From a virus: DNA of 64,000 bases. Both the position numbers and the translations under genes were made by a program. Within the stretch, counting starts at the first letter, position 1, and every line of letters starts with the position of its first letter. Below, one piece after another: positions 1 to 64,000 of this stretch. The notes beneath the pieces were generated by a model. The model had not been told where the DNA came from. It was given only the letters and a program-made list of their open reading frames with translations, and made no database searches. The stretch spans positions 1-64,000 of IMG/VR virus record IMGVR_UViG_3300040856_002293; one strand, 5' to 3'.

Positions 1-1
1 G

Positions 2-586
2 AAAATAGTAGAAAACACAGTTACAGCCATTATGGTTATTTTTGTTTTGGTATTTCTTTATTTCTTTATGTCTGCCCAAAAAAGTGTGGGAGAAGAACCT
101 AAAACAGAACAAGTCTCTCACGATGTAATACTAAACTCTGTGCGAGAAGTAATCTCCCTAACAGTAATAGAAGCAAACTTTACAGAGATATATACTAAAG
201 AAGACTATTGGAAGTTAGATCTATCTCCTTTCAGAAAGAAGATGGTAGTTAAAGTAAAGGCTAATGTAGGTATAGGTTATGATTTAGATGAGTTGTATAT
301 AGATGTAGATAAAGAATCTAAAATCATATCAGTATTAAGAATGCCTTCTCCCAAACTTTTGTATATAGATGATACCTTGGAGTATTTTGATATATCTGAA
401 GGATATTTTAATTGGTTTGACCCAGGAGACTACACAGAGATAGACAGAGAGACAAGAGATAAGATAGAGTCTATGGTAACTAATAGTAGTCTTTTTACTG
501 ATGCAGACATAAAATTATTTGAAAATTTAAAAATAATTCGTAACTTAGCATCCGAGATGGGATGGACAGTAGTTATAAAGGATTGA
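2..586 (+). CDS. DUF4230-like membrane-anchored protein, 5' end cut by window
   Basis: Unknown function. The frame is open from base 2, so the true start may lie outside the window; the first internal ATG is at 32. From that ATG, residues 1-14 form a hydrophobic membrane segment, followed by about 165 soluble residues with a charged alternating-strand pattern (VVKVKANVGIGYDLDEL) that resembles the DUF4230 family common in Bacteroidota. The mature part would face the periplasm. It heads a run of small same-strand genes with short gaps. Family assignment is from recall of the pattern, not a search. Confidence 0.75.
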   Translation, partial: KIVENTVTAIMVIFVLVFLYFFMSAQKSVGEEPKTEQVSHDVILNSVREVISLTVIEANFTEIYTKEDYWKLDLSPFRKKMVVKVKANVGIGYDLDELYIDVDKESKIISVLRMPSPKLLYIDDTLEYFDISEGYFNWFDPGDYTEIDRETRDKIESMVTNSSLFTDADIKLFENLKIIRNLASEMGWTVVIKD

Positions 587-608
587 TAATTAATTAAAAG
601 TTACAAAA

Positions 609-872
609 ATGAATTACAAAGGTTTTGATGTACAGATTGAGATTAAGCAGTACAAAAATGGGGGAGATGCTATCTATCTAATAGATAAGCAGGACCATTC
701 ACCAGTAGCAGTAGCAACAAGTTGGATTGAAGGTTTAGAACCTGATGAGTTAGCCATTAAAGATTATAGTGAGAATGAAGGTATGTATAGATGGTTAGTA
801 GACAATAATGTTGTTACTCCATCCGTTAGAATGCTTTATGGATTTCCTATTTGTAAATTAGTTAACAATTAA
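609..872 (+). CDS. Conserved small phage protein, unknown function
   Basis: An 87-residue soluble protein of a type often seen in phages of Bacteroidota (opening MNYKGFDV, central KDYSENEG). No catalytic motif or membrane segment. It starts 22 bases after the preceding stop behind an A-rich leader without a Shine-Dalgarno box, and is followed by a further small gene after 12 bases, so it is probably cotranscribed. Confidence 0.8.
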   Translation: MNYKGFDVQIEIKQYKNGGDAIYLIDKQDHSPVAVATSWIEGLEPDELAIKDYSENEGMYRWLVDNNVVTPSVRMLYGFPICKLVNN

Positions 873-884
873 ATAAAAAAGGTT

Positions 885-1250
885 ATGGAAAAGCAAATTA
901 AAAACTTAGTCGAATTAGCAGAGCAGTATTATCAATATGCAATAGAAGAAGACTTCCCAAGTGGACACACCTGGTTACAGACAGACTATGGGGAGGTTGG
1001 GGTATACTTATCCACTAACAGTAGAAGAGATTACTCAGTGAAATTCGATGGCGAAGTGGAGGTTGCAGGATATGCAAATAGAATAGCAATGGGATTTACT
1101 GCCACTTCAGAAACTTTAGAGAAATTATATAATAACTTTTCAAAATATCTTAAAACTGAAAAAGATAAGATTCAAGAACAAGTAGCAGTCCAAAGAGCTG
1201 AGAAGATAAAAAATTTGGAAGAAGAACTATCAAGATTAAAAAACTTATGA
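885..1250 (+). CDS. Hypothetical protein with C-terminal coiled coil
   Basis: 121 residues. Residues about 1-75 are mixed alpha/beta with several aromatic residues; the last 40 are charged, Glu/Lys-rich and heptad-like (ending EEELSRLKNL), so a coiled coil is likely. The stop codon overlaps the start of the next gene in an ATGA arrangement, pointing to translational coupling. No family recognised. Confidence 0.75.
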   Translation: MEKQIKNLVELAEQYYQYAIEEDFPSGHTWLQTDYGEVGVYLSTNSRRDYSVKFDGEVEVAGYANRIAMGFTATSETLEKLYNNFSKYLKTEKDKIQEQVAVQRAEKIKNLEEELSRLKNL

Positions 1251-1669
1251 ATAGGTTCACTTTCTTAAAAGTCTATAACTCTCCATTTAAGCCATTCCTA
1301 CCTAAGTTATATATAGGTAGGATGACTATTGGAGTGCCTTACTTTTATTCTCGTAAAAAAGTAGGGTTTGACTTTGTAGGCTTGGGTTATAAAACTAAAT
1401 GGTCAGATACTGACTATAGGTTTGAATATAATCCTATGTGGTCATTTGTATTTTATAAGTGGCAGATTGCTTTAATCTTTGAACCTATTGACTGTAACTA
1501 CTACTATTGGGAGGCTTGGTTGTACTATTACTATAATACTAAAGGTACGAAGGAAGAAAGGATACGAGAATGCAAGAAAAAGTATCCACTAAAAATTACA
1601 GTAAGTGGTACAAAGGATGGGGAGAAGTATGAGTATAGTTATAATGCGTATGATAGGATTTTAAAATAA
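1247..1669 (+). CDS. Hypothetical aromatic-rich protein with KTKWSD motif
   Basis: 140 residues, unusually rich in Tyr, Trp and Phe. It contains KTKWSDTDYRF, which is shared with the protein encoded at 4540-5190 (KTKWSDYDLRI), so the two are probably related. It overlaps the preceding gene by four bases. Function unknown. Confidence 0.75.
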   Translation: MNRFTFLKVYNSPFKPFLPKLYIGRMTIGVPYFYSRKKVGFDFVGLGYKTKWSDTDYRFEYNPMWSFVFYKWQIALIFEPIDCNYYYWEAWLYYYYNTKGTKEERIRECKKKYPLKITVSGTKDGEKYEYSYNAYDRILK

Positions 1670-1675
1670 AAAACA

Positions 1676-1942
1676 ATGAAAGTATCTGTATTTGAAAAAC
1701 AAATAGATGAGATAAAAACTAAGCACCCTAAACATTTGGTATGGGTAAAAATGAATGGTTTTGTGCAGTGTATTAAAAACGATGCAGAAATCACCAGTAG
1801 TATTTTAGGGTGCGTATTAACTGAACGCCCAGATAATAAAATGAAAATTACTGGATTTAATGAAAATATGCTTGATGAATGTTTACCAAAGGTGATTAAA
1901 AAGAGATTCTCCGTTGCAATGTTGGATTATAATGCCACATAA
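1676..1942 (+). CDS. Hypothetical protein, MKVSxFExQ leader type
   Basis: 88 residues, no recognised domain. Its leader and first nine codons (MKVSVFEKQ) closely match those of the gene at 2380 (MKVSTFETQ), although the remainder of the two proteins is unrelated. The stop is followed by the first copy of the recurrent AACTnTTTnTTAATCCAA sequence. Confidence 0.75.
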   Translation: MKVSVFEKQIDEIKTKHPKHLVWVKMNGFVQCIKNDAEITSSILGCVLTERPDNKMKITGFNENMLDECLPKVIKKRFSVAMLDYNAT

Positions 1943-1968
1943 CTGTTTATTAATCCAAAGGTTAAACA
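1941..1968. repeat. Recurrent post-stop repeat, copy 1
   Basis: Diverged copy of the sequence AACTATTTGTTAATCCAAG that follows stop codons at about 2647, 3319 and 4136. Found only between the small genes of the 1.9-4.2 kb stretch. May be one half of a cassette junction. Confidence 0.5.
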
Positions 1969-2000
1969 TATAAATAGTGCAAATTAAATAAACAGAAATT

Positions 2001-2258
2001 ATGTGGAAATACGAACAAGAATTTAGAATAGACAAGCCTGAAACAGTAGGTGAAAAAGATAAACACTTTGATTTAGATAATTACAAAGACTGGTTAGAAG
2101 AACAATTGACTAACTGCCGTAAGCAATTAGCTATACAACGTGCTGTAGGGCAAAGCAAACAGTTAAGTTTTACTGATGGTACGATGCCACCAATGGGCAG
2201 TAAAGAATTTAACTGTTATCATGGACTTTGTGAATGTAAACAAAATTGTAAAACCTAA
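2001..2258 (+). CDS. Hypothetical protein with Cys-rich tail
   Basis: 85 residues. The last 15 contain four Cys and a His (CYHGLCECKQNC), a likely metal-binding tail. The ATG follows a leader typical of this region (ATTAAATAAACAGAAATT). No family recognised. Confidence 0.75.
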   Translation: MWKYEQEFRIDKPETVGEKDKHFDLDNYKDWLEEQLTNCRKQLAIQRAVGQSKQLSFTDGTMPPMGSKEFNCYHGLCECKQNCKT

Positions 2259-2298
2259 TTGCCTACAACTATTTTTTTATCTAACATTAAAATATGAT

Positions 2299-2316
2299 TA
2301 TACCCTATTGGGTATA
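2299..2316. promoter_or_regulatory. Palindrome TATACCC-TATT-GGGTATA
   Basis: Perfect 7-bp inverted repeat with a 4-base centre in the 121-base gap between two genes. A partial second copy (TATACCTTTTAGGGTA) lies about 25 bases on. Could be a repressor operator or a weak hairpin; no U tract follows, so a terminator is less likely. Confidence 0.4.
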
Positions 2317-2379
2317 AAATAGCTTAAAAAGTTTGTTTTATACCTTTTAGGGTACAATTATCTTATAAAATAAAAAACA

Positions 2380-2649
2380 ATGAAGGTATCTACATTTGAA
2401 ACACAAAACAAAGATATGACAAAAGACGAAATACTTAGAAAATATGAGGACGATAATGAATACCACTTTTACGAGGTTGACAGAGCTTGGATAATGGAAG
2501 CAATGGAGGAATATGCGCAACAGCAAGTAAAAAATAATACCGTATTACCGCATGTTAGCCGTAGTAATTGCTGTAAACAATGTGGGAAAGAGATAGATAA
2601 GCAATTTAGATTTTGTAGTGGTGAGTGTAAACAATATTATTACCGCTAA
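2380..2649 (+). CDS. Small zinc-finger protein
   Basis: 89 residues. The C-terminal 27 residues carry a Cys4 zinc finger (CCKQCGKEI then FCSGEC; C-x2-C and C-x3-C knuckles). The N-terminal half is acidic and helical with MKVSTFETQ at the start, shared with the gene at 1676. The zinc finger may bind nucleic acid or a protein partner; which is not visible. Confidence 0.8.
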   Translation: MKVSTFETQNKDMTKDEILRKYEDDNEYHFYEVDRAWIMEAMEEYAQQQVKNNTVLPHVSRSNCCKQCGKEIDKQFRFCSGECKQYYYR

Positions 2650-2674
2650 CTATTTGTCAATCTAAGTTTTAAAC
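2647..2674. repeat. Recurrent post-stop repeat, copy 2
   Basis: AACTATTTGTCAATCTAAG directly at the stop codon of the preceding gene, two to three mismatches from the copies at 3319 and 4136. Confidence 0.55.
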
Positions 2675-2713
2675 CCATCGAAATTAAGGGGTTTGTAAAT
2701 TAAAACAGATAAA

Positions 2714-3019
2714 ATGGAATTAGAAAGAGTCATTGAAATATTAGAAAACCATCAAATGTGGAGGCGTGACCAAAACGTACCACCAAAAGTAGAAATGCAA
2801 AGCCCTATTGAAATAGGAGCAGCTATTGATTATGCAATAAGCGAGTTAAAAAAATTGCGTTTATCTGATGTTGTAAAATCGTTGCCTAAAGACACAGATG
2901 GATGCAATATAAACAGTGTTAGCAACTATTTTCACTGCCAAAGAGAAGAAGAGATGGAAAGTAAATGCACAAACCAATGCGACCACTGTAAAGAATATTA
3001 CAAACCATTAGAGCAATAA
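2714..3019 (+). CDS. Conserved small phage protein with Cys cluster
   Basis: 101 residues. The first 50 (ERVIEILENHQMWRRD, then IEIGAAIDYAISELKK) resemble a very common small phage protein of unknown role. The tail has CTNQCDHCKEY, a possible metal site. Confidence 0.75.
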   Translation: MELERVIEILENHQMWRRDQNVPPKVEMQSPIEIGAAIDYAISELKKLRLSDVVKSLPKDTDGCNINSVSNYFHCQREEEMESKCTNQCDHCKEYYKPLEQ

Positions 3020-3028
3020 TATTACTGC

Positions 3029-3082
3029 CAACGTTTTGGCTATGTGCCGTATGACGATAGGAATATGGACATATAGCCGTTG
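3029..3082. repeat. Imperfect palindrome, attC-like cassette junction
   Basis: CAAC (3029-3032) pairs with GTTG (3079-3082) and GGCTATGTG (3038-3046) pairs with CATATAGCC (3070-3078) with one mismatch, around a 23-base centre. Two-arm layout recalls integron attC sites, but exact consensus core sites are not present. It sits between two small genes. Confidence 0.5.
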
Positions 3083-3122
3083 TTGTGCATAGTAGCGGAT
3101 TAATTAACTAAAGTTTGAATAA

Positions 3123-3308
3123 ATGAAATTACAATTCTTAACAATCGAAATTGATGGAAAATGCTTTGACTTACCAAAGGATATGCAGATTCCGCAGAAA
3201 GGTAGCACTGTATTTATTGAGGGTAAAACAGGGATAGTTGAAAACATTCACTACCATATAGTAGACGGAAAAGTACACATGATAAGCATTTTTGCTACGA
3301 AAGGGTAG
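3123..3308 (+). CDS. Hypothetical protein, 61 residues
   Basis: Small beta-rich protein without recognised motif. It is flanked by related sequences in opposite orientation: upstream GTTGTGCATAGTAGCGGATTA and downstream GTAGCTATTATGCACAAC, as expected of a mobile gene cassette. Confidence 0.65.
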   Translation: MKLQFLTIEIDGKCFDLPKDMQIPQKGSTVFIEGKTGIVENIHYHIVDGKVHMISIFATKG

Positions 3309-3318
3309 CTATTATGCA

Positions 3319-3346
3319 CAACTATTTGTTAATCCAAGTTATTAAG
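3319..3346. repeat. Recurrent post-stop repeat, copy 3
   Basis: CAACTATTTGTTAATCCAAG follows the stop codon by 10 bases; virtually identical to the copy at 4136. Confidence 0.6.
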
Positions 3347-3363
3347 ATAAAAAACAATAAAAG

Positions 3364-3525
3364 ATGAAAAAGTACAGAATTACAATCAGAACTTATTTTG
3401 GGACATTTGAGATTGATGACATTGAAGCACAAGATGAGGATGAGGCATTTGAAAAGGCTTGTGAAGAAGCTAAAAAAGAAATTGATTGTGCAAAATTAGA
3501 TGAAGTTTATGAGTATGATTCCTAA
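3364..3525 (+). CDS. Small acidic protein, DpnD/PcfM-like
   Basis: 53 residues starting MKKYRITIRTYFG with IEAQDEDEAFEKA in the middle, a beta-hairpin followed by an acidic helix as in the small DpnD/PcfM family. Role unknown. It has the A-rich leader usual for this region (AAAAAACAATAAAAG before the ATG). Confidence 0.65.
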   Translation: MKKYRITIRTYFGTFEIDDIEAQDEDEAFEKACEEAKKEIDCAKLDEVYEYDS

Positions 3526-3577
3526 TGGTGCATAACGGTACAGTATAACAGTAGTGCGGATAATTAAAAACAATAAT

Positions 3578-3784
3578 ATGGATAAGTACACGAAAAAAGC
3601 GGTGTTTAGTTACTTAAAGAAGTATGACCACATAGCAAACGAAGAGGACTTTATAGAAGTTACTGAATGGAAAAACGGTGAAGGATTTGATGTAGAGATA
3701 GTTGGAAAATTAAGTACAAGGTTTCAATTAACTTGGGGTGAATACACCGCTTTGAAGAAGTTGGTTAAAAAACTTGATGGTTAG
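3578..3784 (+). CDS. Hypothetical protein, 68 residues
   Basis: Starts MDKYTKKAVF; a start 24 bases upstream is possible but the ATG at 3578 follows the local leader AATTAAAAACAATAAT. Mixed alpha/beta, no recognised domain. Confidence 0.7.
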   Translation: MDKYTKKAVFSYLKKYDHIANEEDFIEVTEWKNGEGFDVEIVGKLSTRFQLTWGEYTALKKLVKKLDG

Positions 3785-3795
3785 CATTACTGTTA

Positions 3796-3851
3796 TACAT
3801 TGTTGTAGTGTCGTTTTAATGCACTACAACGGCTACAGGTATGGCAATGTA
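3796..3851. repeat. Two-arm palindrome, attC-like cassette junction
   Basis: GTTGTAGTG (3802-3810) pairs perfectly with CACTACAAC (3822-3830), and the outer arm TACATTG (3796-3802) pairs with CAATGTA (3845-3851). The same two-arm architecture as at 3029-3082, again directly after a small gene. Confidence 0.5.
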
Positions 3852-3882
3852 ATTTTACGGATTTGAAACACGGAAATTAATT

Positions 3883-4119
3883 ATGGACAAGATAGATAGA
3901 TTAAAGCAATTACTTCTGACACACAGAACAGAAGATATAAGCAAATTAACATTTGAAGAAAGGATTGATTTTGACGATGCGTTTGCACAAGAGATAGTAA
4001 AATTATTTGCTATACCTGATGTTATAGAGCCGAAGGGAAAGTTAAAATGCGAATGTAAAGATGAGTGGATGGAAGATGTTATTTATGTTCAGTGTAGTAA
4101 GTGTGGTGAAAAGTACTAA
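3883..4119 (+). CDS. Hypothetical protein with C-terminal zinc ribbon
   Basis: 78 residues; helical N-terminal half and a Cys4 ribbon near the end (KCEC then CSKCGEKY). Unknown role; the third Cys4-type small protein in this stretch. Confidence 0.75.
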   Translation: MDKIDRLKQLLLTHRTEDISKLTFEERIDFDDAFAQEIVKLFAIPDVIEPKGKLKCECKDEWMEDVIYVQCSKCGEKY

Positions 4120-4135
4120 CGCATTTTAATTCTCT

Positions 4136-4163
4136 ATAACTATTTGTTAATCCAAGTTATAAA
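4136..4163. repeat. Recurrent post-stop repeat, copy 4
   Basis: AACTATTTGTTAATCCAAG, 17 bases after a stop codon; matches copy 3 over about 20 bases. Confidence 0.6.
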
Positions 4164-4174
4164 AATAAGGAACA

Positions 4175-4543
4175 TTGGCAAATAAAAATAAAGACCTTAA
4201 ATTAGTAAAAGTTGGTACTGTTCGAAAACATATGGATGCGCATTTTAGAGATGAAATCAGCTACTCTGAAGCAGTTAATAGAATAAATAAAGAAGCAAAT
4301 AAAAATATGAGAAATATGAAAGCAAAATTAACATTTATACTGCCAGAAGATAGGTACGAATATGACATGGCAGTCAATGGAAGCAATTGGCATCACGTTG
4401 CTTGGGAGATGTACCAATACTTGAGAGGCAAAACTAAATATGCACCAGATGATGCTCATGAGGAGTACACTCAAGCAATGTCTGATTGTAAGGATAAGTT
4501 GTTTGAAATTATGCGAGAAAACGGAGTAGATTTTGACTTATGA
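4175..4543 (+). CDS. Conserved small phage protein, TTG or internal ATG start
   Basis: 122 residues if the TTG at 4175 is used; internal ATGs at 4232, 4307 and 4316 are alternatives. The C-terminal 75 residues (KLTFILPEDRYEYDMAVNGS, then WEMYQYLR) match a small protein common in phages of unknown role. The extra N-terminal 45 residues may be an added segment or untranslated. Ends in an ATGA overlap with the next gene. Confidence 0.7.
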   Translation: MANKNKDLKLVKVGTVRKHMDAHFRDEISYSEAVNRINKEANKNMRNMKAKLTFILPEDRYEYDMAVNGSNWHHVAWEMYQYLRGKTKYAPDDAHEEYTQAMSDCKDKLFEIMRENGVDFDL

Positions 4544-5190
4544 GAAAATCAAAGTTTGACATATCATCACAAAAACCTTTGAGTTTTAGAATCAAAGAGT
4601 TTTTTAGAAGCCTACTTTTTTGGAAAGGTAGACAGAAAGGTGTGATTCATACCCGTAATATTATATTGGATGATTTCCGATATAAGGATGATTTCCGATA
4701 CATCTTTTTTCCAAAAGATTTTGCTGAGAAATATGGATATTTGGGTACTTCTGTTTGGAATGAGGATAGTGTTTATTTCAAAGCACTTTATCCACTTGTT
4801 CTTGCATTAGATTATGAAGCAAAACCAAAATGGTGTCCAAGATGGTTTCTTCGTTTTCTTGATGTATTTGGTTCTGATAGGTCAGTCGTTAGAGTTAGGA
4901 ATTTGAGATTGCACAATTTACAAACAAAACTAACCAAAGGAATTGCATTTGTAGATTGGAAAACAAAATGGAGTGATTACGATTTAAGAATCAGTATCCA
5001 TGCACCTTCTCACTTACAAGATTTGGCTTCAGCCATTGAAGAAAAGTTTTATTCTAAAGGTAGACAGAAAGAGTTAGCAGAACAAATCAAACAGTTAGAC
5101 CCTAATGCCAATATTATTTGGGGTAGTGTTAAAAGATTACAAGAACAATTAGAGAAATTACAACAAACTATTAACACCAAAGAGAAATGA
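4540..5190 (+). CDS. Hypothetical protein, KTKWSD family
   Basis: 216 residues, basic and aromatic, with KTKWSDYDLRI shared with the protein at 1247. The last 50 residues are a probable coiled coil (KRLQEQLEKLQQ). A short internal duplication (DDFRYKDDFRY) is seen near residue 45. Coupled by four-base overlaps at both ends. Confidence 0.75.
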   Translation: MRKSKFDISSQKPLSFRIKEFFRSLLFWKGRQKGVIHTRNIILDDFRYKDDFRYIFFPKDFAEKYGYLGTSVWNEDSVYFKALYPLVLALDYEAKPKWCPRWFLRFLDVFGSDRSVVRVRNLRLHNLQTKLTKGIAFVDWKTKWSDYDLRISIHAPSHLQDLASAIEEKFYSKGRQKELAEQIKQLDPNANIIWGSVKRLQEQLEKLQQTINTKEK

Positions 5191-5930
5191 AAACAGTAGT
5201 TATAGGAGACTTACACGGTCTTAACGTATGGAAAGATATAATCAACTATGAGAATCCTAATAGAGTTGTGTTTATAGGAGACTATTTTGATTCTTTTGAC
5301 ATTCCTTACGATAAGCAGATAGAGAACTTCCTGGACCTAATAGAGTACAAGGAAAAAAGTGGGGGAGATGTCATACTACTAATAGGTAACCACGACTATC
5401 ATTATCTACCCTATATAAACGACACATATACATCAGGCTATCAATCTAAGTATGCACACTTAATAAAACATACAGTAGAAAAGAACCTACACCATCTACA
5501 GATAGCCTATCAGTTTGATGACTTTCTAATAACACATGCAGGAGTAAGTGAAGAGTTTATGGATAATAACTTTGATAAGTGGTCTGAGGAGACTATAGTA
5601 GAACATCTTAATGATTTATTTAAATATAAACCTAATAAGTTCTTATTCAATGGTCTTGACCCTTATGGAGACGATACTTACCAGTCTCCTATATGGATAA
5701 GACCTCGAAGTCTTATGAGAGCTAATAAGACATCAGAACTAAAGAGAAGATATGTTCAAGTAGTAGGGCATACTCAAGTAAAGGAAATTGATACGAAGGG
5801 ACATGCTACCGGTGGAAGATATTATTTTATAGACTGCCTACCTACAAGTGGGCAATATATGATTGTAGATAAAGATTCGTTTATTGATTTTAAAAGTTAT
5901 AGAGATTATGATAAAGAAGATACTGAGTAA
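5187..5930 (+). CDS. Metallophosphoesterase (PPP-type phosphatase)
   Basis: Probable calcineurin-like phosphoesterase that hydrolyses phosphoprotein or nucleotide phosphates using two metal ions. All signature blocks are present in order: GDLHG (7-11), GDYFDS (31-36), GNHD (67-70), THAG (116-119) and a late GHTQ near residue 203. The length of 247 is usual for phage lambda-phosphatase-like enzymes. Substrate is not predictable. Overlaps the genes on either side. Confidence 0.92.
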   Translation: MKTVVIGDLHGLNVWKDIINYENPNRVVFIGDYFDSFDIPYDKQIENFLDLIEYKEKSGGDVILLIGNHDYHYLPYINDTYTSGYQSKYAHLIKHTVEKNLHHLQIAYQFDDFLITHAGVSEEFMDNNFDKWSEETIVEHLNDLFKYKPNKFLFNGLDPYGDDTYQSPIWIRPRSLMRANKTSELKRRYVQVVGHTQVKEIDTKGHATGGRYYFIDCLPTSGQYMIVDKDSFIDFKSYRDYDKEDTE

Positions 5931-6117
5931 AGTTTGGAATTCAAAAATAATTTGTATATTGTTGCACACCAGGATAAAGATAAAGGATTTTCCTTATGAG
6001 ATAGATCCTATAACACAAAGACCTTACGGTAGGTACAAGTGCAAAATTTGTGGGAGAAGATACCTTGCTAATAATAGATTCGATTGGTATCAGATAGATA
6101 TAAAGAAAAAGAAATAA
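5908..6117 (+). CDS. Small zinc-knuckle protein
   Basis: 69 residues from the ATG at 5908; an ATG at 5884 would overlap the phosphatase gene more. Contains CKICGRRYLA (C-x2-C) and an upstream Cys/His pair (CILLHTR), a probable zinc site found in many small phage proteins of unknown role. Confidence 0.7.
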   Translation: MIKKILSKVWNSKIICILLHTRIKIKDFPYEIDPITQRPYGRYKCKICGRRYLANNRFDWYQIDIKKKK

Positions 6118-6120
6118 AAT

Positions 6121-6324
6121 ATGAAAGAAGGTATTTTAAAGCACACTAATAAAGGATGGTTCATAGAATCTTCAGATAAGGATTATAAGTTACATCCAGA
6201 AGAAGAGAGTGTATGTAATGACTATGCTGATTATAGTGTAGATTGGATAGGTAAGAAGGTAACTTTCAATGTAGTTAAAAAAGGAAAAGCATTTTATGCT
6301 ATTACCGAAAAATTTATAAAATAA
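6121..6324 (+). CDS. Conserved small phage protein
   Basis: 67 residues (MKEGILKHTNKGWFIE...), a small beta-rich protein family frequent in phages of Bacteroidota. No known role. It begins three bases after the preceding stop. Confidence 0.75.
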   Translation: MKEGILKHTNKGWFIESSDKDYKLHPEEESVCNDYADYSVDWIGKKVTFNVVKKGKAFYAITEKFIK

Positions 6325-6338
6325 TTAATACTGAAATT

Positions 6339-6440
6339 ATGAAAAATTTAGAACAATCATTAAGACTTCTATTTTTTGTTGGTTTAATAATATCCTTTTG
6401 GATAGTATTTTGTTTTCTAATATTAATCTTTTGGGGATAA
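6339..6440 (+). CDS. 33-residue single-span membrane peptide
   Basis: MKNLEQSLRLLFF followed by a continuous hydrophobic stretch to the end (ILIFWG). One membrane segment, N-terminus probably cytoplasmic. Has the usual A-rich leader and lies in a tight gene cluster. Confidence 0.6.
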   Translation: MKNLEQSLRLLFFVGLIISFWIVFCFLILIFWG

Positions 6441-6449
6441 AATAAAGTT

Positions 6450-6689
6450 ATGATAAGTTATTTAGTATTTGCAAAGATAGATTCAAAAATTACAACTGAA
6501 GAATATGCCCATCATAAAGAAGCCTATGATATGTATCACACTATAATTGGAAAGTTAAGAAAGAGACTACAAAAGATAAACCCTACCGATAAAGGTAAAG
6601 AGTCTACAACAGATGGCTACGACAGAATATTTGAATGTTCATTAGGGATGGTTACTTGTGGAGAAGTTCCTAATGACTTAATGATATAG
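6450..6689 (+). CDS. Hypothetical protein, 79 residues
   Basis: Helical, soluble, no recognised motif. Follows the membrane peptide by nine bases. Confidence 0.7.
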   Translation: MISYLVFAKIDSKITTEEYAHHKEAYDMYHTIIGKLRKRLQKINPTDKGKESTTDGYDRIFECSLGMVTCGEVPNDLMI

Positions 6690-6732
6690 GTCGTTTTAAT
6701 AAGCATTTATTTTTAAATTTAAAACAAAAACT

Positions 6733-6793
6733 ATGTACAGTTTGTATTATTTGTATTATCTTTACTGATGTTTAGGGGGGTATTCCCCTAAAC
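6733..6793 (+). promoter_or_regulatory. Tyr/Leu-rich 11-codon leader ORF plus hairpin (attenuator-like)
   Basis: An ATG at 6733 opens an 11-codon frame with six Tyr and three Leu codons, stopping at 6768. It is followed at once by a perfect 9-bp hairpin, GTTTAGGGG (6770-6778) with CCCCTAAAC (6785-6793), then TAATTTTTA. A short residue-rich ORF ahead of a terminator-like hairpin is the layout of a transcription attenuator. The tyrosine run partly reflects a tandem TTGTATTAT repeat, so chance is possible. Confidence 0.35.
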
Positions 6794-6818
6794 TAATTTT
6801 TAACATAAATCTATAGAT

Positions 6819-7118
6819 ATGAATTTATTTTTCTTTTTAGTTGGAGTTGCTACTTCACTTATTATCATTTTGGTTGTCAATACTATCTTATCTAATAGAC
6901 AGTTAGACAAACTAAAGCAAAGACTTAATAGCTTAGACAATAATTTATTTATTGAGATTGATTCTATGAACAAGATATTTCATCAACTTGAATTACATTT
7001 AGAATCCAAGTTGGACAGATTAGAAAGTGAATTGGATAGAAGATTTGAACATTCTCAAAATAATGTAGATAGAGATATTGAATCTCTACATAATGAATTA
7101 AACAAACTATCTAAATAA
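6819..7118 (+). CDS. Membrane-anchored coiled-coil protein
   Basis: 99 residues: one N-terminal transmembrane segment (about residues 3-24) then a long charged heptad region to the end. Topology suggests an inner-membrane anchor with an extended coiled coil. Could be a spanin-like or scaffold protein; no lysis gene is adjacent, so the role stays open. Confidence 0.75.
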   Translation: MNLFFFLVGVATSLIIILVVNTILSNRQLDKLKQRLNSLDNNLFIEIDSMNKIFHQLELHLESKLDRLESELDRRFEHSQNNVDRDIESLHNELNKLSK

Positions 7119-7137
7119 GAATTGGTGTTTCATTTTG

Positions 7138-7170
7138 GGGTGGGAGGTGTAGGAGTCTCTCACCCTTTTT
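7138..7170 (+). terminator. Intrinsic terminator
   Basis: GGGTGGGAG pairs with CTCTCACCC (one bulge/mismatch) and is followed by a run of T, right after the coiled-coil gene. Confidence 0.7.
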
Positions 7171-7183
7171 AAAATTAAATGTT

Positions 7184-7504
7184 ATGAAAGAGAGCGTACA
7201 CACATTATTTGATAAAGCAAGTTACACTATATATAGAATTCTTAGAGTTCTTCCTAATAATATGTTTAAGACTGGATGGTCTGCATACAACAATTATAAG
7301 GAGATTATGACTTTGTATGTTTATATTATGCATACACAATTCAAAGTACCTATAGAAGATGTTGCATCTTGTTTAAATATAAAAACACCTACTTGTAATG
7401 TTTATCGAAATAATCTCGATAAGAATCTTATGAAGTTAAAATATCCTAACATACAAACTTATTTTAAAGAATACGATTCTGCTAAAAAGAAAGTTTTTAA
7501 ATAG
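7184..7504 (+). CDS. Hypothetical protein, possible helix-turn-helix
   Basis: 106 residues, helical and basic. Residues about 63-85 (PIEDVASCLNIKTPTCNVYR) look like a helix-turn-helix with a recognition helix, so DNA binding is possible. Not assigned to a family. Confidence 0.65.
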   Translation: MKESVHTLFDKASYTIYRILRVLPNNMFKTGWSAYNNYKEIMTLYVYIMHTQFKVPIEDVASCLNIKTPTCNVYRNNLDKNLMKLKYPNIQTYFKEYDSAKKKVFK

Positions 7505-7510
7505 TAAAAT

Positions 7511-7690
7511 ATGAATAACGCATTAAAAAAGATTATACTACTCTTATATAGTTTAATGATTACCTACATAACTGCATCTTTAATTGTATGGGATTTAAAC
7601 ATTTCACATTGGAGTACCACGGTAAGATTCATTTGGATAATATTCTCATTCTTGATATTCGTATCTGGGGTTAAAGAACATAAATTATAA
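7511..7690 (+). CDS. Two-span membrane protein, 59 residues
   Basis: MNNALKKIILLLYS... with two hydrophobic segments (about residues 7-26 and 38-53) and a short basic tail. Begins six bases after the previous stop and is followed four bases later by the next gene. Confidence 0.65.
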   Translation: MNNALKKIILLLYSLMITYITASLIVWDLNISHWSTTVRFIWIIFSFLIFVSGVKEHKL

Positions 7691-7694
7691 CAAG

Positions 7695-7904
7695 ATGAAC
7701 GTACATAAATTAGAACTCCACGAGTCTTGCATAGTAGACTCAAATTTAGAGGTAATAAGAGTACCTGGGGGTTGGATCTATTTGATAAAACATAAACCCT
7801 TCAACCAAGTAGTATCTGTTTATGTTCCTTATAGCGGAGAGTTCAAAGATGAAAAATCTAAAGAGATATCTGAACTACCTGATAACGAATACACAATAAT
7901 TTAA
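7695..7904 (+). CDS. Conserved small phage protein
   Basis: 69 residues with the block EVIRVPGGWIYLI seen in many small phage proteins; beta-rich and without catalytic residues. Two bases separate it from the nuclease gene, so they are probably cotranscribed. Confidence 0.75.
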   Translation: MNVHKLELHESCIVDSNLEVIRVPGGWIYLIKHKPFNQVVSVYVPYSGEFKDEKSKEISELPDNEYTII

Positions 7905-7906
7905 CT

Positions 7907-8557
7907 ATGGCATATACCGGAGGTAAACTAAATTATCTAAACGAAAAAAGAAGAGTTAATACTCATAATAAGACTGTTTCTGTAATGAAACTCATAAGAG
8001 AGCATAAACCCAAAAGCAGACAAGAATTAGTAGACCTTATAGAATATCATCATAAAAATGAATGTTCTTGTGGTGTAGTTAGTAAAGGCACTATAGAAGA
8101 TTTCGGTAGAAATCTATATGAAGCACAACTAAAGGAGTGGGGAGAATACCTATTTACTTTAGAAGAATGTACTACTTGGCAATACAATCTATTTGTAGTT
8201 CAATCTTTAAAGGGAAGGACATTAGAAATTAAAGCAAGAGATATTTTGCAAAGTCACTTGCCAACGTTCAAAGTAATTGATACCAATCCTTTCCTTGATT
8301 TTAGATATAGAATAGATCTTCTTATAGAAAATCCAAAGGGTAATGTGGTGGGAGGAATCCAAGTCAAGCCATATAGTTTTAAGTATGTTGATCCAAAGAT
8401 TAAGAGTGTTAATCGAGAGTTGAATCAAGACTTTCCATACCCTGTATGGTATATGTATTATGATAGCCAAGAAGAATTTAACCAAGTAGGTATTATAATA
8501 AAGGAAATCAAAGAAATCTATGCCACAAAAAGTGGCAAGAAGAACCAACTACAATAG
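7907..8557 (+). CDS. MjaI-family-like restriction endonuclease
   Basis: 216 residues with a PD-(D/E)xK-type core: FRYRIDLLIEN (acidic residue) followed by GGIQVKP (Gln-x-Lys) near residues 140-165. The order YEAQLKEWGEYLFTLEEC, KGRTLEIKA, RIDLLI, IQVKP and VWYMYYD matches proteins annotated as MjaI-family restriction endonucleases in phages of Bacteroidota. The family's founding enzyme cuts CTAG. No methyltransferase is adjacent; I found no CTAG in this window, which fits self-protection by site avoidance. Specificity is inferred. Confidence 0.7.
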   Translation: MAYTGGKLNYLNEKRRVNTHNKTVSVMKLIREHKPKSRQELVDLIEYHHKNECSCGVVSKGTIEDFGRNLYEAQLKEWGEYLFTLEECTTWQYNLFVVQSLKGRTLEIKARDILQSHLPTFKVIDTNPFLDFRYRIDLLIENPKGNVVGGIQVKPYSFKYVDPKIKSVNRELNQDFPYPVWYMYYDSQEEFNQVGIIIKEIKEIYATKSGKKNQLQ

Positions 8558-8583
8558 TTAATTATAAACATAAACATACAGTT

Positions 8584-8853
8584 ATGAATAACAATACTAA
8601 TAAACCCCAATACAAAGTACATAATATATCTACACCCCCAGATATAAATGAACAATGGTATATGGTAAGAGAAACAACCTCAGATAATCCTACAGATAAT
8701 AACCTAAAACCAACCAATAACCTAAAGGCTATTACCATAATGGTTACACATAACTTTCGTAAGGAACTTAAAAAAGAACTATCCATAAGAGATATAACTA
8801 TAAGAGACTACATAATAAACCTAATAAAAGAAGACTTAGGTATCACAGAATAA
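8584..8853 (+). CDS. Possible ribbon-helix-helix regulator
   Basis: 89 residues. A disordered Asn/Thr-rich N-terminal 45 residues is followed by KAITIMVTHNFRKELKKE and IRDYIINLIKEDL, the strand-helix-helix pattern of ribbon-helix-helix DNA-binding proteins. It precedes the long non-coding and multi-promoter region and could regulate it; that is inference. Confidence 0.6.
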   Translation: MNNNTNKPQYKVHNISTPPDINEQWYMVRETTSDNPTDNNLKPTNNLKAITIMVTHNFRKELKKELSIRDITIRDYIINLIKEDLGITE

Positions 8854-8908
8854 ATATTAAAGTGTCTATCAATCAATTAAGTTAATCAAACAACACTACA
8901 CAGCACCA

Positions 8909-8939
8909 GCTCCTCCCCCCTAACAGGAGGGGATGGAGC
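8909..8939 (+). terminator. GC-rich hairpin after the RHH gene
   Basis: GCTCC-TCCCC pairs with GGGGA-GGAGC. No good U tract follows, so termination is uncertain. Bases 8854-9246 otherwise show no gene; they carry two copies of GTGTCTATCAA (about 8864 and 9053). Confidence 0.45.
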
Positions 8940-9246
8940 ATTGTTCATAACATATAAAGATAAGCCTAAACCCCACTATATACAAAGGTATATACCATAG
9001 GGAAAGGAAGCAAATGTAGTTATGTGTAACTATGTGGAGATATGTGGAAAAGAGTGTCTATCAAGATTGACATATGATCGTTGGGGAGGGTAGGTGTATT
9101 TGGGACTTTTTCATTCACAGACTTATTTTTTCTGGAGGAAAATTAATCCCTTCCTCCCTTCCCCCAAATAATATTTGGCAAGGGGTATAGGTTAAGACAA
9201 ATTAAATTTGGTTAGGTAAATTATTTAAAAAAAAGTACAGACAGAG

Positions 9247-9278
9247 TTTGGATAATTGGGGAGGATGGTGTATATTTG
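9247..9278 (+). promoter_or_regulatory. Promoter of the putative structured RNA
   Basis: TTTG (9247-9250) and TATATTTG (9271-9278), 24 bases start to start: the Bacteroidota -33/-7 consensus and the same spacing as the promoters at 10595 and 11262. Confidence 0.75.
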
Positions 9279-9283
9279 TGTTG

Positions 9284-9585
9284 TCAATGGGAGGGGATGA
9301 TAACCTTCCCGAACGAAAAGCGAAAACCGATTAAAGAGCCGTTTACCCTGGAGGGGGGTCTGTTTACTTCAGTCTCCAACAAAGAAGTTTCCTATTCTCC
9401 CCCTCCGTTCTATTACTCGTTGGGGGGGGAGTGTTATAATCTGATACCTTAAGGATTGTGGCAACTTAGCTCTCCTCCCTATTTTAGTTGGCACATCTTG
9501 TACGCCAGTACAGTCTGCATATTTTAAGTTTTATAGTTAACAATGATTGGTAAAGGGAGGGCAATAGCTCTCCCTTTCTTTTTAG
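9284..9585 (+). ncRNA. Putative structured non-coding RNA, about 300 nt
   Basis: Delimited by a consensus promoter and an intrinsic terminator, with no plausible reading frame between. Stems visible by eye: GGAGGGGG (about 9350-9357) with CCCCCTCC (about 9399-9406) enclosing ACTTC/GAAGT; GTGGCAACT (about 9458) with AGTTGGCAC (about 9486) with one mismatch; and TGTAC/GTACA closing a 4-base loop near 9500. No tRNA, tmRNA or intron signature was recognised. Could be a regulatory or packaging RNA, or a protein-free decoy; function unknown. Confidence 0.55.
9552..9585 (+). terminator. Intrinsic terminator of the putative RNA
   Basis: AAAGGGAG pairs with CTCCCTTT around a 10-14 base loop and is followed by CTTTTT. 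Confidence 0.8.
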
Positions 9586-9638
9586 AGGACTTATAAGGAT
9601 GTTACTCGCCCGGTAATATGATTTCGTGTTTGACCCCC
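9584..9638 (+). repeat. R element, copy 1
   Basis: ACTTATAAGGAT, then about 8 variable bases, CCCGG, then ATTTCGTGTTTGACCC. Directly follows the terminator of the putative RNA. Seven copies occur between 9.5 and 19.5 kb. Confidence 0.85.
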
Positions 9639-9697
9639 TCTCCCTAATTGGGGTAGGTAGGATTGGCAGGATTGATAGGTGGGTTACAAACTTATAT

Positions 9698-9753
9698 AGA
9701 GGACTTATAAGGATGTTACTCACCCGGCAATATGATTTCGTGTTTGACCCCCT
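9698..9753 (+). repeat. R element, copy 2
   Basis: Near-identical to copy 1, 114 bases downstream, so this pair is a tandem duplication. The element also encodes, on the other strand, the tail of the small gene at 9716-9910. Confidence 0.85.
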
Positions 9754-9910
9754 GGGGGTGGGTGGGGTTAGATCCCCACCGGTGTTTCCCTTTTCGAGAG
9801 TATTTTTTCTTTGATCTATGAGTCTTTGCTGTCATCTTTTTTGATGTATGATGATGTGCTTCTCCCATAGATATGTTGTCAAATTTGTACTTTCTTTTGC
9901 TTGTTTTCAT
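9716..9910 (-). CDS. Small very basic protein, ArfA-like motif
   Basis: 64 residues rich in Lys, Arg and His, with KKYSRKGKHRW in the middle, which recalls the RKGKH block of the ribosome-rescue factor ArfA and of other small rRNA-binding peptides. The last 16 residues are encoded by the reverse strand of R element copy 2. Support for reality: a good promoter on the same strand ends 24 bases upstream. The only minus-strand gene in this region. Confidence 0.55.
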   Translation of the reverse strand: MKTSKRKYKFDNISMGEAHHHTSKKMTAKTHRSKKKYSRKGKHRWGSNPTHPQGVKHEIILPGE

Positions 9911-9933
9911 ATCTCTTGTTTTAAATAACTATG

Positions 9934-9964
9934 CAAATTTAATACTTATTTTTTATTTACCAAA
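9934..9964 (-). promoter_or_regulatory. Minus-strand promoter
   Basis: Read on the minus strand: TTTG (9964-9961) and TAAATTTG (9941-9934), 23 bases start to start, consistent with the Bacteroidota consensus and placed to drive the gene at 9716-9910. Confidence 0.65.
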
Positions 9965-10004
9965 TTTTTATAGATATTTTTTTTAAAAAAAAGTTGGGAA
10001 GATG

Positions 10005-10036
10005 TTTGAATAATATTTCAGATCGTTGTATACTTG
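10005..10036 (+). promoter_or_regulatory. Promoter for the gene at 10066
   Basis: TTTG (10005-10008) and TATACTTG (10029-10036), one mismatch from TAnnTTTG, 24 bases apart. Diverges from the minus-strand promoter at 9934. Confidence 0.65.
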
Positions 10037-10065
10037 CACCATCGTTAACAACAAAATCAAAAATT

Positions 10066-10353
10066 ATGACAAAGACAGAGATGTGTTCATTGGTAGATTT
10101 AAACAAACTTATCTACAATTTTACCGAGATTATTCCTTCCCTAAAGGAGCAGTACCTTCACTTCCATTATGATATATCTACGGATACGATATCTCTTTTG
10201 GAGATTAATGGTGGAAAGCCTATGGAGGGGGATGATATGTCTATAAGGTTTTCCGAGGAGGGTGATTTATATGAGATTACTGTAACTGGGGATAAGTCCT
10301 TTTGTAATACGGTAGGTGATGTATTGAATCATATAGAGAATTGGTTTGCATAA
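10066..10353 (+). CDS. Hypothetical protein, 95 residues
   Basis: Start placed at 10066 because the upstream ATG at 9994 lies before the predicted transcription start; the leader is TTAACAACAAAATC. Soluble acidic protein without recognised motif, in its own transcription unit. Confidence 0.7.
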   Translation: MTKTEMCSLVDLNKLIYNFTEIIPSLKEQYLHFHYDISTDTISLLEINGGKPMEGDDMSIRFSEEGDLYEITVTGDKSFCNTVGDVLNHIENWFA

Positions 10354-10383
10354 TAACTTGTTTTATATCTGGAATTGGTGATG

Positions 10384-10420
10384 AACCTCTCCCCAGCTTT
10401 TGGTGGAGGGGTTCTTTTTT
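10384..10420 (+). terminator. Intrinsic terminator
   Basis: AACCTCTCC-type arm with GGAGGGGTT-type arm followed by CTTTTTT, 30 bases after the stop. Confidence 0.7.
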
Positions 10421-10474
10421 ACTTATAAGGATATAGTATACCCGGAAATGTGATTTCGTGTTTGCCCCCCCCCC
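10421..10474 (+). repeat. R element, copy 3
   Basis: ACTTATAAGGATATAGTATA, CCCGG, ATTTCGTGTTTG and then a long C run and GGGGTGGGG; GATC-containing spacer follows. Bases 10354-10656 contain no gene beyond these signals. Confidence 0.85.
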
Positions 10475-10594
10475 CTGGGGGTGGGGTGGGGTTAAATCCC
10501 CACCGGTGTCCCTGTTGACAGATCTTCCCCTACTATCAAAGTTATTATACTATATATAAGGTGTAACTTTTTCACTAAAAAAGTTATGGTAGGA

Positions 10595-10626
10595 TTTGGA
10601 TAATTAGGAAAGTCGTTTTATATTTG
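10595..10626 (+). promoter_or_regulatory. Promoter for the gene at 10657
   Basis: TTTG (10595-10598) and TATATTTG (10619-10626), 24 bases apart, followed by the leader ATTGTTAAACTTAAAAAC shared by many genes here. Confidence 0.8.
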
Positions 10627-10656
10627 CATCATTGTTAAACTTAAAAACTTAAGATT

Positions 10657-11040
10657 ATGGGATTTTTTTCTTGGAAAACACAAGACACAGACAAAAGCAT
10701 TGCAAATGCTTATTCAGTAGAAAATACCTTTACAGTATGTATGGTAGATGACAAAGGTAACATTTGGAAGGAAAGGAATTATGAGGGGTATGGTGAGTTT
10801 GGAGGGAAGGATTACTATGAGTTACTTGCTGAAATGAATGGGGTAACTATGGATAAGTCTTTGAAGAATTACACAGAGTTGATGAGAAGTAAGGGTATTA
10901 ATATGGCTTTCAAAGATAATAGTAGTGGGGAGTATTCAAAAGATATTAAGTATCCTAATTTAGTTGAGAATCCACAGAATTGGGAATATGAAGAATCATC
11001 TCCAAAGATTTGTGAATGTCAAGGTTACTTTTACGAGTAG
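10657..11040 (+). CDS. Conserved MGFFSWKTQDT phage protein
   Basis: 127 residues of a family common in Bacteroidota phages (opening MGFFSWKTQDTDKSI, central YEGYGEFGGKDYYELLAEMN). No function is established to my knowledge. Single-gene transcription unit with promoter and terminator. Confidence 0.85.
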   Translation: MGFFSWKTQDTDKSIANAYSVENTFTVCMVDDKGNIWKERNYEGYGEFGGKDYYELLAEMNGVTMDKSLKNYTELMRSKGINMAFKDNSSGEYSKDIKYPNLVENPQNWEYEESSPKICECQGYFYE

Positions 11041-11066
11041 AATAGTTTCGGACAGAGTTGTTAGAG

Positions 11067-11098
11067 CCTCTCCCCAGAAATCTGGGGAGGGGGTTTTT
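11067..11098 (+). terminator. Intrinsic terminator
   Basis: CCTCTCCCCAGA pairs with TCTGGGGAGG, followed by GGGTTTTT. Confidence 0.85.
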
Positions 11099-11150
11099 AC
11101 TTATAAGGATATAGTATACCCGGAAATGTGATTTCGTGTTTGACCCCCTT
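11099..11150 (+). repeat. R element, copy 4
   Basis: Starts in the T tract of the preceding terminator; same core as copy 3. Followed by a GATC cluster (AGATCTCCCAGATC, CAGATCG) and an A-rich block up to the next promoter. No gene in 11041-11321. Confidence 0.85.
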
Positions 11151-11261
11151 CCTCCACCTAATCCCCCCCAAGATCTCCCAGATCAAACAGATCGTAGGAT
11201 CTTCTCAAGGTTTTAACACAATTTGTTTATAAAAAAACTTTAAAAAAATATTAAAATATAT

Positions 11262-11293
11262 TTTGAATTGTGATAGATATTATATTATCTTTG
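11262..11293 (+). promoter_or_regulatory. Promoter for the gene at 11322
   Basis: TTTG (11262-11265) and TATCTTTG (11286-11293), 24 bases apart. Confidence 0.85.
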
Positions 11294-11321
11294 ACCTATT
11301 GTTAATAAAAAACTTAAAATT

Positions 11322-11585
11322 ATGAAAACTTTTGTAGTATTAATCCCGGCCGAAGGTTCATTAGTAGAGCCAAGAAATGTTTGTGAGTTCCTTGAAGGAA
11401 CTAAATATGACATAGGAGGTTCAGTTCAAGCCACCTCTACTGACGTACTGAAAGAGGTTCTGTCTGAATTCGATTTAAATGATTCGGATGGCATAGGAGT
11501 TCATTCCCTTTCAACTTTTATGGATATGCTTAATAATGATGAATTCGATTTGAATGATTATTATTTTTCGTATGTATATGCTTAA
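11322..11585 (+). CDS. Conserved small phage protein
   Basis: 87 acidic residues (MKTFVVLIPAEG..., then EFDLNDSDGIGVHSLSTFMD) of a type repeatedly seen in Bacteroidota phages; function unknown. First gene of a two-gene unit with 11653. Confidence 0.75.
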   Translation: MKTFVVLIPAEGSLVEPRNVCEFLEGTKYDIGGSVQATSTDVLKEVLSEFDLNDSDGIGVHSLSTFMDMLNNDEFDLNDYYFSYVYA

Positions 11586-11594
11586 TAAAAACTT

Positions 11595-11618
11595 GGGGAG
11601 AGGTTAACACTTCTCCCC
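11595..11618 (+). other. Intercistronic hairpin (GGGGAGA type)
   Basis: GGGGAGA pairs with TCTCCCC over a 10-base loop; then the leader TTAAACTTAAAAAC and the next ATG. No U tract. Same kind at 13844, 14135 and 18917. Confidence 0.75.
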
Positions 11619-11652
11619 TCATATTAAATTGTTAAACTTAAAAACTTAAAAA

Positions 11653-11955
11653 ATGGGATATTACACCAAATTTGAATTAGAAGTAGCCAATGGAGATGAC
11701 CACAAGACTGATTACGAGCAGGAAATAAGAGAACTTTCTGATTACGAGTATTTGTTCGATGACGTAGTCAAATGGTATAACTTTGAAGAAGATATGAGAG
11801 CTTACAGTAAGAACCACCCCAATACTGTCTTTGAATTAAGTGGGGAAGGAGAAGAAAGTGGTGACTTATGGAAAGCATATTTCCAAAATGGGAAAATGCA
11901 AATGTGTAGAGCCAAAGTTATTTACGATGAATTTGATGAGTCAAAATTATGCTAA
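11653..11955 (+). CDS. Conserved MGYYTKFELE phage protein
   Basis: 100 residues, family common in phages (MGYYTKFELEV..., VFELSGEGEESGDLWKAYF). Function unknown. Closed by a strong terminator. Confidence 0.8.
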   Translation: MGYYTKFELEVANGDDHKTDYEQEIRELSDYEYLFDDVVKWYNFEEDMRAYSKNHPNTVFELSGEGEESGDLWKAYFQNGKMQMCRAKVIYDEFDESKLC

Positions 11956-11987
11956 TAAGTATAGTATTATTTTGGTAGAAGTTGATT

Positions 11988-12019
11988 CCTCTCCCCAGAA
12001 ATCTGGGGAGGGGTTTTTT
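11988..12019 (+). terminator. Intrinsic terminator
   Basis: CCTCTCCCCAGA pairs with TCTGGGGAGG, then GGTTTTTT; nearly identical to those at 11067 and 17203. Confidence 0.85.
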
Positions 12020-12068
12020 ACTTATAAGGATATAGTATACCCGGAAATGTGATTTCGTGTTTGACCCA
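12020..12068 (+). repeat. R element, copy 5
   Basis: Same core; followed by hairpin-forming CCACCACCTCCGGTGG and GGGACCTGGGTCCC, then a GATC pair and GGTATTAGGGTGTATTTTCC, a block shared with the region after copy 6. No gene in 11956-12242. Confidence 0.85.
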
Positions 12069-12179
12069 CCACCTCCGGTGGGGACCTGGGTCCCTGTACC
12101 ATCCCCCCCCAACAGATCAGATCAGGTATTAGGGTGTATTTTCCGGGAATAACTTATTTTAAAAAAATATCAAAATAAA

Positions 12180-12212
12180 TTTGGAAATTTGATACATATT
12201 ATATTATCTTTG
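12180..12212 (+). promoter_or_regulatory. Promoter for the gene at 12243
   Basis: TTTG (12180-12183) and TATCTTTG (12205-12212), 25 bases apart. Confidence 0.85.
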
Positions 12213-12242
12213 ACCCATTGTTAAACTTAAAAACTTTTTATT

Positions 12243-12899
12243 ATGCCAAATTGGTGCAGTAACACAGTCAAAATCGGTTGCACTAAAACCGAAACCCTTG
12301 AGGAGATTAAAAACTTAATATCTTCTCGCAAGGAAGACCAAGGAATATTCCAAGCAACAGTTGGATTGTTTCCAAAGGAATACTTATACGACAAGAGTAT
12401 ACCATTTCAAAGCGATACTATCATTGATGAAAAGTATTTTGATTGGTATAACCACAACGTAAATGAGTATGGAACAAAGTGGGATGTTAATGAACAAGAA
12501 CTTTCTATTACAGAAGGTCACGATTGCATTTATTTGTATTTTGATTCTGCTTGGAGTCCTCCAGTAGAATGGGCAAGTAAACTATCTTTTAAATTCGCTT
12601 GTCAAGTTGAAATAGAATTCTCCGAGCCGGGATGTGACTTTGGAGGAAAAAATTTCTACGATTGTGGGGATTTGGTGATGGAGGAAAATTATTCATACCT
12701 TGTGTGGTTGTTAAAGAGTGATAGAGATAAGTTTTGGAATGAGATAGAATATATTACTGAAGACTACGACAAGGAGCAATTTGAGGAGTATAGAAGTGGG
12801 GTATTAGATGATATATCAGATTCTATTTCTACGGAAGATGCTAACTTTGCAGTCGGTGTTTTCAATGAAATCTACAATAATATGTTTGTAGAAGAGTAA
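12243..12899 (+). CDS. DUF1281/YubB ferredoxin-like domain protein
   Basis: 218 residues. The opening MPNWCSNTVKI and the later YFDSAWSPPVEWASKLS and EFSEPGCDFGG are the hallmark blocks of the Api92/YubB (DUF1281-like) family of plasmid and phage proteins with a ferredoxin-like fold. Function unknown. Confidence 0.88.
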   Translation: MPNWCSNTVKIGCTKTETLEEIKNLISSRKEDQGIFQATVGLFPKEYLYDKSIPFQSDTIIDEKYFDWYNHNVNEYGTKWDVNEQELSITEGHDCIYLYFDSAWSPPVEWASKLSFKFACQVEIEFSEPGCDFGGKNFYDCGDLVMEENYSYLVWLLKSDRDKFWNEIEYITEDYDKEQFEEYRSGVLDDISDSISTEDANFAVGVFNEIYNNMFVEE

Positions 12900-12916
12900 A
12901 TTAATATGGGGATATG

Positions 12917-12948
12917 TTTGTAAATTTCATACATATCCCTTATCTTTG
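12917..12948 (+). promoter_or_regulatory. Promoter for the gene at 12977
   Basis: TTTG (12917-12920) and TATCTTTG (12941-12948), 24 bases apart, only 17 bases after the preceding stop. Confidence 0.8.
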
Positions 12949-12976
12949 ATCCAATGTTAATTTAAACCATAAAATA

Positions 12977-13354
12977 ATGAAAAAATTATTAATAATAGCA
13001 TTAGCAATATTTGGTCTTCAGACCGGGTATTCGCAAACAACATTAAAGAACCACAGAAATGGAGTTCTTTTAAAAGAACAGAGTAAATCTGTAAAAAAAG
13101 CAAATTTGTTAACTTTTAAAAACTTTAAAGTTATGGAAACATTTAGAGCTGAAGTATTAGGAGTCGGAGAAAACGTATGGTCTTCTAATTCTATGGAATT
13201 TAAAACCGAACAGGAAGCCAAAGATTGGCTGATCGGATTGAGCAGAAGATGGTTTGGTTGTGATGCCGGGAGAATTGTTAAAAACTCAACGGAAAGAAAC
13301 CAAGAAGTAAATTGGGATACCGATACGTTTACTTTTAATTTCCGAAATCGGTAA
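12977..13354 (+). CDS. Secreted fusion: signal peptide plus small conserved phage domain
   Basis: 125 residues. Residues 1-19 form a signal peptide (MKKLLIIALAIFGLQTGYS, Q next). Residues about 53-125, from METFRAEVLG with WSSNSMEFKTEQEAKDWL and RWFGCDAGR, match a small intracellular phage protein that normally stands alone. The joining codons read through TTAAAAACTTTAAAGTTATGG, which is the untranslated leader of neighbouring genes. Start at 12977 agrees with the promoter; an internal start at 13132 would give the bare domain. Confidence 0.75.
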   Translation: MKKLLIIALAIFGLQTGYSQTTLKNHRNGVLLKEQSKSVKKANLLTFKNFKVMETFRAEVLGVGENVWSSNSMEFKTEQEAKDWLIGLSRRWFGCDAGRIVKNSTERNQEVNWDTDTFTFNFRNR

Positions 13355-13361
13355 AAAAATT

Positions 13362-13387
13362 GGGGAAAGTAAAAAAAAACTTTCCCC
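13362..13387 (+). other. A-loop hairpin (GGGGAAAG type), copy 1
   Basis: GGGGAAAG pairs with CTTTCCCC around an A-rich loop, immediately before a TTTG...TATATTTG promoter. Likely marks the 3' end of the preceding transcript; no U tract. Confidence 0.75.
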
Positions 13388-13391
13388 AAAA

Positions 13392-13424
13392 TTTGGAATT
13401 GTCAGAGATATTATATTATATTTG
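13392..13424 (+). promoter_or_regulatory. Promoter for the genes at 13461-14554
   Basis: TTTG (13392-13395) and TATATTTG (13417-13424), 25 bases apart. Confidence 0.8.
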
Positions 13425-13460
13425 TGTCATAATTATTTGATTAACTAAAAAACAAAAAAA

Positions 13461-13670
13461 ATGCAAGAGAGAGAAGAAATCATCCCAACAATGGAAACTG
13501 CAATAGATAAATTGTTTTCTGGCGTAGTTGTACTATGTTTTGGATTTATGTTATTCATTATCGATTGGGTGGATATCCCGGTCCATATGAAATTAACATT
13601 ATCTTTATTCCCAACAGTTGGGATAATCACTATTTTTTACTCATTACTAAAAACAGTTTTAAGAAGATGA
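13461..13670 (+). CDS. Two-span membrane protein, 69 residues
   Basis: Two hydrophobic segments (about residues 19-37 and 45-63) with short cytoplasmic ends. Overlaps the next gene by ATGA, so the two are coupled. Role unknown. Confidence 0.75.
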   Translation: MQEREEIIPTMETAIDKLFSGVVVLCFGFMLFIIDWVDIPVHMKLTLSLFPTVGIITIFYSLLKTVLRR

Positions 13671-13837
13671 ACACTTTAGAAATGGCTTCAGATATGGCTG
13701 AAGAGAAAGTAAAAGAAGAATTTCCAAATCCATATACCCAGGGTCCAAATGGGGATTGGAGATTCACAGAAGAGGCTCAAGACCTCTTCAATTTTTGGTA
13801 TGAGATTTATTTGGATGAATTAACTTGTGCCGACTAA
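13667..13837 (+). CDS. Hypothetical acidic protein, 56 residues
   Basis: Start chosen at the ATGA overlap with the membrane-protein gene rather than the far-upstream ATG at 13535. Sequence MNTLEMASDMAEEKVKEEF...; helical, no motif recognised. Confidence 0.65.
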   Translation: MNTLEMASDMAEEKVKEEFPNPYTQGPNGDWRFTEEAQDLFNFWYEIYLDELTCAD

Positions 13838-13843
13838 AAATCC

Positions 13844-13867
13844 GGGGAGAGGCTAATGCTTCTCCCC
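13844..13867 (+). other. Intercistronic hairpin (GGGGAGA type)
   Basis: GGGGAGA / TCTCCCC with loop GGCTAATGCT, then TTTAAAAACTTAAAAAC leader. Confidence 0.75.
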
Positions 13868-13894
13868 AAATTTAAAAACTTAAAAACAAATAAT

Positions 13895-14128
13895 ATGAAA
13901 AATAAAATAAAAGAAAGTAAATTTTTGGAATGGTATTTCCAAAACCGGGATGACTTGATGATTTTTGCAGAAAGTATCCTATTTGAATTAAAGAAGTATG
14001 GCAAATCTTCTTTAACTACAAAAAAATTATTTGATAAATGTGGATATATACCCTCCCACATTTGTGAGGATACCTCTGTGATTACGGAGTACGATCCCTC
14101 CGAGGTATACTTTTTAGAAAGGGTATAA
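13895..14128 (+). CDS. Hypothetical protein, 77 residues
   Basis: Start at 13895 after the standard leader; the in-frame ATG at 13856 would lie inside the hairpin. Helical, no family recognised. Confidence 0.7.
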   Translation: MKNKIKESKFLEWYFQNRDDLMIFAESILFELKKYGKSSLTTKKLFDKCGYIPSHICEDTSVITEYDPSEVYFLERV

Positions 14129-14134
14129 AAAGCC

Positions 14135-14158
14135 GGGGAGAGGCTAATACTTCTCCCC
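14135..14158 (+). other. Intercistronic hairpin (GGGGAGA type)
   Basis: GGGGAGA / TCTCCCC with loop GGCTAATACT, 31 bases before the next ATG. Confidence 0.75.
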
Positions 14159-14188
14159 AATATTAATAACTTAAAAAAACTTAAAATT

Positions 14189-14554
14189 ATGAACTTATTT
14201 AAAAGCACAATAAAGGAATTGACCTTTGAAAAAGACCCGGACAATAGGTGGTATATTGTACTGCCAGAATGGGAGGGAGATAGAGAGGATTTAGAAATGG
14301 TATCTGGAGCAGATACATTATTAGACCATTTATCAGAGGGTAAAGATTTGGTAACTTTAACAGTTGCAAAAATACCTTTGGAGATACCCAGACCAAGGGT
14401 AGTATTAACTTACGACCATGAATATATGGGTGGAGCAGTCTATAGGACTCATCATATAGGTGGTGGCTCTTTGGATAATATGTCTGTATGGTTATGTAAG
14501 GTAACCAAATTTGTATATGGTGGAGTAATGCCTCGAACACTATCCATACAATAA
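14189..14554 (+). CDS. DUF6717-like conserved phage protein
   Basis: 121 residues; WYIVLPEWEGDREDLEMVSGAD...LLDHLSEG and the tail MSVWLCKVTKFVYG are blocks of a widespread small phage/bacterial family that I recall as DUF6717. Function unknown. Last gene of the unit started at 13392. Confidence 0.75.
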   Translation: MNLFKSTIKELTFEKDPDNRWYIVLPEWEGDREDLEMVSGADTLLDHLSEGKDLVTLTVAKIPLEIPRPRVVLTYDHEYMGGAVYRTHHIGGGSLDNMSVWLCKVTKFVYGGVMPRTLSIQ

Positions 14555-14574
14555 CCCGGTCTGATCAAAAATTA

Positions 14575-14599
14575 GGGGAAAGTAAAAAAAACTTTCCCC
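14575..14599 (+). other. A-loop hairpin (GGGGAAAG type), copy 2
   Basis: GGGGAAAG / CTTTCCCC around an A-rich loop, directly followed by the next promoter. Confidence 0.75.
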
Positions 14600-14603
14600 A
14601 ATA

Positions 14604-14636
14604 TTTGGAAATGTCATAGATATTTTATTATCTTTG
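14604..14636 (+). promoter_or_regulatory. Promoter for the gene at 14669
   Basis: TTTG (14604-14607) and TATCTTTG (14629-14636), 25 bases apart. Confidence 0.85.
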
Positions 14637-14668
14637 ACCTATTGTTAAACATTTAAAAACTTAAAAAA

Positions 14669-15505
14669 ATGAGACAATTATCAATGCAAGAAATGATCAC
14701 TTCTGCACCCGCAATAAATGCAGAAGCAAAACAAGAGACTTTAACCAAGAGGTTTAAGTTTGTTTCAACAAAAGACGTTATAGAAGACGTTACAAAATTA
14801 GGGTGGACTCCTGTCTCTGCAAAGCAGAGAAAGAACAAAGACGTAAACCCACTATATGCACAACATATGGTGGAGTTTAGAATAGACCATCCAATTGCGA
14901 TATCCCACAAGGATGATTTAATCTATCCCCAGATTAGTCTTGTTAATGCCCATAATGGCAAATCTTCTTTTAGATTCTATGCCGGGTTATTTAGACTTGT
15001 TTGTTCTAATGGACTTGTTGTCCCGGTCCAAGTAGGTGGAGAATCTTTAGGGGATGGATTCAGAATTCGTCACGACTCCTATGATATCAAAGAGGTTAAA
15101 TCTACGATAGAAAAGTTAGTAAAAGGTATTCAAAAGAGTATGAAACCTATTTATGCTTTAAACGATAGAACCCTAACTGATAAAGAAAAGAGAAATCTTG
15201 CAAAAAGAGGACTCTCTATCAGAAATGAAATCAAGAGTAGTGATTTAAGGGAATTCTTAAATTCTATCCCAGATGAGACAGTTGATTCCATCCTAACCCC
15301 AAAAAGAGGTATGGACACAGGAAACAACGCTTGGAGAGTATTTAATACTGTTCAGGAGAGTTTAGTGGGTGGAGATTTCCAAAACTTTTTATTCGATAAA
15401 GAATCAAATTTAAAGTTTAGGTCTGCAAGACCCTTGAGTGATATGTTTAAAACGCAGAAATTTAATATCAATTTATTAAAAGAAGCACAGTTATTGTTAA
15501 ATTAG
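14669..15505 (+). CDS. DUF932-family protein
   Basis: 278 residues. HMVEFRIDHP, ISLVNAHNGKSSFRFYAGLFRLVCSNG and GIRIRHD-like GFRIRHDSYD are characteristic of the DUF932 (phage/plasmid-like) family. These proteins are common on mobile elements; their biochemical role is not settled. First gene of a unit that includes 15557 and 15744. Confidence 0.88.
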   Translation: MRQLSMQEMITSAPAINAEAKQETLTKRFKFVSTKDVIEDVTKLGWTPVSAKQRKNKDVNPLYAQHMVEFRIDHPIAISHKDDLIYPQISLVNAHNGKSSFRFYAGLFRLVCSNGLVVPVQVGGESLGDGFRIRHDSYDIKEVKSTIEKLVKGIQKSMKPIYALNDRTLTDKEKRNLAKRGLSIRNEIKSSDLREFLNSIPDETVDSILTPKRGMDTGNNAWRVFNTVQESLVGGDFQNFLFDKESNLKFRSARPLSDMFKTQKFNINLLKEAQLLLN

Positions 15506-15513
15506 GTTATGTT

Positions 15514-15541
15514 GCCTCTCCCCAGATTTCCGGGGGGAGGC
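15514..15541 (+). other. Intercistronic GC hairpin
   Basis: GCCTCTCCCC pairs with GGGGGGAGGC; no U tract, followed by leader TTAAAAACAAATAAT. Confidence 0.7.
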
Positions 15542-15556
15542 TTAAAAACAAATAAT

Positions 15557-15751
15557 ATGAAAGATAAAATAAAAGAAATAGTAGATAAGTATGGGGTATC
15601 TGAACAGGATGCTAAATCTATCCTAAAGGAAAATTACGAGTTAGCATTAGACGTAGAGGATGGTATGTCAGATCACGCTTTAGAGATACTTTTAACTTAT
15701 GAATATATGATATCAATTTTAGAAAACGAAAAAGATAATAACAATGGATGA
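15557..15751 (+). CDS. Hypothetical protein, 64 residues
   Basis: Start at 15557 after the hairpin. MKDKIKEIVDKYGVSEQDAKSI... helical and acidic, similar in design to its overlapping downstream neighbour (MEQYGLDKLTAINLL), so the two may be distant paralogues. Confidence 0.7.
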   Translation: MKDKIKEIVDKYGVSEQDAKSILKENYELALDVEDGMSDHALEILLTYEYMISILENEKDNNNG

Positions 15752-15941
15752 TAGTAAAACTTTGAACGAACACATTCAGATGACTATGGAACAGTACGGT
15801 TTAGATAAATTGACTGCTATTAATTTATTAATAGATAGATTCAATTTTGTATTAGACTTTTGTGCTGATTCTTACGATGACCCTAATTTAAAAAAGGAAT
15901 TGGAAGATTCATTAAAAAAGTTAGAAGAACCCGGTAAATAG
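15744..15941 (+). CDS. Hypothetical protein, 65 residues
   Basis: Overlaps the previous gene by eight bases. Small helical acidic protein with a YGLDKLTAINLLIDRF segment comparable to YGVSEQDAKSILKENY of the preceding protein. Function unknown. Confidence 0.7.
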   Translation: MDDSKTLNEHIQMTMEQYGLDKLTAINLLIDRFNFVLDFCADSYDDPNLKKELEDSLKKLEEPGK

Positions 15942-15953
15942 TTAATTACTAAA

Positions 15954-15986
15954 TTTGGAAATGTCAGAGATATTATATTATCTTTG
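15954..15986 (+). promoter_or_regulatory. Promoter for the genes at 16015-17174
   Basis: TTTG (15954-15957) and TATCTTTG (15979-15986), 25 bases apart. Confidence 0.85.
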
Positions 15987-16014
15987 ACTCATTGTTAATA
16001 AAAAACTTAAAGTT

Positions 16015-16266
16015 ATGGAAACTGAAAACGTAATCACATTAAAGCATCGTCTTGGGTTTATCCAATATACCCACGATGAGTTGTCAAAGGAATTGGATGA
16101 CCTTGCATTTTTAAGAGATTCTTTTTTAGTTCTCTTAAATGAGGATTTAGCAAGAAGATCTGATCTACCTTTTGATAAAGAGACAGTCCTAAAATATACA
16201 AGAGAAATGTATAGAGAAGGCAATTGGAATCAAGAGTTAATAGATAAATTCTTTGACTTAAAATAG
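16015..16266 (+). CDS. Hypothetical protein, 83 residues
   Basis: Helical protein (METENVITLKHRLG...). Precedes the methyltransferase gene in one transcription unit, separated by a GGGGTGGG/CCCATCCC hairpin (16274-16293). Confidence 0.7.
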   Translation: METENVITLKHRLGFIQYTHDELSKELDDLAFLRDSFLVLLNEDLARRSDLPFDKETVLKYTREMYREGNWNQELIDKFFDLK

Positions 16267-16319
16267 AAAAATAGGGGTGGGTTTACCCATCCCTTATTTA
16301 AAAACTAAAAAACAAAATA

Positions 16320-17174
16320 ATGATGAATGTATTATCCCTTTTTGATGGCATATCTGTAGGACAATATGCTTTAAACAAAACTAACCATACAATAGAAAAT
16401 TATTATGCATCTGAAATAGATTCATATGCACAATCAATAACCCGGTTTAACTTTCCCAATACAAAATTTTTGGGAGACGTAACCAAAGTATCTATGAAAG
16501 ATACACCAATAGATTTATTAATAGGTGGCTCTCCTTGTCAAGGATTCAGTTTTGTTGGTAAACAATTAAACTTTGAGGATGATAGAAGTAAGTTATTCTT
16601 TGAGTTTGTTAGACTCTTGGAAGAGACCAACCCTAAATACTTTTTCCTTGAAAACGTAGTAATGAATAAAGATTCAATACAAGTCATATCTAATGCTTTA
16701 GGAGTTAATCCTATTAAACTCAATAGTGCTGATTTTTCAGCACAAAATAGACCAAGACTATATTGGACTAACATACCGTACAAAAACCCGGCAGAAGCCA
16801 ATACAGAGGTAATTAAAGATATATTGGATGAGGATGCAACGTTCTCAAATAAGTATCCTAATTTTATTGACCTACATTGGGGAGGAGAACCAAGAAAAAA
16901 TAAACTTAAATATTCTGATCAAAAAGCAAGGACATTAACTGCTACTATGTGGAAAGGACAGGTATGTACATTTGTCAGAAATAGACAAGAAGAGGTACAT
17001 AAATTTACACCAACAGAATGTGAAAGGTTACAAGGACTCCCAACCAACTATACTCAAAGAGGTATTGTAGATAATAAAGTAGTAGACATATCTAATACTC
17101 AACGATATAAGACTTTAGGTAATAGTTGGAATGCTCCAACAGTAGAACAGTTCTTTAAGAACATAAAGATATAA
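16320..17174 (+). CDS. C5-cytosine DNA methyltransferase
   Basis: 284 residues; transfers methyl from SAM to C5 of cytosine. Motif I LFDGISVGQ (7-15), motif IV GGSPCQGFSF with catalytic Cys73, motif VI ENV near 110, motif VIII QNRPRLYW, target-region TPTECERLQGLPTNYT and C-terminal GNSW are all present, so it should be active. A second start codon lies at 16323. No cognate nuclease is adjacent; protection from host restriction is the likely role. One of three such enzymes in the window. Confidence 0.93.
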   Translation: MMNVLSLFDGISVGQYALNKTNHTIENYYASEIDSYAQSITRFNFPNTKFLGDVTKVSMKDTPIDLLIGGSPCQGFSFVGKQLNFEDDRSKLFFEFVRLLEETNPKYFFLENVVMNKDSIQVISNALGVNPIKLNSADFSAQNRPRLYWTNIPYKNPAEANTEVIKDILDEDATFSNKYPNFIDLHWGGEPRKNKLKYSDQKARTLTATMWKGQVCTFVRNRQEEVHKFTPTECERLQGLPTNYTQRGIVDNKVVDISNTQRYKTLGNSWNAPTVEQFFKNIKI

Positions 17175-17202
17175 TTTGCATTCTCATTGTTTTTGTTAAT
17201 CA

Positions 17203-17234
17203 CCTCTCCCCAGATTTCTGGGGAGGGGTTTTTT
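17203..17234 (+). terminator. Intrinsic terminator
   Basis: CCTCTCCCCAGA / TCTGGGGAGG hairpin and GGTTTTTT tail. Confidence 0.85.
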
Positions 17235-17284
17235 ACTTATAAGGATATACATACAACATACCACTCATTTCGTGTTTGACCCAC
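17235..17284 (+). repeat. R element, copy 6
   Basis: Diverged centre (no CCCGG) but ACTTATAAGGATATA and ATTTCGTGTTTGACCC are intact. Followed by CACCGGAGGTGGGACCAGGGTCCC, a triple GATC cluster and the GGTATTAGGGTGTATTTTCC block also seen after copy 5. No gene in 17175-17460. Confidence 0.8.
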
Positions 17285-17399
17285 CACCACCGGAGGTGGG
17301 ACCAGGGTCCCTGTGGTATGACTCCAACAGATCAGATCAGATCAGGTATTAGGGTGTATTTTCCGGGAATAAATTACTTTAAAAAAACATTAAAATATA

Positions 17400-17432
17400 T
17401 TTGGAATTGTCAGAGATATTATATTATCTTTG
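17400..17432 (+). promoter_or_regulatory. Promoter for the gene at 17461
   Basis: TTTG (17400-17403) and TATCTTTG (17425-17432), 25 bases apart. Confidence 0.85.
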
Positions 17433-17460
17433 ACCCATTGTTAAACTTAAAAACAAAAAA

Positions 17461-17883
17461 ATGAGAAACAAATTTGAACAATCAGATAAAGCAATCGAAT
17501 TTATTAAAGGTGGTAATGCCACCTTTACAATCTGTTCAGCAAAGAACAGATATACCTATAAAGTTATTAAGACTCATTTCGATGAGTCAAAATACTTTGT
17601 TATGCTCTTAACCGGGAGTGATAACAATAATGATTTCTCTTATGTTGGGATGCTATTTCCTAACAGAGATAAAATCACTCTAACTAAGAAAAGTGTAATG
17701 ACAGATCAGTCATTGCCTGTAGTTGCATTCAACTACACATATAAAAGACTCCTAAATGGGTTTATACCTAAAGGAGTGTCTATATACCACGAGGGTCGTT
17801 GTGGCTCTTGTGGTAGAAAGTTAACAGTACCTGAATCTATTGAAAGTGGGTTCGGACCACATTGTTTATCGAAGTTAGGATAA
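17461..17883 (+). CDS. DUF6011-like zinc-ribbon protein
   Basis: 140 residues. The C-terminal HEGRCGSCGRKLTVPES with SGFGPHC forms a Cys4-type zinc site typical of a small domain I recall as DUF6011, found in many phage and plasmid proteins. The N-terminal 100 residues are beta-rich. Function unknown. Confidence 0.8.
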   Translation: MRNKFEQSDKAIEFIKGGNATFTICSAKNRYTYKVIKTHFDESKYFVMLLTGSDNNNDFSYVGMLFPNRDKITLTKKSVMTDQSLPVVAFNYTYKRLLNGFIPKGVSIYHEGRCGSCGRKLTVPESIESGFGPHCLSKLG

Positions 17884-17890
17884 AAAAATT

Positions 17891-17915
17891 GGGGAAAGTA
17901 AAAAAAACTTTCCCC
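17891..17915 (+). other. A-loop hairpin (GGGGAAAG type), copy 3
   Basis: GGGGAAAG / CTTTCCCC, five bases ahead of a promoter. Confidence 0.75.
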
Positions 17916-17919
17916 GAAA

Positions 17920-17952
17920 TTTGGAATTGTCAGAGATAATATATTATCTTTG
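17920..17952 (+). promoter_or_regulatory. Promoter for the gene at 17980
   Basis: TTTG (17920-17923) and TATCTTTG (17945-17952), 25 bases apart; leader begins GTGTCATCATT instead of ACCCATTGTT. Confidence 0.85.
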
Positions 17953-17979
17953 TGTCATCATTCACTAAAAAACAAAAAA

Positions 17980-18561
17980 ATGAGAGAAAAAGAATTTAAG
18001 AAAATTACAGTAGAAGAGCTCAAGGAGTTCTTAAAAACTGTAAAGCATTACAGAAGAGTTGAGTTGCTAACAACAACTCCACTAAAACCAAAAATGGTCG
18101 TTAAGGACCGGAAAACAAAAGAGCCTAATCCGTTATTAAACGGATATGTAAAAACTCTCTTAAATGTAGCCTCTTTAGGCACAACCAAAGAGGGTACAAC
18201 GGCTTACAGAGTCCGTTCTGAAAACAACGGACACGGGGCAGAAGAAAGTGCTTTCAAAGGCACATATGTAACGTACATTTCCCCGGTTTTGGCGAAGCAT
18301 AAAACCAAAGAACAGTATTATTTTTCCTATGAGGTAAAACTCAATGACGATGATGGAAAAGTAGAAAATGTAAACGTAAAGGAGAAGACATATCTTCTCC
18401 CAGATTTCACCAAATTTGCCGGGAAAATCGGTGACGTTTGGAACAAAGTCTCTAAAAATCCAAGAGGAGTTGATATGCGAAGAGTTAAATTAGAGAACAT
18501 TAATAGAATATCTATTGATAATCACAGATTTCAGATTATTGATTCTGTGAATGCTATCTAA
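17980..18561 (+). CDS. Hypothetical protein, possible SH3 beta-barrel fold
   Basis: 193 residues. Start at 17980 because the longer frame begins inside the -7 box. ITVEELKEFLKTV at the N-terminus followed by a beta-rich part resembles small phage proteins annotated as SH3 beta-barrel fold-containing, but this is weak. Lys-rich, possibly nucleic-acid binding. Confidence 0.75.
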   Translation: MREKEFKKITVEELKEFLKTVKHYRRVELLTTTPLKPKMVVKDRKTKEPNPLLNGYVKTLLNVASLGTTKEGTTAYRVRSENNGHGAEESAFKGTYVTYISPVLAKHKTKEQYYFSYEVKLNDDDGKVENVNVKEKTYLLPDFTKFAGKIGDVWNKVSKNPRGVDMRRVKLENINRISIDNHRFQIIDSVNAI

Positions 18562-18568
18562 AAAAATT

Positions 18569-18593
18569 GGGGAAAGTAAAAAAAACTTTCCCC
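18569..18593 (+). other. A-loop hairpin (GGGGAAAG type), copy 4
   Basis: GGGGAAAG / CTTTCCCC, five bases ahead of a promoter; the hairpin-plus-promoter block is almost identical to that at 17891-17952. Confidence 0.75.
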
Positions 18594-18597
18594 TAAA

Positions 18598-18630
18598 TTT
18601 GGAATTGTCAGAGATATTATATTATCTTTG
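18598..18630 (+). promoter_or_regulatory. Promoter for the genes at 18665-19399
   Basis: TTTG (18598-18601) and TATCTTTG (18623-18630), 25 bases apart. Confidence 0.85.
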
Positions 18631-18664
18631 TGTCATCATTGATTAATTAACTAAAACAAAAAAA

Positions 18665-18910
18665 ATGAGTGTAATAGCGAAAGATTGGGTGTGGTTCGAA
18701 CACCCAGAGACAAACGAGTATATCGAATTCGAGGTTGAATTTGAGTATGATTTCGGACAATATGCATCTTATGATTCGCCTTCAACGGCTGATCAAGTCT
18801 ACATTGTGAAAGTACATTGTGACAATATCCCAGAATGGATAACAGAGGAGATGATATATGAGAAAACAACAGATATTGCAGTTGACTATGTCAACTCAAT
18901 GTACGACTAA
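18665..18910 (+). CDS. Hypothetical acidic protein, 81 residues
   Basis: Strongly acidic, beta-rich N-terminal half (VWFEHPETNEYIEFEVEFEYDF). Not recognised. Possibly a nucleic-acid mimic on charge alone; this is speculation. Confidence 0.75.
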   Translation: MSVIAKDWVWFEHPETNEYIEFEVEFEYDFGQYASYDSPSTADQVYIVKVHCDNIPEWITEEMIYEKTTDIAVDYVNSMYD

Positions 18911-18916
18911 AAAGCC

Positions 18917-18940
18917 GGGGAGAGGCTAATGCTTCTCCCC
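18917..18940 (+). other. Intercistronic hairpin (GGGGAGA type)
   Basis: GGGGAGA / TCTCCCC with loop GGCTAATGCT; then TTTAAAAACTTAAAAAC leader, identical to the hairpin at 13844. Confidence 0.75.
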
Positions 18941-18970
18941 AAATTTAAAAACTTAAAAACTTAAAAAAAA

Positions 18971-19399
18971 ATGAAAAAAGTAAAAACTTATATTATCGAC
19001 CAAGTGGTCAGAGGAAGAAACAATGATAGGGAAATAAATTTCAGATTCCCTATAATAGTAAAGTCAAATAACATTGGTGGAAACGGAGAACCAATGTATT
19101 ACCACCTAACCGGGTGGCAATGTGATCAAATAGATTATAAAGTACAACAAGTAGCCAATAAGATTAAAGAATTAATTGGCGAAGATATGTATGTTCAGTC
19201 TGATCTCCTAATCGCTCAAGACCCAATCTGGGAGATTGAGCCAGACAGATTAGAACAAGTATTAGAGGAGTATGGTAAAGGAGGTAAGTTTAATGAATTC
19301 TACTGTCTTACCCTATGGGATGGAGGTAGTTCTGGAGGATGGGTGATCCCCAGAAATAAAATTATTGACATTATAAAAGAGTCAATAATAGAAATATAA
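18971..19399 (+). CDS. Hypothetical protein, 142 residues
   Basis: Mixed alpha/beta protein; no recognised motif. Contains a Gly/Ser turn (WDGGSSGGW) near the C-terminus. Second gene of its unit, closed by a clear terminator. Confidence 0.75.
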   Translation: MKKVKTYIIDQVVRGRNNDREINFRFPIIVKSNNIGGNGEPMYYHLTGWQCDQIDYKVQQVANKIKELIGEDMYVQSDLLIAQDPIWEIEPDRLEQVLEEYGKGGKFNEFYCLTLWDGGSSGGWVIPRNKIIDIIKESIIEI

Positions 19400-19429
19400 A
19401 AAAAGGGACTATATGTCCCTTTTTTTATT
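19398..19429 (+). terminator. Intrinsic terminator
   Basis: AAAAGGGAC / GTCCCTTTT with a 5-base loop and T8 tail. Confidence 0.85.
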
Positions 19430-19430
19430 C

Positions 19431-19479
19431 CTTATAAGGATACTATATACCCGGCAATATGGTTTCGTGTTTGACCCAC
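19431..19479 (+). repeat. R element, copy 7
   Basis: CTTATAAGGAT, CCCGG, TTTCGTGTTTGACCC; followed by the same CCACCACCTCCGGTGG and GGGACCTGGGTCCC hairpins as copy 5 and a GATC pair. No gene in 19400-19663. Confidence 0.85.
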
Positions 19480-19594
19480 CACCTCCGGTGGGGACCTGGG
19501 TCCCACCCACAGCAGATCAAACAGATCGTTTTATTATCCCAGAATAATAAACAATTTGTTTATAAAAAAAACTTTAAAAAAATATTAAAATATC

Positions 19595-19627
19595 TTTGGA
19601 AATTTGATACATAATATATTATCTTTG
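19595..19627 (+). promoter_or_regulatory. Promoter for the gene at 19664
   Basis: TTTG (19595-19598) and TATCTTTG (19620-19627), 25 bases apart. Confidence 0.85.
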
Positions 19628-19663
19628 TGTCATCATTATTTGATTAACTAAAAACAATAAAAT

Positions 19664-20398
19664 ATGCAAGCTCAAAAAGTAGTTTTTCTTTCTGATGACA
19701 GAAAAGTCCTAAACGTTGTACGTTTAGGCGATACGACAAATTCAAAAATCGCTTCGCCTAAAGAGGTGATTTTGCAAACATATCATTTCGATATGTCACA
19801 AATCAAATTTGTTGCCAATGGTGGCAAAGGCACTAACTTAAAAACCGGGTTTCTTAGTCCTCAATTTACTTCTAATAATTGTATGTCTTGTCCAATGAGG
19901 TTTAAAGGTTGCTATACTTTTCATCCTGATCAAAGTAAAGGTAATTTGTCTATGATCCGTTCAATCGTCCGAGTTAACCCAAATTTAGAATTTAGTACAT
20001 ACAATAGTGAGATTGAAAGTAAACTCATTGAGTTTATTAACCATAAGAAATTTACAAAGAAGTATATAAGGTTCGGCACATATGGTTGCCCTACAAATAT
20101 GCCTATTCAAGCGGTAGAACTTTTGGCTACAAAAGTAGGCAAGTGGACCGGGTATAGCCACGAGTGGCACAACCCGGCCAAATCTGAATATTTTAAATAT
20201 TTTATGGCTTCGAGCCATAGCGACAAAAGTATGTTTAATTCAAGTTTAGCAAATGCCTACGGTTTCCGTACTTTTGAAACCGATAGCACTAACGGTATCT
20301 ATTGCCCTTCATATAGGGGAGTCACCTGTGCCAATTGTGGACTATGCTCCGGGACTGTCGGCAAAGGTAAAACCAACATAGTAATTAACAAGCACTAA
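19664..20398 (+). CDS. Cysteine-rich GP88/DUF7227-like protein
   Basis: 244 residues. NNCMSCPMRFKGCYTF near residue 71, IRFGTYGCPTN near 140, GYSHEWHNPAKSEYFKYFMASSHSD and a C-terminal CPSYRGVTCANCGLC form a conserved set of Cys clusters that may hold metal or an Fe-S cluster. The layout resembles the phage gene-product-88 family, also represented at 36597-38117. Function not established. Confidence 0.8.
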   Translation: MQAQKVVFLSDDRKVLNVVRLGDTTNSKIASPKEVILQTYHFDMSQIKFVANGGKGTNLKTGFLSPQFTSNNCMSCPMRFKGCYTFHPDQSKGNLSMIRSIVRVNPNLEFSTYNSEIESKLIEFINHKKFTKKYIRFGTYGCPTNMPIQAVELLATKVGKWTGYSHEWHNPAKSEYFKYFMASSHSDKSMFNSSLANAYGFRTFETDSTNGIYCPSYRGVTCANCGLCSGTVGKGKTNIVINKH

Positions 20399-20406
20399 AA
20401 TAGTAT

Positions 20407-20429
20407 TGGGGGTCGGATCAACCGATCCC
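20407..20429 (+). terminator. Hairpin after the Cys-rich gene
   Basis: GGGG-TCGG pairs with CCGA-CCCC over a short loop, followed by GATTATTATTTTG, a modest U tract. The following 250 bases to 20680 hold no gene I can support. Confidence 0.6.
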
Positions 20430-20680
20430 CGATTATTATTTTGTTAGGGGGGGGGGGTTTCTTGGCGATAGGGCAAAGCCACCGGAGAAAATCACCCACA
20501 CCTGTTTTCATATCGAGGTCAATTTTTTTACCCATAGAAGAGTGTCTGTTAACAGTATCAAAAAGTTTGGGAGAGGGGAGTACACTTATGAATTCATTTC
20601 CCAAATCCAGACTATTTATAGAAAACACAACGCACTAAAAAATTCCGGAGAAAAAATTTTTTTACCAAGAAAGTAGTATT

Positions 20681-21244
20681 ATGCCAGCCCCACGAAAGAA
20701 CATTGACCCATTATTAACTAAAACAAGAGCTGCTAAACCTATCGTAGATGCTATTTTAAATCTAAATCAGATAGAGTTTTATTATTCAGGACCAACCAAG
20801 CCTTCCACTTTTGTAAAAGGACAGAGAAAGCCTGTTAAAAGGGGTAGAAGGGTAAAGGGTAAACCTGTTGCCATAGGGATATCAAAAAGGGATAGACTTT
20901 TAATTAGAATACATGTTGAACCACCCTCAGTATCGTTAAGAGGTTTTGCAGACCATGGATGGAGAACCTTTATGTTAAGTCGTATGAGTAGTGTAAAGGT
21001 ATTAAAGGACAAAAATTTCTCTTTATCTATACCAAGATATAATGGAGGAGGTCCTGATGAAGCCTTTAAAAGAACTTTACTATTTATAACACCAGAGTCG
21101 GTTAAGGAGAATTCTAAAACAGCATTTGAGATGAGAAGGGAAGAAATTCTTCGCAAGAAGCAAGAGAAAGAATTTAAGAAAATTGCAAAGCAAAGAAAAG
21201 AGAAGGCTCGAAAAGATTTGCGGGAGAAGAACAGAAAACTTTAG
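20681..21244 (+). CDS. WYL-like domain protein with basic tail
   Basis: 187 residues. Residues about 20-110 (IEFYYSGP, GKPVAIGISKRDRLLIRI, GFADHGWRTFMLSRMSSV) have the pattern of the small WYL-like domain found in T4-like phages. The last 45 residues are a highly basic helix. Nucleic-acid or ligand binding is plausible. Confidence 0.75.
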   Translation: MPAPRKNIDPLLTKTRAAKPIVDAILNLNQIEFYYSGPTKPSTFVKGQRKPVKRGRRVKGKPVAIGISKRDRLLIRIHVEPPSVSLRGFADHGWRTFMLSRMSSVKVLKDKNFSLSIPRYNGGGPDEAFKRTLLFITPESVKENSKTAFEMRREEILRKKQEKEFKKIAKQRKEKARKDLREKNRKL

Positions 21245-21246
21245 TA

Positions 21247-21254
21247 TATTTATA
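21247..21254 (+). promoter_or_regulatory. TATTTATA late-promoter-like box
   Basis: TATATTTATATAAAA context, box ends 13 bases before the ATG at 21268. Same box precedes several other late modules. Confidence 0.5.
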
Positions 21255-21267
21255 TAAAACATTTACA

Positions 21268-21531
21268 ATGAATATAGAAGAAAGTATCTTATCCAATTTA
21301 AAGAATTTTTATTCGGATAATGATGATATCAATAGTGCTATATCGGATGAAGATTTTGAAAGTGATATGGCACAGTCTCAACTAAAGAGTATTGTCAAGA
21401 ATGCGTATATGATTCATAAGATGATACAGGGTAGGAAGGATTTACCTTCCTGGGTTCAGTCTAAGTTGACAAAGGCTTCGGACTATATGACAGCAGTTAA
21501 TGATTATTTGGATGGTGAAAAAGGTTTATAA
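21268..21531 (+). CDS. Conserved helical phage protein
   Basis: 87 residues; LKSIVKNAYMIHKMIQ, then WVQSKLTKASDYMTAVNDYL matches a small helical protein widespread in marine T4-like phages. Function unknown. Its stop overlaps the next ATG by one base. Confidence 0.75.
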   Translation: MNIEESILSNLKNFYSDNDDINSAISDEDFESDMAQSQLKSIVKNAYMIHKMIQGRKDLPSWVQSKLTKASDYMTAVNDYLDGEKGL

Positions 21532-21893
21532 TGAAACTATCTAAATTGGCTAAAAAAATTTTGGGGGAGGCTATAGAAATAAGAAAGGATTGGTATGATG
21601 CAACTCAATATTTAGAGCAGTATCTAATTGGAGATGACATTAAACAGAAAACTACTAACTTAGATAGTATCTCAGATGATGCTTATGCGGATATAGTATT
21701 GGATAATGATGGATATACAGGTGAATTTGAAGGACCTTTAAAAAAATGGTTAGTTGTAAACATTATACGAAACAATAAGTATCCAGAATACATTGAAGAT
21801 ATACCTTCCAAATTTAGAAGAGAAGTATTATCAGAATTAGAAGATATAATAGGTAGTGCATTTTTGGCTAAAGATGCAGAACAATTGCAGTAA
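21531..21893 (+). CDS. Tagged protein, unknown function
   Basis: 120 residues opening MKLSKLAKKILGEA, which ends in the ILxE motif proposed here as a capsid-targeting tag with cleavage after Glu13. The remaining part is acidic and helical. Not otherwise recognised. Confidence 0.75.
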   Translation: MKLSKLAKKILGEAIEIRKDWYDATQYLEQYLIGDDIKQKTTNLDSISDDAYADIVLDNDGYTGEFEGPLKKWLVVNIIRNNKYPEYIEDIPSKFRREVLSELEDIIGSAFLAKDAEQLQ

Positions 21894-21897
21894 TATT

Positions 21898-22731
21898 ATG
21901 ACAAAATCAGACAAAGAACTTTCAACACCAGAAAAGCGGGAGAAGAAACTAAAGGATTACTATAAAAAGTTGCCTTTATTTAAGGTTAAGGATATTTTAT
22001 TAGGTATAAAAAGAAAGTCTCAAATATATAAGGATATGGGGCAAAAAGTACCTAAAAATCTAATAAGTATTCAAAGATCTCTATATTATATCATTAAAAA
22101 AAAGGAAGAAGAACAAATGAAAAAGGCTAAACAAACTGCTAATACTGTTAATGAATCAATAAAATTGGCAGGACTTGCAAGAGGATTCATTAAACAAGGA
22201 ACTTTAGAATATAAAGATAATTATAACAATTTAAAATTAGTTGAACAACTATTAAATGAATTTGGAACAGGAACTCCATATTCTTATGATACGAGAATTC
22301 AAATCTGTGGAAGAGAAGATGCATTATCTCAATATACCTTTTCAACAGATGGTAAGGAAACCAATGGTGTCATCTATAATTTTTTTGTTACTTTACGCAA
22401 TGAGGAAACTAATTCAATTAATGTTTCTTTTAGTACAGAAGAAAAAGCTATGGATGCACTAAATGTTGGACTCAAGGAACTTATAAAAATAATGAGTACC
22501 GTAGCAATAATATGTAAAGATCATATAGTAAATTGTAAACAGAAAGGACATCTTATAAATACTATAGAATTTTTTCCAGTCCGAAAGGATAGTGAATGGG
22601 GAAAAGGATATTCACACGAACCTGCAAGAGAAAAAATATATAAAAGAGTCATATTACAGCATATACCAAATGCTGAATTCCGTAAGATGGCTGGAACAGT
22701 CTACGCAACATTTGACCCTAATGAATTGTAA
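21898..22731 (+). CDS. Long paralogue of the 28775-30358 family
   Basis: 277 residues; start at 21898 rather than the overlapping ATG at 21856. The last 155 residues, beginning LLNEFGTGTPYSY, align with the three tandem proteins at 28775-30358 (LLLEFSNGDPY, then YTF, FST, IMxTI, KDHI, NRRA-like EPAREKIYKRV). A 120-residue basic helical part precedes the LLNEF site, so the common domain would be released if cleavage occurs after LLNE. Function unknown. Confidence 0.75.
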   Translation: MTKSDKELSTPEKREKKLKDYYKKLPLFKVKDILLGIKRKSQIYKDMGQKVPKNLISIQRSLYYIIKKKEEEQMKKAKQTANTVNESIKLAGLARGFIKQGTLEYKDNYNNLKLVEQLLNEFGTGTPYSYDTRIQICGREDALSQYTFSTDGKETNGVIYNFFVTLRNEETNSINVSFSTEEKAMDALNVGLKELIKIMSTVAIICKDHIVNCKQKGHLINTIEFFPVRKDSEWGKGYSHEPAREKIYKRVILQHIPNAEFRKMAGTVYATFDPNEL

Positions 22732-22748
22732 TTGTTATATCTAAAAAA

Positions 22749-23573
22749 ATGAAAAAACAAAACACTTTTTACAAATTATATGATAGGTTAATCTTAGAGA
22801 GTATAAGAATTCTATCAGAATCTCAGTTAGACCAATTAAAGGCAACTTTTGTTGGGGAAGGAGAATTAGACAAGCCTGTTAAGATAGGAGGTAAAAAAGA
22901 GAAAGGTAAAAAAATGTCGGAAGATGTTTGGAACGAAATCTCTAATTTAACTGTATCTCGTGCTAATAAGGATAATACCAAATTAAAAGATTTACCTCAA
23001 TATTTTATATGGTTGTTAAAAATGGTGGCAGCAGAAAAACTCCCAAAGGAAGATATAGACCAGTTTGGAGATTCCAGTTTTGGAAAAGGTCTTATATCCA
23101 GGTTTGTTAGTAAAAAGATAGCAAAATATCTCAAAGAAAAAGATATAACAAAATACACTAATGTAGAAGATTTAAGGACTAATATAGCAGATGCAGAAGA
23201 CAAACTACCCTACGAGTATGAACAAGGAGAAAACTTAGTACCTAAAGAGGGTATAGATGAGTTAAAACAAGTAGGTGTAGAATTATTAGGTGTTGTGGCA
23301 GGGTATCAATGCTTTAAAGTATCTCAAGGAAATGATAGTGAAGAGACTTTTAAAGTATACACTAAATATTTGGCAAAATGTGCAAGTGGAGATATCACTT
23401 TAGATATTTGTACTATGAGAAACTATGATAGTTTTAAAAAGTACATAAAAGACGAAGACTATTATATATTCTTTAACACTAATGATAGAAAAGCACCTTA
23501 CCAGTTTGGATATGGTAGTCAGCAGTTTCACGATGTAGGAAATAGAAATGTTATTGCTTCTGATTACGAATAA
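22749..23573 (+). CDS. Tagged protein, unknown function
   Basis: 274 residues. The N-terminus holds LYDRLILES, an [LI]LE-type tag. The C-terminal 100 residues (GYQCFKVSQG, DICTMRNYDSFKKYI, YYIFFNTNDRKAPYQFGY) resemble a domain seen in large T4-like phages near virion genes. Role unknown. Confidence 0.75.
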   Translation: MKKQNTFYKLYDRLILESIRILSESQLDQLKATFVGEGELDKPVKIGGKKEKGKKMSEDVWNEISNLTVSRANKDNTKLKDLPQYFIWLLKMVAAEKLPKEDIDQFGDSSFGKGLISRFVSKKIAKYLKEKDITKYTNVEDLRTNIADAEDKLPYEYEQGENLVPKEGIDELKQVGVELLGVVAGYQCFKVSQGNDSEETFKVYTKYLAKCASGDITLDICTMRNYDSFKKYIKDEDYYIFFNTNDRKAPYQFGYGSQQFHDVGNRNVIASDYE

Positions 23574-23584
23574 AGTGTAGGATA

Positions 23585-24259
23585 ATGAAAAAACATATAG
23601 CACAGTTCTTTAAATTTTTAGAGGAAAAAGGAGAGCAAAATATTCCGTTAAGGCTTAAGCTCTTAAATCCTAACGTCTTTAAACTTACGAAAGAAGATTT
23701 AAACGTTAAAGGTGATTTGGAGTTGAGTAAAACCGATATAAAAGAACTTCCACAAGGTCTTGAGGTAGAGTGGAATTTAAGTTTAGATGATTGCACATCA
23801 CTCAAAGAACTGCCTCAAGGACTTCAGGTGGGTGATAATTTATCTTTAAGAGGTTGCACATCTCTTGAAAAACTACCACAAGGACTTAAGGTAGGATGGA
23901 ATTTAAATTTAAAAGGTTGCACATCGCTAAAAGAACTTCCACAAGGACTTCAGGTGGGTAGGAGTTTATGGTTAGAAGGTTGTACATCGCTAAAAGAACT
24001 TCCACAAGGTCTTGAGGTAGAGTGGAATTTAAGTTTAGATGATTGCACATCACTCAAAGAACTGCCTCAAGGACTTCAGGTGGGTGAGAATTTAAATTTA
24101 TGGGATTGCACATCCCTTGAAAAACTACCCCAAGGTCTTAAGGTAATCGGTAATTTACATTTGGGAAACACACCAATTGCAAAAAAGTATTCAGAAGAAC
24201 AGATACGTTCTATGATAGAAAATGGTGGAGGATTTGTTAAAGGTAAAATTTATACATAA
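23585..24259 (+). CDS. Leucine-rich-repeat protein
   Basis: 224 residues with about seven 21-residue repeats of the form TSLKELPQGLxVxxNLxLxxC from residue 52 to 195, preceded by a 50-residue helical cap. Such LRR solenoids bind protein partners. A 95-bp exact DNA repeat (23741-23835 and 23993-24087) shows recent expansion by four units. Confidence 0.85.
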   Translation: MKKHIAQFFKFLEEKGEQNIPLRLKLLNPNVFKLTKEDLNVKGDLELSKTDIKELPQGLEVEWNLSLDDCTSLKELPQGLQVGDNLSLRGCTSLEKLPQGLKVGWNLNLKGCTSLKELPQGLQVGRSLWLEGCTSLKELPQGLEVEWNLSLDDCTSLKELPQGLQVGENLNLWDCTSLEKLPQGLKVIGNLHLGNTPIAKKYSEEQIRSMIENGGGFVKGKIYT

Positions 24260-24275
24260 TGAAAAAACACAAAAT

Positions 24276-24908
24276 ATGAAAACTATACTAACAACCCTTG
24301 CATTCTTATTAGTAATTACAATGTACTCACAAACAGGATGCTATACTTTTCCTTCAAGTGCAAGATCATCGGTAGGTGTTTTAAAACTTGGAGCAGGTAT
24401 TATGCCTTTTATGATGCAAGACAACGACCAGCTTCCTATTAGGATGTTTATGATGGAGATGGAGTATAAAACTTGGGGAGGAGGAGTTCAAGTTGACGTT
24501 AGGTCAGGGGATACTTACCTAACAAAAACATTTCCTTATGCTCCTTCCATATCTATGGATTCAAGACTATACGGCTATCATAATATGAATGATAATATAT
24601 CTATAGGAGGATACGGACAGATTAACTCTACAAGTATGTGGGTGGATGGATGTGCTTTGGGAGGACTCTTACGATACTCACAAGACTTTAAGAACGTTGG
24701 TATGTTTGGACAAGTACAACTACCTTTCTTTAGTATGCAAAGAAGACCTCCCTCAACGGTAGCAAATGGGATGGAGCATCAAAAACTATATTGGTTTGGT
24801 ATTCCTGAAAATTTTGGGCAAGATGACTTTCACAAAACAAGACCATCCGAATATAGATTTACAGTTGGCGTATATATAAGAATAAACAGTAGAATATATC
24901 CATATTAA
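24276..24908 (+). CDS. Secreted beta-barrel-like envelope protein
   Basis: 210 residues from the ATG at 24276. Signal peptide MKTILTTLAFLLVITMYSQ, then repeated amphipathic beta segments ending in an aromatic strand (YRFTVGVYIRINSRIYPY), as in small outer-membrane barrels. Paralogous to the protein at 25938: both share VRxGxTY, PxISxDxR, GGYxQ, TSMxVDG and RFxVGxxI. Possible role in altering the host surface or blocking superinfection; inferred. Confidence 0.75.
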   Translation: MKTILTTLAFLLVITMYSQTGCYTFPSSARSSVGVLKLGAGIMPFMMQDNDQLPIRMFMMEMEYKTWGGGVQVDVRSGDTYLTKTFPYAPSISMDSRLYGYHNMNDNISIGGYGQINSTSMWVDGCALGGLLRYSQDFKNVGMFGQVQLPFFSMQRRPPSTVANGMEHQKLYWFGIPENFGQDDFHKTRPSEYRFTVGVYIRINSRIYPY

Positions 24909-24921
24909 TAGACCCAGCCTT

Positions 24922-25500
24922 ATGATTAAACTAAAGCCACTTGTAGAAGGTATTTTAAAAGAAAGATATGATATTTCCAAATACGACAATATGTTAAAAC
25001 AAAAATATGATATAGATTATTCAGACTTAAATTATTTAGGAAGGGGAGACTTTGGTGAAGCATATTCTGATGATGAGGGGAAGGTCTTTAAGTTTACAAG
25101 TTCTAAAAGCGAGGCATCATTAGCAAAAGAAATAATGAAAAGTAACTCAAAGTATAATGCCTTTGCAGATATCTACGATGTAGTAGATTTAGATAATAGA
25201 GTGACACTCATAGTACAAGAAGAATTAGAAGAAGACAGTTCTATAGAAGATATGTACTATGAAGTAGATAATATATTAGATAATCAAGAACTTCCTATAC
25301 AGTATATACATAATTTAGATTATGATGAATTAGACGAAGAAATTGATTCAGAGTTAGAAAAATTTATTAACGATTTAGAAGATATAGTTAGGTCGTATAG
25401 AATGTTAGGTATAGAAGCCTCTGATATACGCCCAGAAAATATGGGATATGACAAATCAGGTAAATTGAAAGCATTCGATATAGATGATAAAAATAAGTAA
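24922..25500 (+). CDS. Tagged protein-kinase-fold protein
   Basis: 192 residues. N-terminal tag MIKLKPLVEGILKE, then a kinase-like Gly loop GRGDFGEAYS (G40-x-G42-x-x-G45), Lys57 in VFKF, a catalytic-loop-like DIRPENMGY with Asp168 and Asn173, and FDIDD (Asp186) in place of DFG. Smaller than typical kinases and with an acidic insert around residues 105-150. If packaged, it could phosphorylate host proteins on entry. Activity is inferred from motifs. Confidence 0.75.
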   Translation: MIKLKPLVEGILKERYDISKYDNMLKQKYDIDYSDLNYLGRGDFGEAYSDDEGKVFKFTSSKSEASLAKEIMKSNSKYNAFADIYDVVDLDNRVTLIVQEELEEDSSIEDMYYEVDNILDNQELPIQYIHNLDYDELDEEIDSELEKFINDLEDIVRSYRMLGIEASDIRPENMGYDKSGKLKAFDIDDKNK

Positions 25501-25501
25501 G

Positions 25502-25933
25502 ATGATTAAACTAAGACAACTATTAAAAGAAGCCAAGAAGAAACTCTATCCTTGTCCTAAACCAACAAAGGATTTAAAACTTAATACAAAGAATAGAAAC
25601 AAGGCTATTAAAGCAGACCACATTAAGTATGGTCCTTTAAACGTAGATAAGCCAGGAAACTTTTGGAAACAAATAGCAAAGTTTTGGAACACAGAAGAAG
25701 ATGCAGCAAAGTCTTCTTTATGTGGTAACTGTGCTGCATTTGATGTATCTCCAAGAATGAAGCAGTGTATGCCTGGAGAACTACAAGATGATGATGGAGT
25801 ATTAGGATACTGCTGGATGCATCACTTTAAGTGCCACTCTGCAAGAACCTGTAGAACGTGGGTGAAGGGTGGACCTATAAAAACAGATGATGTATCTGAA
25901 ACTTGGCAGAATCAATCAGATAATAAAGAATAA
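25502..25933 (+). CDS. Tagged cysteine-rich conserved phage protein
   Basis: 143 residues; start at 25502 gives the tag MIKLRQLLKEAKKK. The remainder (LYPCPKPTKDL, GPLNVDKPGNFW, CGNCAAFDVSPRMKQC, GYCWMHHFKCHSARTCRTW) is a strongly conserved protein of marine T4-like phages with about eight Cys, likely metal binding. Function unknown. Confidence 0.85.
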   Translation: MIKLRQLLKEAKKKLYPCPKPTKDLKLNTKNRNKAIKADHIKYGPLNVDKPGNFWKQIAKFWNTEEDAAKSSLCGNCAAFDVSPRMKQCMPGELQDDDGVLGYCWMHHFKCHSARTCRTWVKGGPIKTDDVSETWQNQSDNKE

Positions 25934-25937
25934 TACT

Positions 25938-26546
25938 ATGAAAAAGGCTTTTTTAACTGTTTTATTAGGAATATTGGTAGCGTGGAGTGCATCTTGCCAA
26001 CAAAAAAGCCTTATTTACGCATTTGGAGCGTATTTAAGTCCCTCTTTTGATGCGGATGGTAGATTACCCCTCCCATTAGAAATAGGGGCAAATATGGGCA
26101 ATACTTGGGTATTATTCCAATCAGAAGTGCGTAGAGGCAACACATATGCCACTTTAATCTCAAATAATGTACCTGATATCTCTATAGATACACGATATAG
26201 CGTTATAAGTAGGCTAAAAAGGAGTATAGATAGGGATATTGAAGGTAGTTTGGGGGGATACAATCATTTTTTGGGTGGGTACTTTCAATTTACAACTACT
26301 TCAATGGTGGTGGATGGTGCTACTATAGGATTGTATTATCGTTATGTAAATCGGCCTCACAAGAAAATCGGCTTCTTCGCAGATTTTTTATTCCCGGTGC
26401 TTGGCTATAATAAGATATTAAAGTGGAATCCTGTAGAACAGCACGTTAATTCTATTGTCTTTGGTCATAATCTAAATAGACAGTATAGAGCAAGAAATAC
26501 AGAGATACGATTTAAGGTTGGATTGATTATTCAAAACTTTTTTTAA
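25938..26546 (+). CDS. Secreted beta-barrel-like envelope protein, paralogue
   Basis: 202 residues from the ATG at 25938. Signal peptide MKKAFLTVLLGILVAWSASC; the Cys may be lipidated, although the preceding residues are a weak lipobox. The beta-rich body and the terminal FKVGLIIQNFF strand match the protein at 24276. Confidence 0.75.
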   Translation: MKKAFLTVLLGILVAWSASCQQKSLIYAFGAYLSPSFDADGRLPLPLEIGANMGNTWVLFQSEVRRGNTYATLISNNVPDISIDTRYSVISRLKRSIDRDIEGSLGGYNHFLGGYFQFTTTSMVVDGATIGLYYRYVNRPHKKIGFFADFLFPVLGYNKILKWNPVEQHVNSIVFGHNLNRQYRARNTEIRFKVGLIIQNFF

Positions 26547-26558
26547 ACTATTTTAGTA

Positions 26559-26566
26559 TATTTATA
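26559..26566 (+). promoter_or_regulatory. TATTTATA late-promoter-like box
   Basis: TATATTTATAATAAA context, 17 bases before the ATG at 26584. Confidence 0.5.
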
Positions 26567-26583
26567 ATAAATAACTAATTAAT

Positions 26584-26970
26584 ATGAAAACTCATAAACT
26601 AAAAGTAACTCTTAACGAGATTAAAAGAATGCAAGAATTGGCGGGAATCTTAAAAGAGGGAAGTTCATATCAGTATGTAAGTAGTAAGATGGACAATGAT
26701 ATTGACCTTGAAGATCAAATTATTGATTTGATAAAACACTATAATTTAGGAAGTGGGAGACCTGGAGGGAATAACGCAGATTGGGGTGGAACTGTATGGT
26801 CAATACAAGATCCAAATATCTATTTATATCTCGGAGATGATGAATTAGTAGTAGTCAAAAGAGAAATAGTAGATGAAGATAAATATGATGATACAATAAT
26901 AGCATCCATTACTTCTGATGAAGAATTAGAAGATATTCTTAAGAAAGCAAAATCAAATAAATTAAAATGA
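26584..26970 (+). CDS. MKTHKL-tagged protein 1
   Basis: 128 residues. Tag MKTHKLKVTLNEIKRM followed by QELAGILKE, ending in ILxE. The remainder (DLEDQIIDLIKHYNL...) is acidic and not related to the next two tagged proteins. The first roughly 60 bases of the three genes are almost identical. Overlaps the next gene by four bases. Confidence 0.8.
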   Translation: MKTHKLKVTLNEIKRMQELAGILKEGSSYQYVSSKMDNDIDLEDQIIDLIKHYNLGSGRPGGNNADWGGTVWSIQDPNIYLYLGDDELVVVKREIVDEDKYDDTIIASITSDEELEDILKKAKSNKLK

Positions 26971-27443
26971 AAACTCATAAACTAAAAGTAACTCTTAACG
27001 AGATTAAAAGAATGAAACAATTGGCTGGTATTTTAAATGAAGCTCTAAACAAAGATATGAAATTGTTTGGAAAAGATTTGGCTAAGTATTTAGAAAAAGA
27101 AAAATTTCAAGTTAAATTTGTTAGTGGTAGACTATCTAATGAAGATTATGCTAAGGTAAAAAATACTATGGGTATTGTAGCTTTAGGTTTGGTTGAAAAC
27201 CCTGAGTATCAGATGTTAACTTTATACTACAACCCTAAAGAAGTTAAAAAAATAGATAAAATAGTTAAAAAATTCCAATTATCCCCATACGAAGGGAGGG
27301 AATTTAAGGTTGATGGAGGTTGGGGAATTAAGAAAGTTATTGGAGCATTAAATCCCGGAGATATTTATCAATATGCTAAAGAGTCTGGTATTTATTATTT
27401 TATGAGAACAAAGACTGTATCCACAAAAATAGATAAAAAATAA
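26967..27443 (+). CDS. MKTHKL-tagged protein 2
   Basis: 158 residues. Same 16-residue tag then KQLAGILNE. Body basic, mixed alpha/beta (FKVDGGWGIKKVIGALNPG); unrecognised. Confidence 0.8.
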   Translation: MKTHKLKVTLNEIKRMKQLAGILNEALNKDMKLFGKDLAKYLEKEKFQVKFVSGRLSNEDYAKVKNTMGIVALGLVENPEYQMLTLYYNPKEVKKIDKIVKKFQLSPYEGREFKVDGGWGIKKVIGALNPGDIYQYAKESGIYYFMRTKTVSTKIDKK

Positions 27444-27448
27444 TTAAA

Positions 27449-27808
27449 ATGAAAACTCACAAATTAAAAGTAACTCTTAACGAGATTAAGAGAATGCAAC
27501 AATTGGCAGGTATTTCTGCTTTGAATGAAGGAGATTCTGTAAGAGTTAAAGTATCAAAAGATGACCTTGTTGATTTTACTATACCAGATTGGGCTTTACC
27601 TACTTTAATTAATGCTGATCATAGTCATTTAACAGATGAAGAAGAGATAGAACTTGATAATTTTGTGAAAGAAACAGTATCTAAATATGGAAATGCTAAT
27701 TTTTTATTAGGAGATGAAAATGATGACGATTTAGGATTTCAAACAAGAAATAGTATTAATAATATGGGAGGAGATTGCCATAGATTATATATTATGCCCT
27801 CTAAATAA
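27449..27808 (+). CDS. MKTHKL-tagged protein 3
   Basis: 119 residues. Same tag then QQLAGISALNE. The body contains VDFTIPDWALPTLINADHS and TDEEEIELDNFV, matching a small domain frequent in phage proteins (DWALxxLINxD...LTDEE). Function unknown. Confidence 0.8.
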   Translation: MKTHKLKVTLNEIKRMQQLAGISALNEGDSVRVKVSKDDLVDFTIPDWALPTLINADHSHLTDEEEIELDNFVKETVSKYGNANFLLGDENDDDLGFQTRNSINNMGGDCHRLYIMPSK

Positions 27809-27812
27809 AAAC

Positions 27813-27856
27813 AAAAGCCCCTTCCTTCTTAATCATTTGGTTGGGGCTTTTTTGTT
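27813..27856 (+). terminator. Intrinsic terminator
   Basis: AAAAGCCCC pairs with GGGGCTTTT, followed by T-rich sequence; closes the MKTHKL cluster. Confidence 0.85.
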
Positions 27857-27935
27857 TATAGACTATATTTATTTTTAGAAAGATAAATTAATATAAAAAC
27901 TACATACTTATACACAAACAAACAATTTAAACATT

Positions 27936-28535
27936 ATGAAATTACACAGTTTATTTTTTATTTTAATGTTATCTCTTTTCAGTTGTTCAACTGGGGGAGA
28001 TGTAGACACAACGGAACAGGAAGGAACAGATACAGTAGATACAGTAATTGTAGATGCTCCTACAGGGGGTGTGGTTGATGCTCCTGTTGTTACTGCTCCC
28101 ACGAAAAAAAACAAACCTTTGTTGGTAGAGAAGGATTTGCCTAAATCTCCAGATGGAACTGTCGTTGAGATGACAACCGAAGAAGAAGAGCAACCCTTAG
28201 TAACTGCTCCTATCTTCTTTGACTGTGAAATCAAAAAGAGAGCAAAAGCTCAAATGAGATGTTCTGAGAAATCTTTACAAACTTATGTAGAAGAACACAT
28301 TGAGTTTGTAGGAGAAGAGAAATCAGAACACTATGCTTCTGTTAGAATTGTCATTAGACCAAACGGGTCTACAGGAACAGTAACTGTTCTTGGAACAAGT
28401 GATGAACAATTTGGTGCAGCAGTTGTTAAAACTATTAGAAACTTAAATGTAGATGGTCTTATGTGGACACCAGCTTATAAAGATAGTGTTGCTGTTGCAT
28501 TTGACTACTACACAGAGTTTGAGATTAATTATTAG
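27936..28535 (+). CDS. Lipoprotein with TonB-C-like domain
   Basis: 199 residues. Lipoprotein signal MKLHSLFFILMLSLFSC with lipobox LFSC, a Thr/Val/Pro-rich linker (about residues 22-90), then a C-terminal domain (SVRIVIRPNGSTGTVTVLGTSDEQFGAAV...) like the energy-transducer TonB C-terminal domain of Bacteroidota. It would sit in the periplasm. A phage might use it to engage or block TonB-dependent receptors; that is inferred. Confidence 0.75.
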   Translation: MKLHSLFFILMLSLFSCSTGGDVDTTEQEGTDTVDTVIVDAPTGGVVDAPVVTAPTKKNKPLLVEKDLPKSPDGTVVEMTTEEEEQPLVTAPIFFDCEIKKRAKAQMRCSEKSLQTYVEEHIEFVGEEKSEHYASVRIVIRPNGSTGTVTVLGTSDEQFGAAVVKTIRNLNVDGLMWTPAYKDSVAVAFDYYTEFEINY

Positions 28536-28562
28536 TATTCAATCATTAATTTTTTAATAAAT

Positions 28563-28600
28563 AGGAGACTTACATAAATGTTTGTCTCCTTTTTTTTTTA
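28563..28600 (+). terminator. Intrinsic terminator
   Basis: AGGAGAC pairs with GTCTCCT, followed by T9. Confidence 0.88.
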
Positions 28601-28613
28601 ATATTTATGTATA

Positions 28614-28621
28614 TATTTATA
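28614..28621 (+). promoter_or_regulatory. TATTTATA late-promoter-like box
   Basis: TATATTTATATAAAA context, 13 bases before the ATG at 28635. Confidence 0.5.
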
Positions 28622-28634
28622 TAAAATAAGTATT

Positions 28635-28775
28635 ATGTTTATAGAGAGTCCCTATCCAATTATTTTGCTATATACTATCACATTTGTAATTGTAGCTTAC
28701 GGTATAAAATATCACCAGGATGGAGTTACCTTTAAAGATTTATATACCATAATTAAAAACAAAATAAAACAGTAA
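28635..28775 (+). CDS. Single-span membrane protein, 46 residues
   Basis: MFIESPYPIILLYTITF... one hydrophobic segment then a basic tail. The stop shares a base with the ATG of the next gene, so translation is coupled. Confidence 0.65.
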   Translation: MFIESPYPIILLYTITFVIVAYGIKYHQDGVTFKDLYTIIKNKIKQ

Positions 28776-29299
28776 TGAATTTAACAGATTTACTAATAGA
28801 ATCGTTACTATTAGAGTTTAGTGGAGGTGAACCTTATGATTATACACTTAGGGGATTTAAAGATTGTCAATCTGTAAGTAGATATACTTTTGAAATAAAA
28901 GATATTCCTAATACGCATACTTTAACTTATAAAGTAATGTTATCTTATTTAGACTTTTCTGAAAGAAAACGCTTAGGTATTACTTTCAGTACATTAGAAA
29001 AAGGATATGAAGAAATACAAGGTATACCAGTAAGAATTCTTATGAATTTAATGGCTACTATTTCTAAAATAGTAAAAGACCATATAAAGGGTTGTTATAA
29101 TAAAGAGACTTTACCTTTGGAAGCTCTTAGTTTCTATGCTTTAGAAAGTGCAAAAGATGATCCAATGTCAGGAGACCATAATAGAAGAGCTAAATTTTAT
29201 ATTAGAGTTCTTGTACAACAATTAAACATAGACCAATCAAAAATACAAAGAAGAGGATCCGATTATATTATCCCAATAGATTTAGACGATTTTAAATAA
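28775..29299 (+). CDS. Tagged tandem paralogue A
   Basis: 174 residues. Opens MNLTDLLIESLLLEFSGG, a double LLxE tag. The body (PYDYTLRG, ITFSTLEKG, RILMNLMATISKIVKDHIKGC, NRRAKFYIRVLVQQLNI) is shared with the next two genes and with the C-terminal part of 21898-22731. Function unknown. Confidence 0.8.
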   Translation: MNLTDLLIESLLLEFSGGEPYDYTLRGFKDCQSVSRYTFEIKDIPNTHTLTYKVMLSYLDFSERKRLGITFSTLEKGYEEIQGIPVRILMNLMATISKIVKDHIKGCYNKETLPLEALSFYALESAKDDPMSGDHNRRAKFYIRVLVQQLNIDQSKIQRRGSDYIIPIDLDDFK

Positions 29300-29305
29300 A
29301 AAAAA

Positions 29306-29824
29306 ATGATAAAACTAACAGATTTACTATTAGAATCACTTCTCTTAGAATTTAGTAATGGCGATCCTTATGAGTTTACAACATACCATAAAACTTGTGA
29401 AGGTGATAGTAGATATAAATTTCAAATAAAAGATATTCCAAATATAGGTACTTTAACTTATAAAGTAGAATTAGAGTATTATAGGTATAATAAAAGTTTG
29501 GGTATCAGTTTCAGTACAGAAGAATCACATTATTCAGAAATACAAGGTATACCAGTAAGAATTCTTATGAATTTAATGGCTACTATTTCACAAATAGTAA
29601 GAGAACATATAAAGGGTTGTTATAATAAAGAGACTTTACCTCTTGAAAATCTCAGTTTTCTTGCTTTAGGAAGTGCAAAAGATGACCCATCTTCAGAAGA
29701 TCATAATAAAAGAGCTAAATTTTATATTAGAGTTCTTGTACAACAATTAAATATTGATAAGTCGACAATAAAAAGACAAGGAAATAACTATATTATCCCA
29801 ATAGATTTAGACGATTTTAAATAA
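29306..29824 (+). CDS. Tagged tandem paralogue B
   Basis: 172 residues. Opens MIKLTDLLLESLLLEF. Long stretches of its DNA are identical to paralogue A (around the RILMNLMATIS region), so the duplication is recent. Six bases separate the genes. Confidence 0.8.
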   Translation: MIKLTDLLLESLLLEFSNGDPYEFTTYHKTCEGDSRYKFQIKDIPNIGTLTYKVELEYYRYNKSLGISFSTEESHYSEIQGIPVRILMNLMATISQIVREHIKGCYNKETLPLENLSFLALGSAKDDPSSEDHNKRAKFYIRVLVQQLNIDKSTIKRQGNNYIIPIDLDDFK

Positions 29825-29830
29825 AAAAAA

Positions 29831-30358
29831 ATGATAAAACTAACAGATTTACTATTAGAATCCTTACTTTTAGAATTTAGTAATGGTGATCCCTATGATT
29901 ATAAACTTCAGGGACCAAAAGATTGCAAGTATGATACCGAATATACATTTGAAACAGAAGATATTGAAAATGTAGGTATTCTTAATTATATAGTAAGTTT
30001 AAGAAATTATTCATGGACAAAAAGATTAAGCATATCCTTTAGTACAGTAAAAAAAGGGTATGACGATATTGGGAATATACCTACAAGTATATTAAAAAAT
30101 ATTATGGCTACTATAACAGATATAGTAAAAAAACATATATTGTATTGTAATGATTCAGATTCTGATTATAATGTAAAAGAATTAACTTTTACACCATTAT
30201 CAAGTTCAAAAGATTATGCAAGAAATTCTGAACATAATAGAAGAGCAATATTATATATTAGGGTAATAACTCAACAATTAGGAATACCAGCCTCCCAAAT
30301 TAAAAAAGAAGGAGGCTCATACATAGTTCCCATAAATATTGAAGACTTAAGAAAGTAG
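29831..30358 (+). CDS. Tagged tandem paralogue C
   Basis: 175 residues. Same tag as B at protein and nearly at DNA level, but a more diverged body (ILKNIMATITDIVKKHI). Ends SYIVPINIEDLRK. Confidence 0.8.
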   Translation: MIKLTDLLLESLLLEFSNGDPYDYKLQGPKDCKYDTEYTFETEDIENVGILNYIVSLRNYSWTKRLSISFSTVKKGYDDIGNIPTSILKNIMATITDIVKKHILYCNDSDSDYNVKELTFTPLSSSKDYARNSEHNRRAILYIRVITQQLGIPASQIKKEGGSYIVPINIEDLRK

Positions 30359-30360
30359 AT

Positions 30361-30411
30361 AAAGAATATATAGTTCCTATAGATATGGAAGAACTATTAA
30401 AACTTAAGTAG
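30361..30411 (+). pseudogene. Remnant of a fourth tandem paralogue
   Basis: Directly after paralogue C, 16 codons read KEYIVPIDMEELLKLK then stop, matching the C-terminus of the paralogues (YIIPIDLDDFK). No start or upstream body remains, so this is a deletion relic. Confidence 0.7.
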
Positions 30412-30485
30412 TAATAGTTTTGTCAATATATTAAAGATTACATAAATTTTTATTAAATTTACATTTTTAAACCAAATTCATAATT

Positions 30486-30665
30486 ATGAAAGTTTTAATC
30501 ATTGCTTTTGGAGTGATTTTAGTAGGTGTGGGTCTTTATTTTTCTATTAAGAATTATCTTAATGAACAAGGAAATGAAGGTTCTAAAGAAGTTAAAAATC
30601 TTACTGTTAGTGGTAAGAATAAGAAAACTACTGCTACACCTCGTAAAAAAACTTCAAAAAAATAG
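30486..30665 (+). CDS. Small membrane protein with Lys-rich tail
   Basis: 59 residues; one membrane segment (about residues 2-20) then a basic Lys/Thr tail (TATPRKKTSKK). A leader TTTTTAAACCAAATTCATAATT precedes the ATG. Role unknown. Confidence 0.65.
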   Translation: MKVLIIAFGVILVGVGLYFSIKNYLNEQGNEGSKEVKNLTVSGKNKKTTATPRKKTSKK

Positions 30666-30692
30666 TGTATCTATATTAGATTTACTATATTT

Positions 30693-30724
30693 GCATCTCC
30701 CCACAATTAGTGGGGGGATTTTTT
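30693..30724 (+). terminator. Intrinsic terminator
   Basis: TCCCCAC pairs with GTGGGGGGA over a 5-base loop, followed by TTTTTT. A TATATTTG sequence lies just upstream but has no -33 partner. Confidence 0.8.
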
Positions 30725-30743
30725 AATTTAAAAATAATAAGTT

Positions 30744-30833
30744 ATGACTATTTTAGGAATCATTGGAATTTTTTCTATGTTATTTGGAATTTCCCTAATT
30801 AAGGAAGCATTAGAAGAATTAAAGTTATTTTAA
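30744..30833 (+). CDS. 29-residue membrane peptide
   Basis: MTILGIIGIFSMLFGIS then a charged end. Leader AATAATAAGTT; four bases before the methyltransferase gene. Only weak support because it is so short. Confidence 0.45.
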   Translation: MTILGIIGIFSMLFGISLIKEALEELKLF

Positions 30834-30837
30834 GATT

Positions 30838-31458
30838 ATGAACGTATTAGAATTATTTGCAGGTTCTCGTAGCATTGGAAAAGTTGCGGAGAAGTTAGGA
30901 CACAATGTATTCTCAGTAGATTGGGAAAACTATGATGGAATTGACTTAGTAAAAGATATAAGTCAATTAACAAAAGATGATATACCATTTGTACCTAATA
31001 TGATATGGGCATCACCTGATTGTACAACTTATAGTATTGCTGCTTGTTCTACACATAGAGAAAATACTGTGAATCCAAAAACAGAGTACGCTAAACAATG
31101 TGATTCTACTAATATTCATTTTATAAATCTTATAAAAGAATATCTAAAGATAAATCCCAATCTTGTTTACTTTATAGAGAATCCAAGAGGAATGATGAGA
31201 AAAATGCCTTGGATGCAAGAATTCAATAGGCATACTGTTTGGTACTGTAAGTATGGTGATATAAGAGCAAAGCCAACAGATATTTGGACAAACAGTACAA
31301 CTTGGATACCGAGACCTATTTGTAAGAATGGTAATAAAGATTGCCATCATCAACCTGCCCCAAGAGGTAGTAGAACAGGAACTCAAGGATTAAGTAAATC
31401 CTACGATAAGTCTAAAATACCACAACAGTTATGCGAAGAAATAGTAAAAAGTTTATAG
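30838..31458 (+). CDS. Dcm-like DNA methyltransferase, PDC variant
   Basis: 206 residues. Motif I LELFAGSRSIG (4-14); motif IV is SPDCTTYS with Cys62 instead of the usual PCQ; motif VI is ENPRG (114-118). Such short variants occur in many phages and are annotated as DNA cytosine methyltransferases. The target-recognition part is short. Two bases before the next methyltransferase gene, so the pair is cotranscribed. Confidence 0.8.
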   Translation: MNVLELFAGSRSIGKVAEKLGHNVFSVDWENYDGIDLVKDISQLTKDDIPFVPNMIWASPDCTTYSIAACSTHRENTVNPKTEYAKQCDSTNIHFINLIKEYLKINPNLVYFIENPRGMMRKMPWMQEFNRHTVWYCKYGDIRAKPTDIWTNSTTWIPRPICKNGNKDCHHQPAPRGSRTGTQGLSKSYDKSKIPQQLCEEIVKSL

Positions 31459-31459
31459 T

Positions 31460-32818
31460 ATGAATCATGGTTCTTTATTTTCAGGTATAGGAGGATTCGA
31501 CTTAGCATCTCAATGGATGGGTTGGAATAATATATTCCATTGCGAGATAGAAGAATTTCCAAGAAAGATTTTAGAGTATTATTGGCCTAAAGCAATATCT
31601 TATGAAGACATCAAAAAAACAACTTTCTCTGTTCACAGAGAAAACATCGACATCTTATCCGGTGGATTCCCTTGTCAACCTTATTCAACAGCAGGAAAAA
31701 GACAAGGAAAAAACGACAGTAGACATCTCTGGCCAGAAATGCTTAGAGCGATACAAGAAATCAGACCACGGTGGGTTGTTGGAGAAAATGTTCGTGGAAT
31801 TATTAGTTGGAACGAAGGATTGGTTTTCGATGAGGTGTGTACTGAATTGGAAAATGAAGGTTACCAAGTCATCCCGTTTATACTTCCAGCTGCAGGCATC
31901 AACGCCCCGCACAAAAGAGAAAGAGTCTTCTTTATCGCAAGGAAAACTCTTGAAGACTCCAACAAGTGCAGACAGTTACACAGAAAACTTGTCGAAGAAG
32001 GAGCAAGTGTTTGGGAACAGCGGGACTTTAGCGCAGGAAGTAGTAACGGGGTTTATATATCAGAGGGGTCTGCTACAAACTCCAACCTCAACGAATATAG
32101 AGGGAAGGAGCATAGAGGCTTACCAGAGACGAAAGGAATACAGAGAGAGTATAGGAAGGACAACAGTTCCTCCAGGAAATTTGGGGGAGCAGATTCAAAT
32201 TCTTATGATGAACAAAGATCTACTTCCAACCCCCACAACACAAGAAGTGGAGACTCCTTGCGAACTAACAAAAAGTGGGAGAAGGAAACTCAAGAAAGGG
32301 GAAGACAGTCGCAGTTTGAATATAGGCAGAATGGCAAGTATGGGGATGCTACCAACCCCAGTAGCATCGGACATAGAGGGGGGGATATCGGATCCTCGTC
32401 AGATAAAAAACAAGAATGGGAGATGGATAAGAGTATCGGACAACACAGGAACGGAGTTTGGAGCGAAGTTGAGGGATGTAGCACAGATGCTACCAACTCC
32501 AATAGCGGGAGATTGGAAGGGTCAGTTGAGGAAAGATGGAACAGCCTCGATGTTGAGTGGGAAGGCTACATTAGGAGAATTACCAACCCCCAATACACAG
32601 CATCAGAACTCTACGGATACGCAAATACAGGATGGGAAGCCTTCCCAACTCAATCCCCTGTTTGTGGCAGAAATGATGGGATTTCCACCAGATTGGACAA
32701 TATTACCTTTCCAAAATGGAGAAGAGAATCAATCAAAGGATACGGAAACGCAATAGTTCCTCAGTTAGTTTTAAGAATATTTAAAGCTATAGAGGATTTC
32801 GATACTTTTATGAAATAA
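31460..32818 (+). CDS. C5-cytosine DNA methyltransferase with embedded overlapping ORF
   Basis: 452 residues. LFSGIGGFD (motif I), GGFPCQPYSTAG with catalytic Cys72 (IV), GENVRG at 108-113 (VI), HKRERVFFIA (VIII) and GYGNAIVPQL near residue 430 (X) are all present. Residues about 190-390 are low-complexity, Asn/Ser/Gly/Arg-rich and are the part overlapped by the ORF at 31602-32756 in another frame. Probably active; modifies phage DNA or counters restriction. Confidence 0.92.
   Translation: MNHGSLFSGIGGFDLASQWMGWNNIFHCEIEEFPRKILEYYWPKAISYEDIKKTTFSVHRENIDILSGGFPCQPYSTAGKRQGKNDSRHLWPEMLRAIQEIRPRWVVGENVRGIISWNEGLVFDEVCTELENEGYQVIPFILPAAGINAPHKRERVFFIARKTLEDSNKCRQLHRKLVEEGASVWEQRDFSAGSSNGVYISEGSATNSNLNEYRGKEHRGLPETKGIQREYRKDNSSSRKFGGADSNSYDEQRSTSNPHNTRSGDSLRTNKKWEKETQERGRQSQFEYRQNGKYGDATNPSSIGHRGGDIGSSSDKKQEWEMDKSIGQHRNGVWSEVEGCSTDATNSNSGRLEGSVEERWNSLDVEWEGYIRRITNPQYTASELYGYANTGWEAFPTQSPVCGRNDGISTRLDNITFPKWRRESIKGYGNAIVPQLVLRIFKAIEDFDTFMK
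31602..32756 (+). CDS. LPTP-repeat protein encoded inside the methyltransferase gene
   Basis: 384 codons without a stop in the +1 frame relative to the methyltransferase, entirely inside it. The product has repeated LPTPTxxxxxG blocks (LLQTPTSTN, LLPTPTTQ, MLPTPVASD, MLPTPIAGDWKG, LPTPNTQ) and ends NPLFVAEMMGFPPDW, a pattern I recall as recurrent in proteins from Bacteroidota phages and mobile elements. No Shine-Dalgarno site; the ATG at 31602 follows an A-poor context. Whether it is translated cannot be told from sequence. Confidence 0.5.
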   Translation: MKTSKKQLSLFTEKTSTSYPVDSLVNLIQQQEKDKEKTTVDISGQKCLERYKKSDHGGLLEKMFVELLVGTKDWFSMRCVLNWKMKVTKSSRLYFQLQASTPRTKEKESSLSQGKLLKTPTSADSYTENLSKKEQVFGNSGTLAQEVVTGFIYQRGLLQTPTSTNIEGRSIEAYQRRKEYRESIGRTTVPPGNLGEQIQILMMNKDLLPTPTTQEVETPCELTKSGRRKLKKGEDSRSLNIGRMASMGMLPTPVASDIEGGISDPRQIKNKNGRWIRVSDNTGTEFGAKLRDVAQMLPTPIAGDWKGQLRKDGTASMLSGKATLGELPTPNTQHQNSTDTQIQDGKPSQLNPLFVAEMMGFPPDWTILPFQNGEENQSKDTETQ

Positions 32819-32823
32819 TATCA

Positions 32824-32831
32824 TATTTATA
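32824..32831 (+). promoter_or_regulatory. TATTTATA late-promoter-like box
   Basis: CATATTTATATTAAAA context, 12 bases before the ATG at 32844. Confidence 0.5.
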
Positions 32832-32843
32832 TTAAAAAGAAAT

Positions 32844-33422
32844 ATGGATAGTCAAAAAAAACTTGGAAAAAGTGATATAAAAAACGTTGAAAAATACGCA
32901 GACAAAAAATTTGATCCTTTTAATATAGATTTCCATGGTCATTTCTTCGACCAATTAAACAATAAAAGAAATGTTAAACCTATATCTATACCTGAACTAA
33001 CAGGTTTCTTTAAAAGATTATATAGACAAAAAGATAAGTTTATAGATTTTTTGAAAAAATATAGAGAAATAGTAGTTAGTGACGAAAGGTATAATCTTAA
33101 TATACCTTTTATGAAAATAGCAAATAATATAATTGCTAAAACCATAATGAGGAAAAAAGACTTCCAAACTTCTAATCAAGTTATTTATATTGAAGAATCT
33201 ATTGTAAAAGAAAAAGATAAATGGGTTGTATATTCAAGTGATGGTAGTAAAAAACTTGGAATTCATAATACTAAAAAAGATGCTTTAAGTCAACTTTCTG
33301 CTATAGAAATCAGTAAGAAAAAAAGGCTTAAAGTTAAAGAAACTTTTTATAAAGTATTAGAAAGTAAATCTATAGAAGAAAAAAAGTATTTATTAGAAAA
33401 AATTATAAAATTAATTAAATAA
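32844..33422 (+). CDS. Conserved T4-like phage protein
   Basis: 192 residues. FDIDFHGHFFDQLNNKRNVKPISIPEL-type start (FNIDFHGHFFDQLN, then RLYRQKDKF) and a later VVYSSDGSKKLGIHNTKKDALSQL block (a small domain seen in many large-phage proteins). The tail is basic and helical. Function unknown. Confidence 0.75.
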   Translation: MDSQKKLGKSDIKNVEKYADKKFDPFNIDFHGHFFDQLNNKRNVKPISIPELTGFFKRLYRQKDKFIDFLKKYREIVVSDERYNLNIPFMKIANNIIAKTIMRKKDFQTSNQVIYIEESIVKEKDKWVVYSSDGSKKLGIHNTKKDALSQLSAIEISKKKRLKVKETFYKVLESKSIEEKKYLLEKIIKLIK

Positions 33423-33427
33423 AGTTT

Positions 33428-33823
33428 ATGGATTTAAAGACAAAGTTAACAGATCATATGTCTAATGAATTGTTTATTTTTATAAATAGCGAAGACTATA
33501 AAAACTCATCTCCTGACAGTCAAAAAGAAAGTCTAAAACTAATTTTTGATAATTTATATAGTGGTTTAGAGGAATATTCAGAGAATTTTATGGATAATTT
33601 ATTACAAGGGGGTAGTGATGAAAGTTACCGAGAATATCTTGATAAAGATAGGAGAAATTGGCTATCTGCTTTACTTTTTATAATTATTTTATCATTTTCT
33701 TCCTATACTCTTAATACTATTTTTAACATCTTGCCAAGATTTTCTTTCTTTGAAGCATTTGGATTTATTCTATTAGGTATTAACATTTATTCTATATCTT
33801 CATCTTATATTTCAAGAAATTGA
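33428..33823 (+). CDS. Membrane protein with two C-terminal spans
   Basis: 131 residues: soluble acidic 75-residue N-terminal part, then two hydrophobic segments (about residues 79-97 and 105-124). Unknown role. Confidence 0.75.
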   Translation: MDLKTKLTDHMSNELFIFINSEDYKNSSPDSQKESLKLIFDNLYSGLEEYSENFMDNLLQGGSDESYREYLDKDRRNWLSALLFIIILSFSSYTLNTIFNILPRFSFFEAFGFILLGINIYSISSSYISRN

Positions 33824-33831
33824 TATTTATA
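33824..33831 (+). promoter_or_regulatory. TATTTATA late-promoter-like box
   Basis: GATATTTATAGTAAAA context, 12 bases before the ATG at 33844. Confidence 0.5.
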
Positions 33832-33843
33832 GTAAAACTATAG

Positions 33844-35700
33844 ATGTGGAATCTGTTTAAAGCACAGTTAATAGCAGAATATACACCAACTACATATAAC
33901 TTTGCAGATTTAAATAAAGTAGGTAAGCACGGTATATATACAGAACAACTGTATAGAAGACATTTTGATATAACATCGGGTGGTAGAATATTACCAAGAC
34001 CCGATGTTCCTATCGTATTTCAAGCAGCTTCCTTAATCTATTCCTCTCAAAACAGATTCAACGTAAATGCAAATAGTCCTTTATTATCAAGTCAATTAAG
34101 ATTTGATCATACCTTCTATTGGACAGCAAGAATTATAGATAGTCCAACCGCTATAATTATAACTCTTTTTCCAGGAATATGGACAGATATATTCTTTTCT
34201 CCAAATTTTGGAGTAGGAGCAAGAAATTGGGTAGATGCAGTATCTATGTCTATGTACTTACAAAAGACTACAGTAATTGGTATAAGAATAAGTAAACTAC
34301 CACCTTATCTTGTAACTCCTTGGTCAGGATTTTGCTTTAAAACCTTTGATTCAGGACTATCAGCAGCAAGTCTTTTAAGTTCAATTACAAGCGTAGTAAA
34401 CGCAGAAATAAGCCTTATGAGTGCTATCATATATCAAGGCAATACTTCTGCTTTAGATTCATTCAAAGATGCATATTCTCAAATATATTCAGCAGTAATT
34501 ACACAAGACTTGGTAGATGCCGCTAATAATATACCGCCTATATATGGATCAGATTTTAGAGGCATAGATTTAACCAATCAAGCGGGAGAAGCAGATAAAA
34601 AAGTATTAGACGCTATAACAGGACTTTGTAATCAATTTATAAGTAATTATCAGAATGCATTCCCTGGGGGACAATTTGTCCCCGGAGAGAATAGATTAAT
34701 TCCAAACTTAACTATATTAGTGGGAGTTATGGGATTAGAGAATGAAAAGAAAGAGTGGATAGAAAAGTATAGAAAAGGAGTTGTAGTGATTGATTACAAT
34801 GAATTAAGATATCCTATTGCAAAAGAGTATTATGAAAGAGTAAGACCAGGTTATAGAGGTCCTTATCAAATAAGATTTCCTTATGATGAGGAATATGCAG
34901 AGTATGAATTTTTTTATGGAGAAGATATTACATACTCATATACTTCACGAAGGTATGGTATAGGTATATCTTTTTCAGATTACATAAGAAAAAGAGATGA
35001 CATATTTCCTTTAGTTATGAAAAGAGCAGAGGATTTAATATACGACTTACTTATTCAAGGAGTACCCGTTGTATTCAATGCAAGAAATTTGGAAAGAGAA
35101 GATAGAAATCAATTACAAGCTGCTTTACAAAGAAGAATAGAATCGAAAATACAATCTGATTTCTTAAATGAATACAATTTATTAATTGAAGATAGATATT
35201 ATAATCAAAGCCAATGGACAGAAGAGCAAAGGGAAGAGTATCGTAGTAGGATACAAGCATTACTTGGAGTGACATTCTCTATGAAAATTTTTGATTATCA
35301 AGATATATTACCAAAAGAAATAGATTTTTCAAATGATTTAGAAGTTCAGGAATCTTTAATATTAGACCAATCTATAATAAATAAATTAGTCGATGATGAT
35401 AGAATAAACTTCTTCTTTAGGTTTGATTCCATTAATGAAGACAATGAAAAATTAATAAGACAAGATACAAGTGATAAAAATAGAATAGAATATTTAAAAG
35501 AAATATTGTACTATAAAATAATTGAAAATTACGATACTGAATATTTAAAAGAAGAGGGTATTAATGAAAGTTATGACCCAAGATTACTTAGAAGAATAGT
35601 TGATACTCAAATAAGGAGATTTGAAGATGATAAAAGGGAAAGAGAAAGAAGCACTCAAAATTCATTTTATAAAGACAATTACACAATACTATTAAATTAA
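33844..35700 (+). CDS. Large protein, possibly virion-associated
   Basis: 618 residues with no family recognised. The start MWNLFKAQLIAEY contains LIAE, comparable to the T4 internal-protein capsid tag (FIAE), so it may be a large packaged or virion protein. Residues about 320-620 are charged and helical with many Tyr and Arg. Located between late genes and the endolysin. Confidence 0.75.
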   Translation: MWNLFKAQLIAEYTPTTYNFADLNKVGKHGIYTEQLYRRHFDITSGGRILPRPDVPIVFQAASLIYSSQNRFNVNANSPLLSSQLRFDHTFYWTARIIDSPTAIIITLFPGIWTDIFFSPNFGVGARNWVDAVSMSMYLQKTTVIGIRISKLPPYLVTPWSGFCFKTFDSGLSAASLLSSITSVVNAEISLMSAIIYQGNTSALDSFKDAYSQIYSAVITQDLVDAANNIPPIYGSDFRGIDLTNQAGEADKKVLDAITGLCNQFISNYQNAFPGGQFVPGENRLIPNLTILVGVMGLENEKKEWIEKYRKGVVVIDYNELRYPIAKEYYERVRPGYRGPYQIRFPYDEEYAEYEFFYGEDITYSYTSRRYGIGISFSDYIRKRDDIFPLVMKRAEDLIYDLLIQGVPVVFNARNLEREDRNQLQAALQRRIESKIQSDFLNEYNLLIEDRYYNQSQWTEEQREEYRSRIQALLGVTFSMKIFDYQDILPKEIDFSNDLEVQESLILDQSIINKLVDDDRINFFFRFDSINEDNEKLIRQDTSDKNRIEYLKEILYYKIIENYDTEYLKEEGINESYDPRLLRRIVDTQIRRFEDDKRERERSTQNSFYKDNYTILLN

Positions 35701-35705
35701 AAAAT

Positions 35706-36596
35706 ATGTACTATCGTTTTGGAAATAAAGGAGATACTGTTAGGAAGATTCAATTAGCATTAGATATAGAACCTATAGATGGTATCTATGGAAGAATGAC
35801 AGAAGCTGCTGTTAAAAACTATCAGATAAAAAATAATATGCACCCTGATGGAGTTGTTACACCGGAGTTGCTGTCAAAATTGTTGGATGAGGAATATACA
35901 ACTGACTTAAATGAATCCAAAGGAGAAGAATTTAACTTTACAAGATATTGGCTCAAAGAAGATGAATACAGTAAGTCTACAACGGTAAAAGGATACTTAT
36001 TTCTTCATCACACAGCAGGTAGTCATAACCCCTACAACACTATTGATATTTGGGAGAGAGATAAAAGAGGAGCAATAGCAACTGAATTTGTGATAGGAGG
36101 TATTGGTTTAAACGGTGATACTCAATACGATGGGGAAGTATTACAAGCATTTCCAGAAGGTCATTGGGGATATCATTTAGGCAATGTTGATCGACATATG
36201 CACTATCATTCAGTAGGCATAGAATTATGCAACTATGGTCCTCTAAAAGAGAAGAGAGGCTCTTTTTACACAATCTACGGACAAAAAGTAGAGCCTGAGT
36301 ATGTCACAGATTTAGGATACAAATTTCGTGGGAACAGATTCTACCACAGTTACACCGATAATCAAATAGAATCTTGCAAGAATTTAATAAAATATCTACA
36401 AGAAAGAGACAAGTTCGATGTTAACAAAGGATTGAAAGACTATCTATCCAAATTTGATGCTGATATAGCCTTTGAATATTTTAATGAGGCTGTGGAGGGG
36501 AAAATACCTGGTATATTATCACATACTAATGTGAGGAAGGATAAATCTGATGTTTATCCTCACCCCAAATTAATAGATATGATTATGTCACTATAA
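35706..36596 (+). CDS. Endolysin: PG-binding domain plus amidase
   Basis: 296 residues. Residues 1-60 form a peptidoglycan-binding type 1 domain (GNKGDTVRKIQLAL, DGIYGRMTEAAVKNYQ). Residues about 90-290 form an N-acetylmuramoyl-L-alanine amidase (amidase_2-like): zinc His in FLHHTAG (101-102), HSVGIEL, and SHTNVRKDKSDVYPHP with the late His and catalytic Lys/Asp region. Cleaves the bond between muramic acid and the stem peptide for lysis. No holin is evident next to it. Confidence 0.92.
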   Translation: MYYRFGNKGDTVRKIQLALDIEPIDGIYGRMTEAAVKNYQIKNNMHPDGVVTPELLSKLLDEEYTTDLNESKGEEFNFTRYWLKEDEYSKSTTVKGYLFLHHTAGSHNPYNTIDIWERDKRGAIATEFVIGGIGLNGDTQYDGEVLQAFPEGHWGYHLGNVDRHMHYHSVGIELCNYGPLKEKRGSFYTIYGQKVEPEYVTDLGYKFRGNRFYHSYTDNQIESCKNLIKYLQERDKFDVNKGLKDYLSKFDADIAFEYFNEAVEGKIPGILSHTNVRKDKSDVYPHPKLIDMIMSL

Positions 36597-38117
36597 TTAA
36601 TGTTCTAATAAATAAGAAGTTCTTACATTTTTTCGGGAAGCTGCCAAATCTCCATCCGCATTAGGCACAATAACAACGTTAAACCTTTCATTAGGATTAT
36701 CTATTTTATCTAATCTATGATTATTATACCAATCATCATATTTTAGTATGGTATTTATATTTATACCTTCTTCTCTGCTTAATTCCTTTCTGAAATCCTC
36801 CCAATCTTTCTTTGTTTTCCACATAAGAAACTGTTTCTTTTTGACTTTTTTTCCTTTATTATTTATCGTAGAAAAGTCCATAGGTTCTTTTATGTCAGAT
36901 ACATAGTCATAATCCGCAAAATCTTCAGGTACATACTTCATTCTTTTTATAAACATATTTTTTGGAACTATTTTAGCAGTTTTAGCGGAATCTACATCTA
37001 CCTGTCTTAAATTGGCTGGATTTGATTCTTTTGAGAAATTAGTTACAAAATTATCTAACTTACCCAATCTATTGTATGAAGATGCATTTTTAGTGTAAGC
37101 ATAGAATAGTACATTTGGAAATTTTAAAGCAACATTTTCAGCAATATCTTCATATTCTTTACTAAAGAAATCACCAGCATCATGCCATCTAATATATAAT
37201 TGCTTATTTTTTCTTATAGCATCTGATTCTTTAGACTCTATAGCTTTTATAATAGTATTTTCAAAGTCTTTTGGATCATTAACTAAATGATTTAATAATC
37301 TGGTAGCTCTTAGAAAAGATCCATTATATTGGACATACCCTCCTTTCATAGCGTAACAAGAGAATATACATGCACCTGCCCCTGGACAAGTATTTACAAA
37401 CATAAAATTTTTATCTGGATCACTTTCGTCAACTACTAATCCTTTTAAAGCAGGTAGTCCAATTTGCCAAATAACATCATTTTCGCTATCCGATTTTAAG
37501 GCTTTTGCATTTTGTTTTAGTATATCTTGTGAACTATATCGTTTAGTTATTAGTGACCTTAATTTATCTAAATCAAATTCTTTTTTATTAGTATCTACTA
37601 TACCTTTATAGGTATCTACCGTACCTTTTTCTCTATCTGATATTGTTATATCTTTTATAGTTCCACTATGTATTCTTGGAATACCCGTTTTAAGTTTCTT
37701 CTTTCTTGGATCTTTAGATTTTTTATAATCAGATTGGGAATTAAAATCTACTAACTGTCGTAATAAATCATTTAACTGTTCATCCGAAGCAATAATACTT
37801 CTTTGATAAAAATCTTTAATTTTTTTAGAGTTAGAATCTTCATTTATAGATACTATTGTATCAATTGCTTTTTTAGTATTATATCCTTTATTAAACATAT
37901 CTTCGAGTTCTTGAAACTCTAAATAAGGTATGTTTATCTTTCTTAAAGATATATATTTAGATAAATCTATTAATAACTTTTTAATCCAATTTTCTAACTT
38001 TAAAGGTACTTTTTGCTCATTAATTCTATTGGGTAATAGATTAACTAATTTAGAAGATTCTTTAGTATTTAATTCTTCTAATAATATTTTATATAATTTA
38101 GCACTTAAAAAATTCAT
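36597..38117 (-). CDS. GP88-like protein with tagged N-terminal extension
   Basis: 506 residues. The C-terminal half carries CPGAGACIFSCYAMKGGY, IRWHDAGDFFSKEY and FYAYTKNASSYNRLGKL, the signature of the phage gene-product-88 family (Cys-rich, unknown biochemistry). The N-terminal 200 residues are extra and open with MNFLSAKLYKILLEEL, an ILLE tag like those of other proteins here. Start of a minus-strand island; abuts the convergent endolysin gene with no gap. Confidence 0.85.
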   Translation of the reverse strand: MNFLSAKLYKILLEELNTKESSKLVNLLPNRINEQKVPLKLENWIKKLLIDLSKYISLRKINIPYLEFQELEDMFNKGYNTKKAIDTIVSINEDSNSKKIKDFYQRSIIASDEQLNDLLRQLVDFNSQSDYKKSKDPRKKKLKTGIPRIHSGTIKDITISDREKGTVDTYKGIVDTNKKEFDLDKLRSLITKRYSSQDILKQNAKALKSDSENDVIWQIGLPALKGLVVDESDPDKNFMFVNTCPGAGACIFSCYAMKGGYVQYNGSFLRATRLLNHLVNDPKDFENTIIKAIESKESDAIRKNKQLYIRWHDAGDFFSKEYEDIAENVALKFPNVLFYAYTKNASSYNRLGKLDNFVTNFSKESNPANLRQVDVDSAKTAKIVPKNMFIKRMKYVPEDFADYDYVSDIKEPMDFSTINNKGKKVKKKQFLMWKTKKDWEDFRKELSREEGININTILKYDDWYNNHRLDKIDNPNERFNVVIVPNADGDLAASRKNVRTSYLLEH

Positions 38118-38141
38118 AATTTATGTTATTGATTATTATAA

Positions 38142-38558
38142 TTATTTTATTAAACTATCTTCCATATACTTTATAATCATTTTTATATCTTTTACAGAAT
38201 AAAACTCTCCTATTATCTCACCATCAGCGTATAATAGATAGGTTTTCTTATTGTTTCTAAGTAAACCTTCTGCAATTCTTAAATCTACACCATTTATATT
38301 CTTTTGGGCGATAGGGTTGTCATAGTTGAACGCCTTCTGTCTAATATCGTCTTTTCTTCTCCCAAAAAAATTAGACACATCTCCATCAACATAGTTTGAT
38401 TCTATCTCTTTTTTAAGCTCTTCAACTTCTTTTTTATCTAAAAACTTCCCCTTTACCGTATTGTCTAAAGCTGGTAATGCTATATTTTTTAATTGTTCAA
38501 TTTTATTTTCTGTTAGAAGAATTTTTATGTTGGTAGGAAGTAGTTCTTTTAGTTTCAT
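38142..38558 (-). CDS. Tagged hypothetical protein
   Basis: 138 residues. Opens MKLKELLPTNIKILLTE, a tag-like segment ending ILLxE. The body is charged and helical with a small beta part near the C-terminus (KTYLLYADGEIIGEFYSV). Unknown role. Confidence 0.75.
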   Translation of the reverse strand: MKLKELLPTNIKILLTENKIEQLKNIALPALDNTVKGKFLDKKEVEELKKEIESNYVDGDVSNFFGRRKDDIRQKAFNYDNPIAQKNINGVDLRIAEGLLRNNKKTYLLYADGEIIGEFYSVKDIKMIIKYMEDSLIK

Positions 38559-38597
38559 AAATTTTTAAAGATTTTTAAGATATCCGAGACTTTGTGT

Positions 38598-39020
38598 TTA
38601 CTCAGACTTTATACTTATTTGTTTGGGTTGCTGACTTTCTTTGTAAGGTATAGCAATACTAAGAATACCTTTAGATAGTTTAGCCTCTAATTTTTCTAAA
38701 TCGTATCTTGCAGATATTTTATACCCTAAATCAAAAGAACGTTGGGCAATAGACCTTACGATATAATTTACATCTTCCCCAATTTTTGGTTTATCGTATT
38801 TTATACGCAAAGTATCTGCTGTTACTGTAATTGTAATATCCTCTAACTCTGCTCCAACACATGCAAGTTGAATTTGTAATCCTTCCTCAGATTGGATTAA
38901 GTCTAAAGGATAGTTAATGGTTTTGTCCTGTACGGATGAATAATCAGTTTTTGTATCAAAGTAATTTTTTAAAAATACATCAACTGAACTAAATGGAATT
39001 GAACTTACTTTCCTAATCAT
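38598..39020 (-). CDS. Hsp20/alpha-crystallin small heat-shock protein
   Basis: 140 residues. The alpha-crystallin domain is seen as LDLIQSEEGLQIQLACVG, then a beta sandwich ending in LEAKLSKGILSIAIP (the GxLxIxxP signature). Holdase chaperone, common in T4-like marine phages, probably aids virion assembly or protects proteins in infection. Confidence 0.9.
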   Translation of the reverse strand: MIRKVSSIPFSSVDVFLKNYFDTKTDYSSVQDKTINYPLDLIQSEEGLQIQLACVGAELEDITITVTADTLRIKYDKPKIGEDVNYIVRSIAQRSFDLGYKISARYDLEKLEAKLSKGILSIAIPYKESQQPKQISIKSE

Positions 39021-39085
39021 TTTTAATAGTTTTGTGCCTCCTAAGATGGCGATTAATAAATAAAATGCTCGGCTATCTTATTTTA

Positions 39086-39093
39086 TATAAATA
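39086..39093 (-). promoter_or_regulatory. TATTTATA late-promoter-like box, minus strand
   Basis: Read on the minus strand: TATATTTATATAAAA, 65 bases before the Hsp20 start, in the gap after the previous minus-strand gene. Presence on both strands upstream of genes supports a real signal. Confidence 0.45.
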
Positions 39094-39097
39094 TATG

Positions 39098-39577
39098 CTA
39101 ATTGTAGCAAATGTCTTGCTCTAACTGACCTAATATGTCTATACATTGATATTCTTGGTAATCATTAGTTTCTCTATTACTTGTATCCTCATTTTTTATA
39201 AAAAACATACCCTTTAAGAATAAGTTTTCATAAATAAATCTGTTTATTTCTTTTGTGTTATCTGAATATATATGAACTTGATTTTTATCTAAGTCCATAA
39301 CCACATATACAGGACTATTTCCTGATGAATCTTCCTTCTTCTTAAGCCCGAATATACCTTCCAGGTTTTCAGGTACTTCTCCCCCAAAATCTGATTCATC
39401 AAAAGTCTCTTCGGATTGGAAATATTCCTCTATAGTTCCGAAAAGATTATCCTCTAAAACTTTATTCACTTCCTCTAAAGTATTAGAAAATATTGTATTA
39501 GAGAAATGAATCTTGGATTCATCTGTTAACTGCTCAAAATAATCAAATAATTCTGAATAGTTATTAGTTGTATTCAT
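39098..39577 (-). CDS. Hypothetical acidic protein
   Basis: 159 residues, acidic; LKKKEDSSGNSPVYVVMDLDKNQVHIYSDNT-like beta part in the middle (residues about 75-105). Not recognised. One base separates it from the next minus gene. Confidence 0.75.
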   Translation of the reverse strand: MNTTNNYSELFDYFEQLTDESKIHFSNTIFSNTLEEVNKVLEDNLFGTIEEYFQSEETFDESDFGGEVPENLEGIFGLKKKEDSSGNSPVYVVMDLDKNQVHIYSDNTKEINRFIYENLFLKGMFFIKNEDTSNRETNDYQEYQCIDILGQLEQDICYN

Positions 39578-39578
39578 A

Positions 39579-39854
39579 TTATATCTCTATTTTTAAAATA
39601 TTAGGTAAATAATCTGTACTTTTGTAATTACCTTGAGTTTCTTTAGATAGATTTGTTTCTATTTTAGAAGCAATATTTTTCGTATATTTTTCATTAATGT
39701 AACCTTTTTTTCGTATATTTGTAGATAATGCTGGGTGATACACTCCCTTTTCAGATATGATGTCATATTTTTTAATTTTATTAACACTATATGACTTAAC
39801 TACTATACCCAGTTCAAATTTTTGGGAAATTGGATTCTTAAAAATTACTTTCAT
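39579..39854 (-). CDS. Hypothetical basic protein
   Basis: 91 residues, Lys-rich with a beta-rich start (MKVIFKNPISQKFELGIVVKSY). First gene of the minus-strand island, divergent from 40057. Confidence 0.75.
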   Translation of the reverse strand: MKVIFKNPISQKFELGIVVKSYSVNKIKKYDIISEKGVYHPALSTNIRKKGYINEKYTKNIASKIETNLSKETQGNYKSTDYLPNILKIEI

Positions 39855-39887
39855 ATGTTAAATTTTTGTTAATTTTTTAAATAACTA

Positions 39888-39918
39888 TTGACTTTGTCAA
39901 AAAAATCCTGTAACTTTG
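39888..39918 (+). promoter_or_regulatory. Promoter of Bacteroidota type
   Basis: TTG (39888-39890) and TAACTTTG (39911-39918), then CATATT. Lies in the divergent gap and would drive 40057 onward through the A+T tract. Confidence 0.7.
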
Positions 39919-40056
39919 CATATTATATTAATATTATTATATAATAATTACTATATAAATATTTTATATACTATATTATATATTTATTTTATAGTTTTTA
40001 TATAGATATAATTATATATCTATTTATATATAAATATATTTTAAAAACAATATTAA
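39919..40056. other. Extreme A+T tract in a divergent intergenic region
   Basis: About 135 bases with almost no G or C, made of TATATAA/TTATATA-type words; includes a TATTTATA box at 40021-40028, 28 bases before the ATG at 40057. Could be a strand-opening element of a replication origin or simply a promoter region; no iterons seen. Confidence 0.5.
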
Positions 40057-40236
40057 ATGATAAAAGATACATACAAGGGTAATGCTGAAAGTAAACTATT
40101 AGAGATAAAAGATATGATTTCTAATATTGAAAAGAGCATTGATAAGAAACAAATGACTGAAGCTATACTTATAGAAAGATTATCATATCTTAAGAAAGAT
40201 TTAGAAGAAGTAATATTTTTATTGTCATTATGCTAA
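40057..40236 (+). CDS. Small coiled-coil protein, 59 residues
   Basis: MIKDTYKGNAESKLLEIKDM... almost wholly helical and charged. Overlaps the start of the next gene by seven bases. Confidence 0.7.
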   Translation: MIKDTYKGNAESKLLEIKDMISNIEKSIDKKQMTEAILIERLSYLKKDLEEVIFLLSLC

Positions 40237-41321
40237 AAGAAAGATTTGTATTAGTATTAGTAATATTATCTGCATTACTTATATCCGCATCTGCTGCGTT
40301 TTTTTCAGTATACGGATTAAGTAAAGTTTTTGCAGGAGCAGGTATATCTGTAATCATAATGGCTTCAGTATTAGAAGGATCTAAACTGATTGCTGCTTAT
40401 GCTTTGCATCAGAACAAGAAAGTATTTCCACCCTTATTAAGAATTTACTTATCCATTGCTGTAATAGTATTAATGATAATAACCTCAGCTGGTATTTATG
40501 GATTTCTATCAAATGCTTATCAGATTACAGCAAATACTAATACAATAGTTGAAAAAGAAATTGGAATTGTCCAAGCAAAAGTAGATAATCTTTCAGTTAG
40601 ATTGGAAGATTTACAAACTGAAAGAGAATCTATTGTTTCGGATATAACAGAGTTGAGAAATGGATTATCTACAGGTACTACTATTAGTTATATTGATAAA
40701 GAAAGTGGCGAGAGAATTACCACTACATCTTCAGCCACAAGAACTTCTTTAGAAAGACAACTTACTGATGCTATTGAAAGAAGAAACAAATTAGATTTCT
40801 CAATCGAAGATTTATCAACACAAATAGATAGTTTTAAGATAGAAATTCTAACTATGGAAACTGGTAATGATGCTGCAGCTGAACTTGGACCCATTATATA
40901 TCTCAGTAAGATTACTGAAGTTCCTATGGATATTCTTATGAATTATTTTATATTAATGATTATTTTTGTGTTTGACCCTTTAGCAATTACTTTAGTTATT
41001 TCTATAAGTTATTTAATAAACGACATAGCATCAAAGAAAACATCTCCCAAGAAAATTGAGGTGTCTCCTAAACTTTTAGGAGTTTATAAGTCAGACAATC
41101 AGGTTATAGAAGACGAAAAGATTGAAGAGGCTTATAAATCAGTAGTAGAGAAGAGTCCAACAAGAAGGAAGATTAAAAAAACAAATACTAAAAAAAGTAA
41201 TTTAACAACAAGTAGAACTAAGAGAAAACCAAGTACACCAAAGAAACCAATTAGAAATAGAAAACCTACAAACGTTACTGAAGAAAAAAAAAAGACTCAG
41301 CAGAGGACAGTAAAGAAGTAA
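40230..41321 (+). CDS. Membrane protein with coiled coil; 0-frame product
   Basis: 363 residues. Membrane segments at about residues 5-27, 32-50, 68-91 and 232-258; a periplasmic or cytoplasmic coiled coil between residues 100 and 215; a highly basic Lys/Arg/Thr tail. A similar design is frequent in T4-like marine phages. Near its end the gene contains ten A (41284-41293) forming the slippery heptamer A AAA AAG, after which a long -1 frame continues (see 41294-41551). Confidence 0.85.
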   Translation: MLKERFVLVLVILSALLISASAAFFSVYGLSKVFAGAGISVIIMASVLEGSKLIAAYALHQNKKVFPPLLRIYLSIAVIVLMIITSAGIYGFLSNAYQITANTNTIVEKEIGIVQAKVDNLSVRLEDLQTERESIVSDITELRNGLSTGTTISYIDKESGERITTTSSATRTSLERQLTDAIERRNKLDFSIEDLSTQIDSFKIEILTMETGNDAAAELGPIIYLSKITEVPMDILMNYFILMIIFVFDPLAITLVISISYLINDIASKKTSPKKIEVSPKLLGVYKSDNQVIEDEKIEEAYKSVVEKSPTRRKIKKTNTKKSNLTTSRTKRKPSTPKKPIRNRKPTNVTEEKKKTQQRTVKK

Positions 41322-41551
41322 AAAACTATAAAGTATCTGTTATAGAAAAACCTGTTCCAAAATTTCAAATAGTTGACAATGGGAACAAAGTTTTAAGAAA
41401 GGAAAATGTTGAAGAAGTAATCATAGAGCCAATTTATGATGATAGCATAGTTCAGAATCCTAAAGGAGATTATGCTCTTCTAACTCCAGATGAATTTAAT
41501 TCTATGACAGATGATGAAATAAAAAAGTGGTATAAAAATAGTAAACAATAA
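41294..41551 (+). CDS. -1 frameshift extension of the membrane protein
   Basis: 85 codons open in the -1 frame relative to the gene at 40230, beginning directly after the A AAA AAG slip site (KK|DSAEDSKEVKNYKVSVIE...). Protein-like composition (FQIVDNGNKVLRKENVEEVIIEPIYDD) and no ATG until codon 71, so it can only be made by frameshift or transcriptional slippage at the A run, giving a product of about 440 residues. It fills the otherwise unexplained 242-base gap before 41564. Confidence 0.7.
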   Translation, partial: DSAEDSKEVKNYKVSVIEKPVPKFQIVDNGNKVLRKENVEEVIIEPIYDDSIVQNPKGDYALLTPDEFNSMTDDEIKKWYKNSKQ

Positions 41552-41563
41552 AATTAATTAGTT

Positions 41564-42319
41564 ATGGAAAACAAGTCTAAGGAACATTATTTAAAGTTTA
41601 TGGGTTATATTGATGAATATCTACCCGAAAGAGCTGAGTCTTTAAAGGCAATGTATGAAGCATTTGGTAAAAGACTTCTATTAGCACCTGCGAGTGCAGT
41701 AGAGCATTATCATAACGCTTTCCCTGGTGGGTATATTGACCATGTGTTGAGAGTTGTTGATTATGCCCTTAAACTTTATGACTTTTATGAGGAAAATGAA
41801 ATGGATTTGTCAGGTTTCACAAAAGGAAACTTGGTATTCGTAGCATTAAACCACGATTTAGGTAAGTTAGGATATGTTGGTGAAGGAAGAGAGAAATACA
41901 TTCCTAATGATAGTGAGTGGCATAGAAAGAATATGGGTAAGATTTACAATTACAATGATAAAATTCCATTTGCTATAACTTCAGATTTAAGTTTGTACAC
42001 TTTACAAAAATTTGGAGTTCCAGTACAATGGGAAGAATACTTAGGGATAAAGATACACGATGGATTATATGAAGAGGGTAACAAGCCTTACTTCATTTCA
42101 AGGAGTGACAGTTCTTCCCTTAGAACAAATCTTCAATATATTATGCATATTGCGGATTTAATGGCTTCAAAGCACGAGTATAGAACTTGGAAGAATGAGA
42201 AGGAAGGAAAAGTTGTTACTAAACAAAACAACTCTGAAAGTGTTGATAACTCTAATAATAAAGATAAAGAATCTAAAAAAACTTTGGAAGAATTTAAACA
42301 AATGTTTAATCCTTCTTAA
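41564..42319 (+). CDS. HD-domain phosphohydrolase
   Basis: 251 residues. HNAFPGGYIDHVLRVV (first His), LNHDLGKLG (His-Asp pair near residue 98) and later HDGLY and HIADLMASKHE complete an HD metal site. Likely a nucleotide or signalling-nucleotide phosphohydrolase, a family common in T4-like marine phages. The last 40 residues are a polar tail. Confidence 0.88.
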   Translation: MENKSKEHYLKFMGYIDEYLPERAESLKAMYEAFGKRLLLAPASAVEHYHNAFPGGYIDHVLRVVDYALKLYDFYEENEMDLSGFTKGNLVFVALNHDLGKLGYVGEGREKYIPNDSEWHRKNMGKIYNYNDKIPFAITSDLSLYTLQKFGVPVQWEEYLGIKIHDGLYEEGNKPYFISRSDSSSLRTNLQYIMHIADLMASKHEYRTWKNEKEGKVVTKQNNSESVDNSNNKDKESKKTLEEFKQMFNPS

Positions 42320-42331
42320 ATTAAGTAAATT

Positions 42332-42667
42332 ATGATTTACGCTGTTACAATATCAATAGTTATTATATTAATATTACTTTATTTATTGTATGTAAATGTT
42401 CGTAAATTAGATACAATCGAAAGTATAGCCTCTGATCTCCAAGATGAAAATGAAAATCTTATTGGATTTATTGGGGAGATTAACGAGAGGCTATACAACG
42501 ATTATGAACATATTAAAGAAATAGATAGAAGAGGTTCTTTTGAGTCAGATGATGAGGTGGGATTCGTTTTTGTTACACTAAAAAGTATAATCGAAGATTC
42601 TTTTGTATTCGTAAATAATTTTTTGAATACCCAAGAATTTAATGAAGAAGAAAAAGAAAGCGGATAG
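42332..42667 (+). CDS. Membrane-anchored coiled-coil protein
   Basis: 111 residues: N-terminal membrane segment (residues 3-21), then acidic helices. Overlaps the sigma-factor gene by 26 bases. Unknown role. Confidence 0.75.
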   Translation: MIYAVTISIVIILILLYLLYVNVRKLDTIESIASDLQDENENLIGFIGEINERLYNDYEHIKEIDRRGSFESDDEVGFVFVTLKSIIEDSFVFVNNFLNTQEFNEEEKESG

Positions 42668-43319
42668 AAATTACTTTACTTTAGATGTAGATAATGCTAT
42701 TATTAGATATAATAGTTCAATAAGCAGAAAAGATAGAGAACTAATCTATTCAAAAGAAATTTATCCATCTTTGGATAAACTTGCTGAAAATCTGATAAAT
42801 ACCTATAAGTGTCCTTATATAGATTTATCATTTGAAGATTTAAAGCACGATTTGGTGTCTTTCCTTACAGAAAAACTACCTAACTTTTCCCAAGAAGCTG
42901 GAAAGGCTTACTCCTATTACACAGTTGCAGGTAGAAACTACCTAATTGCTCTTAACAACAAAAACTACTCTAAAAGAAAGCAAATTGTAGATTTAGATGT
43001 TGTGGATGAGGAGAGAGATTTAATGAATGAAGTACATACCAAAGAGTATAGAGAGTCATTATCTTGTTTTATAGATGAATGGGTAGATAAGATGGATTCC
43101 CAAATATACGATATATTTTCTTCGGAAGAGGATATTTCTATAGCAGATTCTATCTTAGAGTTATTTAAAATAAGAGGAACTATAGATACTTTTAATAAGA
43201 AGGCTATGTATTTCTTAATAAGAGAGAGAACCAATATCAAAACTCAAAAAATTACTAAAGTATTGAATGTCCTAAAGGAAGATTTTAACGAATCTATTAA
43301 CTATTATTTAAAAAAATAA
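42642..43319 (+). CDS. Late-transcription sigma factor, gp55-like
   Basis: 225 residues. DVDNAIIRYNSSISRKDRELIY, then EDLKHDLVSFLTEKLPNF and AYSYYTVAGRNYLIALNNKNY follow the pattern of T4 gp55 homologues in marine T4-like phages (sigma region-2-like). It would direct host RNA polymerase to late promoters; the TATTTATA boxes found upstream of late modules here are candidate targets. Confidence 0.82.
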   Translation: MKKKKKADRNYFTLDVDNAIIRYNSSISRKDRELIYSKEIYPSLDKLAENLINTYKCPYIDLSFEDLKHDLVSFLTEKLPNFSQEAGKAYSYYTVAGRNYLIALNNKNYSKRKQIVDLDVVDEERDLMNEVHTKEYRESLSCFIDEWVDKMDSQIYDIFSSEEDISIADSILELFKIRGTIDTFNKKAMYFLIRERTNIKTQKITKVLNVLKEDFNESINYYLKK

Positions 43320-43327
43320 TATTAAAA

Positions 43328-43335
43328 TATTTATA
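43328..43335 (+). promoter_or_regulatory. TATTTATA late-promoter-like box
   Basis: AATATTTATAGTAAAC context, 21 bases before the ATG at 43357, at the head of the baseplate operon. Confidence 0.55.
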
Positions 43336-43356
43336 GTAAACAACATTTTATAAGAT

Positions 43357-43710
43357 ATGAATGAGGATGATATAATTTTCGATAATGTTTCTTTTTCAGA
43401 TTTAATGAAGGATATCTATGTTACTACTAAAGAAAAAGAAAAAAAGATAAATAGGCTGATAGACCAACTTGAACCTATGATAAATAATATATCAGATGCT
43501 ACTATTGCAGTTCCTCTAATAAAAGACTATTTAGATATAAGCGTAAAAAATGATGACCACTTACTTAAAATGGCGAGTGTTCTTCAAAGACTTATATCTA
43601 ATAAATCAAAAGGGTCTTTCGGTGGAGATATGCTATTATTGTCGGAAGATGAAAAAATGCAATTGATGGAACTTGCTGAAGTAGAGGTTAAAAAATTAAA
43701 AGAAGGATAG
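43357..43710 (+). CDS. Conserved protein preceding the hub gene
   Basis: 117 residues, helical, acidic (IKDYLDISVKNDDHLLKMASVLQRL). Similar small proteins precede hub genes in T4-like marine phages. Ends exactly at the next start codon. Confidence 0.75.
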   Translation: MNEDDIIFDNVSFSDLMKDIYVTTKEKEKKINRLIDQLEPMINNISDATIAVPLIKDYLDISVKNDDHLLKMASVLQRLISNKSKGSFGGDMLLLSEDEKMQLMELAEVEVKKLKEG

Positions 43711-45621
43711 ATGTCATTATACTCCATAGGACAGGTAATAGAGACAGGCGATTTAACGTATAACATTAATCCTAAATCAGAAGAAGATAAAACACTTCCT
43801 TTAGGAACTATAAAAGTAAAGATAATATCTGATTCCGATTCAGAAAACTTGACTGATGTATATGCAAGACCCCTAAGTCTTAATTTTTCCTTAATGCCTA
43901 TGAATGGCGAACAAGTTATATTGATTAATGCCCCAGCTATAGAGGGTATAGGACCCAAAAACAAAAATGTAGGATTCTATTATTTACCTTTTCCTATAAA
44001 TTCAACAGATGATTCTGTAATAAATCAAATAAATAACTTAACTCAAAGAACTACAAACTCCAAAGGAGGAACTTTAGTAGCAGAGAACCCTTTTAAGCCT
44101 GGTAGAACTTTTCCATTTCCTTGTAGACCAATAGCACCTTTGCAACCCTTTGAAGGAGAGATGATTATGCAAAATAGGTCTGGAGCATCAATAAGGTTAG
44201 GTACAGGAACATCCAATAATTCTCAATATTACAAAAAACCTCAACATCATAAAGATACAAGAAAAGGAGATCCCACTTTTGCAATGACTTTAGAAAGACC
44301 AGGTGGACCTAAGTTAAGACCTATAAATGAAATTCCTGTTCCTGTTGTAGGAAATAAAAGTCAAAGCGATAAAGACAAAAGCCAAAAATATAGAATAGAG
44401 AATTTATCTAATAATTTAACAGGAATCTTTGCAGGTATTTCTCAAAGATATAGTAAAGTTAGATTAGGTAGAGGAAGAAGATTTGAAACTAAAGCTGTAC
44501 CTCGATTTAATAAACCTCAAATTCTTTTAGATACTTCAAGGATAGTATTGAATGCCAAAAAAGATAATATATTTATTATAGCAAAGAATAAAGTTGTATT
44601 AGAAGGTAGAAAATTTTTCATAGCAACTGATGAGCATAATGTAGATTTTGATGAATTAGTAAACAGAGTTCAAGAGTTAGCCAAAGAATTACATAGACTT
44701 ACATCTGCACAAGCATTTTATTCTACTCCTTTTGGTCCAACAGGACCTGCAAGTAATCTAATACAAGTTTTGAGGATACATATACTATGTCAAAAGTTTC
44801 AATTGCTTCCCCCTAATTTATTTCCAGCAGCACCTGAACCAAGAACAGATGTATTTGATTTTGGAGTTAATTCCGTAAAAGGAAACGCTATTACAAGAAA
44901 ACTATTAGGATCAGGGGGAGGAGGAGGTTTTCCTGGAGGAGGTGGTGGAGCAGATGGAACTCAAGGAAACACAAGTGTTGGTACTGGTGGTAATGTTAAT
45001 TTAACATCTAATTCAGGTGTAGGAAATGGAAATAATCCCGAAGTGCAAACTCGAAGAGATTTTATATCTCTTATAAATTCATTGTCTTCTAAAGATATAG
45101 AGTTAGGTTTTAATCCTGAACTTGATATAACTGATGCTATAAATCCTTCTTGTGGATTGCCTCAATCTCAATTAGGATACCAAGTAGATTCCAATGGAAA
45201 TCCTATAGTACAAGAAGGAGATGGATTAACATTTAAACCTATAATACCTGAAGTAGAACCTGAAGGGACTTTAGAACCTACTATAGAAGAAGTGAAATTA
45301 GTTGATTTTGATGATTCCTGTAAAGGAGTGGTATATAACTTTAGTGCAGATCTATTTAGCGGATTGACAGGAGCAGTTAAAAGAGTTAATCATAAGTTAG
45401 CTTTAGTATTAGGAGATAATGAGTCTTGCGCAGGGTGGTACATTATGGATTCTAAAGATGGAAATTCTTTTATTTTAGACAATAGCACTAAGTTGACTTC
45501 CAATATATTGGCTGATAACGAGTGTATATCTGACAATATTTTATCAAATAGATGTTTACCTGATGATTCTTTTAGAAATGTAAGATTAATATTGCTAAAT
45601 TCTTTATTAAAATTTAATTAA
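43711..45621 (+). CDS. gp5-like baseplate hub/spike subunit
   Basis: 636 residues. N-terminal part (LPLGTIKVKI, LSLNFSLMPMNGEQVIL) is an OB-fold as in T4 gp5. FEGEMIMQNRSGASIRLG and the beta-rich ILLDTSRIVLNAKKDNIFIIAKNKVVLEG follow, then a Gly-rich linker (about residues 400-440) and a distinct C-terminal domain with four Cys. No lysozyme domain is seen. Forms the central tail spike. Confidence 0.85.
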   Translation: MSLYSIGQVIETGDLTYNINPKSEEDKTLPLGTIKVKIISDSDSENLTDVYARPLSLNFSLMPMNGEQVILINAPAIEGIGPKNKNVGFYYLPFPINSTDDSVINQINNLTQRTTNSKGGTLVAENPFKPGRTFPFPCRPIAPLQPFEGEMIMQNRSGASIRLGTGTSNNSQYYKKPQHHKDTRKGDPTFAMTLERPGGPKLRPINEIPVPVVGNKSQSDKDKSQKYRIENLSNNLTGIFAGISQRYSKVRLGRGRRFETKAVPRFNKPQILLDTSRIVLNAKKDNIFIIAKNKVVLEGRKFFIATDEHNVDFDELVNRVQELAKELHRLTSAQAFYSTPFGPTGPASNLIQVLRIHILCQKFQLLPPNLFPAAPEPRTDVFDFGVNSVKGNAITRKLLGSGGGGGFPGGGGGADGTQGNTSVGTGGNVNLTSNSGVGNGNNPEVQTRRDFISLINSLSSKDIELGFNPELDITDAINPSCGLPQSQLGYQVDSNGNPIVQEGDGLTFKPIIPEVEPEGTLEPTIEEVKLVDFDDSCKGVVYNFSADLFSGLTGAVKRVNHKLALVLGDNESCAGWYIMDSKDGNSFILDNSTKLTSNILADNECISDNILSNRCLPDDSFRNVRLILLNSLLKFN

Positions 45622-45626
45622 ATACC

Positions 45627-45634
45627 TATTTATA
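45627..45634 (+). promoter_or_regulatory. TATTTATA late-promoter-like box
   Basis: CCTATTTATATAAAAC context, 16 bases before the ATG at 45651. Confidence 0.5.
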
Positions 45635-45650
45635 TAAAACCGTTATACTT

Positions 45651-46013
45651 ATGGGAACTACAACTGAATCAAAATTAAGAAGGATAATTCGTGAAGAGTT
45701 AGATTATTATTTTGATAGATTAGAAAAAACTTTAACAGAATCTAAATCTACAACTACAGTAAGAGAGGCTGTTAGTAAACCATCTAAAGTATCATCATCA
45801 GCAGATGAGGAGAGACAGAAATTTAGAAAAAAGTTTGGAGGATTGATGGGAAAGATTACCGAAGATATGGATACAAGCGATTTAGAAGAAAAGTCTAACT
45901 CAATATTAGATAATACTATATTAGAATCATTAGAATCAAATTCTAAAACTCAAGCTGTACATAGAGCTCTTACAAAAGATTACTCTGCTCTTTTAAAGAA
46001 AATGAATAAATAA
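45651..46013 (+). CDS. Small charged protein, RRIIREEL N-terminus
   Basis: 120 residues. SKLRRIIREELDYYF at the N-terminus is a segment seen at the start of several proteins of marine T4-like phages. The remainder is polar and helical. Lies between hub and wedge genes, so a tail role is likely. Confidence 0.75.
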   Translation: MGTTTESKLRRIIREELDYYFDRLEKTLTESKSTTTVREAVSKPSKVSSSADEERQKFRKKFGGLMGKITEDMDTSDLEEKSNSILDNTILESLESNSKTQAVHRALTKDYSALLKKMNK

Positions 46014-46016
46014 TAT

Positions 46017-46532
46017 ATGTCTATACCAACGGTATTTAGGTCTTATGAAACCGATAACTTTCCTGATAAAGCTGTTGGGGTATTATTGCCCTTTAATGGG
46101 GATTCTGTATTAGTAGATATAAAATATCCAAAGGAGATAAATAGGTTGCAAGATACTAAAGCATTCAGACTATCTTACTCCACCGAAGAACAGGCTATAA
46201 CTAATTTAGTTAATCTGTTACTTACAAGAAAAGGAGAAAGACTTATGCAACCTAATTTTGGTTCAAGAATTCCAGAGTTTTTATTTGAACCTAATAGTGC
46301 TTTAAACAGAGACAATTTAAGAGATTCTGTTATATTAGATATAGAATATTGGTTGCCTTATATTCTATTAGATTCCGTTGAAGTAGTTTCTCAATCAGAT
46401 ATAGCATTTCCTGATAGTTACTCAGAACATAATGTTCAAATTCAAATTTCGTTTAGGGTAACTAATATAGGAGCAAATAGAACTGTGACTATTTTCTTAG
46501 ATTCTGGAATAGTAAATTTTGAAATAGCTTAA
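46017..46532 (+). CDS. gp25-like baseplate wedge subunit
   Basis: 171 residues. FRLSYSTEEQAITNLVNLLLTRKGERLMQPNFG, seen here as two blocks around residues 50-80, with a following EFLFEP, is the gp25-like (lysozyme-fold) wedge signature; the catalytic residues of true lysozymes are absent. Nucleates sheath assembly in T4. Confidence 0.92.
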   Translation: MSIPTVFRSYETDNFPDKAVGVLLPFNGDSVLVDIKYPKEINRLQDTKAFRLSYSTEEQAITNLVNLLLTRKGERLMQPNFGSRIPEFLFEPNSALNRDNLRDSVILDIEYWLPYILLDSVEVVSQSDIAFPDSYSEHNVQIQISFRVTNIGANRTVTIFLDSGIVNFEIA

Positions 46533-46533
46533 G

Positions 46534-48423
46534 ATGAGTTCAAGACTGATAACTAATAATATAAGAAAAGAGGTCAAATATCTTAATAAAGATTTTGGGG
46601 AACTGCGAAGGCAACTAATAGACTTCACTAAAAATTATTTTCCTGATACTTACAATGATTTCAATGAGTCATCTCCAGGGATGATGTTTATGGAACTTGC
46701 TGCTGCTACAGGAGATATATTATCTTACTATACTGATGTTCAATTAAGAGAGTCGTTATTAGTAACAGTAGAAGAGAATCTAAATCTTTTTAATATTGCT
46801 CATTCTTTAGGTTACAAACCTAAATTTAGAACTCCTGCATCTGTAGATTTAGATGTATTTCAATTACTTCCATCCATAAATAATGGAACTTCAGTAGTTC
46901 CTGATTTTAGATACTGTTTACAGATTGAGTCTGGAATGATAGTTACTTCTGAAAACAATAGAAGTTTCAGAACCATAGATTCAGTAGATTTTAATTATAG
47001 TTCATCATTAAGTCCTACAGAAATAACTGTGTATTCTTTGGATACTTCAGGTGAAGTTGAGTATTTTCTGCTAAGAAAGCAAGTTAAGGCAGTATCTGGA
47101 GAAATCAGAACTGCTTCATATAGTTTTACTTCTCCAAAACCTTATGATAAAATTGTTTTAGATGAAAATAATGTTTTAGAAGTTATAGATATTTATGATT
47201 CTGATAACAACAGATGGTATGAAACTCCATATCTTGCACAAGATTTAATTCCTATATCAGTACCTAATTTACCCTATAATGACCCTCATTTATATAAATT
47301 TAGGTCTTCTGCACCTTACCTTATACAATTCAAGCAAACTGAGAGAAGATTTGTTACTCGATTAAGAGAAAACAATTTTTTTGAGATACAATTTGGATCA
47401 GGGGTTAGTGCTGAATATGATGAAGAAATTATACCTAATCCTTTTAATGTTGGATTTGGGTTAGATTATTTTGAAAGAGTAGTAGATTTGAGCATTGACC
47501 CAAAAAACTTTTTATATACAAAAACTTACGGTAAAGCACCTTCTGATACTTCATTAACTGTTAGATATACAGTTGGTGGTAGTGTTGAAGATAATGTAGG
47601 AGCTAACTCTATATCCCAAATATCTTCTATAAATATTACAACTCCTCAATCCAATTTAGATTCAGCCGTATTTAATTCTATTGTGGATAGTGTTGCTATT
47701 AATAATCCTAAACCTGCTTGTGGAGCATTGTCAAGAAGGAATATCGAAGATGTAAGAAGAGATGCTTTAGCCAATTTTGCTTCACAAAATAGAGCAGTAA
47801 CAAAGGATGACTATGTGGTAAGAGCGTATAGTATGCCTGTTAAATATGGAGCAATCTCTAAAGTTTGCGTAGAATTGGATGACCAAATTGTAGATTCATA
47901 TTCAGATCCAAAAGATATAAATTACTTTGGTATTAATCTATATTGTTTAGGATATGATGAAAATAAGAATTTCACACCTTTAAATGATGCTGTTAAATTT
48001 AATCTATTAAATTATCTTAAACAGTATCGTATGATGACTGATTCGGTTTCTATAAGAGATGCTTTCATAATTAATATAGGTATAGATTTTGAGATAATTG
48101 TAAATGAAATTTACAATAGTAATGAAGTTTTAGTAAGATGTATTAATACATTAAAAGAATACTTCGATAATGAGAAGATGGACATAGGTAAGCCTATATT
48201 TAAGAATACTGTATTAAAAGAAATAGCTCAAGTAGAGGGAGTATTATCTGTTACGAACTTAAGTATTTTTAATCTATATGATACAAACTTAGGATATTCA
48301 GGGAATGTTTATGATATAGAGGGAGCTACTAAAAGAAATATCATTTATACTTCTATAGATCAATCAATTTTTGAAGTCAAATATCCTAATAAGGATATTA
48401 GAGGAAGAGTAGTAAACTATTAA
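46534..48423 (+). CDS. gp6-like baseplate wedge (baseplate J) protein
   Basis: 629 residues. SSPGMMFMELAAATGDILSYY and the following LNLFNIAHSLGYKPK, then NIEDVRRDALANFASQNRAVTKDDY are blocks of the gp6/baseplate-J family. Starts one base after the gp25-like stop, as in other T4-like phages. Forms the wedge ring. Confidence 0.9.
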   Translation: MSSRLITNNIRKEVKYLNKDFGELRRQLIDFTKNYFPDTYNDFNESSPGMMFMELAAATGDILSYYTDVQLRESLLVTVEENLNLFNIAHSLGYKPKFRTPASVDLDVFQLLPSINNGTSVVPDFRYCLQIESGMIVTSENNRSFRTIDSVDFNYSSSLSPTEITVYSLDTSGEVEYFLLRKQVKAVSGEIRTASYSFTSPKPYDKIVLDENNVLEVIDIYDSDNNRWYETPYLAQDLIPISVPNLPYNDPHLYKFRSSAPYLIQFKQTERRFVTRLRENNFFEIQFGSGVSAEYDEEIIPNPFNVGFGLDYFERVVDLSIDPKNFLYTKTYGKAPSDTSLTVRYTVGGSVEDNVGANSISQISSINITTPQSNLDSAVFNSIVDSVAINNPKPACGALSRRNIEDVRRDALANFASQNRAVTKDDYVVRAYSMPVKYGAISKVCVELDDQIVDSYSDPKDINYFGINLYCLGYDENKNFTPLNDAVKFNLLNYLKQYRMMTDSVSIRDAFIINIGIDFEIIVNEIYNSNEVLVRCINTLKEYFDNEKMDIGKPIFKNTVLKEIAQVEGVLSVTNLSIFNLYDTNLGYSGNVYDIEGATKRNIIYTSIDQSIFEVKYPNKDIRGRVVNY

Positions 48424-48425
48424 AT

Positions 48426-49553
48426 ATGTATTATTCTATATATCCTACATACGATACAACCATTTACGAAAAGGATTTTCGTAGAAATTCTGGTATAGAC
48501 CAAATATTAGAGTTAATTAAATTTGTATCTAATTCTCCTGATAAAAATGGCTTTTACTATGATGGTATTTATAACTCAAGAATATTAATAAAGTTTGATA
48601 TAAACAATTTATCATCATTAGTTAATTCGGGAAGAGTATCTAAAACATCTAAGTATTATTTATCTTTAAAAGCAACGGAAGCATCTGATTTGCCTTTATT
48701 ATATGATATTGATGTTTATGCTGTTTCTCAATCTTGGGATAATGGTGTAGGTCATTATAATGATTATCCTGAAATAACTGAAGGAGCAAGTTGGGTTTAT
48801 AGAAATGGATACTATTTAGGAACAGGAACTCCTTGGATTTCCTCATCGTATTCTGCAGGAACTACGGGTTCGTATGCCACTACCCAAGGAGGAGGAACTT
48901 GGTACACCGGTTCTAATTATTATGCTACTAAGAATTTTGACAATGTTGATATCCCTGATATAAGAATAGAAGTTACTAATATAGTACACCAATGGTTAAG
49001 TGGAAGTATAGAAAATAATGGATTTATAGTTAAAAGAACTGAAGCAGATGAATTAAGTTCTGATTACAAAGGAGAATTAAAGTTTTTTGGAAGAGATACC
49101 CATACTATTTACGTTCCTAAATTAGAAGCAGTATGGGATGATAGTAATTTGTCAGGAACAGGAAGTTTAGATGAAGTTGGTGAGGATTTTGCTTTATTTG
49201 TTAGTAATATAAAGAAAAGTTATAGAACTAATTCCAAATATAGGTTTAGAGTAAAAGCAAGAGATAGATATCCTACACTAACATATTCTAACACAAATAA
49301 TTATTTAGATTTTAAAAGATTACCTACATCATCATTTTATGCTATCCAAGATAGCACTACTGATGACTTTATTATTCCATTTGACACAGGATCTACAAGA
49401 CTTAGTGTTGATGCGAATGGTAATTATTTTAATGTTGATATGAATACATTTCTTCCTGAAAGATTTTACAAAATCGTATTTAAAATACAAAAAGATGGAG
49501 GGTTTACTGAGCATATAGTTGATGATGGATTTTATTTTAAAGTGGTTAGATAA
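48426..49553 (+). CDS. DNRLRE-like structural protein
   Basis: 375 residues. Opens YYSIYPTYDTTIYEKDF with later SRILIKFDINNL and IVHQWLSGSIENNGFIVKRTE, the pattern of a DNRLRE-type beta domain found in secreted and fibre proteins. Probably a baseplate or fibre component. Confidence 0.75.
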   Translation: MYYSIYPTYDTTIYEKDFRRNSGIDQILELIKFVSNSPDKNGFYYDGIYNSRILIKFDINNLSSLVNSGRVSKTSKYYLSLKATEASDLPLLYDIDVYAVSQSWDNGVGHYNDYPEITEGASWVYRNGYYLGTGTPWISSSYSAGTTGSYATTQGGGTWYTGSNYYATKNFDNVDIPDIRIEVTNIVHQWLSGSIENNGFIVKRTEADELSSDYKGELKFFGRDTHTIYVPKLEAVWDDSNLSGTGSLDEVGEDFALFVSNIKKSYRTNSKYRFRVKARDRYPTLTYSNTNNYLDFKRLPTSSFYAIQDSTTDDFIIPFDTGSTRLSVDANGNYFNVDMNTFLPERFYKIVFKIQKDGGFTEHIVDDGFYFKVVR

Positions 49554-51625
49554 TGAATGATATTAATTTAGAGGTATTAGATAATTGTCCAGGAGGTTGT
49601 GATGATAATACTACATCATCTACCTCCAATATGGAAAGAAGAATGAGTCCTGGATTTGAGGTAGACCCCCTTACAGGGGAAAGATTATACTATCCTTTAG
49701 ATTTATTAAGAAGTGATGTTGTAGATTTAGATATAAAGTATACTTACTTAAGTAATATTTTTTCAGGAAATACATCATATTACAAGACTGATTTACAAAA
49801 AAGAAAACCTATATCAAAAAGTTCGGTAGATGCCACAACAGGTATACCTAAAGAAGCCAATAACTTAGGGGATAAATATACTGAAGAGGATTTAAAAGAT
49901 TTAAATAGAGAATTTGTTACAAAAAATAATGTAGGAACAAATATAGTTTCTATGACTTATACTAAAGTAGATGAGAATACTTTAGAAATAAATCCCTTAC
50001 ATTACAGAATAATGCCTCAAAAAAGAGTAGTATCTGATTCTGATTTATGTTCTCAAATTGATTGCAGTTTTACATTCTTTGTTGAAGATGAAGTTGCTCC
50101 TCCTGAAACTATTTATCCTCCAGGTACATTCTTTAGAATTGCTTACGATACTCAAGCACAAAGTCTTTCTAAGACACCTTGCGAACAGCAGATTTACTTT
50201 GTCAAGAGTGGTAATTGTGTTTGTCCTATACCTAATAAGCAAACTTTACAAGTTATGCTTGTTGAAAGAAACAAAGTTATACAAAGCGTATTCGTTATAG
50301 AACCATCTCAATTTGAACCTTTTGAAGTAATAGAGCCTTGTCCAGATAGAACATCAGAATGGATTGAAGATTATGAAGTAAGTTCTGGATGTAAAGCACC
50401 TACTTTAGATGTAGATTTAAGTGCTTTAGATAGAATAAATATACCTGAATTACCTGAAGTAATACAAGGACCTCCGGGTACACCAGGCGCACCAGGCGCA
50501 CCGGGTGTTCCAGGATCCGCTGGTGCAGCAGGACCTCCAGGTGCAGCAGGACCCGCAGGAGCAGTTGGTTCACCAGGCGCAGCAGGACCTGCAGGACAAT
50601 CTGGACCTGAAGGACCACAGGGACCACAAGGACCGCAAGGACCCGCTGGTGGTGGCGGTGGAGATTCAGGAGGAGATGGAGGAAGTGGTGTAGATAGTGG
50701 TGATGGAGGCACAGGAATTGCAAGTTCTTTTGGAGAATGTAAGCAATACAATATACAAAGTAGACCTCCTAATTTAACTAAACCAGCACCCGGTAAGATA
50801 TTAATTATAGACTCAAGTACCAAAGAAGCAGGATTGTATACAATTCCACCTACTGGAGGTTTCTCTGATAGAGTAAGTTCTGCAATCAAACCTATTTTTA
50901 TTAATCGTTCAAATAGACAAGAACTCATTGATGTGATGTCGAGATTGATTGATGAAAATCCAAGTTCAAATAATTCAGAAATTCTAAATTCATTATTTAC
51001 TAATAAATTATATGTACCAGCAAGGTCTCCTATTGTAGAACTGTTTGGAGATTGTGGGTCTTCTCAACCTATTGATGTTATACCTACAGATAATTTTACA
51101 GTATCTATATCTCATAATATACCAAATAGGGTATTCAACATATCTTTTGCCTCTGGAGAATCTTATGGTATTGGATTCAATAATCCATATGAAGAAACAG
51201 GAGAGCAAAACGTATTTGTTCCTGAGTTTGAATATTCTTTGGGAGATGTAGTAACTATGCAAAATGATAGAGGAGATGATGAAGAGTATGTATTGACAGA
51301 TGTTAGAGAATCTTCACCAACAGGAGATGTAAGATTGTCTAATATAGGACAAAGAACTTCGGATTTCCAATCAGTAGGAAGATCTGTGGCATCTAATATA
51401 AAGTATGTGTTCACTTTCACTAAAGTTGAAGGAGACTTAACTGATGAAGAACCTATAGATTCTGATTTAACTTCAGGAGATAATGGTAATACCTCTAATG
51501 TTAGAGGTGGAGGTGGAGGTGTACCAGTAGGATTTAATGGAGGTGGAGGTGTACCAGTAGGATTTAATGGAGGAGGAGGTATTCCTACAGGAGGAGGGGG
51601 CAATAATGGATTCAGAATACGGTAG
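49553..51625 (+). CDS. Tail-fibre protein with collagen-like segment
   Basis: 690 residues. Residues about 303-365 are uninterrupted Gly-x-y triplets (GPPGTPGAPGAPGVPG...), a trimeric collagen-like stalk, followed by a Gly-rich hinge. The N-terminal 300 residues probably attach to the baseplate. The C-terminus has a repeated GGGGVPVGFNG segment encoded by a tandem DNA repeat (about 51510-51575). The stop is 26 bases before the next gene. Confidence 0.88.
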   Translation: MNDINLEVLDNCPGGCDDNTTSSTSNMERRMSPGFEVDPLTGERLYYPLDLLRSDVVDLDIKYTYLSNIFSGNTSYYKTDLQKRKPISKSSVDATTGIPKEANNLGDKYTEEDLKDLNREFVTKNNVGTNIVSMTYTKVDENTLEINPLHYRIMPQKRVVSDSDLCSQIDCSFTFFVEDEVAPPETIYPPGTFFRIAYDTQAQSLSKTPCEQQIYFVKSGNCVCPIPNKQTLQVMLVERNKVIQSVFVIEPSQFEPFEVIEPCPDRTSEWIEDYEVSSGCKAPTLDVDLSALDRINIPELPEVIQGPPGTPGAPGAPGVPGSAGAAGPPGAAGPAGAVGSPGAAGPAGQSGPEGPQGPQGPQGPAGGGGGDSGGDGGSGVDSGDGGTGIASSFGECKQYNIQSRPPNLTKPAPGKILIIDSSTKEAGLYTIPPTGGFSDRVSSAIKPIFINRSNRQELIDVMSRLIDENPSSNNSEILNSLFTNKLYVPARSPIVELFGDCGSSQPIDVIPTDNFTVSISHNIPNRVFNISFASGESYGIGFNNPYEETGEQNVFVPEFEYSLGDVVTMQNDRGDDEEYVLTDVRESSPTGDVRLSNIGQRTSDFQSVGRSVASNIKYVFTFTKVEGDLTDEEPIDSDLTSGDNGNTSNVRGGGGGVPVGFNGGGGVPVGFNGGGGIPTGGGGNNGFRIR

Positions 51626-51651
51626 TATATATAATTATATTAAAGTAGTAT

Positions 51652-54600
51652 ATGTCATTAGATAGATTTGTAAATAATATAGAAATACTTAATTCTAACT
51701 CTAAGTTAGAAGGATTTGTACTTAATACTGATGACATAAATTCATTAAATCAAGAGGTAACAGTTCTAACTGATATATCTGACAATCCTAAGTATAGATT
51801 GTCAGTAGAATCTCATATATATAATTCGTCTGGTGAATACATACTGTCTGAATACAATACTCCTTTTGAGCATTCCACCAAGTATTCAGATTTTACTTTT
51901 GATATTTCATCCTTACTTTACAATAATTCTTTATTATCAGGTCAATTAAAGATTAGTATGTCTTTCCTAATTAATATATTAGGAACGCATGGTAGTTCTC
52001 CATTTACTTTACAAGAAGTAAGTCCTGATAGAACTGAAATAAAATTAATTGTAAAAGAGTCCTATTTAAGCAAATATCCTTCAATTAGAGAAGAGGTAGA
52101 GTATTTTAAAAAGTTTGCGGGAAGATTAAAGTCAAAAGGATTATTAAATAATTTAGTATTAAATTTCTCTCAAAATAATATAGTACAAGTAGTAAACATA
52201 AAAGTAGATTGTCAAGATGATTTGATAATATACTGTAAACTTTACTCACCTCTATTAGATAATATTATTGAGAAGAGTGTAGCCTACATATCCTATAAAG
52301 TGTTAGAGGATTACATTGATGTCTTTACGATAAGACCATCAGAAATACGGCAAACTTTTAATGTACTAAAGGGTCCAAACTACAGAACTTGTTCAGATGT
52401 AGAAGCAAGTAATGAAACGGAAGTAAAAACTTGGAATTCTTTATTGGATACAGATTCTGATACATCTAATAGATTATTAAGAGATATATTTTCAGGTTCT
52501 AAAGAAGTTGATTTAAACATAGATTTTACTGATTTTAAAAACTTTGTGCAATACGGCTCTGCAACAGAGAGAGTTAAAAATTATGATTATAAGTTAAGAC
52601 TCATTGAGTATTATGATTCTCAGTATAAACAGGCACTTAACTCCACTTCAGGTTCTTCTACCTATATTATAGAAGCCTCTAATAACTATTTAAATAGAAT
52701 TAATAAGGTAAGAGATAATTTTGATAGGTTTGAGAATTTTTTATTTAATACAACAGGTAGTCTATTTACTCACGATATTACAGGAAGTATACAGCCTAAC
52801 CCTAAATATATTTCTGAAAATAAGGTTTTAAACTATCCAACTACAAGTTCTCAATATAACAGATGGTATAATACCTTTTTATCATCTTCCATAGAATACG
52901 ATAGAACTAATTATAGTAGTTTTTTCTACAATACCCCTGACCATATTTTAAGGGATGAAAGAAATAGTCAATATGTTACTTTCCTTCATATGATAGGACA
53001 GCATTTTGACAATATTTATACTTTTGTAAGAAAACTGACAAGTATACATCAAAGAGATGAACACCCTCAAAGAGGTATACCTAATGAACTATTGCCTTAT
53101 TATGCCAAATCTTTAGGTTGGAAAATTCAAAATACAAGGAATTTAAGTGATTTATGGCTATACAAATTAGGAACAGATGCTACTGGTAGTTATTCCAACC
53201 CTTCTGGAGAACTTTTAAGTAAATCTCACGAGAACTTATCTCATCAAATTTGGAGAAGAATCGTAAATAATCTTCCTCATTTACTAAAAACAAAAGGGTC
53301 TACAAGATCTGTAAGAGCCTTATTTTCTATATATGGTATACCTTTTACTCTCATAAGCGTAAAAGAGTATGGTGGACCTCAAATGGATGAAGAAAATCCT
53401 CCTATTCTTTCCGAGGATAAGTTTCAATATCTTTTAAATTTTGGGCAAGAAGAATATATAGAAATACCAAGAAGATTATACTCATCGTCTTTAGATTTAA
53501 TTCCACAAATTCCACAAACTACAGAGTTTAGATTTAGAACAGACTATACTGGAAGTGCAAGTATGAGTTTGTGGGCAGTAGAAGACTATAATGATAGGTC
53601 TAATATACTACAAAATCTTGAATTAGTATATCACACAGCTTCTTTATATGGAAAGAGAACGTATGGATATCTTAAATATACAGTACAAACAGGCTCTTTA
53701 GGTAGTTTAACTCCTATTGAATCCACAAGTAGTCTTTTACCCTTATTTGATAATGATATATGGACAGTAAGACTCTATAGTGATTATCCATTGTATTCAG
53801 GATCTTTATTTAATGGAAAGTTAAGTATTGATGTAGCAAAATCAAGTGATTTTGTTGACAATAGGATATCCATCTCTTCAAGTTTCTATGTATCTTCAAG
53901 TGCTGAGTCCTTGTATTACTCTTTGGGAATTGATGATACTATCATTCCAACAGGACATACTGCTGTTTTGGGAGGAACTACGGGAAGTAATTCCGTAAGA
54001 TTTAGTGGTTCTATGCATTCTTATAGAGAATTTTTGGCAGGATTTCCTAAAAAAGTTTTCGATGAGCATGTGCTTAACCCTTCAAGTTATCATACTAATG
54101 CTTATAGTTCATCTTATGATGAATTGTTTAGATATTATCCTTTAGGCTTGGATAACTTAAGATATGACCATTCTTCCTATTCTTACGTTAGCTCAAGTCA
54201 CCCTAATCAAACTTTCTATGGAACTAATCCTGCAACGTTTTATAACTTTACAGGAGGTCAAGAAGACCAATATTCTTCAAGAATAGAGACTCATTATAGG
54301 TATTTCCCTTCTTTAGGAGCAAATAATCCAAAGTCTAATAAGATTAAATTTGAGTCTACTAAATTAATATCTGAGTTATCTCCTGAAAGAAAAGCTACTC
54401 AAAATAGATATGATAAAGAGCAGAAAGATAGCAATAGATTAGCTATTGTATTCTCTCCAACAGACCAAGTTAATAAGGATATTTCTAACCAATTTGGTCC
54501 TTATAACTTTGAGAATCTTGTAGGAGACCCTAAAGATGGAGTTAAGCCTATATATCCTTCTTTGGAACAAGCAAGAGATGAATATTTCAAGAAGTTTACA

Positions 54601-55890
54601 AGAGCCAATGATATTGGTAAATTCATAGAAATATTTAGTTTATATGATTATTCTGTATTTGAACAAGTAAAGCAATTAGTTCCTGCAAGAGCAAACTTAA
54701 TAACAGGTGTTCTTATAGAACCTTCTTTATTAGAAAGACCTAAAATAGAAAGGAAGTTTCCATCTATCTCTGTATTAAACAAAGAGACTATATTAAAAGG
54801 TGCAGAATTAAATATAGATTCTAATTATGTACCTACTTTACAAACTACCCTAACACCTCCTTTAGAGATAGAAGTTGAAAGAGAAAAGAGAAGAGTAAAT
54901 ATAGAGTTCTCCCCAACTTTAGAAATGGAGCGAACTAAGTATAGTGGAAGGACAGATGTTACTGTTGAAATAGAAGTAGATCGTACTAAACTAAAAGTTG
55001 AACAATCTTTTAATACTTTATCCTTTGATAAAGAACAATCAGGAGTTCCTGTTTATGATGCTTCTATCAATTTATCCAATATATATGAACGTACTCCTTA
55101 TGCTATTGAAAATGCTGATGTTACTGAGGAGACTATAACTTATACTTATAAAGATGCTAACGGAAACAATAAAACAAGAACTATTGTTGATAAGGTATAT
55201 AAACCCTTTGTTGCTAATACTACTGTTATTAAAAGAAACTTAACAACAAATGATGTTTTAGATATAGAGAAGTATGGAGTTGGTTCTTTTTATGTGTATG
55301 ATATAACTTCTACTGAAGTTCCTTTTGTAAGTTCTCAGTTAGATGATTCAAGTTATACATTTTATTTTACGACTATAGAACCTGATATTGCAACTGTAAC
55401 ATCTTTAACAGGACCTAACTTCAAAGAGTTTATAGAGAAGTATGATTTCCAAGTATATGATGGTATGACCACCATATTTAAGAAACAAAATTTTGGAGGA
55501 ATATTTAATGTACATATATCAAGTTCAAGATTATACAATAATTACTCAACCACAGAATATTTCTATTCAAGTTCAGGAGATTTTGTTTTAGGGCAAACTT
55601 CTCCTAATATGTTGAAATCTCCTGTTTATTTTAAAACATATACAGGAAGAATAAGTGATTATGAAAGAGAAAAAAATTATGCTATAAATAAAGAATACAA
55701 TGCATTTTATTCATCTTCCCAAAAACCTGCGAATTATCAATTCTCTGAAGATAGTAGTGCTATGTCTTCAAGATTCAAAGGTTCAAAATTGGTGGGAGCA
55801 GGAATAAATATAGATTCAACTGCTACAGTAACAGGAGGTCCTGTTGTAACTGTAACTATAGTAAATGAAAATGATATAATTGTACAGTAA
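51652..55890 (+). CDS. Giant tail/baseplate structural protein
   Basis: 1412 residues, the largest gene. RGIPNELLPYYAKSLGW, then IWRRIVNNLPHLLKTKGSTR and IYGIPFTLISVKEYGGP around residues 480-580 form a block conserved in T4-like marine phage structural proteins. The latter half is Ser/Tyr-rich beta structure. Likely a wedge or fibre protein; exact role unknown. Confidence 0.82.
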   Translation: MSLDRFVNNIEILNSNSKLEGFVLNTDDINSLNQEVTVLTDISDNPKYRLSVESHIYNSSGEYILSEYNTPFEHSTKYSDFTFDISSLLYNNSLLSGQLKISMSFLINILGTHGSSPFTLQEVSPDRTEIKLIVKESYLSKYPSIREEVEYFKKFAGRLKSKGLLNNLVLNFSQNNIVQVVNIKVDCQDDLIIYCKLYSPLLDNIIEKSVAYISYKVLEDYIDVFTIRPSEIRQTFNVLKGPNYRTCSDVEASNETEVKTWNSLLDTDSDTSNRLLRDIFSGSKEVDLNIDFTDFKNFVQYGSATERVKNYDYKLRLIEYYDSQYKQALNSTSGSSTYIIEASNNYLNRINKVRDNFDRFENFLFNTTGSLFTHDITGSIQPNPKYISENKVLNYPTTSSQYNRWYNTFLSSSIEYDRTNYSSFFYNTPDHILRDERNSQYVTFLHMIGQHFDNIYTFVRKLTSIHQRDEHPQRGIPNELLPYYAKSLGWKIQNTRNLSDLWLYKLGTDATGSYSNPSGELLSKSHENLSHQIWRRIVNNLPHLLKTKGSTRSVRALFSIYGIPFTLISVKEYGGPQMDEENPPILSEDKFQYLLNFGQEEYIEIPRRLYSSSLDLIPQIPQTTEFRFRTDYTGSASMSLWAVEDYNDRSNILQNLELVYHTASLYGKRTYGYLKYTVQTGSLGSLTPIESTSSLLPLFDNDIWTVRLYSDYPLYSGSLFNGKLSIDVAKSSDFVDNRISISSSFYVSSSAESLYYSLGIDDTIIPTGHTAVLGGTTGSNSVRFSGSMHSYREFLAGFPKKVFDEHVLNPSSYHTNAYSSSYDELFRYYPLGLDNLRYDHSSYSYVSSSHPNQTFYGTNPATFYNFTGGQEDQYSSRIETHYRYFPSLGANNPKSNKIKFESTKLISELSPERKATQNRYDKEQKDSNRLAIVFSPTDQVNKDISNQFGPYNFENLVGDPKDGVKPIYPSLEQARDEYFKKFTRANDIGKFIEIFSLYDYSVFEQVKQLVPARANLITGVLIEPSLLERPKIERKFPSISVLNKETILKGAELNIDSNYVPTLQTTLTPPLEIEVEREKRRVNIEFSPTLEMERTKYSGRTDVTVEIEVDRTKLKVEQSFNTLSFDKEQSGVPVYDASINLSNIYERTPYAIENADVTEETITYTYKDANGNNKTRTIVDKVYKPFVANTTVIKRNLTTNDVLDIEKYGVGSFYVYDITSTEVPFVSSQLDDSSYTFYFTTIEPDIATVTSLTGPNFKEFIEKYDFQVYDGMTTIFKKQNFGGIFNVHISSSRLYNNYSTTEYFYSSSGDFVLGQTSPNMLKSPVYFKTYTGRISDYEREKNYAINKEYNAFYSSSQKPANYQFSEDSSAMSSRFKGSKLVGAGINIDSTATVTGGPVVTVTIVNENDIIVQ

Positions 55891-55915
55891 AACAAAATAA
55901 AATAAACAAAGTATA

Positions 55916-55923
55916 TATTTATA
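55916..55923 (+). promoter_or_regulatory. TATTTATA late-promoter-like box
   Basis: TATATATTTATAATAAAA context, 19 bases before the ATG at 55943. Confidence 0.55.
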
Positions 55924-55942
55924 ATAAAAAACAACTTACATT

Positions 55943-56629
55943 ATGGGATATTTGAATAATTCATCAATTGTTATTGATGCTGTTCTTACAAAAAAAGGAA
56001 GAGAACTCTTGGCGAGAGGTCAAAATGAATTTAGAGTTTCATATTTTGCTCTTGCTGATGATGAAATAGACTATTCATTATGGAATAGTGACCACCCATT
56101 AGGTAGTGCTTATTATGGTAGAACCATTGAAAATTTACCTATTACTGAAGCAGTTACTGATGAAACTCAAGTAATGAAGTATCCTTTAGTAACTTTACCC
56201 AAAAATACTATTAGAATCCCTGTAATATCAGTTGCTCAAAACGCTTATACTTTTAAAGCAACTTCAGATAGGATTACAATTACTCCCAATACTATCAATT
56301 TTGAGGATGGAAACAGAACTTTAGGATATACAGCAGTATTAAGTGATAGTGATGTTGCTGAATTCGTTACTGTAACTCCTTCCCCTGCACAGTCTACTGG
56401 TCAAGATGCTGCTGCATCTATTCCACCTCCTATTAGTGATTTAGAATCTTCTCAGACTATTACTGTTAGTGGAACTTCTTTTGTGTTAAGAGGTAAGTTC
56501 TCTACTCTAAGGTCTAAGAAAGCAACTCTTACTTTAATTGGAAACGAAACAGGAGGAAGAGTAACCATAGAGTTAAATGTAAATAGATTGACTCAAACCA
56601 ACTCCCCAGGCTCTAACATTACAGTATAA
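55943..56629 (+). CDS. Structural protein, tail region
   Basis: 228 residues. VIDAVLTKKGRELLARG with FRVSYFALADDEIDYSLW is a block recurrent in tail proteins of T4-like phages of Bacteroidota and marine hosts. The middle has a Pro/Ser/Ala-rich linker before a beta domain. Confidence 0.8.
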   Translation: MGYLNNSSIVIDAVLTKKGRELLARGQNEFRVSYFALADDEIDYSLWNSDHPLGSAYYGRTIENLPITEAVTDETQVMKYPLVTLPKNTIRIPVISVAQNAYTFKATSDRITITPNTINFEDGNRTLGYTAVLSDSDVAEFVTVTPSPAQSTGQDAAASIPPPISDLESSQTITVSGTSFVLRGKFSTLRSKKATLTLIGNETGGRVTIELNVNRLTQTNSPGSNITV

Positions 56630-56649
56630 CAAAAATTAAATAGATAAAT

Positions 56650-57732
56650 ATGTTTGTACGATTTCAAGCCGATGATGTTGTTCCTAATCAACAGGAAACT
56701 GTTACAAGAGCAATGTTCTCTAATAATGTAGGTAATTTAGTTACCTTCTTCTCTTCATCTGCTCAAACAGCTACCCAAAAAACTTATTATTACGAGGTAT
56801 TCAATAGTGCATCAACTGCTCCTACAGCAGAAGCTCAATTTTCTGTTGCTTTTGGGCATAGATTTGGTTCAGGATCTGCTGGAGAGGGTGGCCAAGTTGA
56901 CGATACTCCATCAAGAGCTCTTTACTCACAGTATAGGCAACTTTGTTTAGATGCAGGAGTGCAATCATTTACTAATAATGGTGTAAACTCTGACTATATC
57001 TATGTGATTAATTTTAATAGAGCAAGATTAAAAGATGGAATTGACGAGGGAAACATCGAGTTGAATCTACATCATTTGTCAGGTTCTCAATTTTTGGCAG
57101 GAGGTGGAATCCTAAATGAATATACAGGTTCAAAAGTTACTTTAGGAGCATCTACTGCTTTAAGATTAGTAGATGATAGTAAGATTGCTTCTGCCACAGT
57201 AACTTCTGCGGGAGAAGTATATAATATTGTATCAGGAACTATTGAGGATGGGGTGTATAACTCAACTGCTCCTCACTACTATGGAAAACTATTCCCTAAA
57301 TTAGGAGTAGCCATATTAGATGGTGCTAAATTAGACCTATCTGCTTCTTTTGGAACTGTTACTGGTTCTGATGTTGCAGGAGATAACGCATATAAATTCT
57401 TCACATCCTTATCAGGATCTGCTGCTTTATTAACAGATGCAAGTGGAGATGCTTTAGGATTGTCGGCAAGAAGTAAAGAGTATGTAAAATCAACTCATTA
57501 CTTTGTAAGAGCAAGAGCGTCTCAATTTAACTTTTCAAATAACCCAACTTTCGTCACAGGTTCAGATGGTGATTTAGCAATATCTGATTTCATAAATGAT
57601 CCTAAAGTATATATAACTACTGTAGGTTTGTACGATGAGAATAAAAACTTGTTAGCTGTTGCTAAAACAAGTAAGCCTATTCAAAAAACGTTTAGAAAAG
57701 AAACATTAATAGAGGTTAAGTTGGATTATTAA
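56650..57732 (+). CDS. Tail-fibre/structural protein with shared domain
   Basis: 360 residues. Nearly its whole length (TRAMFSNNVGNLVTFF, EAQFSVAFGHRFGSGS, NIELNLHHLSGSQF, IEDGVYNSTAPHYYGKLFP, ASFGTVTGSD) is repeated as the C-terminal half of the protein at 57756, so the two arose by duplication. Ends VYITTVGLYDENKNLLAVAK...LDY. Confidence 0.82.
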   Translation: MFVRFQADDVVPNQQETVTRAMFSNNVGNLVTFFSSSAQTATQKTYYYEVFNSASTAPTAEAQFSVAFGHRFGSGSAGEGGQVDDTPSRALYSQYRQLCLDAGVQSFTNNGVNSDYIYVINFNRARLKDGIDEGNIELNLHHLSGSQFLAGGGILNEYTGSKVTLGASTALRLVDDSKIASATVTSAGEVYNIVSGTIEDGVYNSTAPHYYGKLFPKLGVAILDGAKLDLSASFGTVTGSDVAGDNAYKFFTSLSGSAALLTDASGDALGLSARSKEYVKSTHYFVRARASQFNFSNNPTFVTGSDGDLAISDFINDPKVYITTVGLYDENKNLLAVAKTSKPIQKTFRKETLIEVKLDY

Positions 57733-57755
57733 TATAGGATTATTAAATATTATTT

Positions 57756-60509
57756 ATGGCTTGTAAGAGGTATAACGTATCGGTACAACCGGGTAGGTTT
57801 TCAGGATTTATTCAATATTTACAATGTAATACACTAAATCGTATAGATAGACCGGTTTCCCCACAGTCTCCAATACTTCTTACGGATGTTGAAACTATAC
57901 TTAACACAGTTTCAGTTATAGTAGAAGAATTACAGTCAACACCCACACCAACACCTCCTCCACAAACTACTCGATACTACGAATTAGTTCCTTGTAATAA
58001 TCAACTTGTTTCACTATACACAACAAGACCTCCTTCTGTAATAGGAGAGAGAGTGTCTGTTAGCAATGGTTCTGATGTTGGTGTTTCATCATCTATTTCT
58101 TGGATATATAATGGAATAACAGAAAGTGCTACAATCCCTGGAACACTTGCAACTGCTGTTATTGGTACAGGAAGGAGTGGATGTGTAGATACACCACCCC
58201 CTACTCCAACACCGACTCCACCACCACCTCCAGACTTTACTGGTGATTTATATGAAATAGCTTCCTGTAATACAGGACAAAGACTGTTTACTTCAAGACC
58301 TCCCGCTATACCTTCAGAAAGAGCTACCATAGCTACAGCAAATAGTGGATTTTGGGTATATACTGGGGAAATACTAAGAGGAAGAGTACCTGTAGGACTT
58401 GAAATAGCTACAGGAGTTCAAGGAACAGGGAGAGTAGGTTGTAGTGATACATTACCTACTCCAACACCAACACCTACTCCTACAAGAAGAGTTGATTTCT
58501 TCTATACTATACAATCTTGTACTAATTCTACTGATAGGAGATCAACTACACGATTTCCAAGATTCACAAACGAGAGAGTCTTATTAGGTTCAGCAACCTA
58601 TAGATATACAGGAGAAACTACTACAAGAGTTAGGGGAGGTAGTATACTAACAGAAAGAGATTTAAGTGATACAGGTGCTGTAGGATGTCCTTCTATTTCT
58701 GTTACACCAACCCCTACACCGACAGGTGGCGGTGGAGGAGGAGGTGGAATTTTAATAACCCCACCCCCAACACCTACTACCGTAGATTGCTCTATAGCAC
58801 AAGTAATCTCACCTAATCTACAATCTTTATATAATGAACTTTGTAGTTCAAGCAATTTTAGACAATCTGATTTTGTTCCCGGTGAGATTTTGTTGGATGG
58901 GGTAGTAATTGGAAGAGGAAATGTAACAAGAACTTTAAGATTAGGTCAAGCCTATACTATTGAGTTTAGGAAGCCATCTCACCCACTTTTCACTTTTAGT
59001 AGTGGAAGTCCTACGAAGTATGAGTTTACTGCTACTTTATCAACAACTCGTTTTGAAAGTGTATTTAGACCATCTTTTGTAGCAAACACAGGAACATTAA
59101 CTGTTAACACATCCTACAATCCATCTATAGCAGGTTCTACTAAGCCTTTAAGTATTTATATAGAAGGAAAAGGAAAGATTGGAGAAGGTTCTGTAGAGAA
59201 CTATGAATTAGAACCTGGACAGTATACGGTTTACTTTGAAGCAGCGAAAGTACCTGGAATGGTATTTATTACTCCTCCAAAGCAAAAAGTTACTATTAGG
59301 GTATGTGAAACAACAGAAGTAGATGTATCTTATGATGGATTGCCATTACCTACTAATTATTGGTTAAAGCCTATAGATGATGCTGAAAAAACTCAGTATA
59401 ATGCAGTTTTAACCAAAGGAATGTTTTCAAATAATATAGCAAATTTAGTTAGATTTTATACTTCAAGTATTAGCGACTCCTTAGATAATCATTATACTCA
59501 CGTTTATCACGAACCTATCTCTTATCCTACTTCCTCTATTCAATTTAGTGTAGCGTATGGAAACGTTAATGGGTCAGGATCTAATGATGAAGGAGGACAG
59601 TACAATGATACCCCTACAAGAGCCATTTATGGACAGTATAGGAATATTATATTAGGTAGTGCTACAGATAAGCTAAATCTTTCGGGAACTCCAACAGACC
59701 ACTTCTATCTAATATCCTATCAAAAAGATAGAAGAGATACAAGAGCAGATTACAATGCTTTAGAAATAAATTTAGCACACTTATCAGGTTCTGAATTTAC
59801 AAATGGCGAAGGGTTTATGGCTGCTCATACAGGGTCTAATGTAAAACTTGGGGGAGAGGGTAAAGTGCTAAGACTGATTTCAGATTATAAGATAAATGAT
59901 AATCCTCAAAGAGCAGTACCTTCTGCTCCGTTAGAATATAATATAGTATCAGGTTCTATAGAAGATGGAGTATACAATTCAGATGCTCCTCATTATTATG
60001 GAAAATTATATCCAAGTTTAGGAGTTGTTCTTTTAGATGCAAATAAGACTGATATATCTGCTTCTTTTGGTACTGTAACAAGTAGAGAGATTGATGGAAA
60101 GAACCAATTGAAGTTATTTACAGCAATATCAGGAGCAGCACAATATACGGATGTAAGTGGTGATTTCTTAGGTATGAAAGCAAGAGCCACTAAAGAAGAG
60201 TTGATATATTATTATTATATAAATGTTAATAATAAGGAGTTCAACTATTCAAACAATCCTACTATTTACAATACAGGGGGATTAAAATATCTTCAGTACG
60301 GAATTCCTTCTAATATAAGAATATCTTCTGATATTTTAGATAATACTGCGGTAATTAATGAGGATTTAAGAGCCAACCCAAAAACATATATAACAACTAT
60401 AGGATTATATGATGACAATAGAAATCTTATAGCTGTAGCAAAGGTTAGTCAAGCAGAACTGAAAAGTTTTACAGATGAAGTGATGTTTACTGTTAAATTA
60501 AAGTTCTAA
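57756..60509 (+). CDS. Modular tail fibre: three Cys domains on Pro/Thr linkers plus shared C-terminal domain
   Basis: 917 residues. After an N-terminal anchor, three related domains of roughly 60-75 residues each (starting YYELVPCN, LYEIASCN, FFYTIQSC and ending GC) are separated by TPTPTP linkers at about residues 65-75, 148-158 and 235-245; then a Gly-rich hinge, a Cys-containing carboxypeptidase-regulatory-like part and, from about residue 540, the domain shared with 56650. Likely an elongated receptor-contacting fibre. Confidence 0.82.
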   Translation: MACKRYNVSVQPGRFSGFIQYLQCNTLNRIDRPVSPQSPILLTDVETILNTVSVIVEELQSTPTPTPPPQTTRYYELVPCNNQLVSLYTTRPPSVIGERVSVSNGSDVGVSSSISWIYNGITESATIPGTLATAVIGTGRSGCVDTPPPTPTPTPPPPPDFTGDLYEIASCNTGQRLFTSRPPAIPSERATIATANSGFWVYTGEILRGRVPVGLEIATGVQGTGRVGCSDTLPTPTPTPTPTRRVDFFYTIQSCTNSTDRRSTTRFPRFTNERVLLGSATYRYTGETTTRVRGGSILTERDLSDTGAVGCPSISVTPTPTPTGGGGGGGGILITPPPTPTTVDCSIAQVISPNLQSLYNELCSSSNFRQSDFVPGEILLDGVVIGRGNVTRTLRLGQAYTIEFRKPSHPLFTFSSGSPTKYEFTATLSTTRFESVFRPSFVANTGTLTVNTSYNPSIAGSTKPLSIYIEGKGKIGEGSVENYELEPGQYTVYFEAAKVPGMVFITPPKQKVTIRVCETTEVDVSYDGLPLPTNYWLKPIDDAEKTQYNAVLTKGMFSNNIANLVRFYTSSISDSLDNHYTHVYHEPISYPTSSIQFSVAYGNVNGSGSNDEGGQYNDTPTRAIYGQYRNIILGSATDKLNLSGTPTDHFYLISYQKDRRDTRADYNALEINLAHLSGSEFTNGEGFMAAHTGSNVKLGGEGKVLRLISDYKINDNPQRAVPSAPLEYNIVSGSIEDGVYNSDAPHYYGKLYPSLGVVLLDANKTDISASFGTVTSREIDGKNQLKLFTAISGAAQYTDVSGDFLGMKARATKEELIYYYYINVNNKEFNYSNNPTIYNTGGLKYLQYGIPSNIRISSDILDNTAVINEDLRANPKTYITTIGLYDDNRNLIAVAKVSQAELKSFTDEVMFTVKLKF

Positions 60510-60513
60510 ATTT

Positions 60514-62184
60514 ATGTATGAACTTTCAGTATTTGAGAAAGTAAAAAGAGGAGATTACTCGGTAATACCTTATGAAGCAAATAAGTCTTACTATATAGAT
60601 AGTATAAATTTAGATAAGTTAGGATATTCCTATAAGAAAGCATTTTTTTATAGGGATTCCTTGGCTATCAGTTCTTCTAAGTATATTGCTGTTAATGCAC
60701 CCACAAGTTCAGATGGGTCTTATAATTACTTAAATTGGAGAAGTATAAATCATTTATATTATAAGAATCCTTACAATCCTTATGATTCTTTGGAGGGGTA
60801 TAGAAGAGATTATACTGATAAGTTTTTATATTTAACAGCAAGTGTAGTGTCTGCTCCTTATTTAGATATGGGGGATGGATTTAAAAAAGGCTCTGTGTTC
60901 ATTACGAGTTCTAATTTAAATTTAAGGGATGATTCCTATAATAATTTATATGATTACTCAATTGATTCCTCAAGTATTGTAGACTCATCTTATTTGAATG
61001 CGTACTTTGGATTTCAAGATTTATATGATAAGACTGAGTTAGGGTTTTCAAATTCTATTAATAGGAGCAAAACTTTTTATTCTAATACTATAGGCAATCC
61101 TACAACATATACTTTAAGAAATGTAGGTATAAGTGAAGGCATAGAGGTAAATGGAACTGGAAGTGGTGCTAAATTAGATTTTAAGACTCAAGGATATGTA
61201 GAAATACCACACCACGAAGAATTATCTTATGAATTAGATGAGGATTTTACTATATCTTTTTGGGTTAAAGCTCCCATAAGCCAAAGTGATTTAACTTCAG
61301 AGTATAACTCTATTATAACTAAAAAAAGTTATTCAAATATTCAAAATTTAGGAGAGTTCGATACTCTATCAGATAATGGATATACCTATAAAAGAACGTC
61401 TATAAGTTCAAGTTTACAGTATTCTCCAGTAGATTTCTATCCTTATGAGTTTTCTATATACAATCAAACCTCTTTGAATGAAGGCAAGATGATGTTTAGA
61501 AGATCAGATGGAGGGAAAAATCTAACATTAACAAGTAGTTTAGCACTTAATGATGGAATAAATCATCATATATGTGTAACTAAACTCAATAATAAGATTT
61601 CGTTATATGTTGATGGAGTATTCCACACATCAGGTTCTGATGTAAATCTTCAACCTACAAATTCTCACACTATAATTTTTGGGGGAGAAGATAAAAAAGG
61701 AACAAAGCAGTATTCAGGATCTTTAGATGAAGTTAGATTTTATAGTAAAGCAGTAACTTCTACTGAAGTATCACAGTCTTTAGCAAATTCTTCTAATATA
61801 TTATGTTACCAAACTACAAAAGTAGGTAATGTATTTTATAAAAGAGGTGAGGTAATCATAACTTCTCCAATACAAAAATACCATACTTACTTAGATTTAG
61901 AACCTTGGCAGTTAAGATACAAGAATAGGTACACTATTTATGAGTATGAGACTTTAGTTAGACTAAAAAAGGGTATGTTTAATAAGACAATGAACCCAAC
62001 ATCTACTCAAAGTCCTAAATCTAATTTATATTTGAATGATTTTACAGGATCTTTATCTCCTTACGCAACTACAGTAGGACTATACAACAAAGATTATCAA
62101 TTAGTGGCTGTAGGGAAGTTAGGAAGACCTTTAAAGATGCGGGATGATGTAGATGTTAATATAATTGTGAGATGGGATTATTAA
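60514..62184 (+). CDS. Fibre protein with LamG/concanavalin-like domain
   Basis: 556 residues. FTISFWVKAPI around residue 248, then HHICVTKLNNKISLYVDGVFH and GSLDEVRFYSKAVTSTEV form a LamG/concanavalin-type carbohydrate-binding sandwich. The C-terminal 60 residues (SPYATTVGLYNKDYQLVAVGKLGRP, in parts) match the ends of the two preceding fibre proteins. Probable host glycan contact. Confidence 0.85.
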   Translation: MYELSVFEKVKRGDYSVIPYEANKSYYIDSINLDKLGYSYKKAFFYRDSLAISSSKYIAVNAPTSSDGSYNYLNWRSINHLYYKNPYNPYDSLEGYRRDYTDKFLYLTASVVSAPYLDMGDGFKKGSVFITSSNLNLRDDSYNNLYDYSIDSSSIVDSSYLNAYFGFQDLYDKTELGFSNSINRSKTFYSNTIGNPTTYTLRNVGISEGIEVNGTGSGAKLDFKTQGYVEIPHHEELSYELDEDFTISFWVKAPISQSDLTSEYNSIITKKSYSNIQNLGEFDTLSDNGYTYKRTSISSSLQYSPVDFYPYEFSIYNQTSLNEGKMMFRRSDGGKNLTLTSSLALNDGINHHICVTKLNNKISLYVDGVFHTSGSDVNLQPTNSHTIIFGGEDKKGTKQYSGSLDEVRFYSKAVTSTEVSQSLANSSNILCYQTTKVGNVFYKRGEVIITSPIQKYHTYLDLEPWQLRYKNRYTIYEYETLVRLKKGMFNKTMNPTSTQSPKSNLYLNDFTGSLSPYATTVGLYNKDYQLVAVGKLGRPLKMRDDVDVNIIVRWDY

Positions 62185-62194
62185 TTTATATTTT

Positions 62195-62794
62195 ATGATA
62201 AAACTTAAAGAAATTTTGCAAGAGACTAAAAGAGATGCTTCTTTAGTAAAGAACTTTAAGGAGTTTGTGAATGAATCAATTTACTATCATGGGACAACAT
62301 TACCTAAATCAAACCCAAAAATTGACTCTTTTAAAACTAAAACTGGATTTAGAAGTAATTCAATGACAGGTTTAAAACGTGTGGTTAATTCTCCTTGGAT
62401 ATTTTTTACTGATGATTATCATTTAGCACAAAAATTTGGCTCGGCTAAAGCAGATGGTTTATATCACGATAAAGGTGATTTTTCACATAAAACAGTTGTT
62501 TTAGAGTATGATATTGACGAATCTAAATTAAATATATTAGATTTAACAATGGGTGATTTTATTGAAAAAATTGAAAAAATTGTAGATAGCGACATACTAA
62601 GTAATTATTATGGTAGTATGGTTGCTTTTTATGACATTGAAATTGAAGATACTTGGGAGTTGTTAGATGATAATATCATAAGTAATATTATAATTAAAAA
62701 AGGGTTTGATTCAGTTAAGTTAATTGAAAGTGGTGGTAAATCATTAGCCATACATATAAGCAAAGTTAATACGGTAGTTAAACAAAGACAATAG
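62195..62794 (+). CDS. Tagged ADP-ribosyltransferase-like protein
   Basis: 199 residues. Tag MIKLKEILQETKRDASL, then IYYHGTT, PWIFFTDDYHLAQKFG and a C-terminal GFDSVKLIESGGKSLAIH: the spaced His / Tyr-x-x-A-x-x-FG / terminal acidic pattern of ADP-ribosyltransferase-like proteins. T4 packages such an enzyme (Alt) to modify host RNA polymerase, so the tag-plus-ART pairing is telling. Activity is inferred. The first 71 bases match the gene at 63083 with three differences. Confidence 0.7.
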   Translation: MIKLKEILQETKRDASLVKNFKEFVNESIYYHGTTLPKSNPKIDSFKTKTGFRSNSMTGLKRVVNSPWIFFTDDYHLAQKFGSAKADGLYHDKGDFSHKTVVLEYDIDESKLNILDLTMGDFIEKIEKIVDSDILSNYYGSMVAFYDIEIEDTWELLDDNIISNIIIKKGFDSVKLIESGGKSLAIHISKVNTVVKQRQ

Positions 62795-62849
62795 TGTGTA
62801 GTAAAATTATTTTTTTTCATCACGAAACTCAATTATAAGTACCAATGTA

Positions 62850-62995
62850 GCACTTGTACATAACGGTTGAGAATATAAGTAATAACCGATTTGAAACAAG
62901 AAACTTAAAGTTAAATATAAATGTTAAACAGAAGTAGTAGCTTAAATGAAACACATAACTCGGTTATTACTTATATTCTTTGTTATGTACAGGTG
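62850..62995. repeat. Long imperfect inverted repeat, attC-like
   Basis: Arm 62850-62889 (GCACTTGTACATAACGG..., ending AATAACCGA) pairs with 62960-62995 (TCGGTTATT..., ending GTTATGTACAGGTGC) apart from a few extra bases in one arm and one mismatch, around a 70-base centre. The 288 bases 62795-63082 hold no gene; the repeat separates two genes with near-identical 5' tags. Confidence 0.75.
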
Positions 62996-63082
62996 CGGTG
63001 GGTTTAAGACAAAACTTAATTAGAACCACAGACAAAAAACAAAAATAATTGAGATATACATATAAACTTATTAACTTGTAGT

Positions 63083-63613
63083 ATGATAAAACTTAAAGAA
63101 ATTTTGCAAGAGGCTAAAAAAGACGCTTCTTTAGTAAAGAACTTTAAGGAGTTACTTCTTATGTTTCCTAAAGAAGTTAGAGATAAAGTTATGCGTTTAA
63201 AATGTGTTCCTCAAAACCCTAAATGGCATCCAGAGGGCAACACATTAAAACATACTATATTGGTAGTTAGAAGAGCCATAGAACATTCAAAGAATGATGC
63301 AGATATGATAATAGCAGCACTATTTCACGATGTTGGAAAATATGATACTCACGATACACATCCCAAGACAGGACAACCAACGGCTTATGGACATGAAAAA
63401 GTTTCTGCACAAGAAGTAGAGAAGTACAGAAATGCCATTGAGGCTATTGGAGGTAATGTAAATAGAATAAAAGCTATTGTAAAAGACCATATGAGAATAA
63501 AAAAATATGGGGAGATGAGACAGCAAAAAAGAGAGCAAATGGAGGCTATGGAAATATTTGATGATTTACAATTTTTTTGTAATAAATTAGATAAAGGAGG
63601 AATAGACATATGA
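63083..63613 (+). CDS. Tagged HD-domain hydrolase
   Basis: 176 residues. Same tag as 62195 (MIKLKEILQEAKKDASL), then PKWHPEGNTLKHTILVV (His), ALFHDVGKYDTH (His-Asp) and VKDHMRI: a full HD metal site, similar to the HD part of tRNA nucleotidyltransferases and related proteins in T4-like marine phages. Substrate unknown. Stop overlaps the next start. Confidence 0.85.
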   Translation: MIKLKEILQEAKKDASLVKNFKELLLMFPKEVRDKVMRLKCVPQNPKWHPEGNTLKHTILVVRRAIEHSKNDADMIIAALFHDVGKYDTHDTHPKTGQPTAYGHEKVSAQEVEKYRNAIEAIGGNVNRIKAIVKDHMRIKKYGEMRQQKREQMEAMEIFDDLQFFCNKLDKGGIDI

Positions 63614-63990
63614 TGAAATTAACTACACTTTTGAAAGAATCAAGAACTTACACAGGAGATTATGTTGCACAACATATAAAAGATATAACGCCTGATGAAG
63701 ATATGATTCCTGATTATTTTATTAGCAAATATATAAAACCTAACGATGGTTGGGAGAGGAAATCTATAAGAATAAAAGATTTATTGAAAACTGATGAATC
63801 CTTTAAAGAGTATTTTGACTCAGGAGAAGATAGATATGAACATTATGATATGGATGAAGATGATTTAAATTTAGAATTAGTAGTTTATAACGGGAATTTA
63901 TTAGATGGTTACAGTAGAGCGACCAAACTTTTAAATAGTGATTTTAATGCAAAAACTAATGCGTTTGTGTTAGATACAGAAACTAAGTAG
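63610..63990 (+). CDS. Tagged ParB-like fragment
   Basis: 126 residues; ATG at 63610 or 63613. Tag MMKLTTLLKE, an acidic middle, and VVYNGNLLDGYSRATKLL, a segment like the start of ParB/sulfiredoxin-type nuclease domains. Full ParB motifs are not seen, so function is open. Confidence 0.7.
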   Translation: MMKLTTLLKESRTYTGDYVAQHIKDITPDEDMIPDYFISKYIKPNDGWERKSIRIKDLLKTDESFKEYFDSGEDRYEHYDMDEDDLNLELVVYNGNLLDGYSRATKLLNSDFNAKTNAFVLDTETK

Positions 63991-63992
63991 AT

Positions 63993-64000
63993 ATGATAAA
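63993..64000 (+). CDS. Start of a further gene, cut by window end
   Basis: ATG ATA AA follows the previous stop by two bases; the first codons match the MIK start of the other tagged genes. Only three codons visible. Confidence 0.35.

Follow-up and report, generated by a model that had tools for sequence, protein, structure and literature searches.

A gene for a membrane protein in the phage DNA analysed here (a window of 64,000 nucleotides) would encode two proteins from one start, and the recoding that joins its frame 0 to the -1 frame at a run of ten adenines (A10) near its end is strongly supported by the comparison of related sequences. Most copies of the protein would terminate at 41321, with 363 residues, and a fraction would continue in the -1 frame past the run to give a 440-residue form with a cytoplasmic domain of 85 residues. 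The most likely means, and in our judgement a rather probable one, is transcriptional slippage at the A10 run, although slippage and ribosomal frameshifting could act together. We infer that slippage takes place, that RNA polymerase is responsible for it and that the ratio of the two products has a role.

Table 1. Features of the recoded gene and its surroundings, by position in the window.
Feature	Position	Strand	Product or reading	Remarks
Window				within a 70.8-kb virus record
Small conserved upstream ORF, MIKDTYKGNAE...	40057..40236	+	59 aa	sequence; L011-L018 have homologues in this position
Membrane-protein ORF (frame 0)	40230..41321	+	363 aa	more than 500 IMG/VR relatives
A10, putative slippage site	41284..41293	+	frame 0: GAA AAA AAA AAG	run length exactly ten in all six lineages (15 contigs)
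-1 frame extension	41294..41551	+	85 codons and stop	
Overlap, frame-0 end TQQRTVKK and stop, also read in the -1 frame	41294..41321	+		
Next gene, HD-type phosphohydrolase-like, neighbour outside the fusion	41564..42319	+		phrog_5889 1e-11, phrog_28876 3e-7, weak Pfam HD

The features that define the gene are collected in Table 1. The 59-residue ORF ends within the membrane gene, with an overlap of 7 nt. The membrane ORF has the extent given in a preliminary description of this DNA, which also claimed that the -1 frame is open for 85 codons up to 41551 without a start codon, that the shifted product has about 440 residues and that the frameshift explains the only large gap in the operon. As observations on the sequence, these were confirmed. 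In particular, 242 nt separate the membrane ORF from the next ORF, against at most 37 nt for the other gaps in this run of + strand genes, and this single large gap is filled by the -1 tail. Near the end of the gene the DNA reads ACT GAA GAA AAA AAA AAG ACT CAG ... AAG AAG TAA, the ten A's and the G on either side of them occupying 41283-41294. From 41282 onwards the -1 frame runs without interruption until its stop codon at 41549-41551; it reads KKKDSAEDSKEVKNYKVSVIEKPVPKFQIVDNGNKVL...MTDDEIKKWYKNSKQ. Its first ATG, GTG or TTG is the Met codon of MTDDEIKK, number 75 in an open stretch of 89 codons and deep within the conserved tail domain. Peptides of the junction and the tail would include FQIVDNGNK and GDYALLTPDEFNSMTDDEIK.

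Searches with the membrane protein, with the tail, with the downstream gene and with two independent tail DNA patterns, the second of them taken from the tail C-terminus, all led to the same 14 IMG/VR contigs. Together with the window, these fall into six lineages: the window with 040811; 040959, 040816 and 042020; the 046000 group; 042478; 024502 and 027503; and 013132. In 15 of 15 contigs the tail lies in the -1 frame, the tail frame opens at or upstream of the A run, and the run consists of exactly ten A's placed just inside the overlap of the frames. The comparison of the runs was anchored on the reading frames, because plain MAFFT failed to bring them into register in the linker DNA; the linker itself could not be aligned, and near the run but outside it no invariant word exceeds 8 nt. 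Four lineages read GA10G and two read CA10T or CA10C, and with this difference in the flanks the run is displaced by one codon position. In other words, the length of the run is kept while its flanks and its codon phase change. A separate feature was observed in the relative contig L191 (IMGVR 3300024502_000032), where positions L191:1709-2111 (about 25.5-25.9 kb) hold six repeats of 37-39 nt, GTCAGAGTACGTCTTTGGGTTGGGGAGGGTATCTCAC, at a spacing of 71-76 nt and with differing spacers; they look like a small phage-borne CRISPR-like array and are absent from the window.

Conservation of both frames in relatives, proposed earlier as a check, was borne out in these 15 contigs and six lineages. Pairwise dN/dS values of the tail lie mostly between 0.09 and 0.35 and most changes fall at third positions, a pattern close to that of the membrane part; on these comparisons, the tail is under purifying selection. 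The frame-0 residues that follow the run are, by lineage, TQQRTVKK, K, I, TQ, VNSKISK and TKQKLTKQ, conserved neither in length nor in sequence. With an unconserved frame-0 end and a conserved tail, the -1 reading is therefore the one selected beyond the run.

Homopolymers are error-prone, and the open -1 frame might in principle stem from a base gained or lost in error at the A's, or from a recent pseudogene. In the wider family, one candidate for such a case was observed: L144 (IMGVR 3300017719_006701) has an A9 at the end of its membrane ORF, and the -1 frame past this run restores the C-terminus of the family, DDLTIKY. This shift, which could be a recent indel, a sequencing error, decay or another slippage site, looks like error or decay. 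For the window, however, an artefact or decay is very improbable. The same A10 in 14 other contigs excludes a sequencing error at the run, the identical run and frame recur in different samples and divergent lineages, and both ORFs are under selection. Purifying selection on the tail rules out sequencing error and pseudogene alike.

A separate start codon for the downstream frame in relatives had been named beforehand as evidence against recoding, and such codons were found in part. Past the frame-0 stop, three of the six lineages have a possible start in the tail frame, namely an ATG at 14 nt (L180 group), an ATG at 11 nt (L189) and a TTG at 11 nt (L182). These codons would allow two separate proteins, the tail being re-initiated after the frame-0 stop. 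We consider this improbable, as A10 is kept even in the lineages with a possible start, and the other three have none before the conserved domain: the window and L177 lack that segment, with no ATG, GTG or TTG before the domain, and L181 has GCG in place of the ATG of the others and a GTG only at +41. Moreover, the possible starts of L180, L182 and L189 lie at the foot of a hairpin of 11-12 bp, TGCACAATAAA-N9-TTTATTGTGCA, located just past the frame-0 stop and overlapping the ATG or TTG. Compensatory changes are not seen in this hairpin, and its pairing is disrupted in L181, whose start codon is gone.

A run of this length is unusual for the coding DNA of this phage. The coding sequence of the window (89 model genes) has 24 runs of A7, 3 of A8, none of A9 and a single A10, the putative slip site. 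Runs of at least nine A's thus number 1 against 6.0 expected, and synonymous shuffling gave one or none in 0.8% of shuffles; the other coding sequence of the window avoids long A runs. In bacteria, selection against runs of nine A's in coding DNA, as well as their use for slippage, is documented (PMC1088944). The four A9 runs on the + strand of the window are intergenic or lie across a gene boundary. If codon choice alone were at work on the encoded amino acids, the probability that all six lineages have a run of at least ten A's would be about 0.002, the lineages being treated as independent. Whole records of five relatives contain no A11, and A10 occurs only at the putative slip site in three of them and twice in two; the second A10 of the L181 genome is intergenic and was discarded as a second recoded gene. 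In tail-less homologues, A runs near the end of the gene vary from 3 to 9, runs of A7-A9 being frequent in the gene, and one homologue, L134, has an A10 elsewhere in its membrane gene. Two other stretches of the window are of note. At 28550-28600, after an ORF ending at 28535, GGAGAC...GTCTCC is followed by T10 in a terminator-like arrangement, and at 28774-30358 a repeated gene family with A9 leaders is arranged in tandem, its members beginning and ending almost identically (TAGACGATTTTAAATAAAAAAAAATGATAAAACTAACAGATTTACTATTAGAATC).

Which molecule slips is the point on which the two main explanations differ. Runs of this kind are classical sites of RNA polymerase slippage (PMC1088944, PMC3711429, PMC4256274): Thermus dnaX has 9 A's, nine further dnaX genes have 10 (PMC1088944, PMC3711429), and tssM1 has 11, with about 20% slippage (PMC4256274). 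According to the proposed mechanism, RNA polymerase would slip on A10 and either add one A (A11) or drop two (A8), and ordinary ribosomes would be carried by these messages into the tail, with computed products of 440 aa from A11 and 439 aa from A8. Transcripts with A9 or A12 would end within a few codons and give forms close to the short one (360-361 aa, computed). The membrane subunits would then be a mixture in which the short and the tailed form occur in a fixed proportion.

The preliminary description had instead favoured a programmed -1 ribosomal frameshift of the dnaX type at A AAA AAG, whereby tandem lysine tRNAs on the ten-A mRNA would slip from A AAA AAG or A AAA AAA to AAA AAA. This alternative is possible, but we regard it as rather unlikely. 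The E. coli dnaX site is indeed A AAA AAG (PMC3711429), the lysine codons of the phage are AAA-rich (0.70), the -1 tail is conserved and the slippery heptamer is in register in all six lineages. However, such a heptamer arises automatically in any A10 run, so that its register carries no weight, its G is not conserved, and a 7-nt site needs fewer than ten A's. With A AAA AAA in two lineages, and with an in-register heptamer contained in every A10, the conserved element is, on this comparison, the A10 run and not A AAA AAG. Recoding at the A run is well supported, since both reading frames and the run itself are conserved; the heptamer as its site is not.

In addition, the stimulators of a dnaX-type frameshift were not found, neither the upstream Shine-Dalgarno (SD)-like element nor a conserved downstream structure. 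No conserved SD-like motif occurs in the 30 nt before the run, and within 60 nt downstream there is little or no predicted stem-loop structure in the window, L177, L181 and L189; the hairpin of L180, L182 and L189 is without covariation and lies about 18-40 nt from the run, whereas a stimulator would be expected at 5-10 nt. SD motifs precede only 3 of 67 phage genes, which have A at -12 (0.69) and -3 (0.63), an A-rich upstream pattern that is also that of Flavobacterium (PMC6847099). Bacteroidia ribosomes lack SD recognition (PMC9976891), and a dnaX-type SD stimulator is unlikely because the phage genes lack SD motifs and such ribosomes do not use them. With the run always of ten A's, the designation "dnaX type" is not well supported. 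Some considerations nevertheless weigh against polymerase slippage: lysine-rich linkers in AT-rich genomes readily make A runs, the avoidance of nine or more A's may also reflect replication slippage, and both A AAA AAG and A AAA AAA are good ribosomal slip sites, compatible with a conserved A10.

The membrane part has predicted helices at residues 2-33, 38-61, 68-147, 168-211 and 233-270 (mean pLDDT 73), from which four membrane spans are predicted, with a long coiled coil (residues ~97-211) between TM3 and TM4. From the distribution of charge and the positive-inside rule, the coiled coil would be extracytoplasmic and the K-rich C-terminal linker cytoplasmic. Matches to folds in the PDB were only generic coiled coils and were set aside. 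Outside the tail-bearing clade the membrane protein is widespread, with at least 563 among the first 600 pattern matches, and no recognisable tail was found in these relatives. Large phages share this four-helix coiled-coil family, one example being the protein of Flavobacterium phage immuto, which is 39% identical over 64%. The family has a C-terminal membrane helix, FVFDPLAI, that also occurs in IMG/VR relatives, and, unlike the window gene, it has no -1 tail, on a search of 50,697 phage records. By membrane and baseplate proteins, the nearest named phages include immuto but also a Microcystis phage, so that a host may only be inferred from them.

The tail is predicted to form a long beta-hairpin and two short helices, compact and with a pLDDT of ~85 over most of its length. 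It gave no significant match in PHROGs, Pfam or NCBIfam, no match in 50,697 records of annotated phages, no Foldseek match at E<=0.001 in the PDB or BFVD, and no VIA row with Z>=2. A match in L190, from a search of genome contigs, is a PrsA-like foldase and was dismissed as due to chance. A possible in-frame counterpart of the tail in L099 and L130 shares a weak motif with it (LTPNQIKNMS.., LSPSQMRNMS..; E 0.02-0.04 among ~150 sequences): hhalign gave these endings a probability of 3% against the tail, and a scan with the L130 end returned only near-identical contigs. The L130 and L099 endings, LSPSQMRNMSSQAIKEY and LTPNQIKNMSHESIRRY, show a weak and not significant resemblance to YALLTPDEFNSMTDDEIKKWY of the -1 tail.

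Both mechanisms are already known, and what is new is the gene and its phage setting. The closest parallels to polymerase slippage in the window gene are dnaX of Thermus thermophilus and Chlorobi and tssM1 of Citrobacter, which likewise have 9-11 sense-strand A's near the end of the gene and give short and long products without need of an RNA structure. Citrobacter tssM1 is also alike in encoding a membrane protein to which slippage adds a C-terminal domain. In contrast, the present gene belongs to a phage, its membrane protein is unrelated and slippage is predicted from sequence; moreover, slippage in Thermus dnaX leads to a shorter product, and here it would lead to a longer one. With the E. 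coli dnaX frameshift the window gene shares the in-register heptamer and the -1 direction, but it has neither an SD stimulator nor a conserved stem-loop, the G of the heptamer is not conserved, the run is longer, and the shift extends the protein instead of truncating it. Lambda gpG/gpGT is another phage gene with a minor -1 fusion and a C-terminal extension, although the product considered here is a multi-span membrane protein and the slip site is different. A tail assembly chaperone of the gpG/gpGT kind was rejected, since the product is a membrane protein without a match to the chaperone family and the gene that follows encodes an HD-like protein instead of a tape measure.

By analogy with tssM1, we infer that the short and the tailed form build one membrane complex, in which tailed subunits make up a fixed share. 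There is about an even chance that a lineage of dsDNA phages with SD-less hosts keeps a ten-A polymerase slippage site as a device for tailing at a fixed ratio. On this reading a fraction of an inner-membrane protein would gain a new cytoplasmic domain, slippage taking the place usually given to ribosomal frameshifting. The gene would also serve as a warning that gene callers miss such tails, here a domain of 85 residues with neither a start codon nor a significant family match in the libraries searched. In annotated phage recoding, 2397 of 2476 joined genes are tail assembly chaperones (PMC10885494). A conserved recoded membrane protein would add a second functional class to phage recoding, and with it phages of SD-less hosts would be shown to make use of poly-A slippage.
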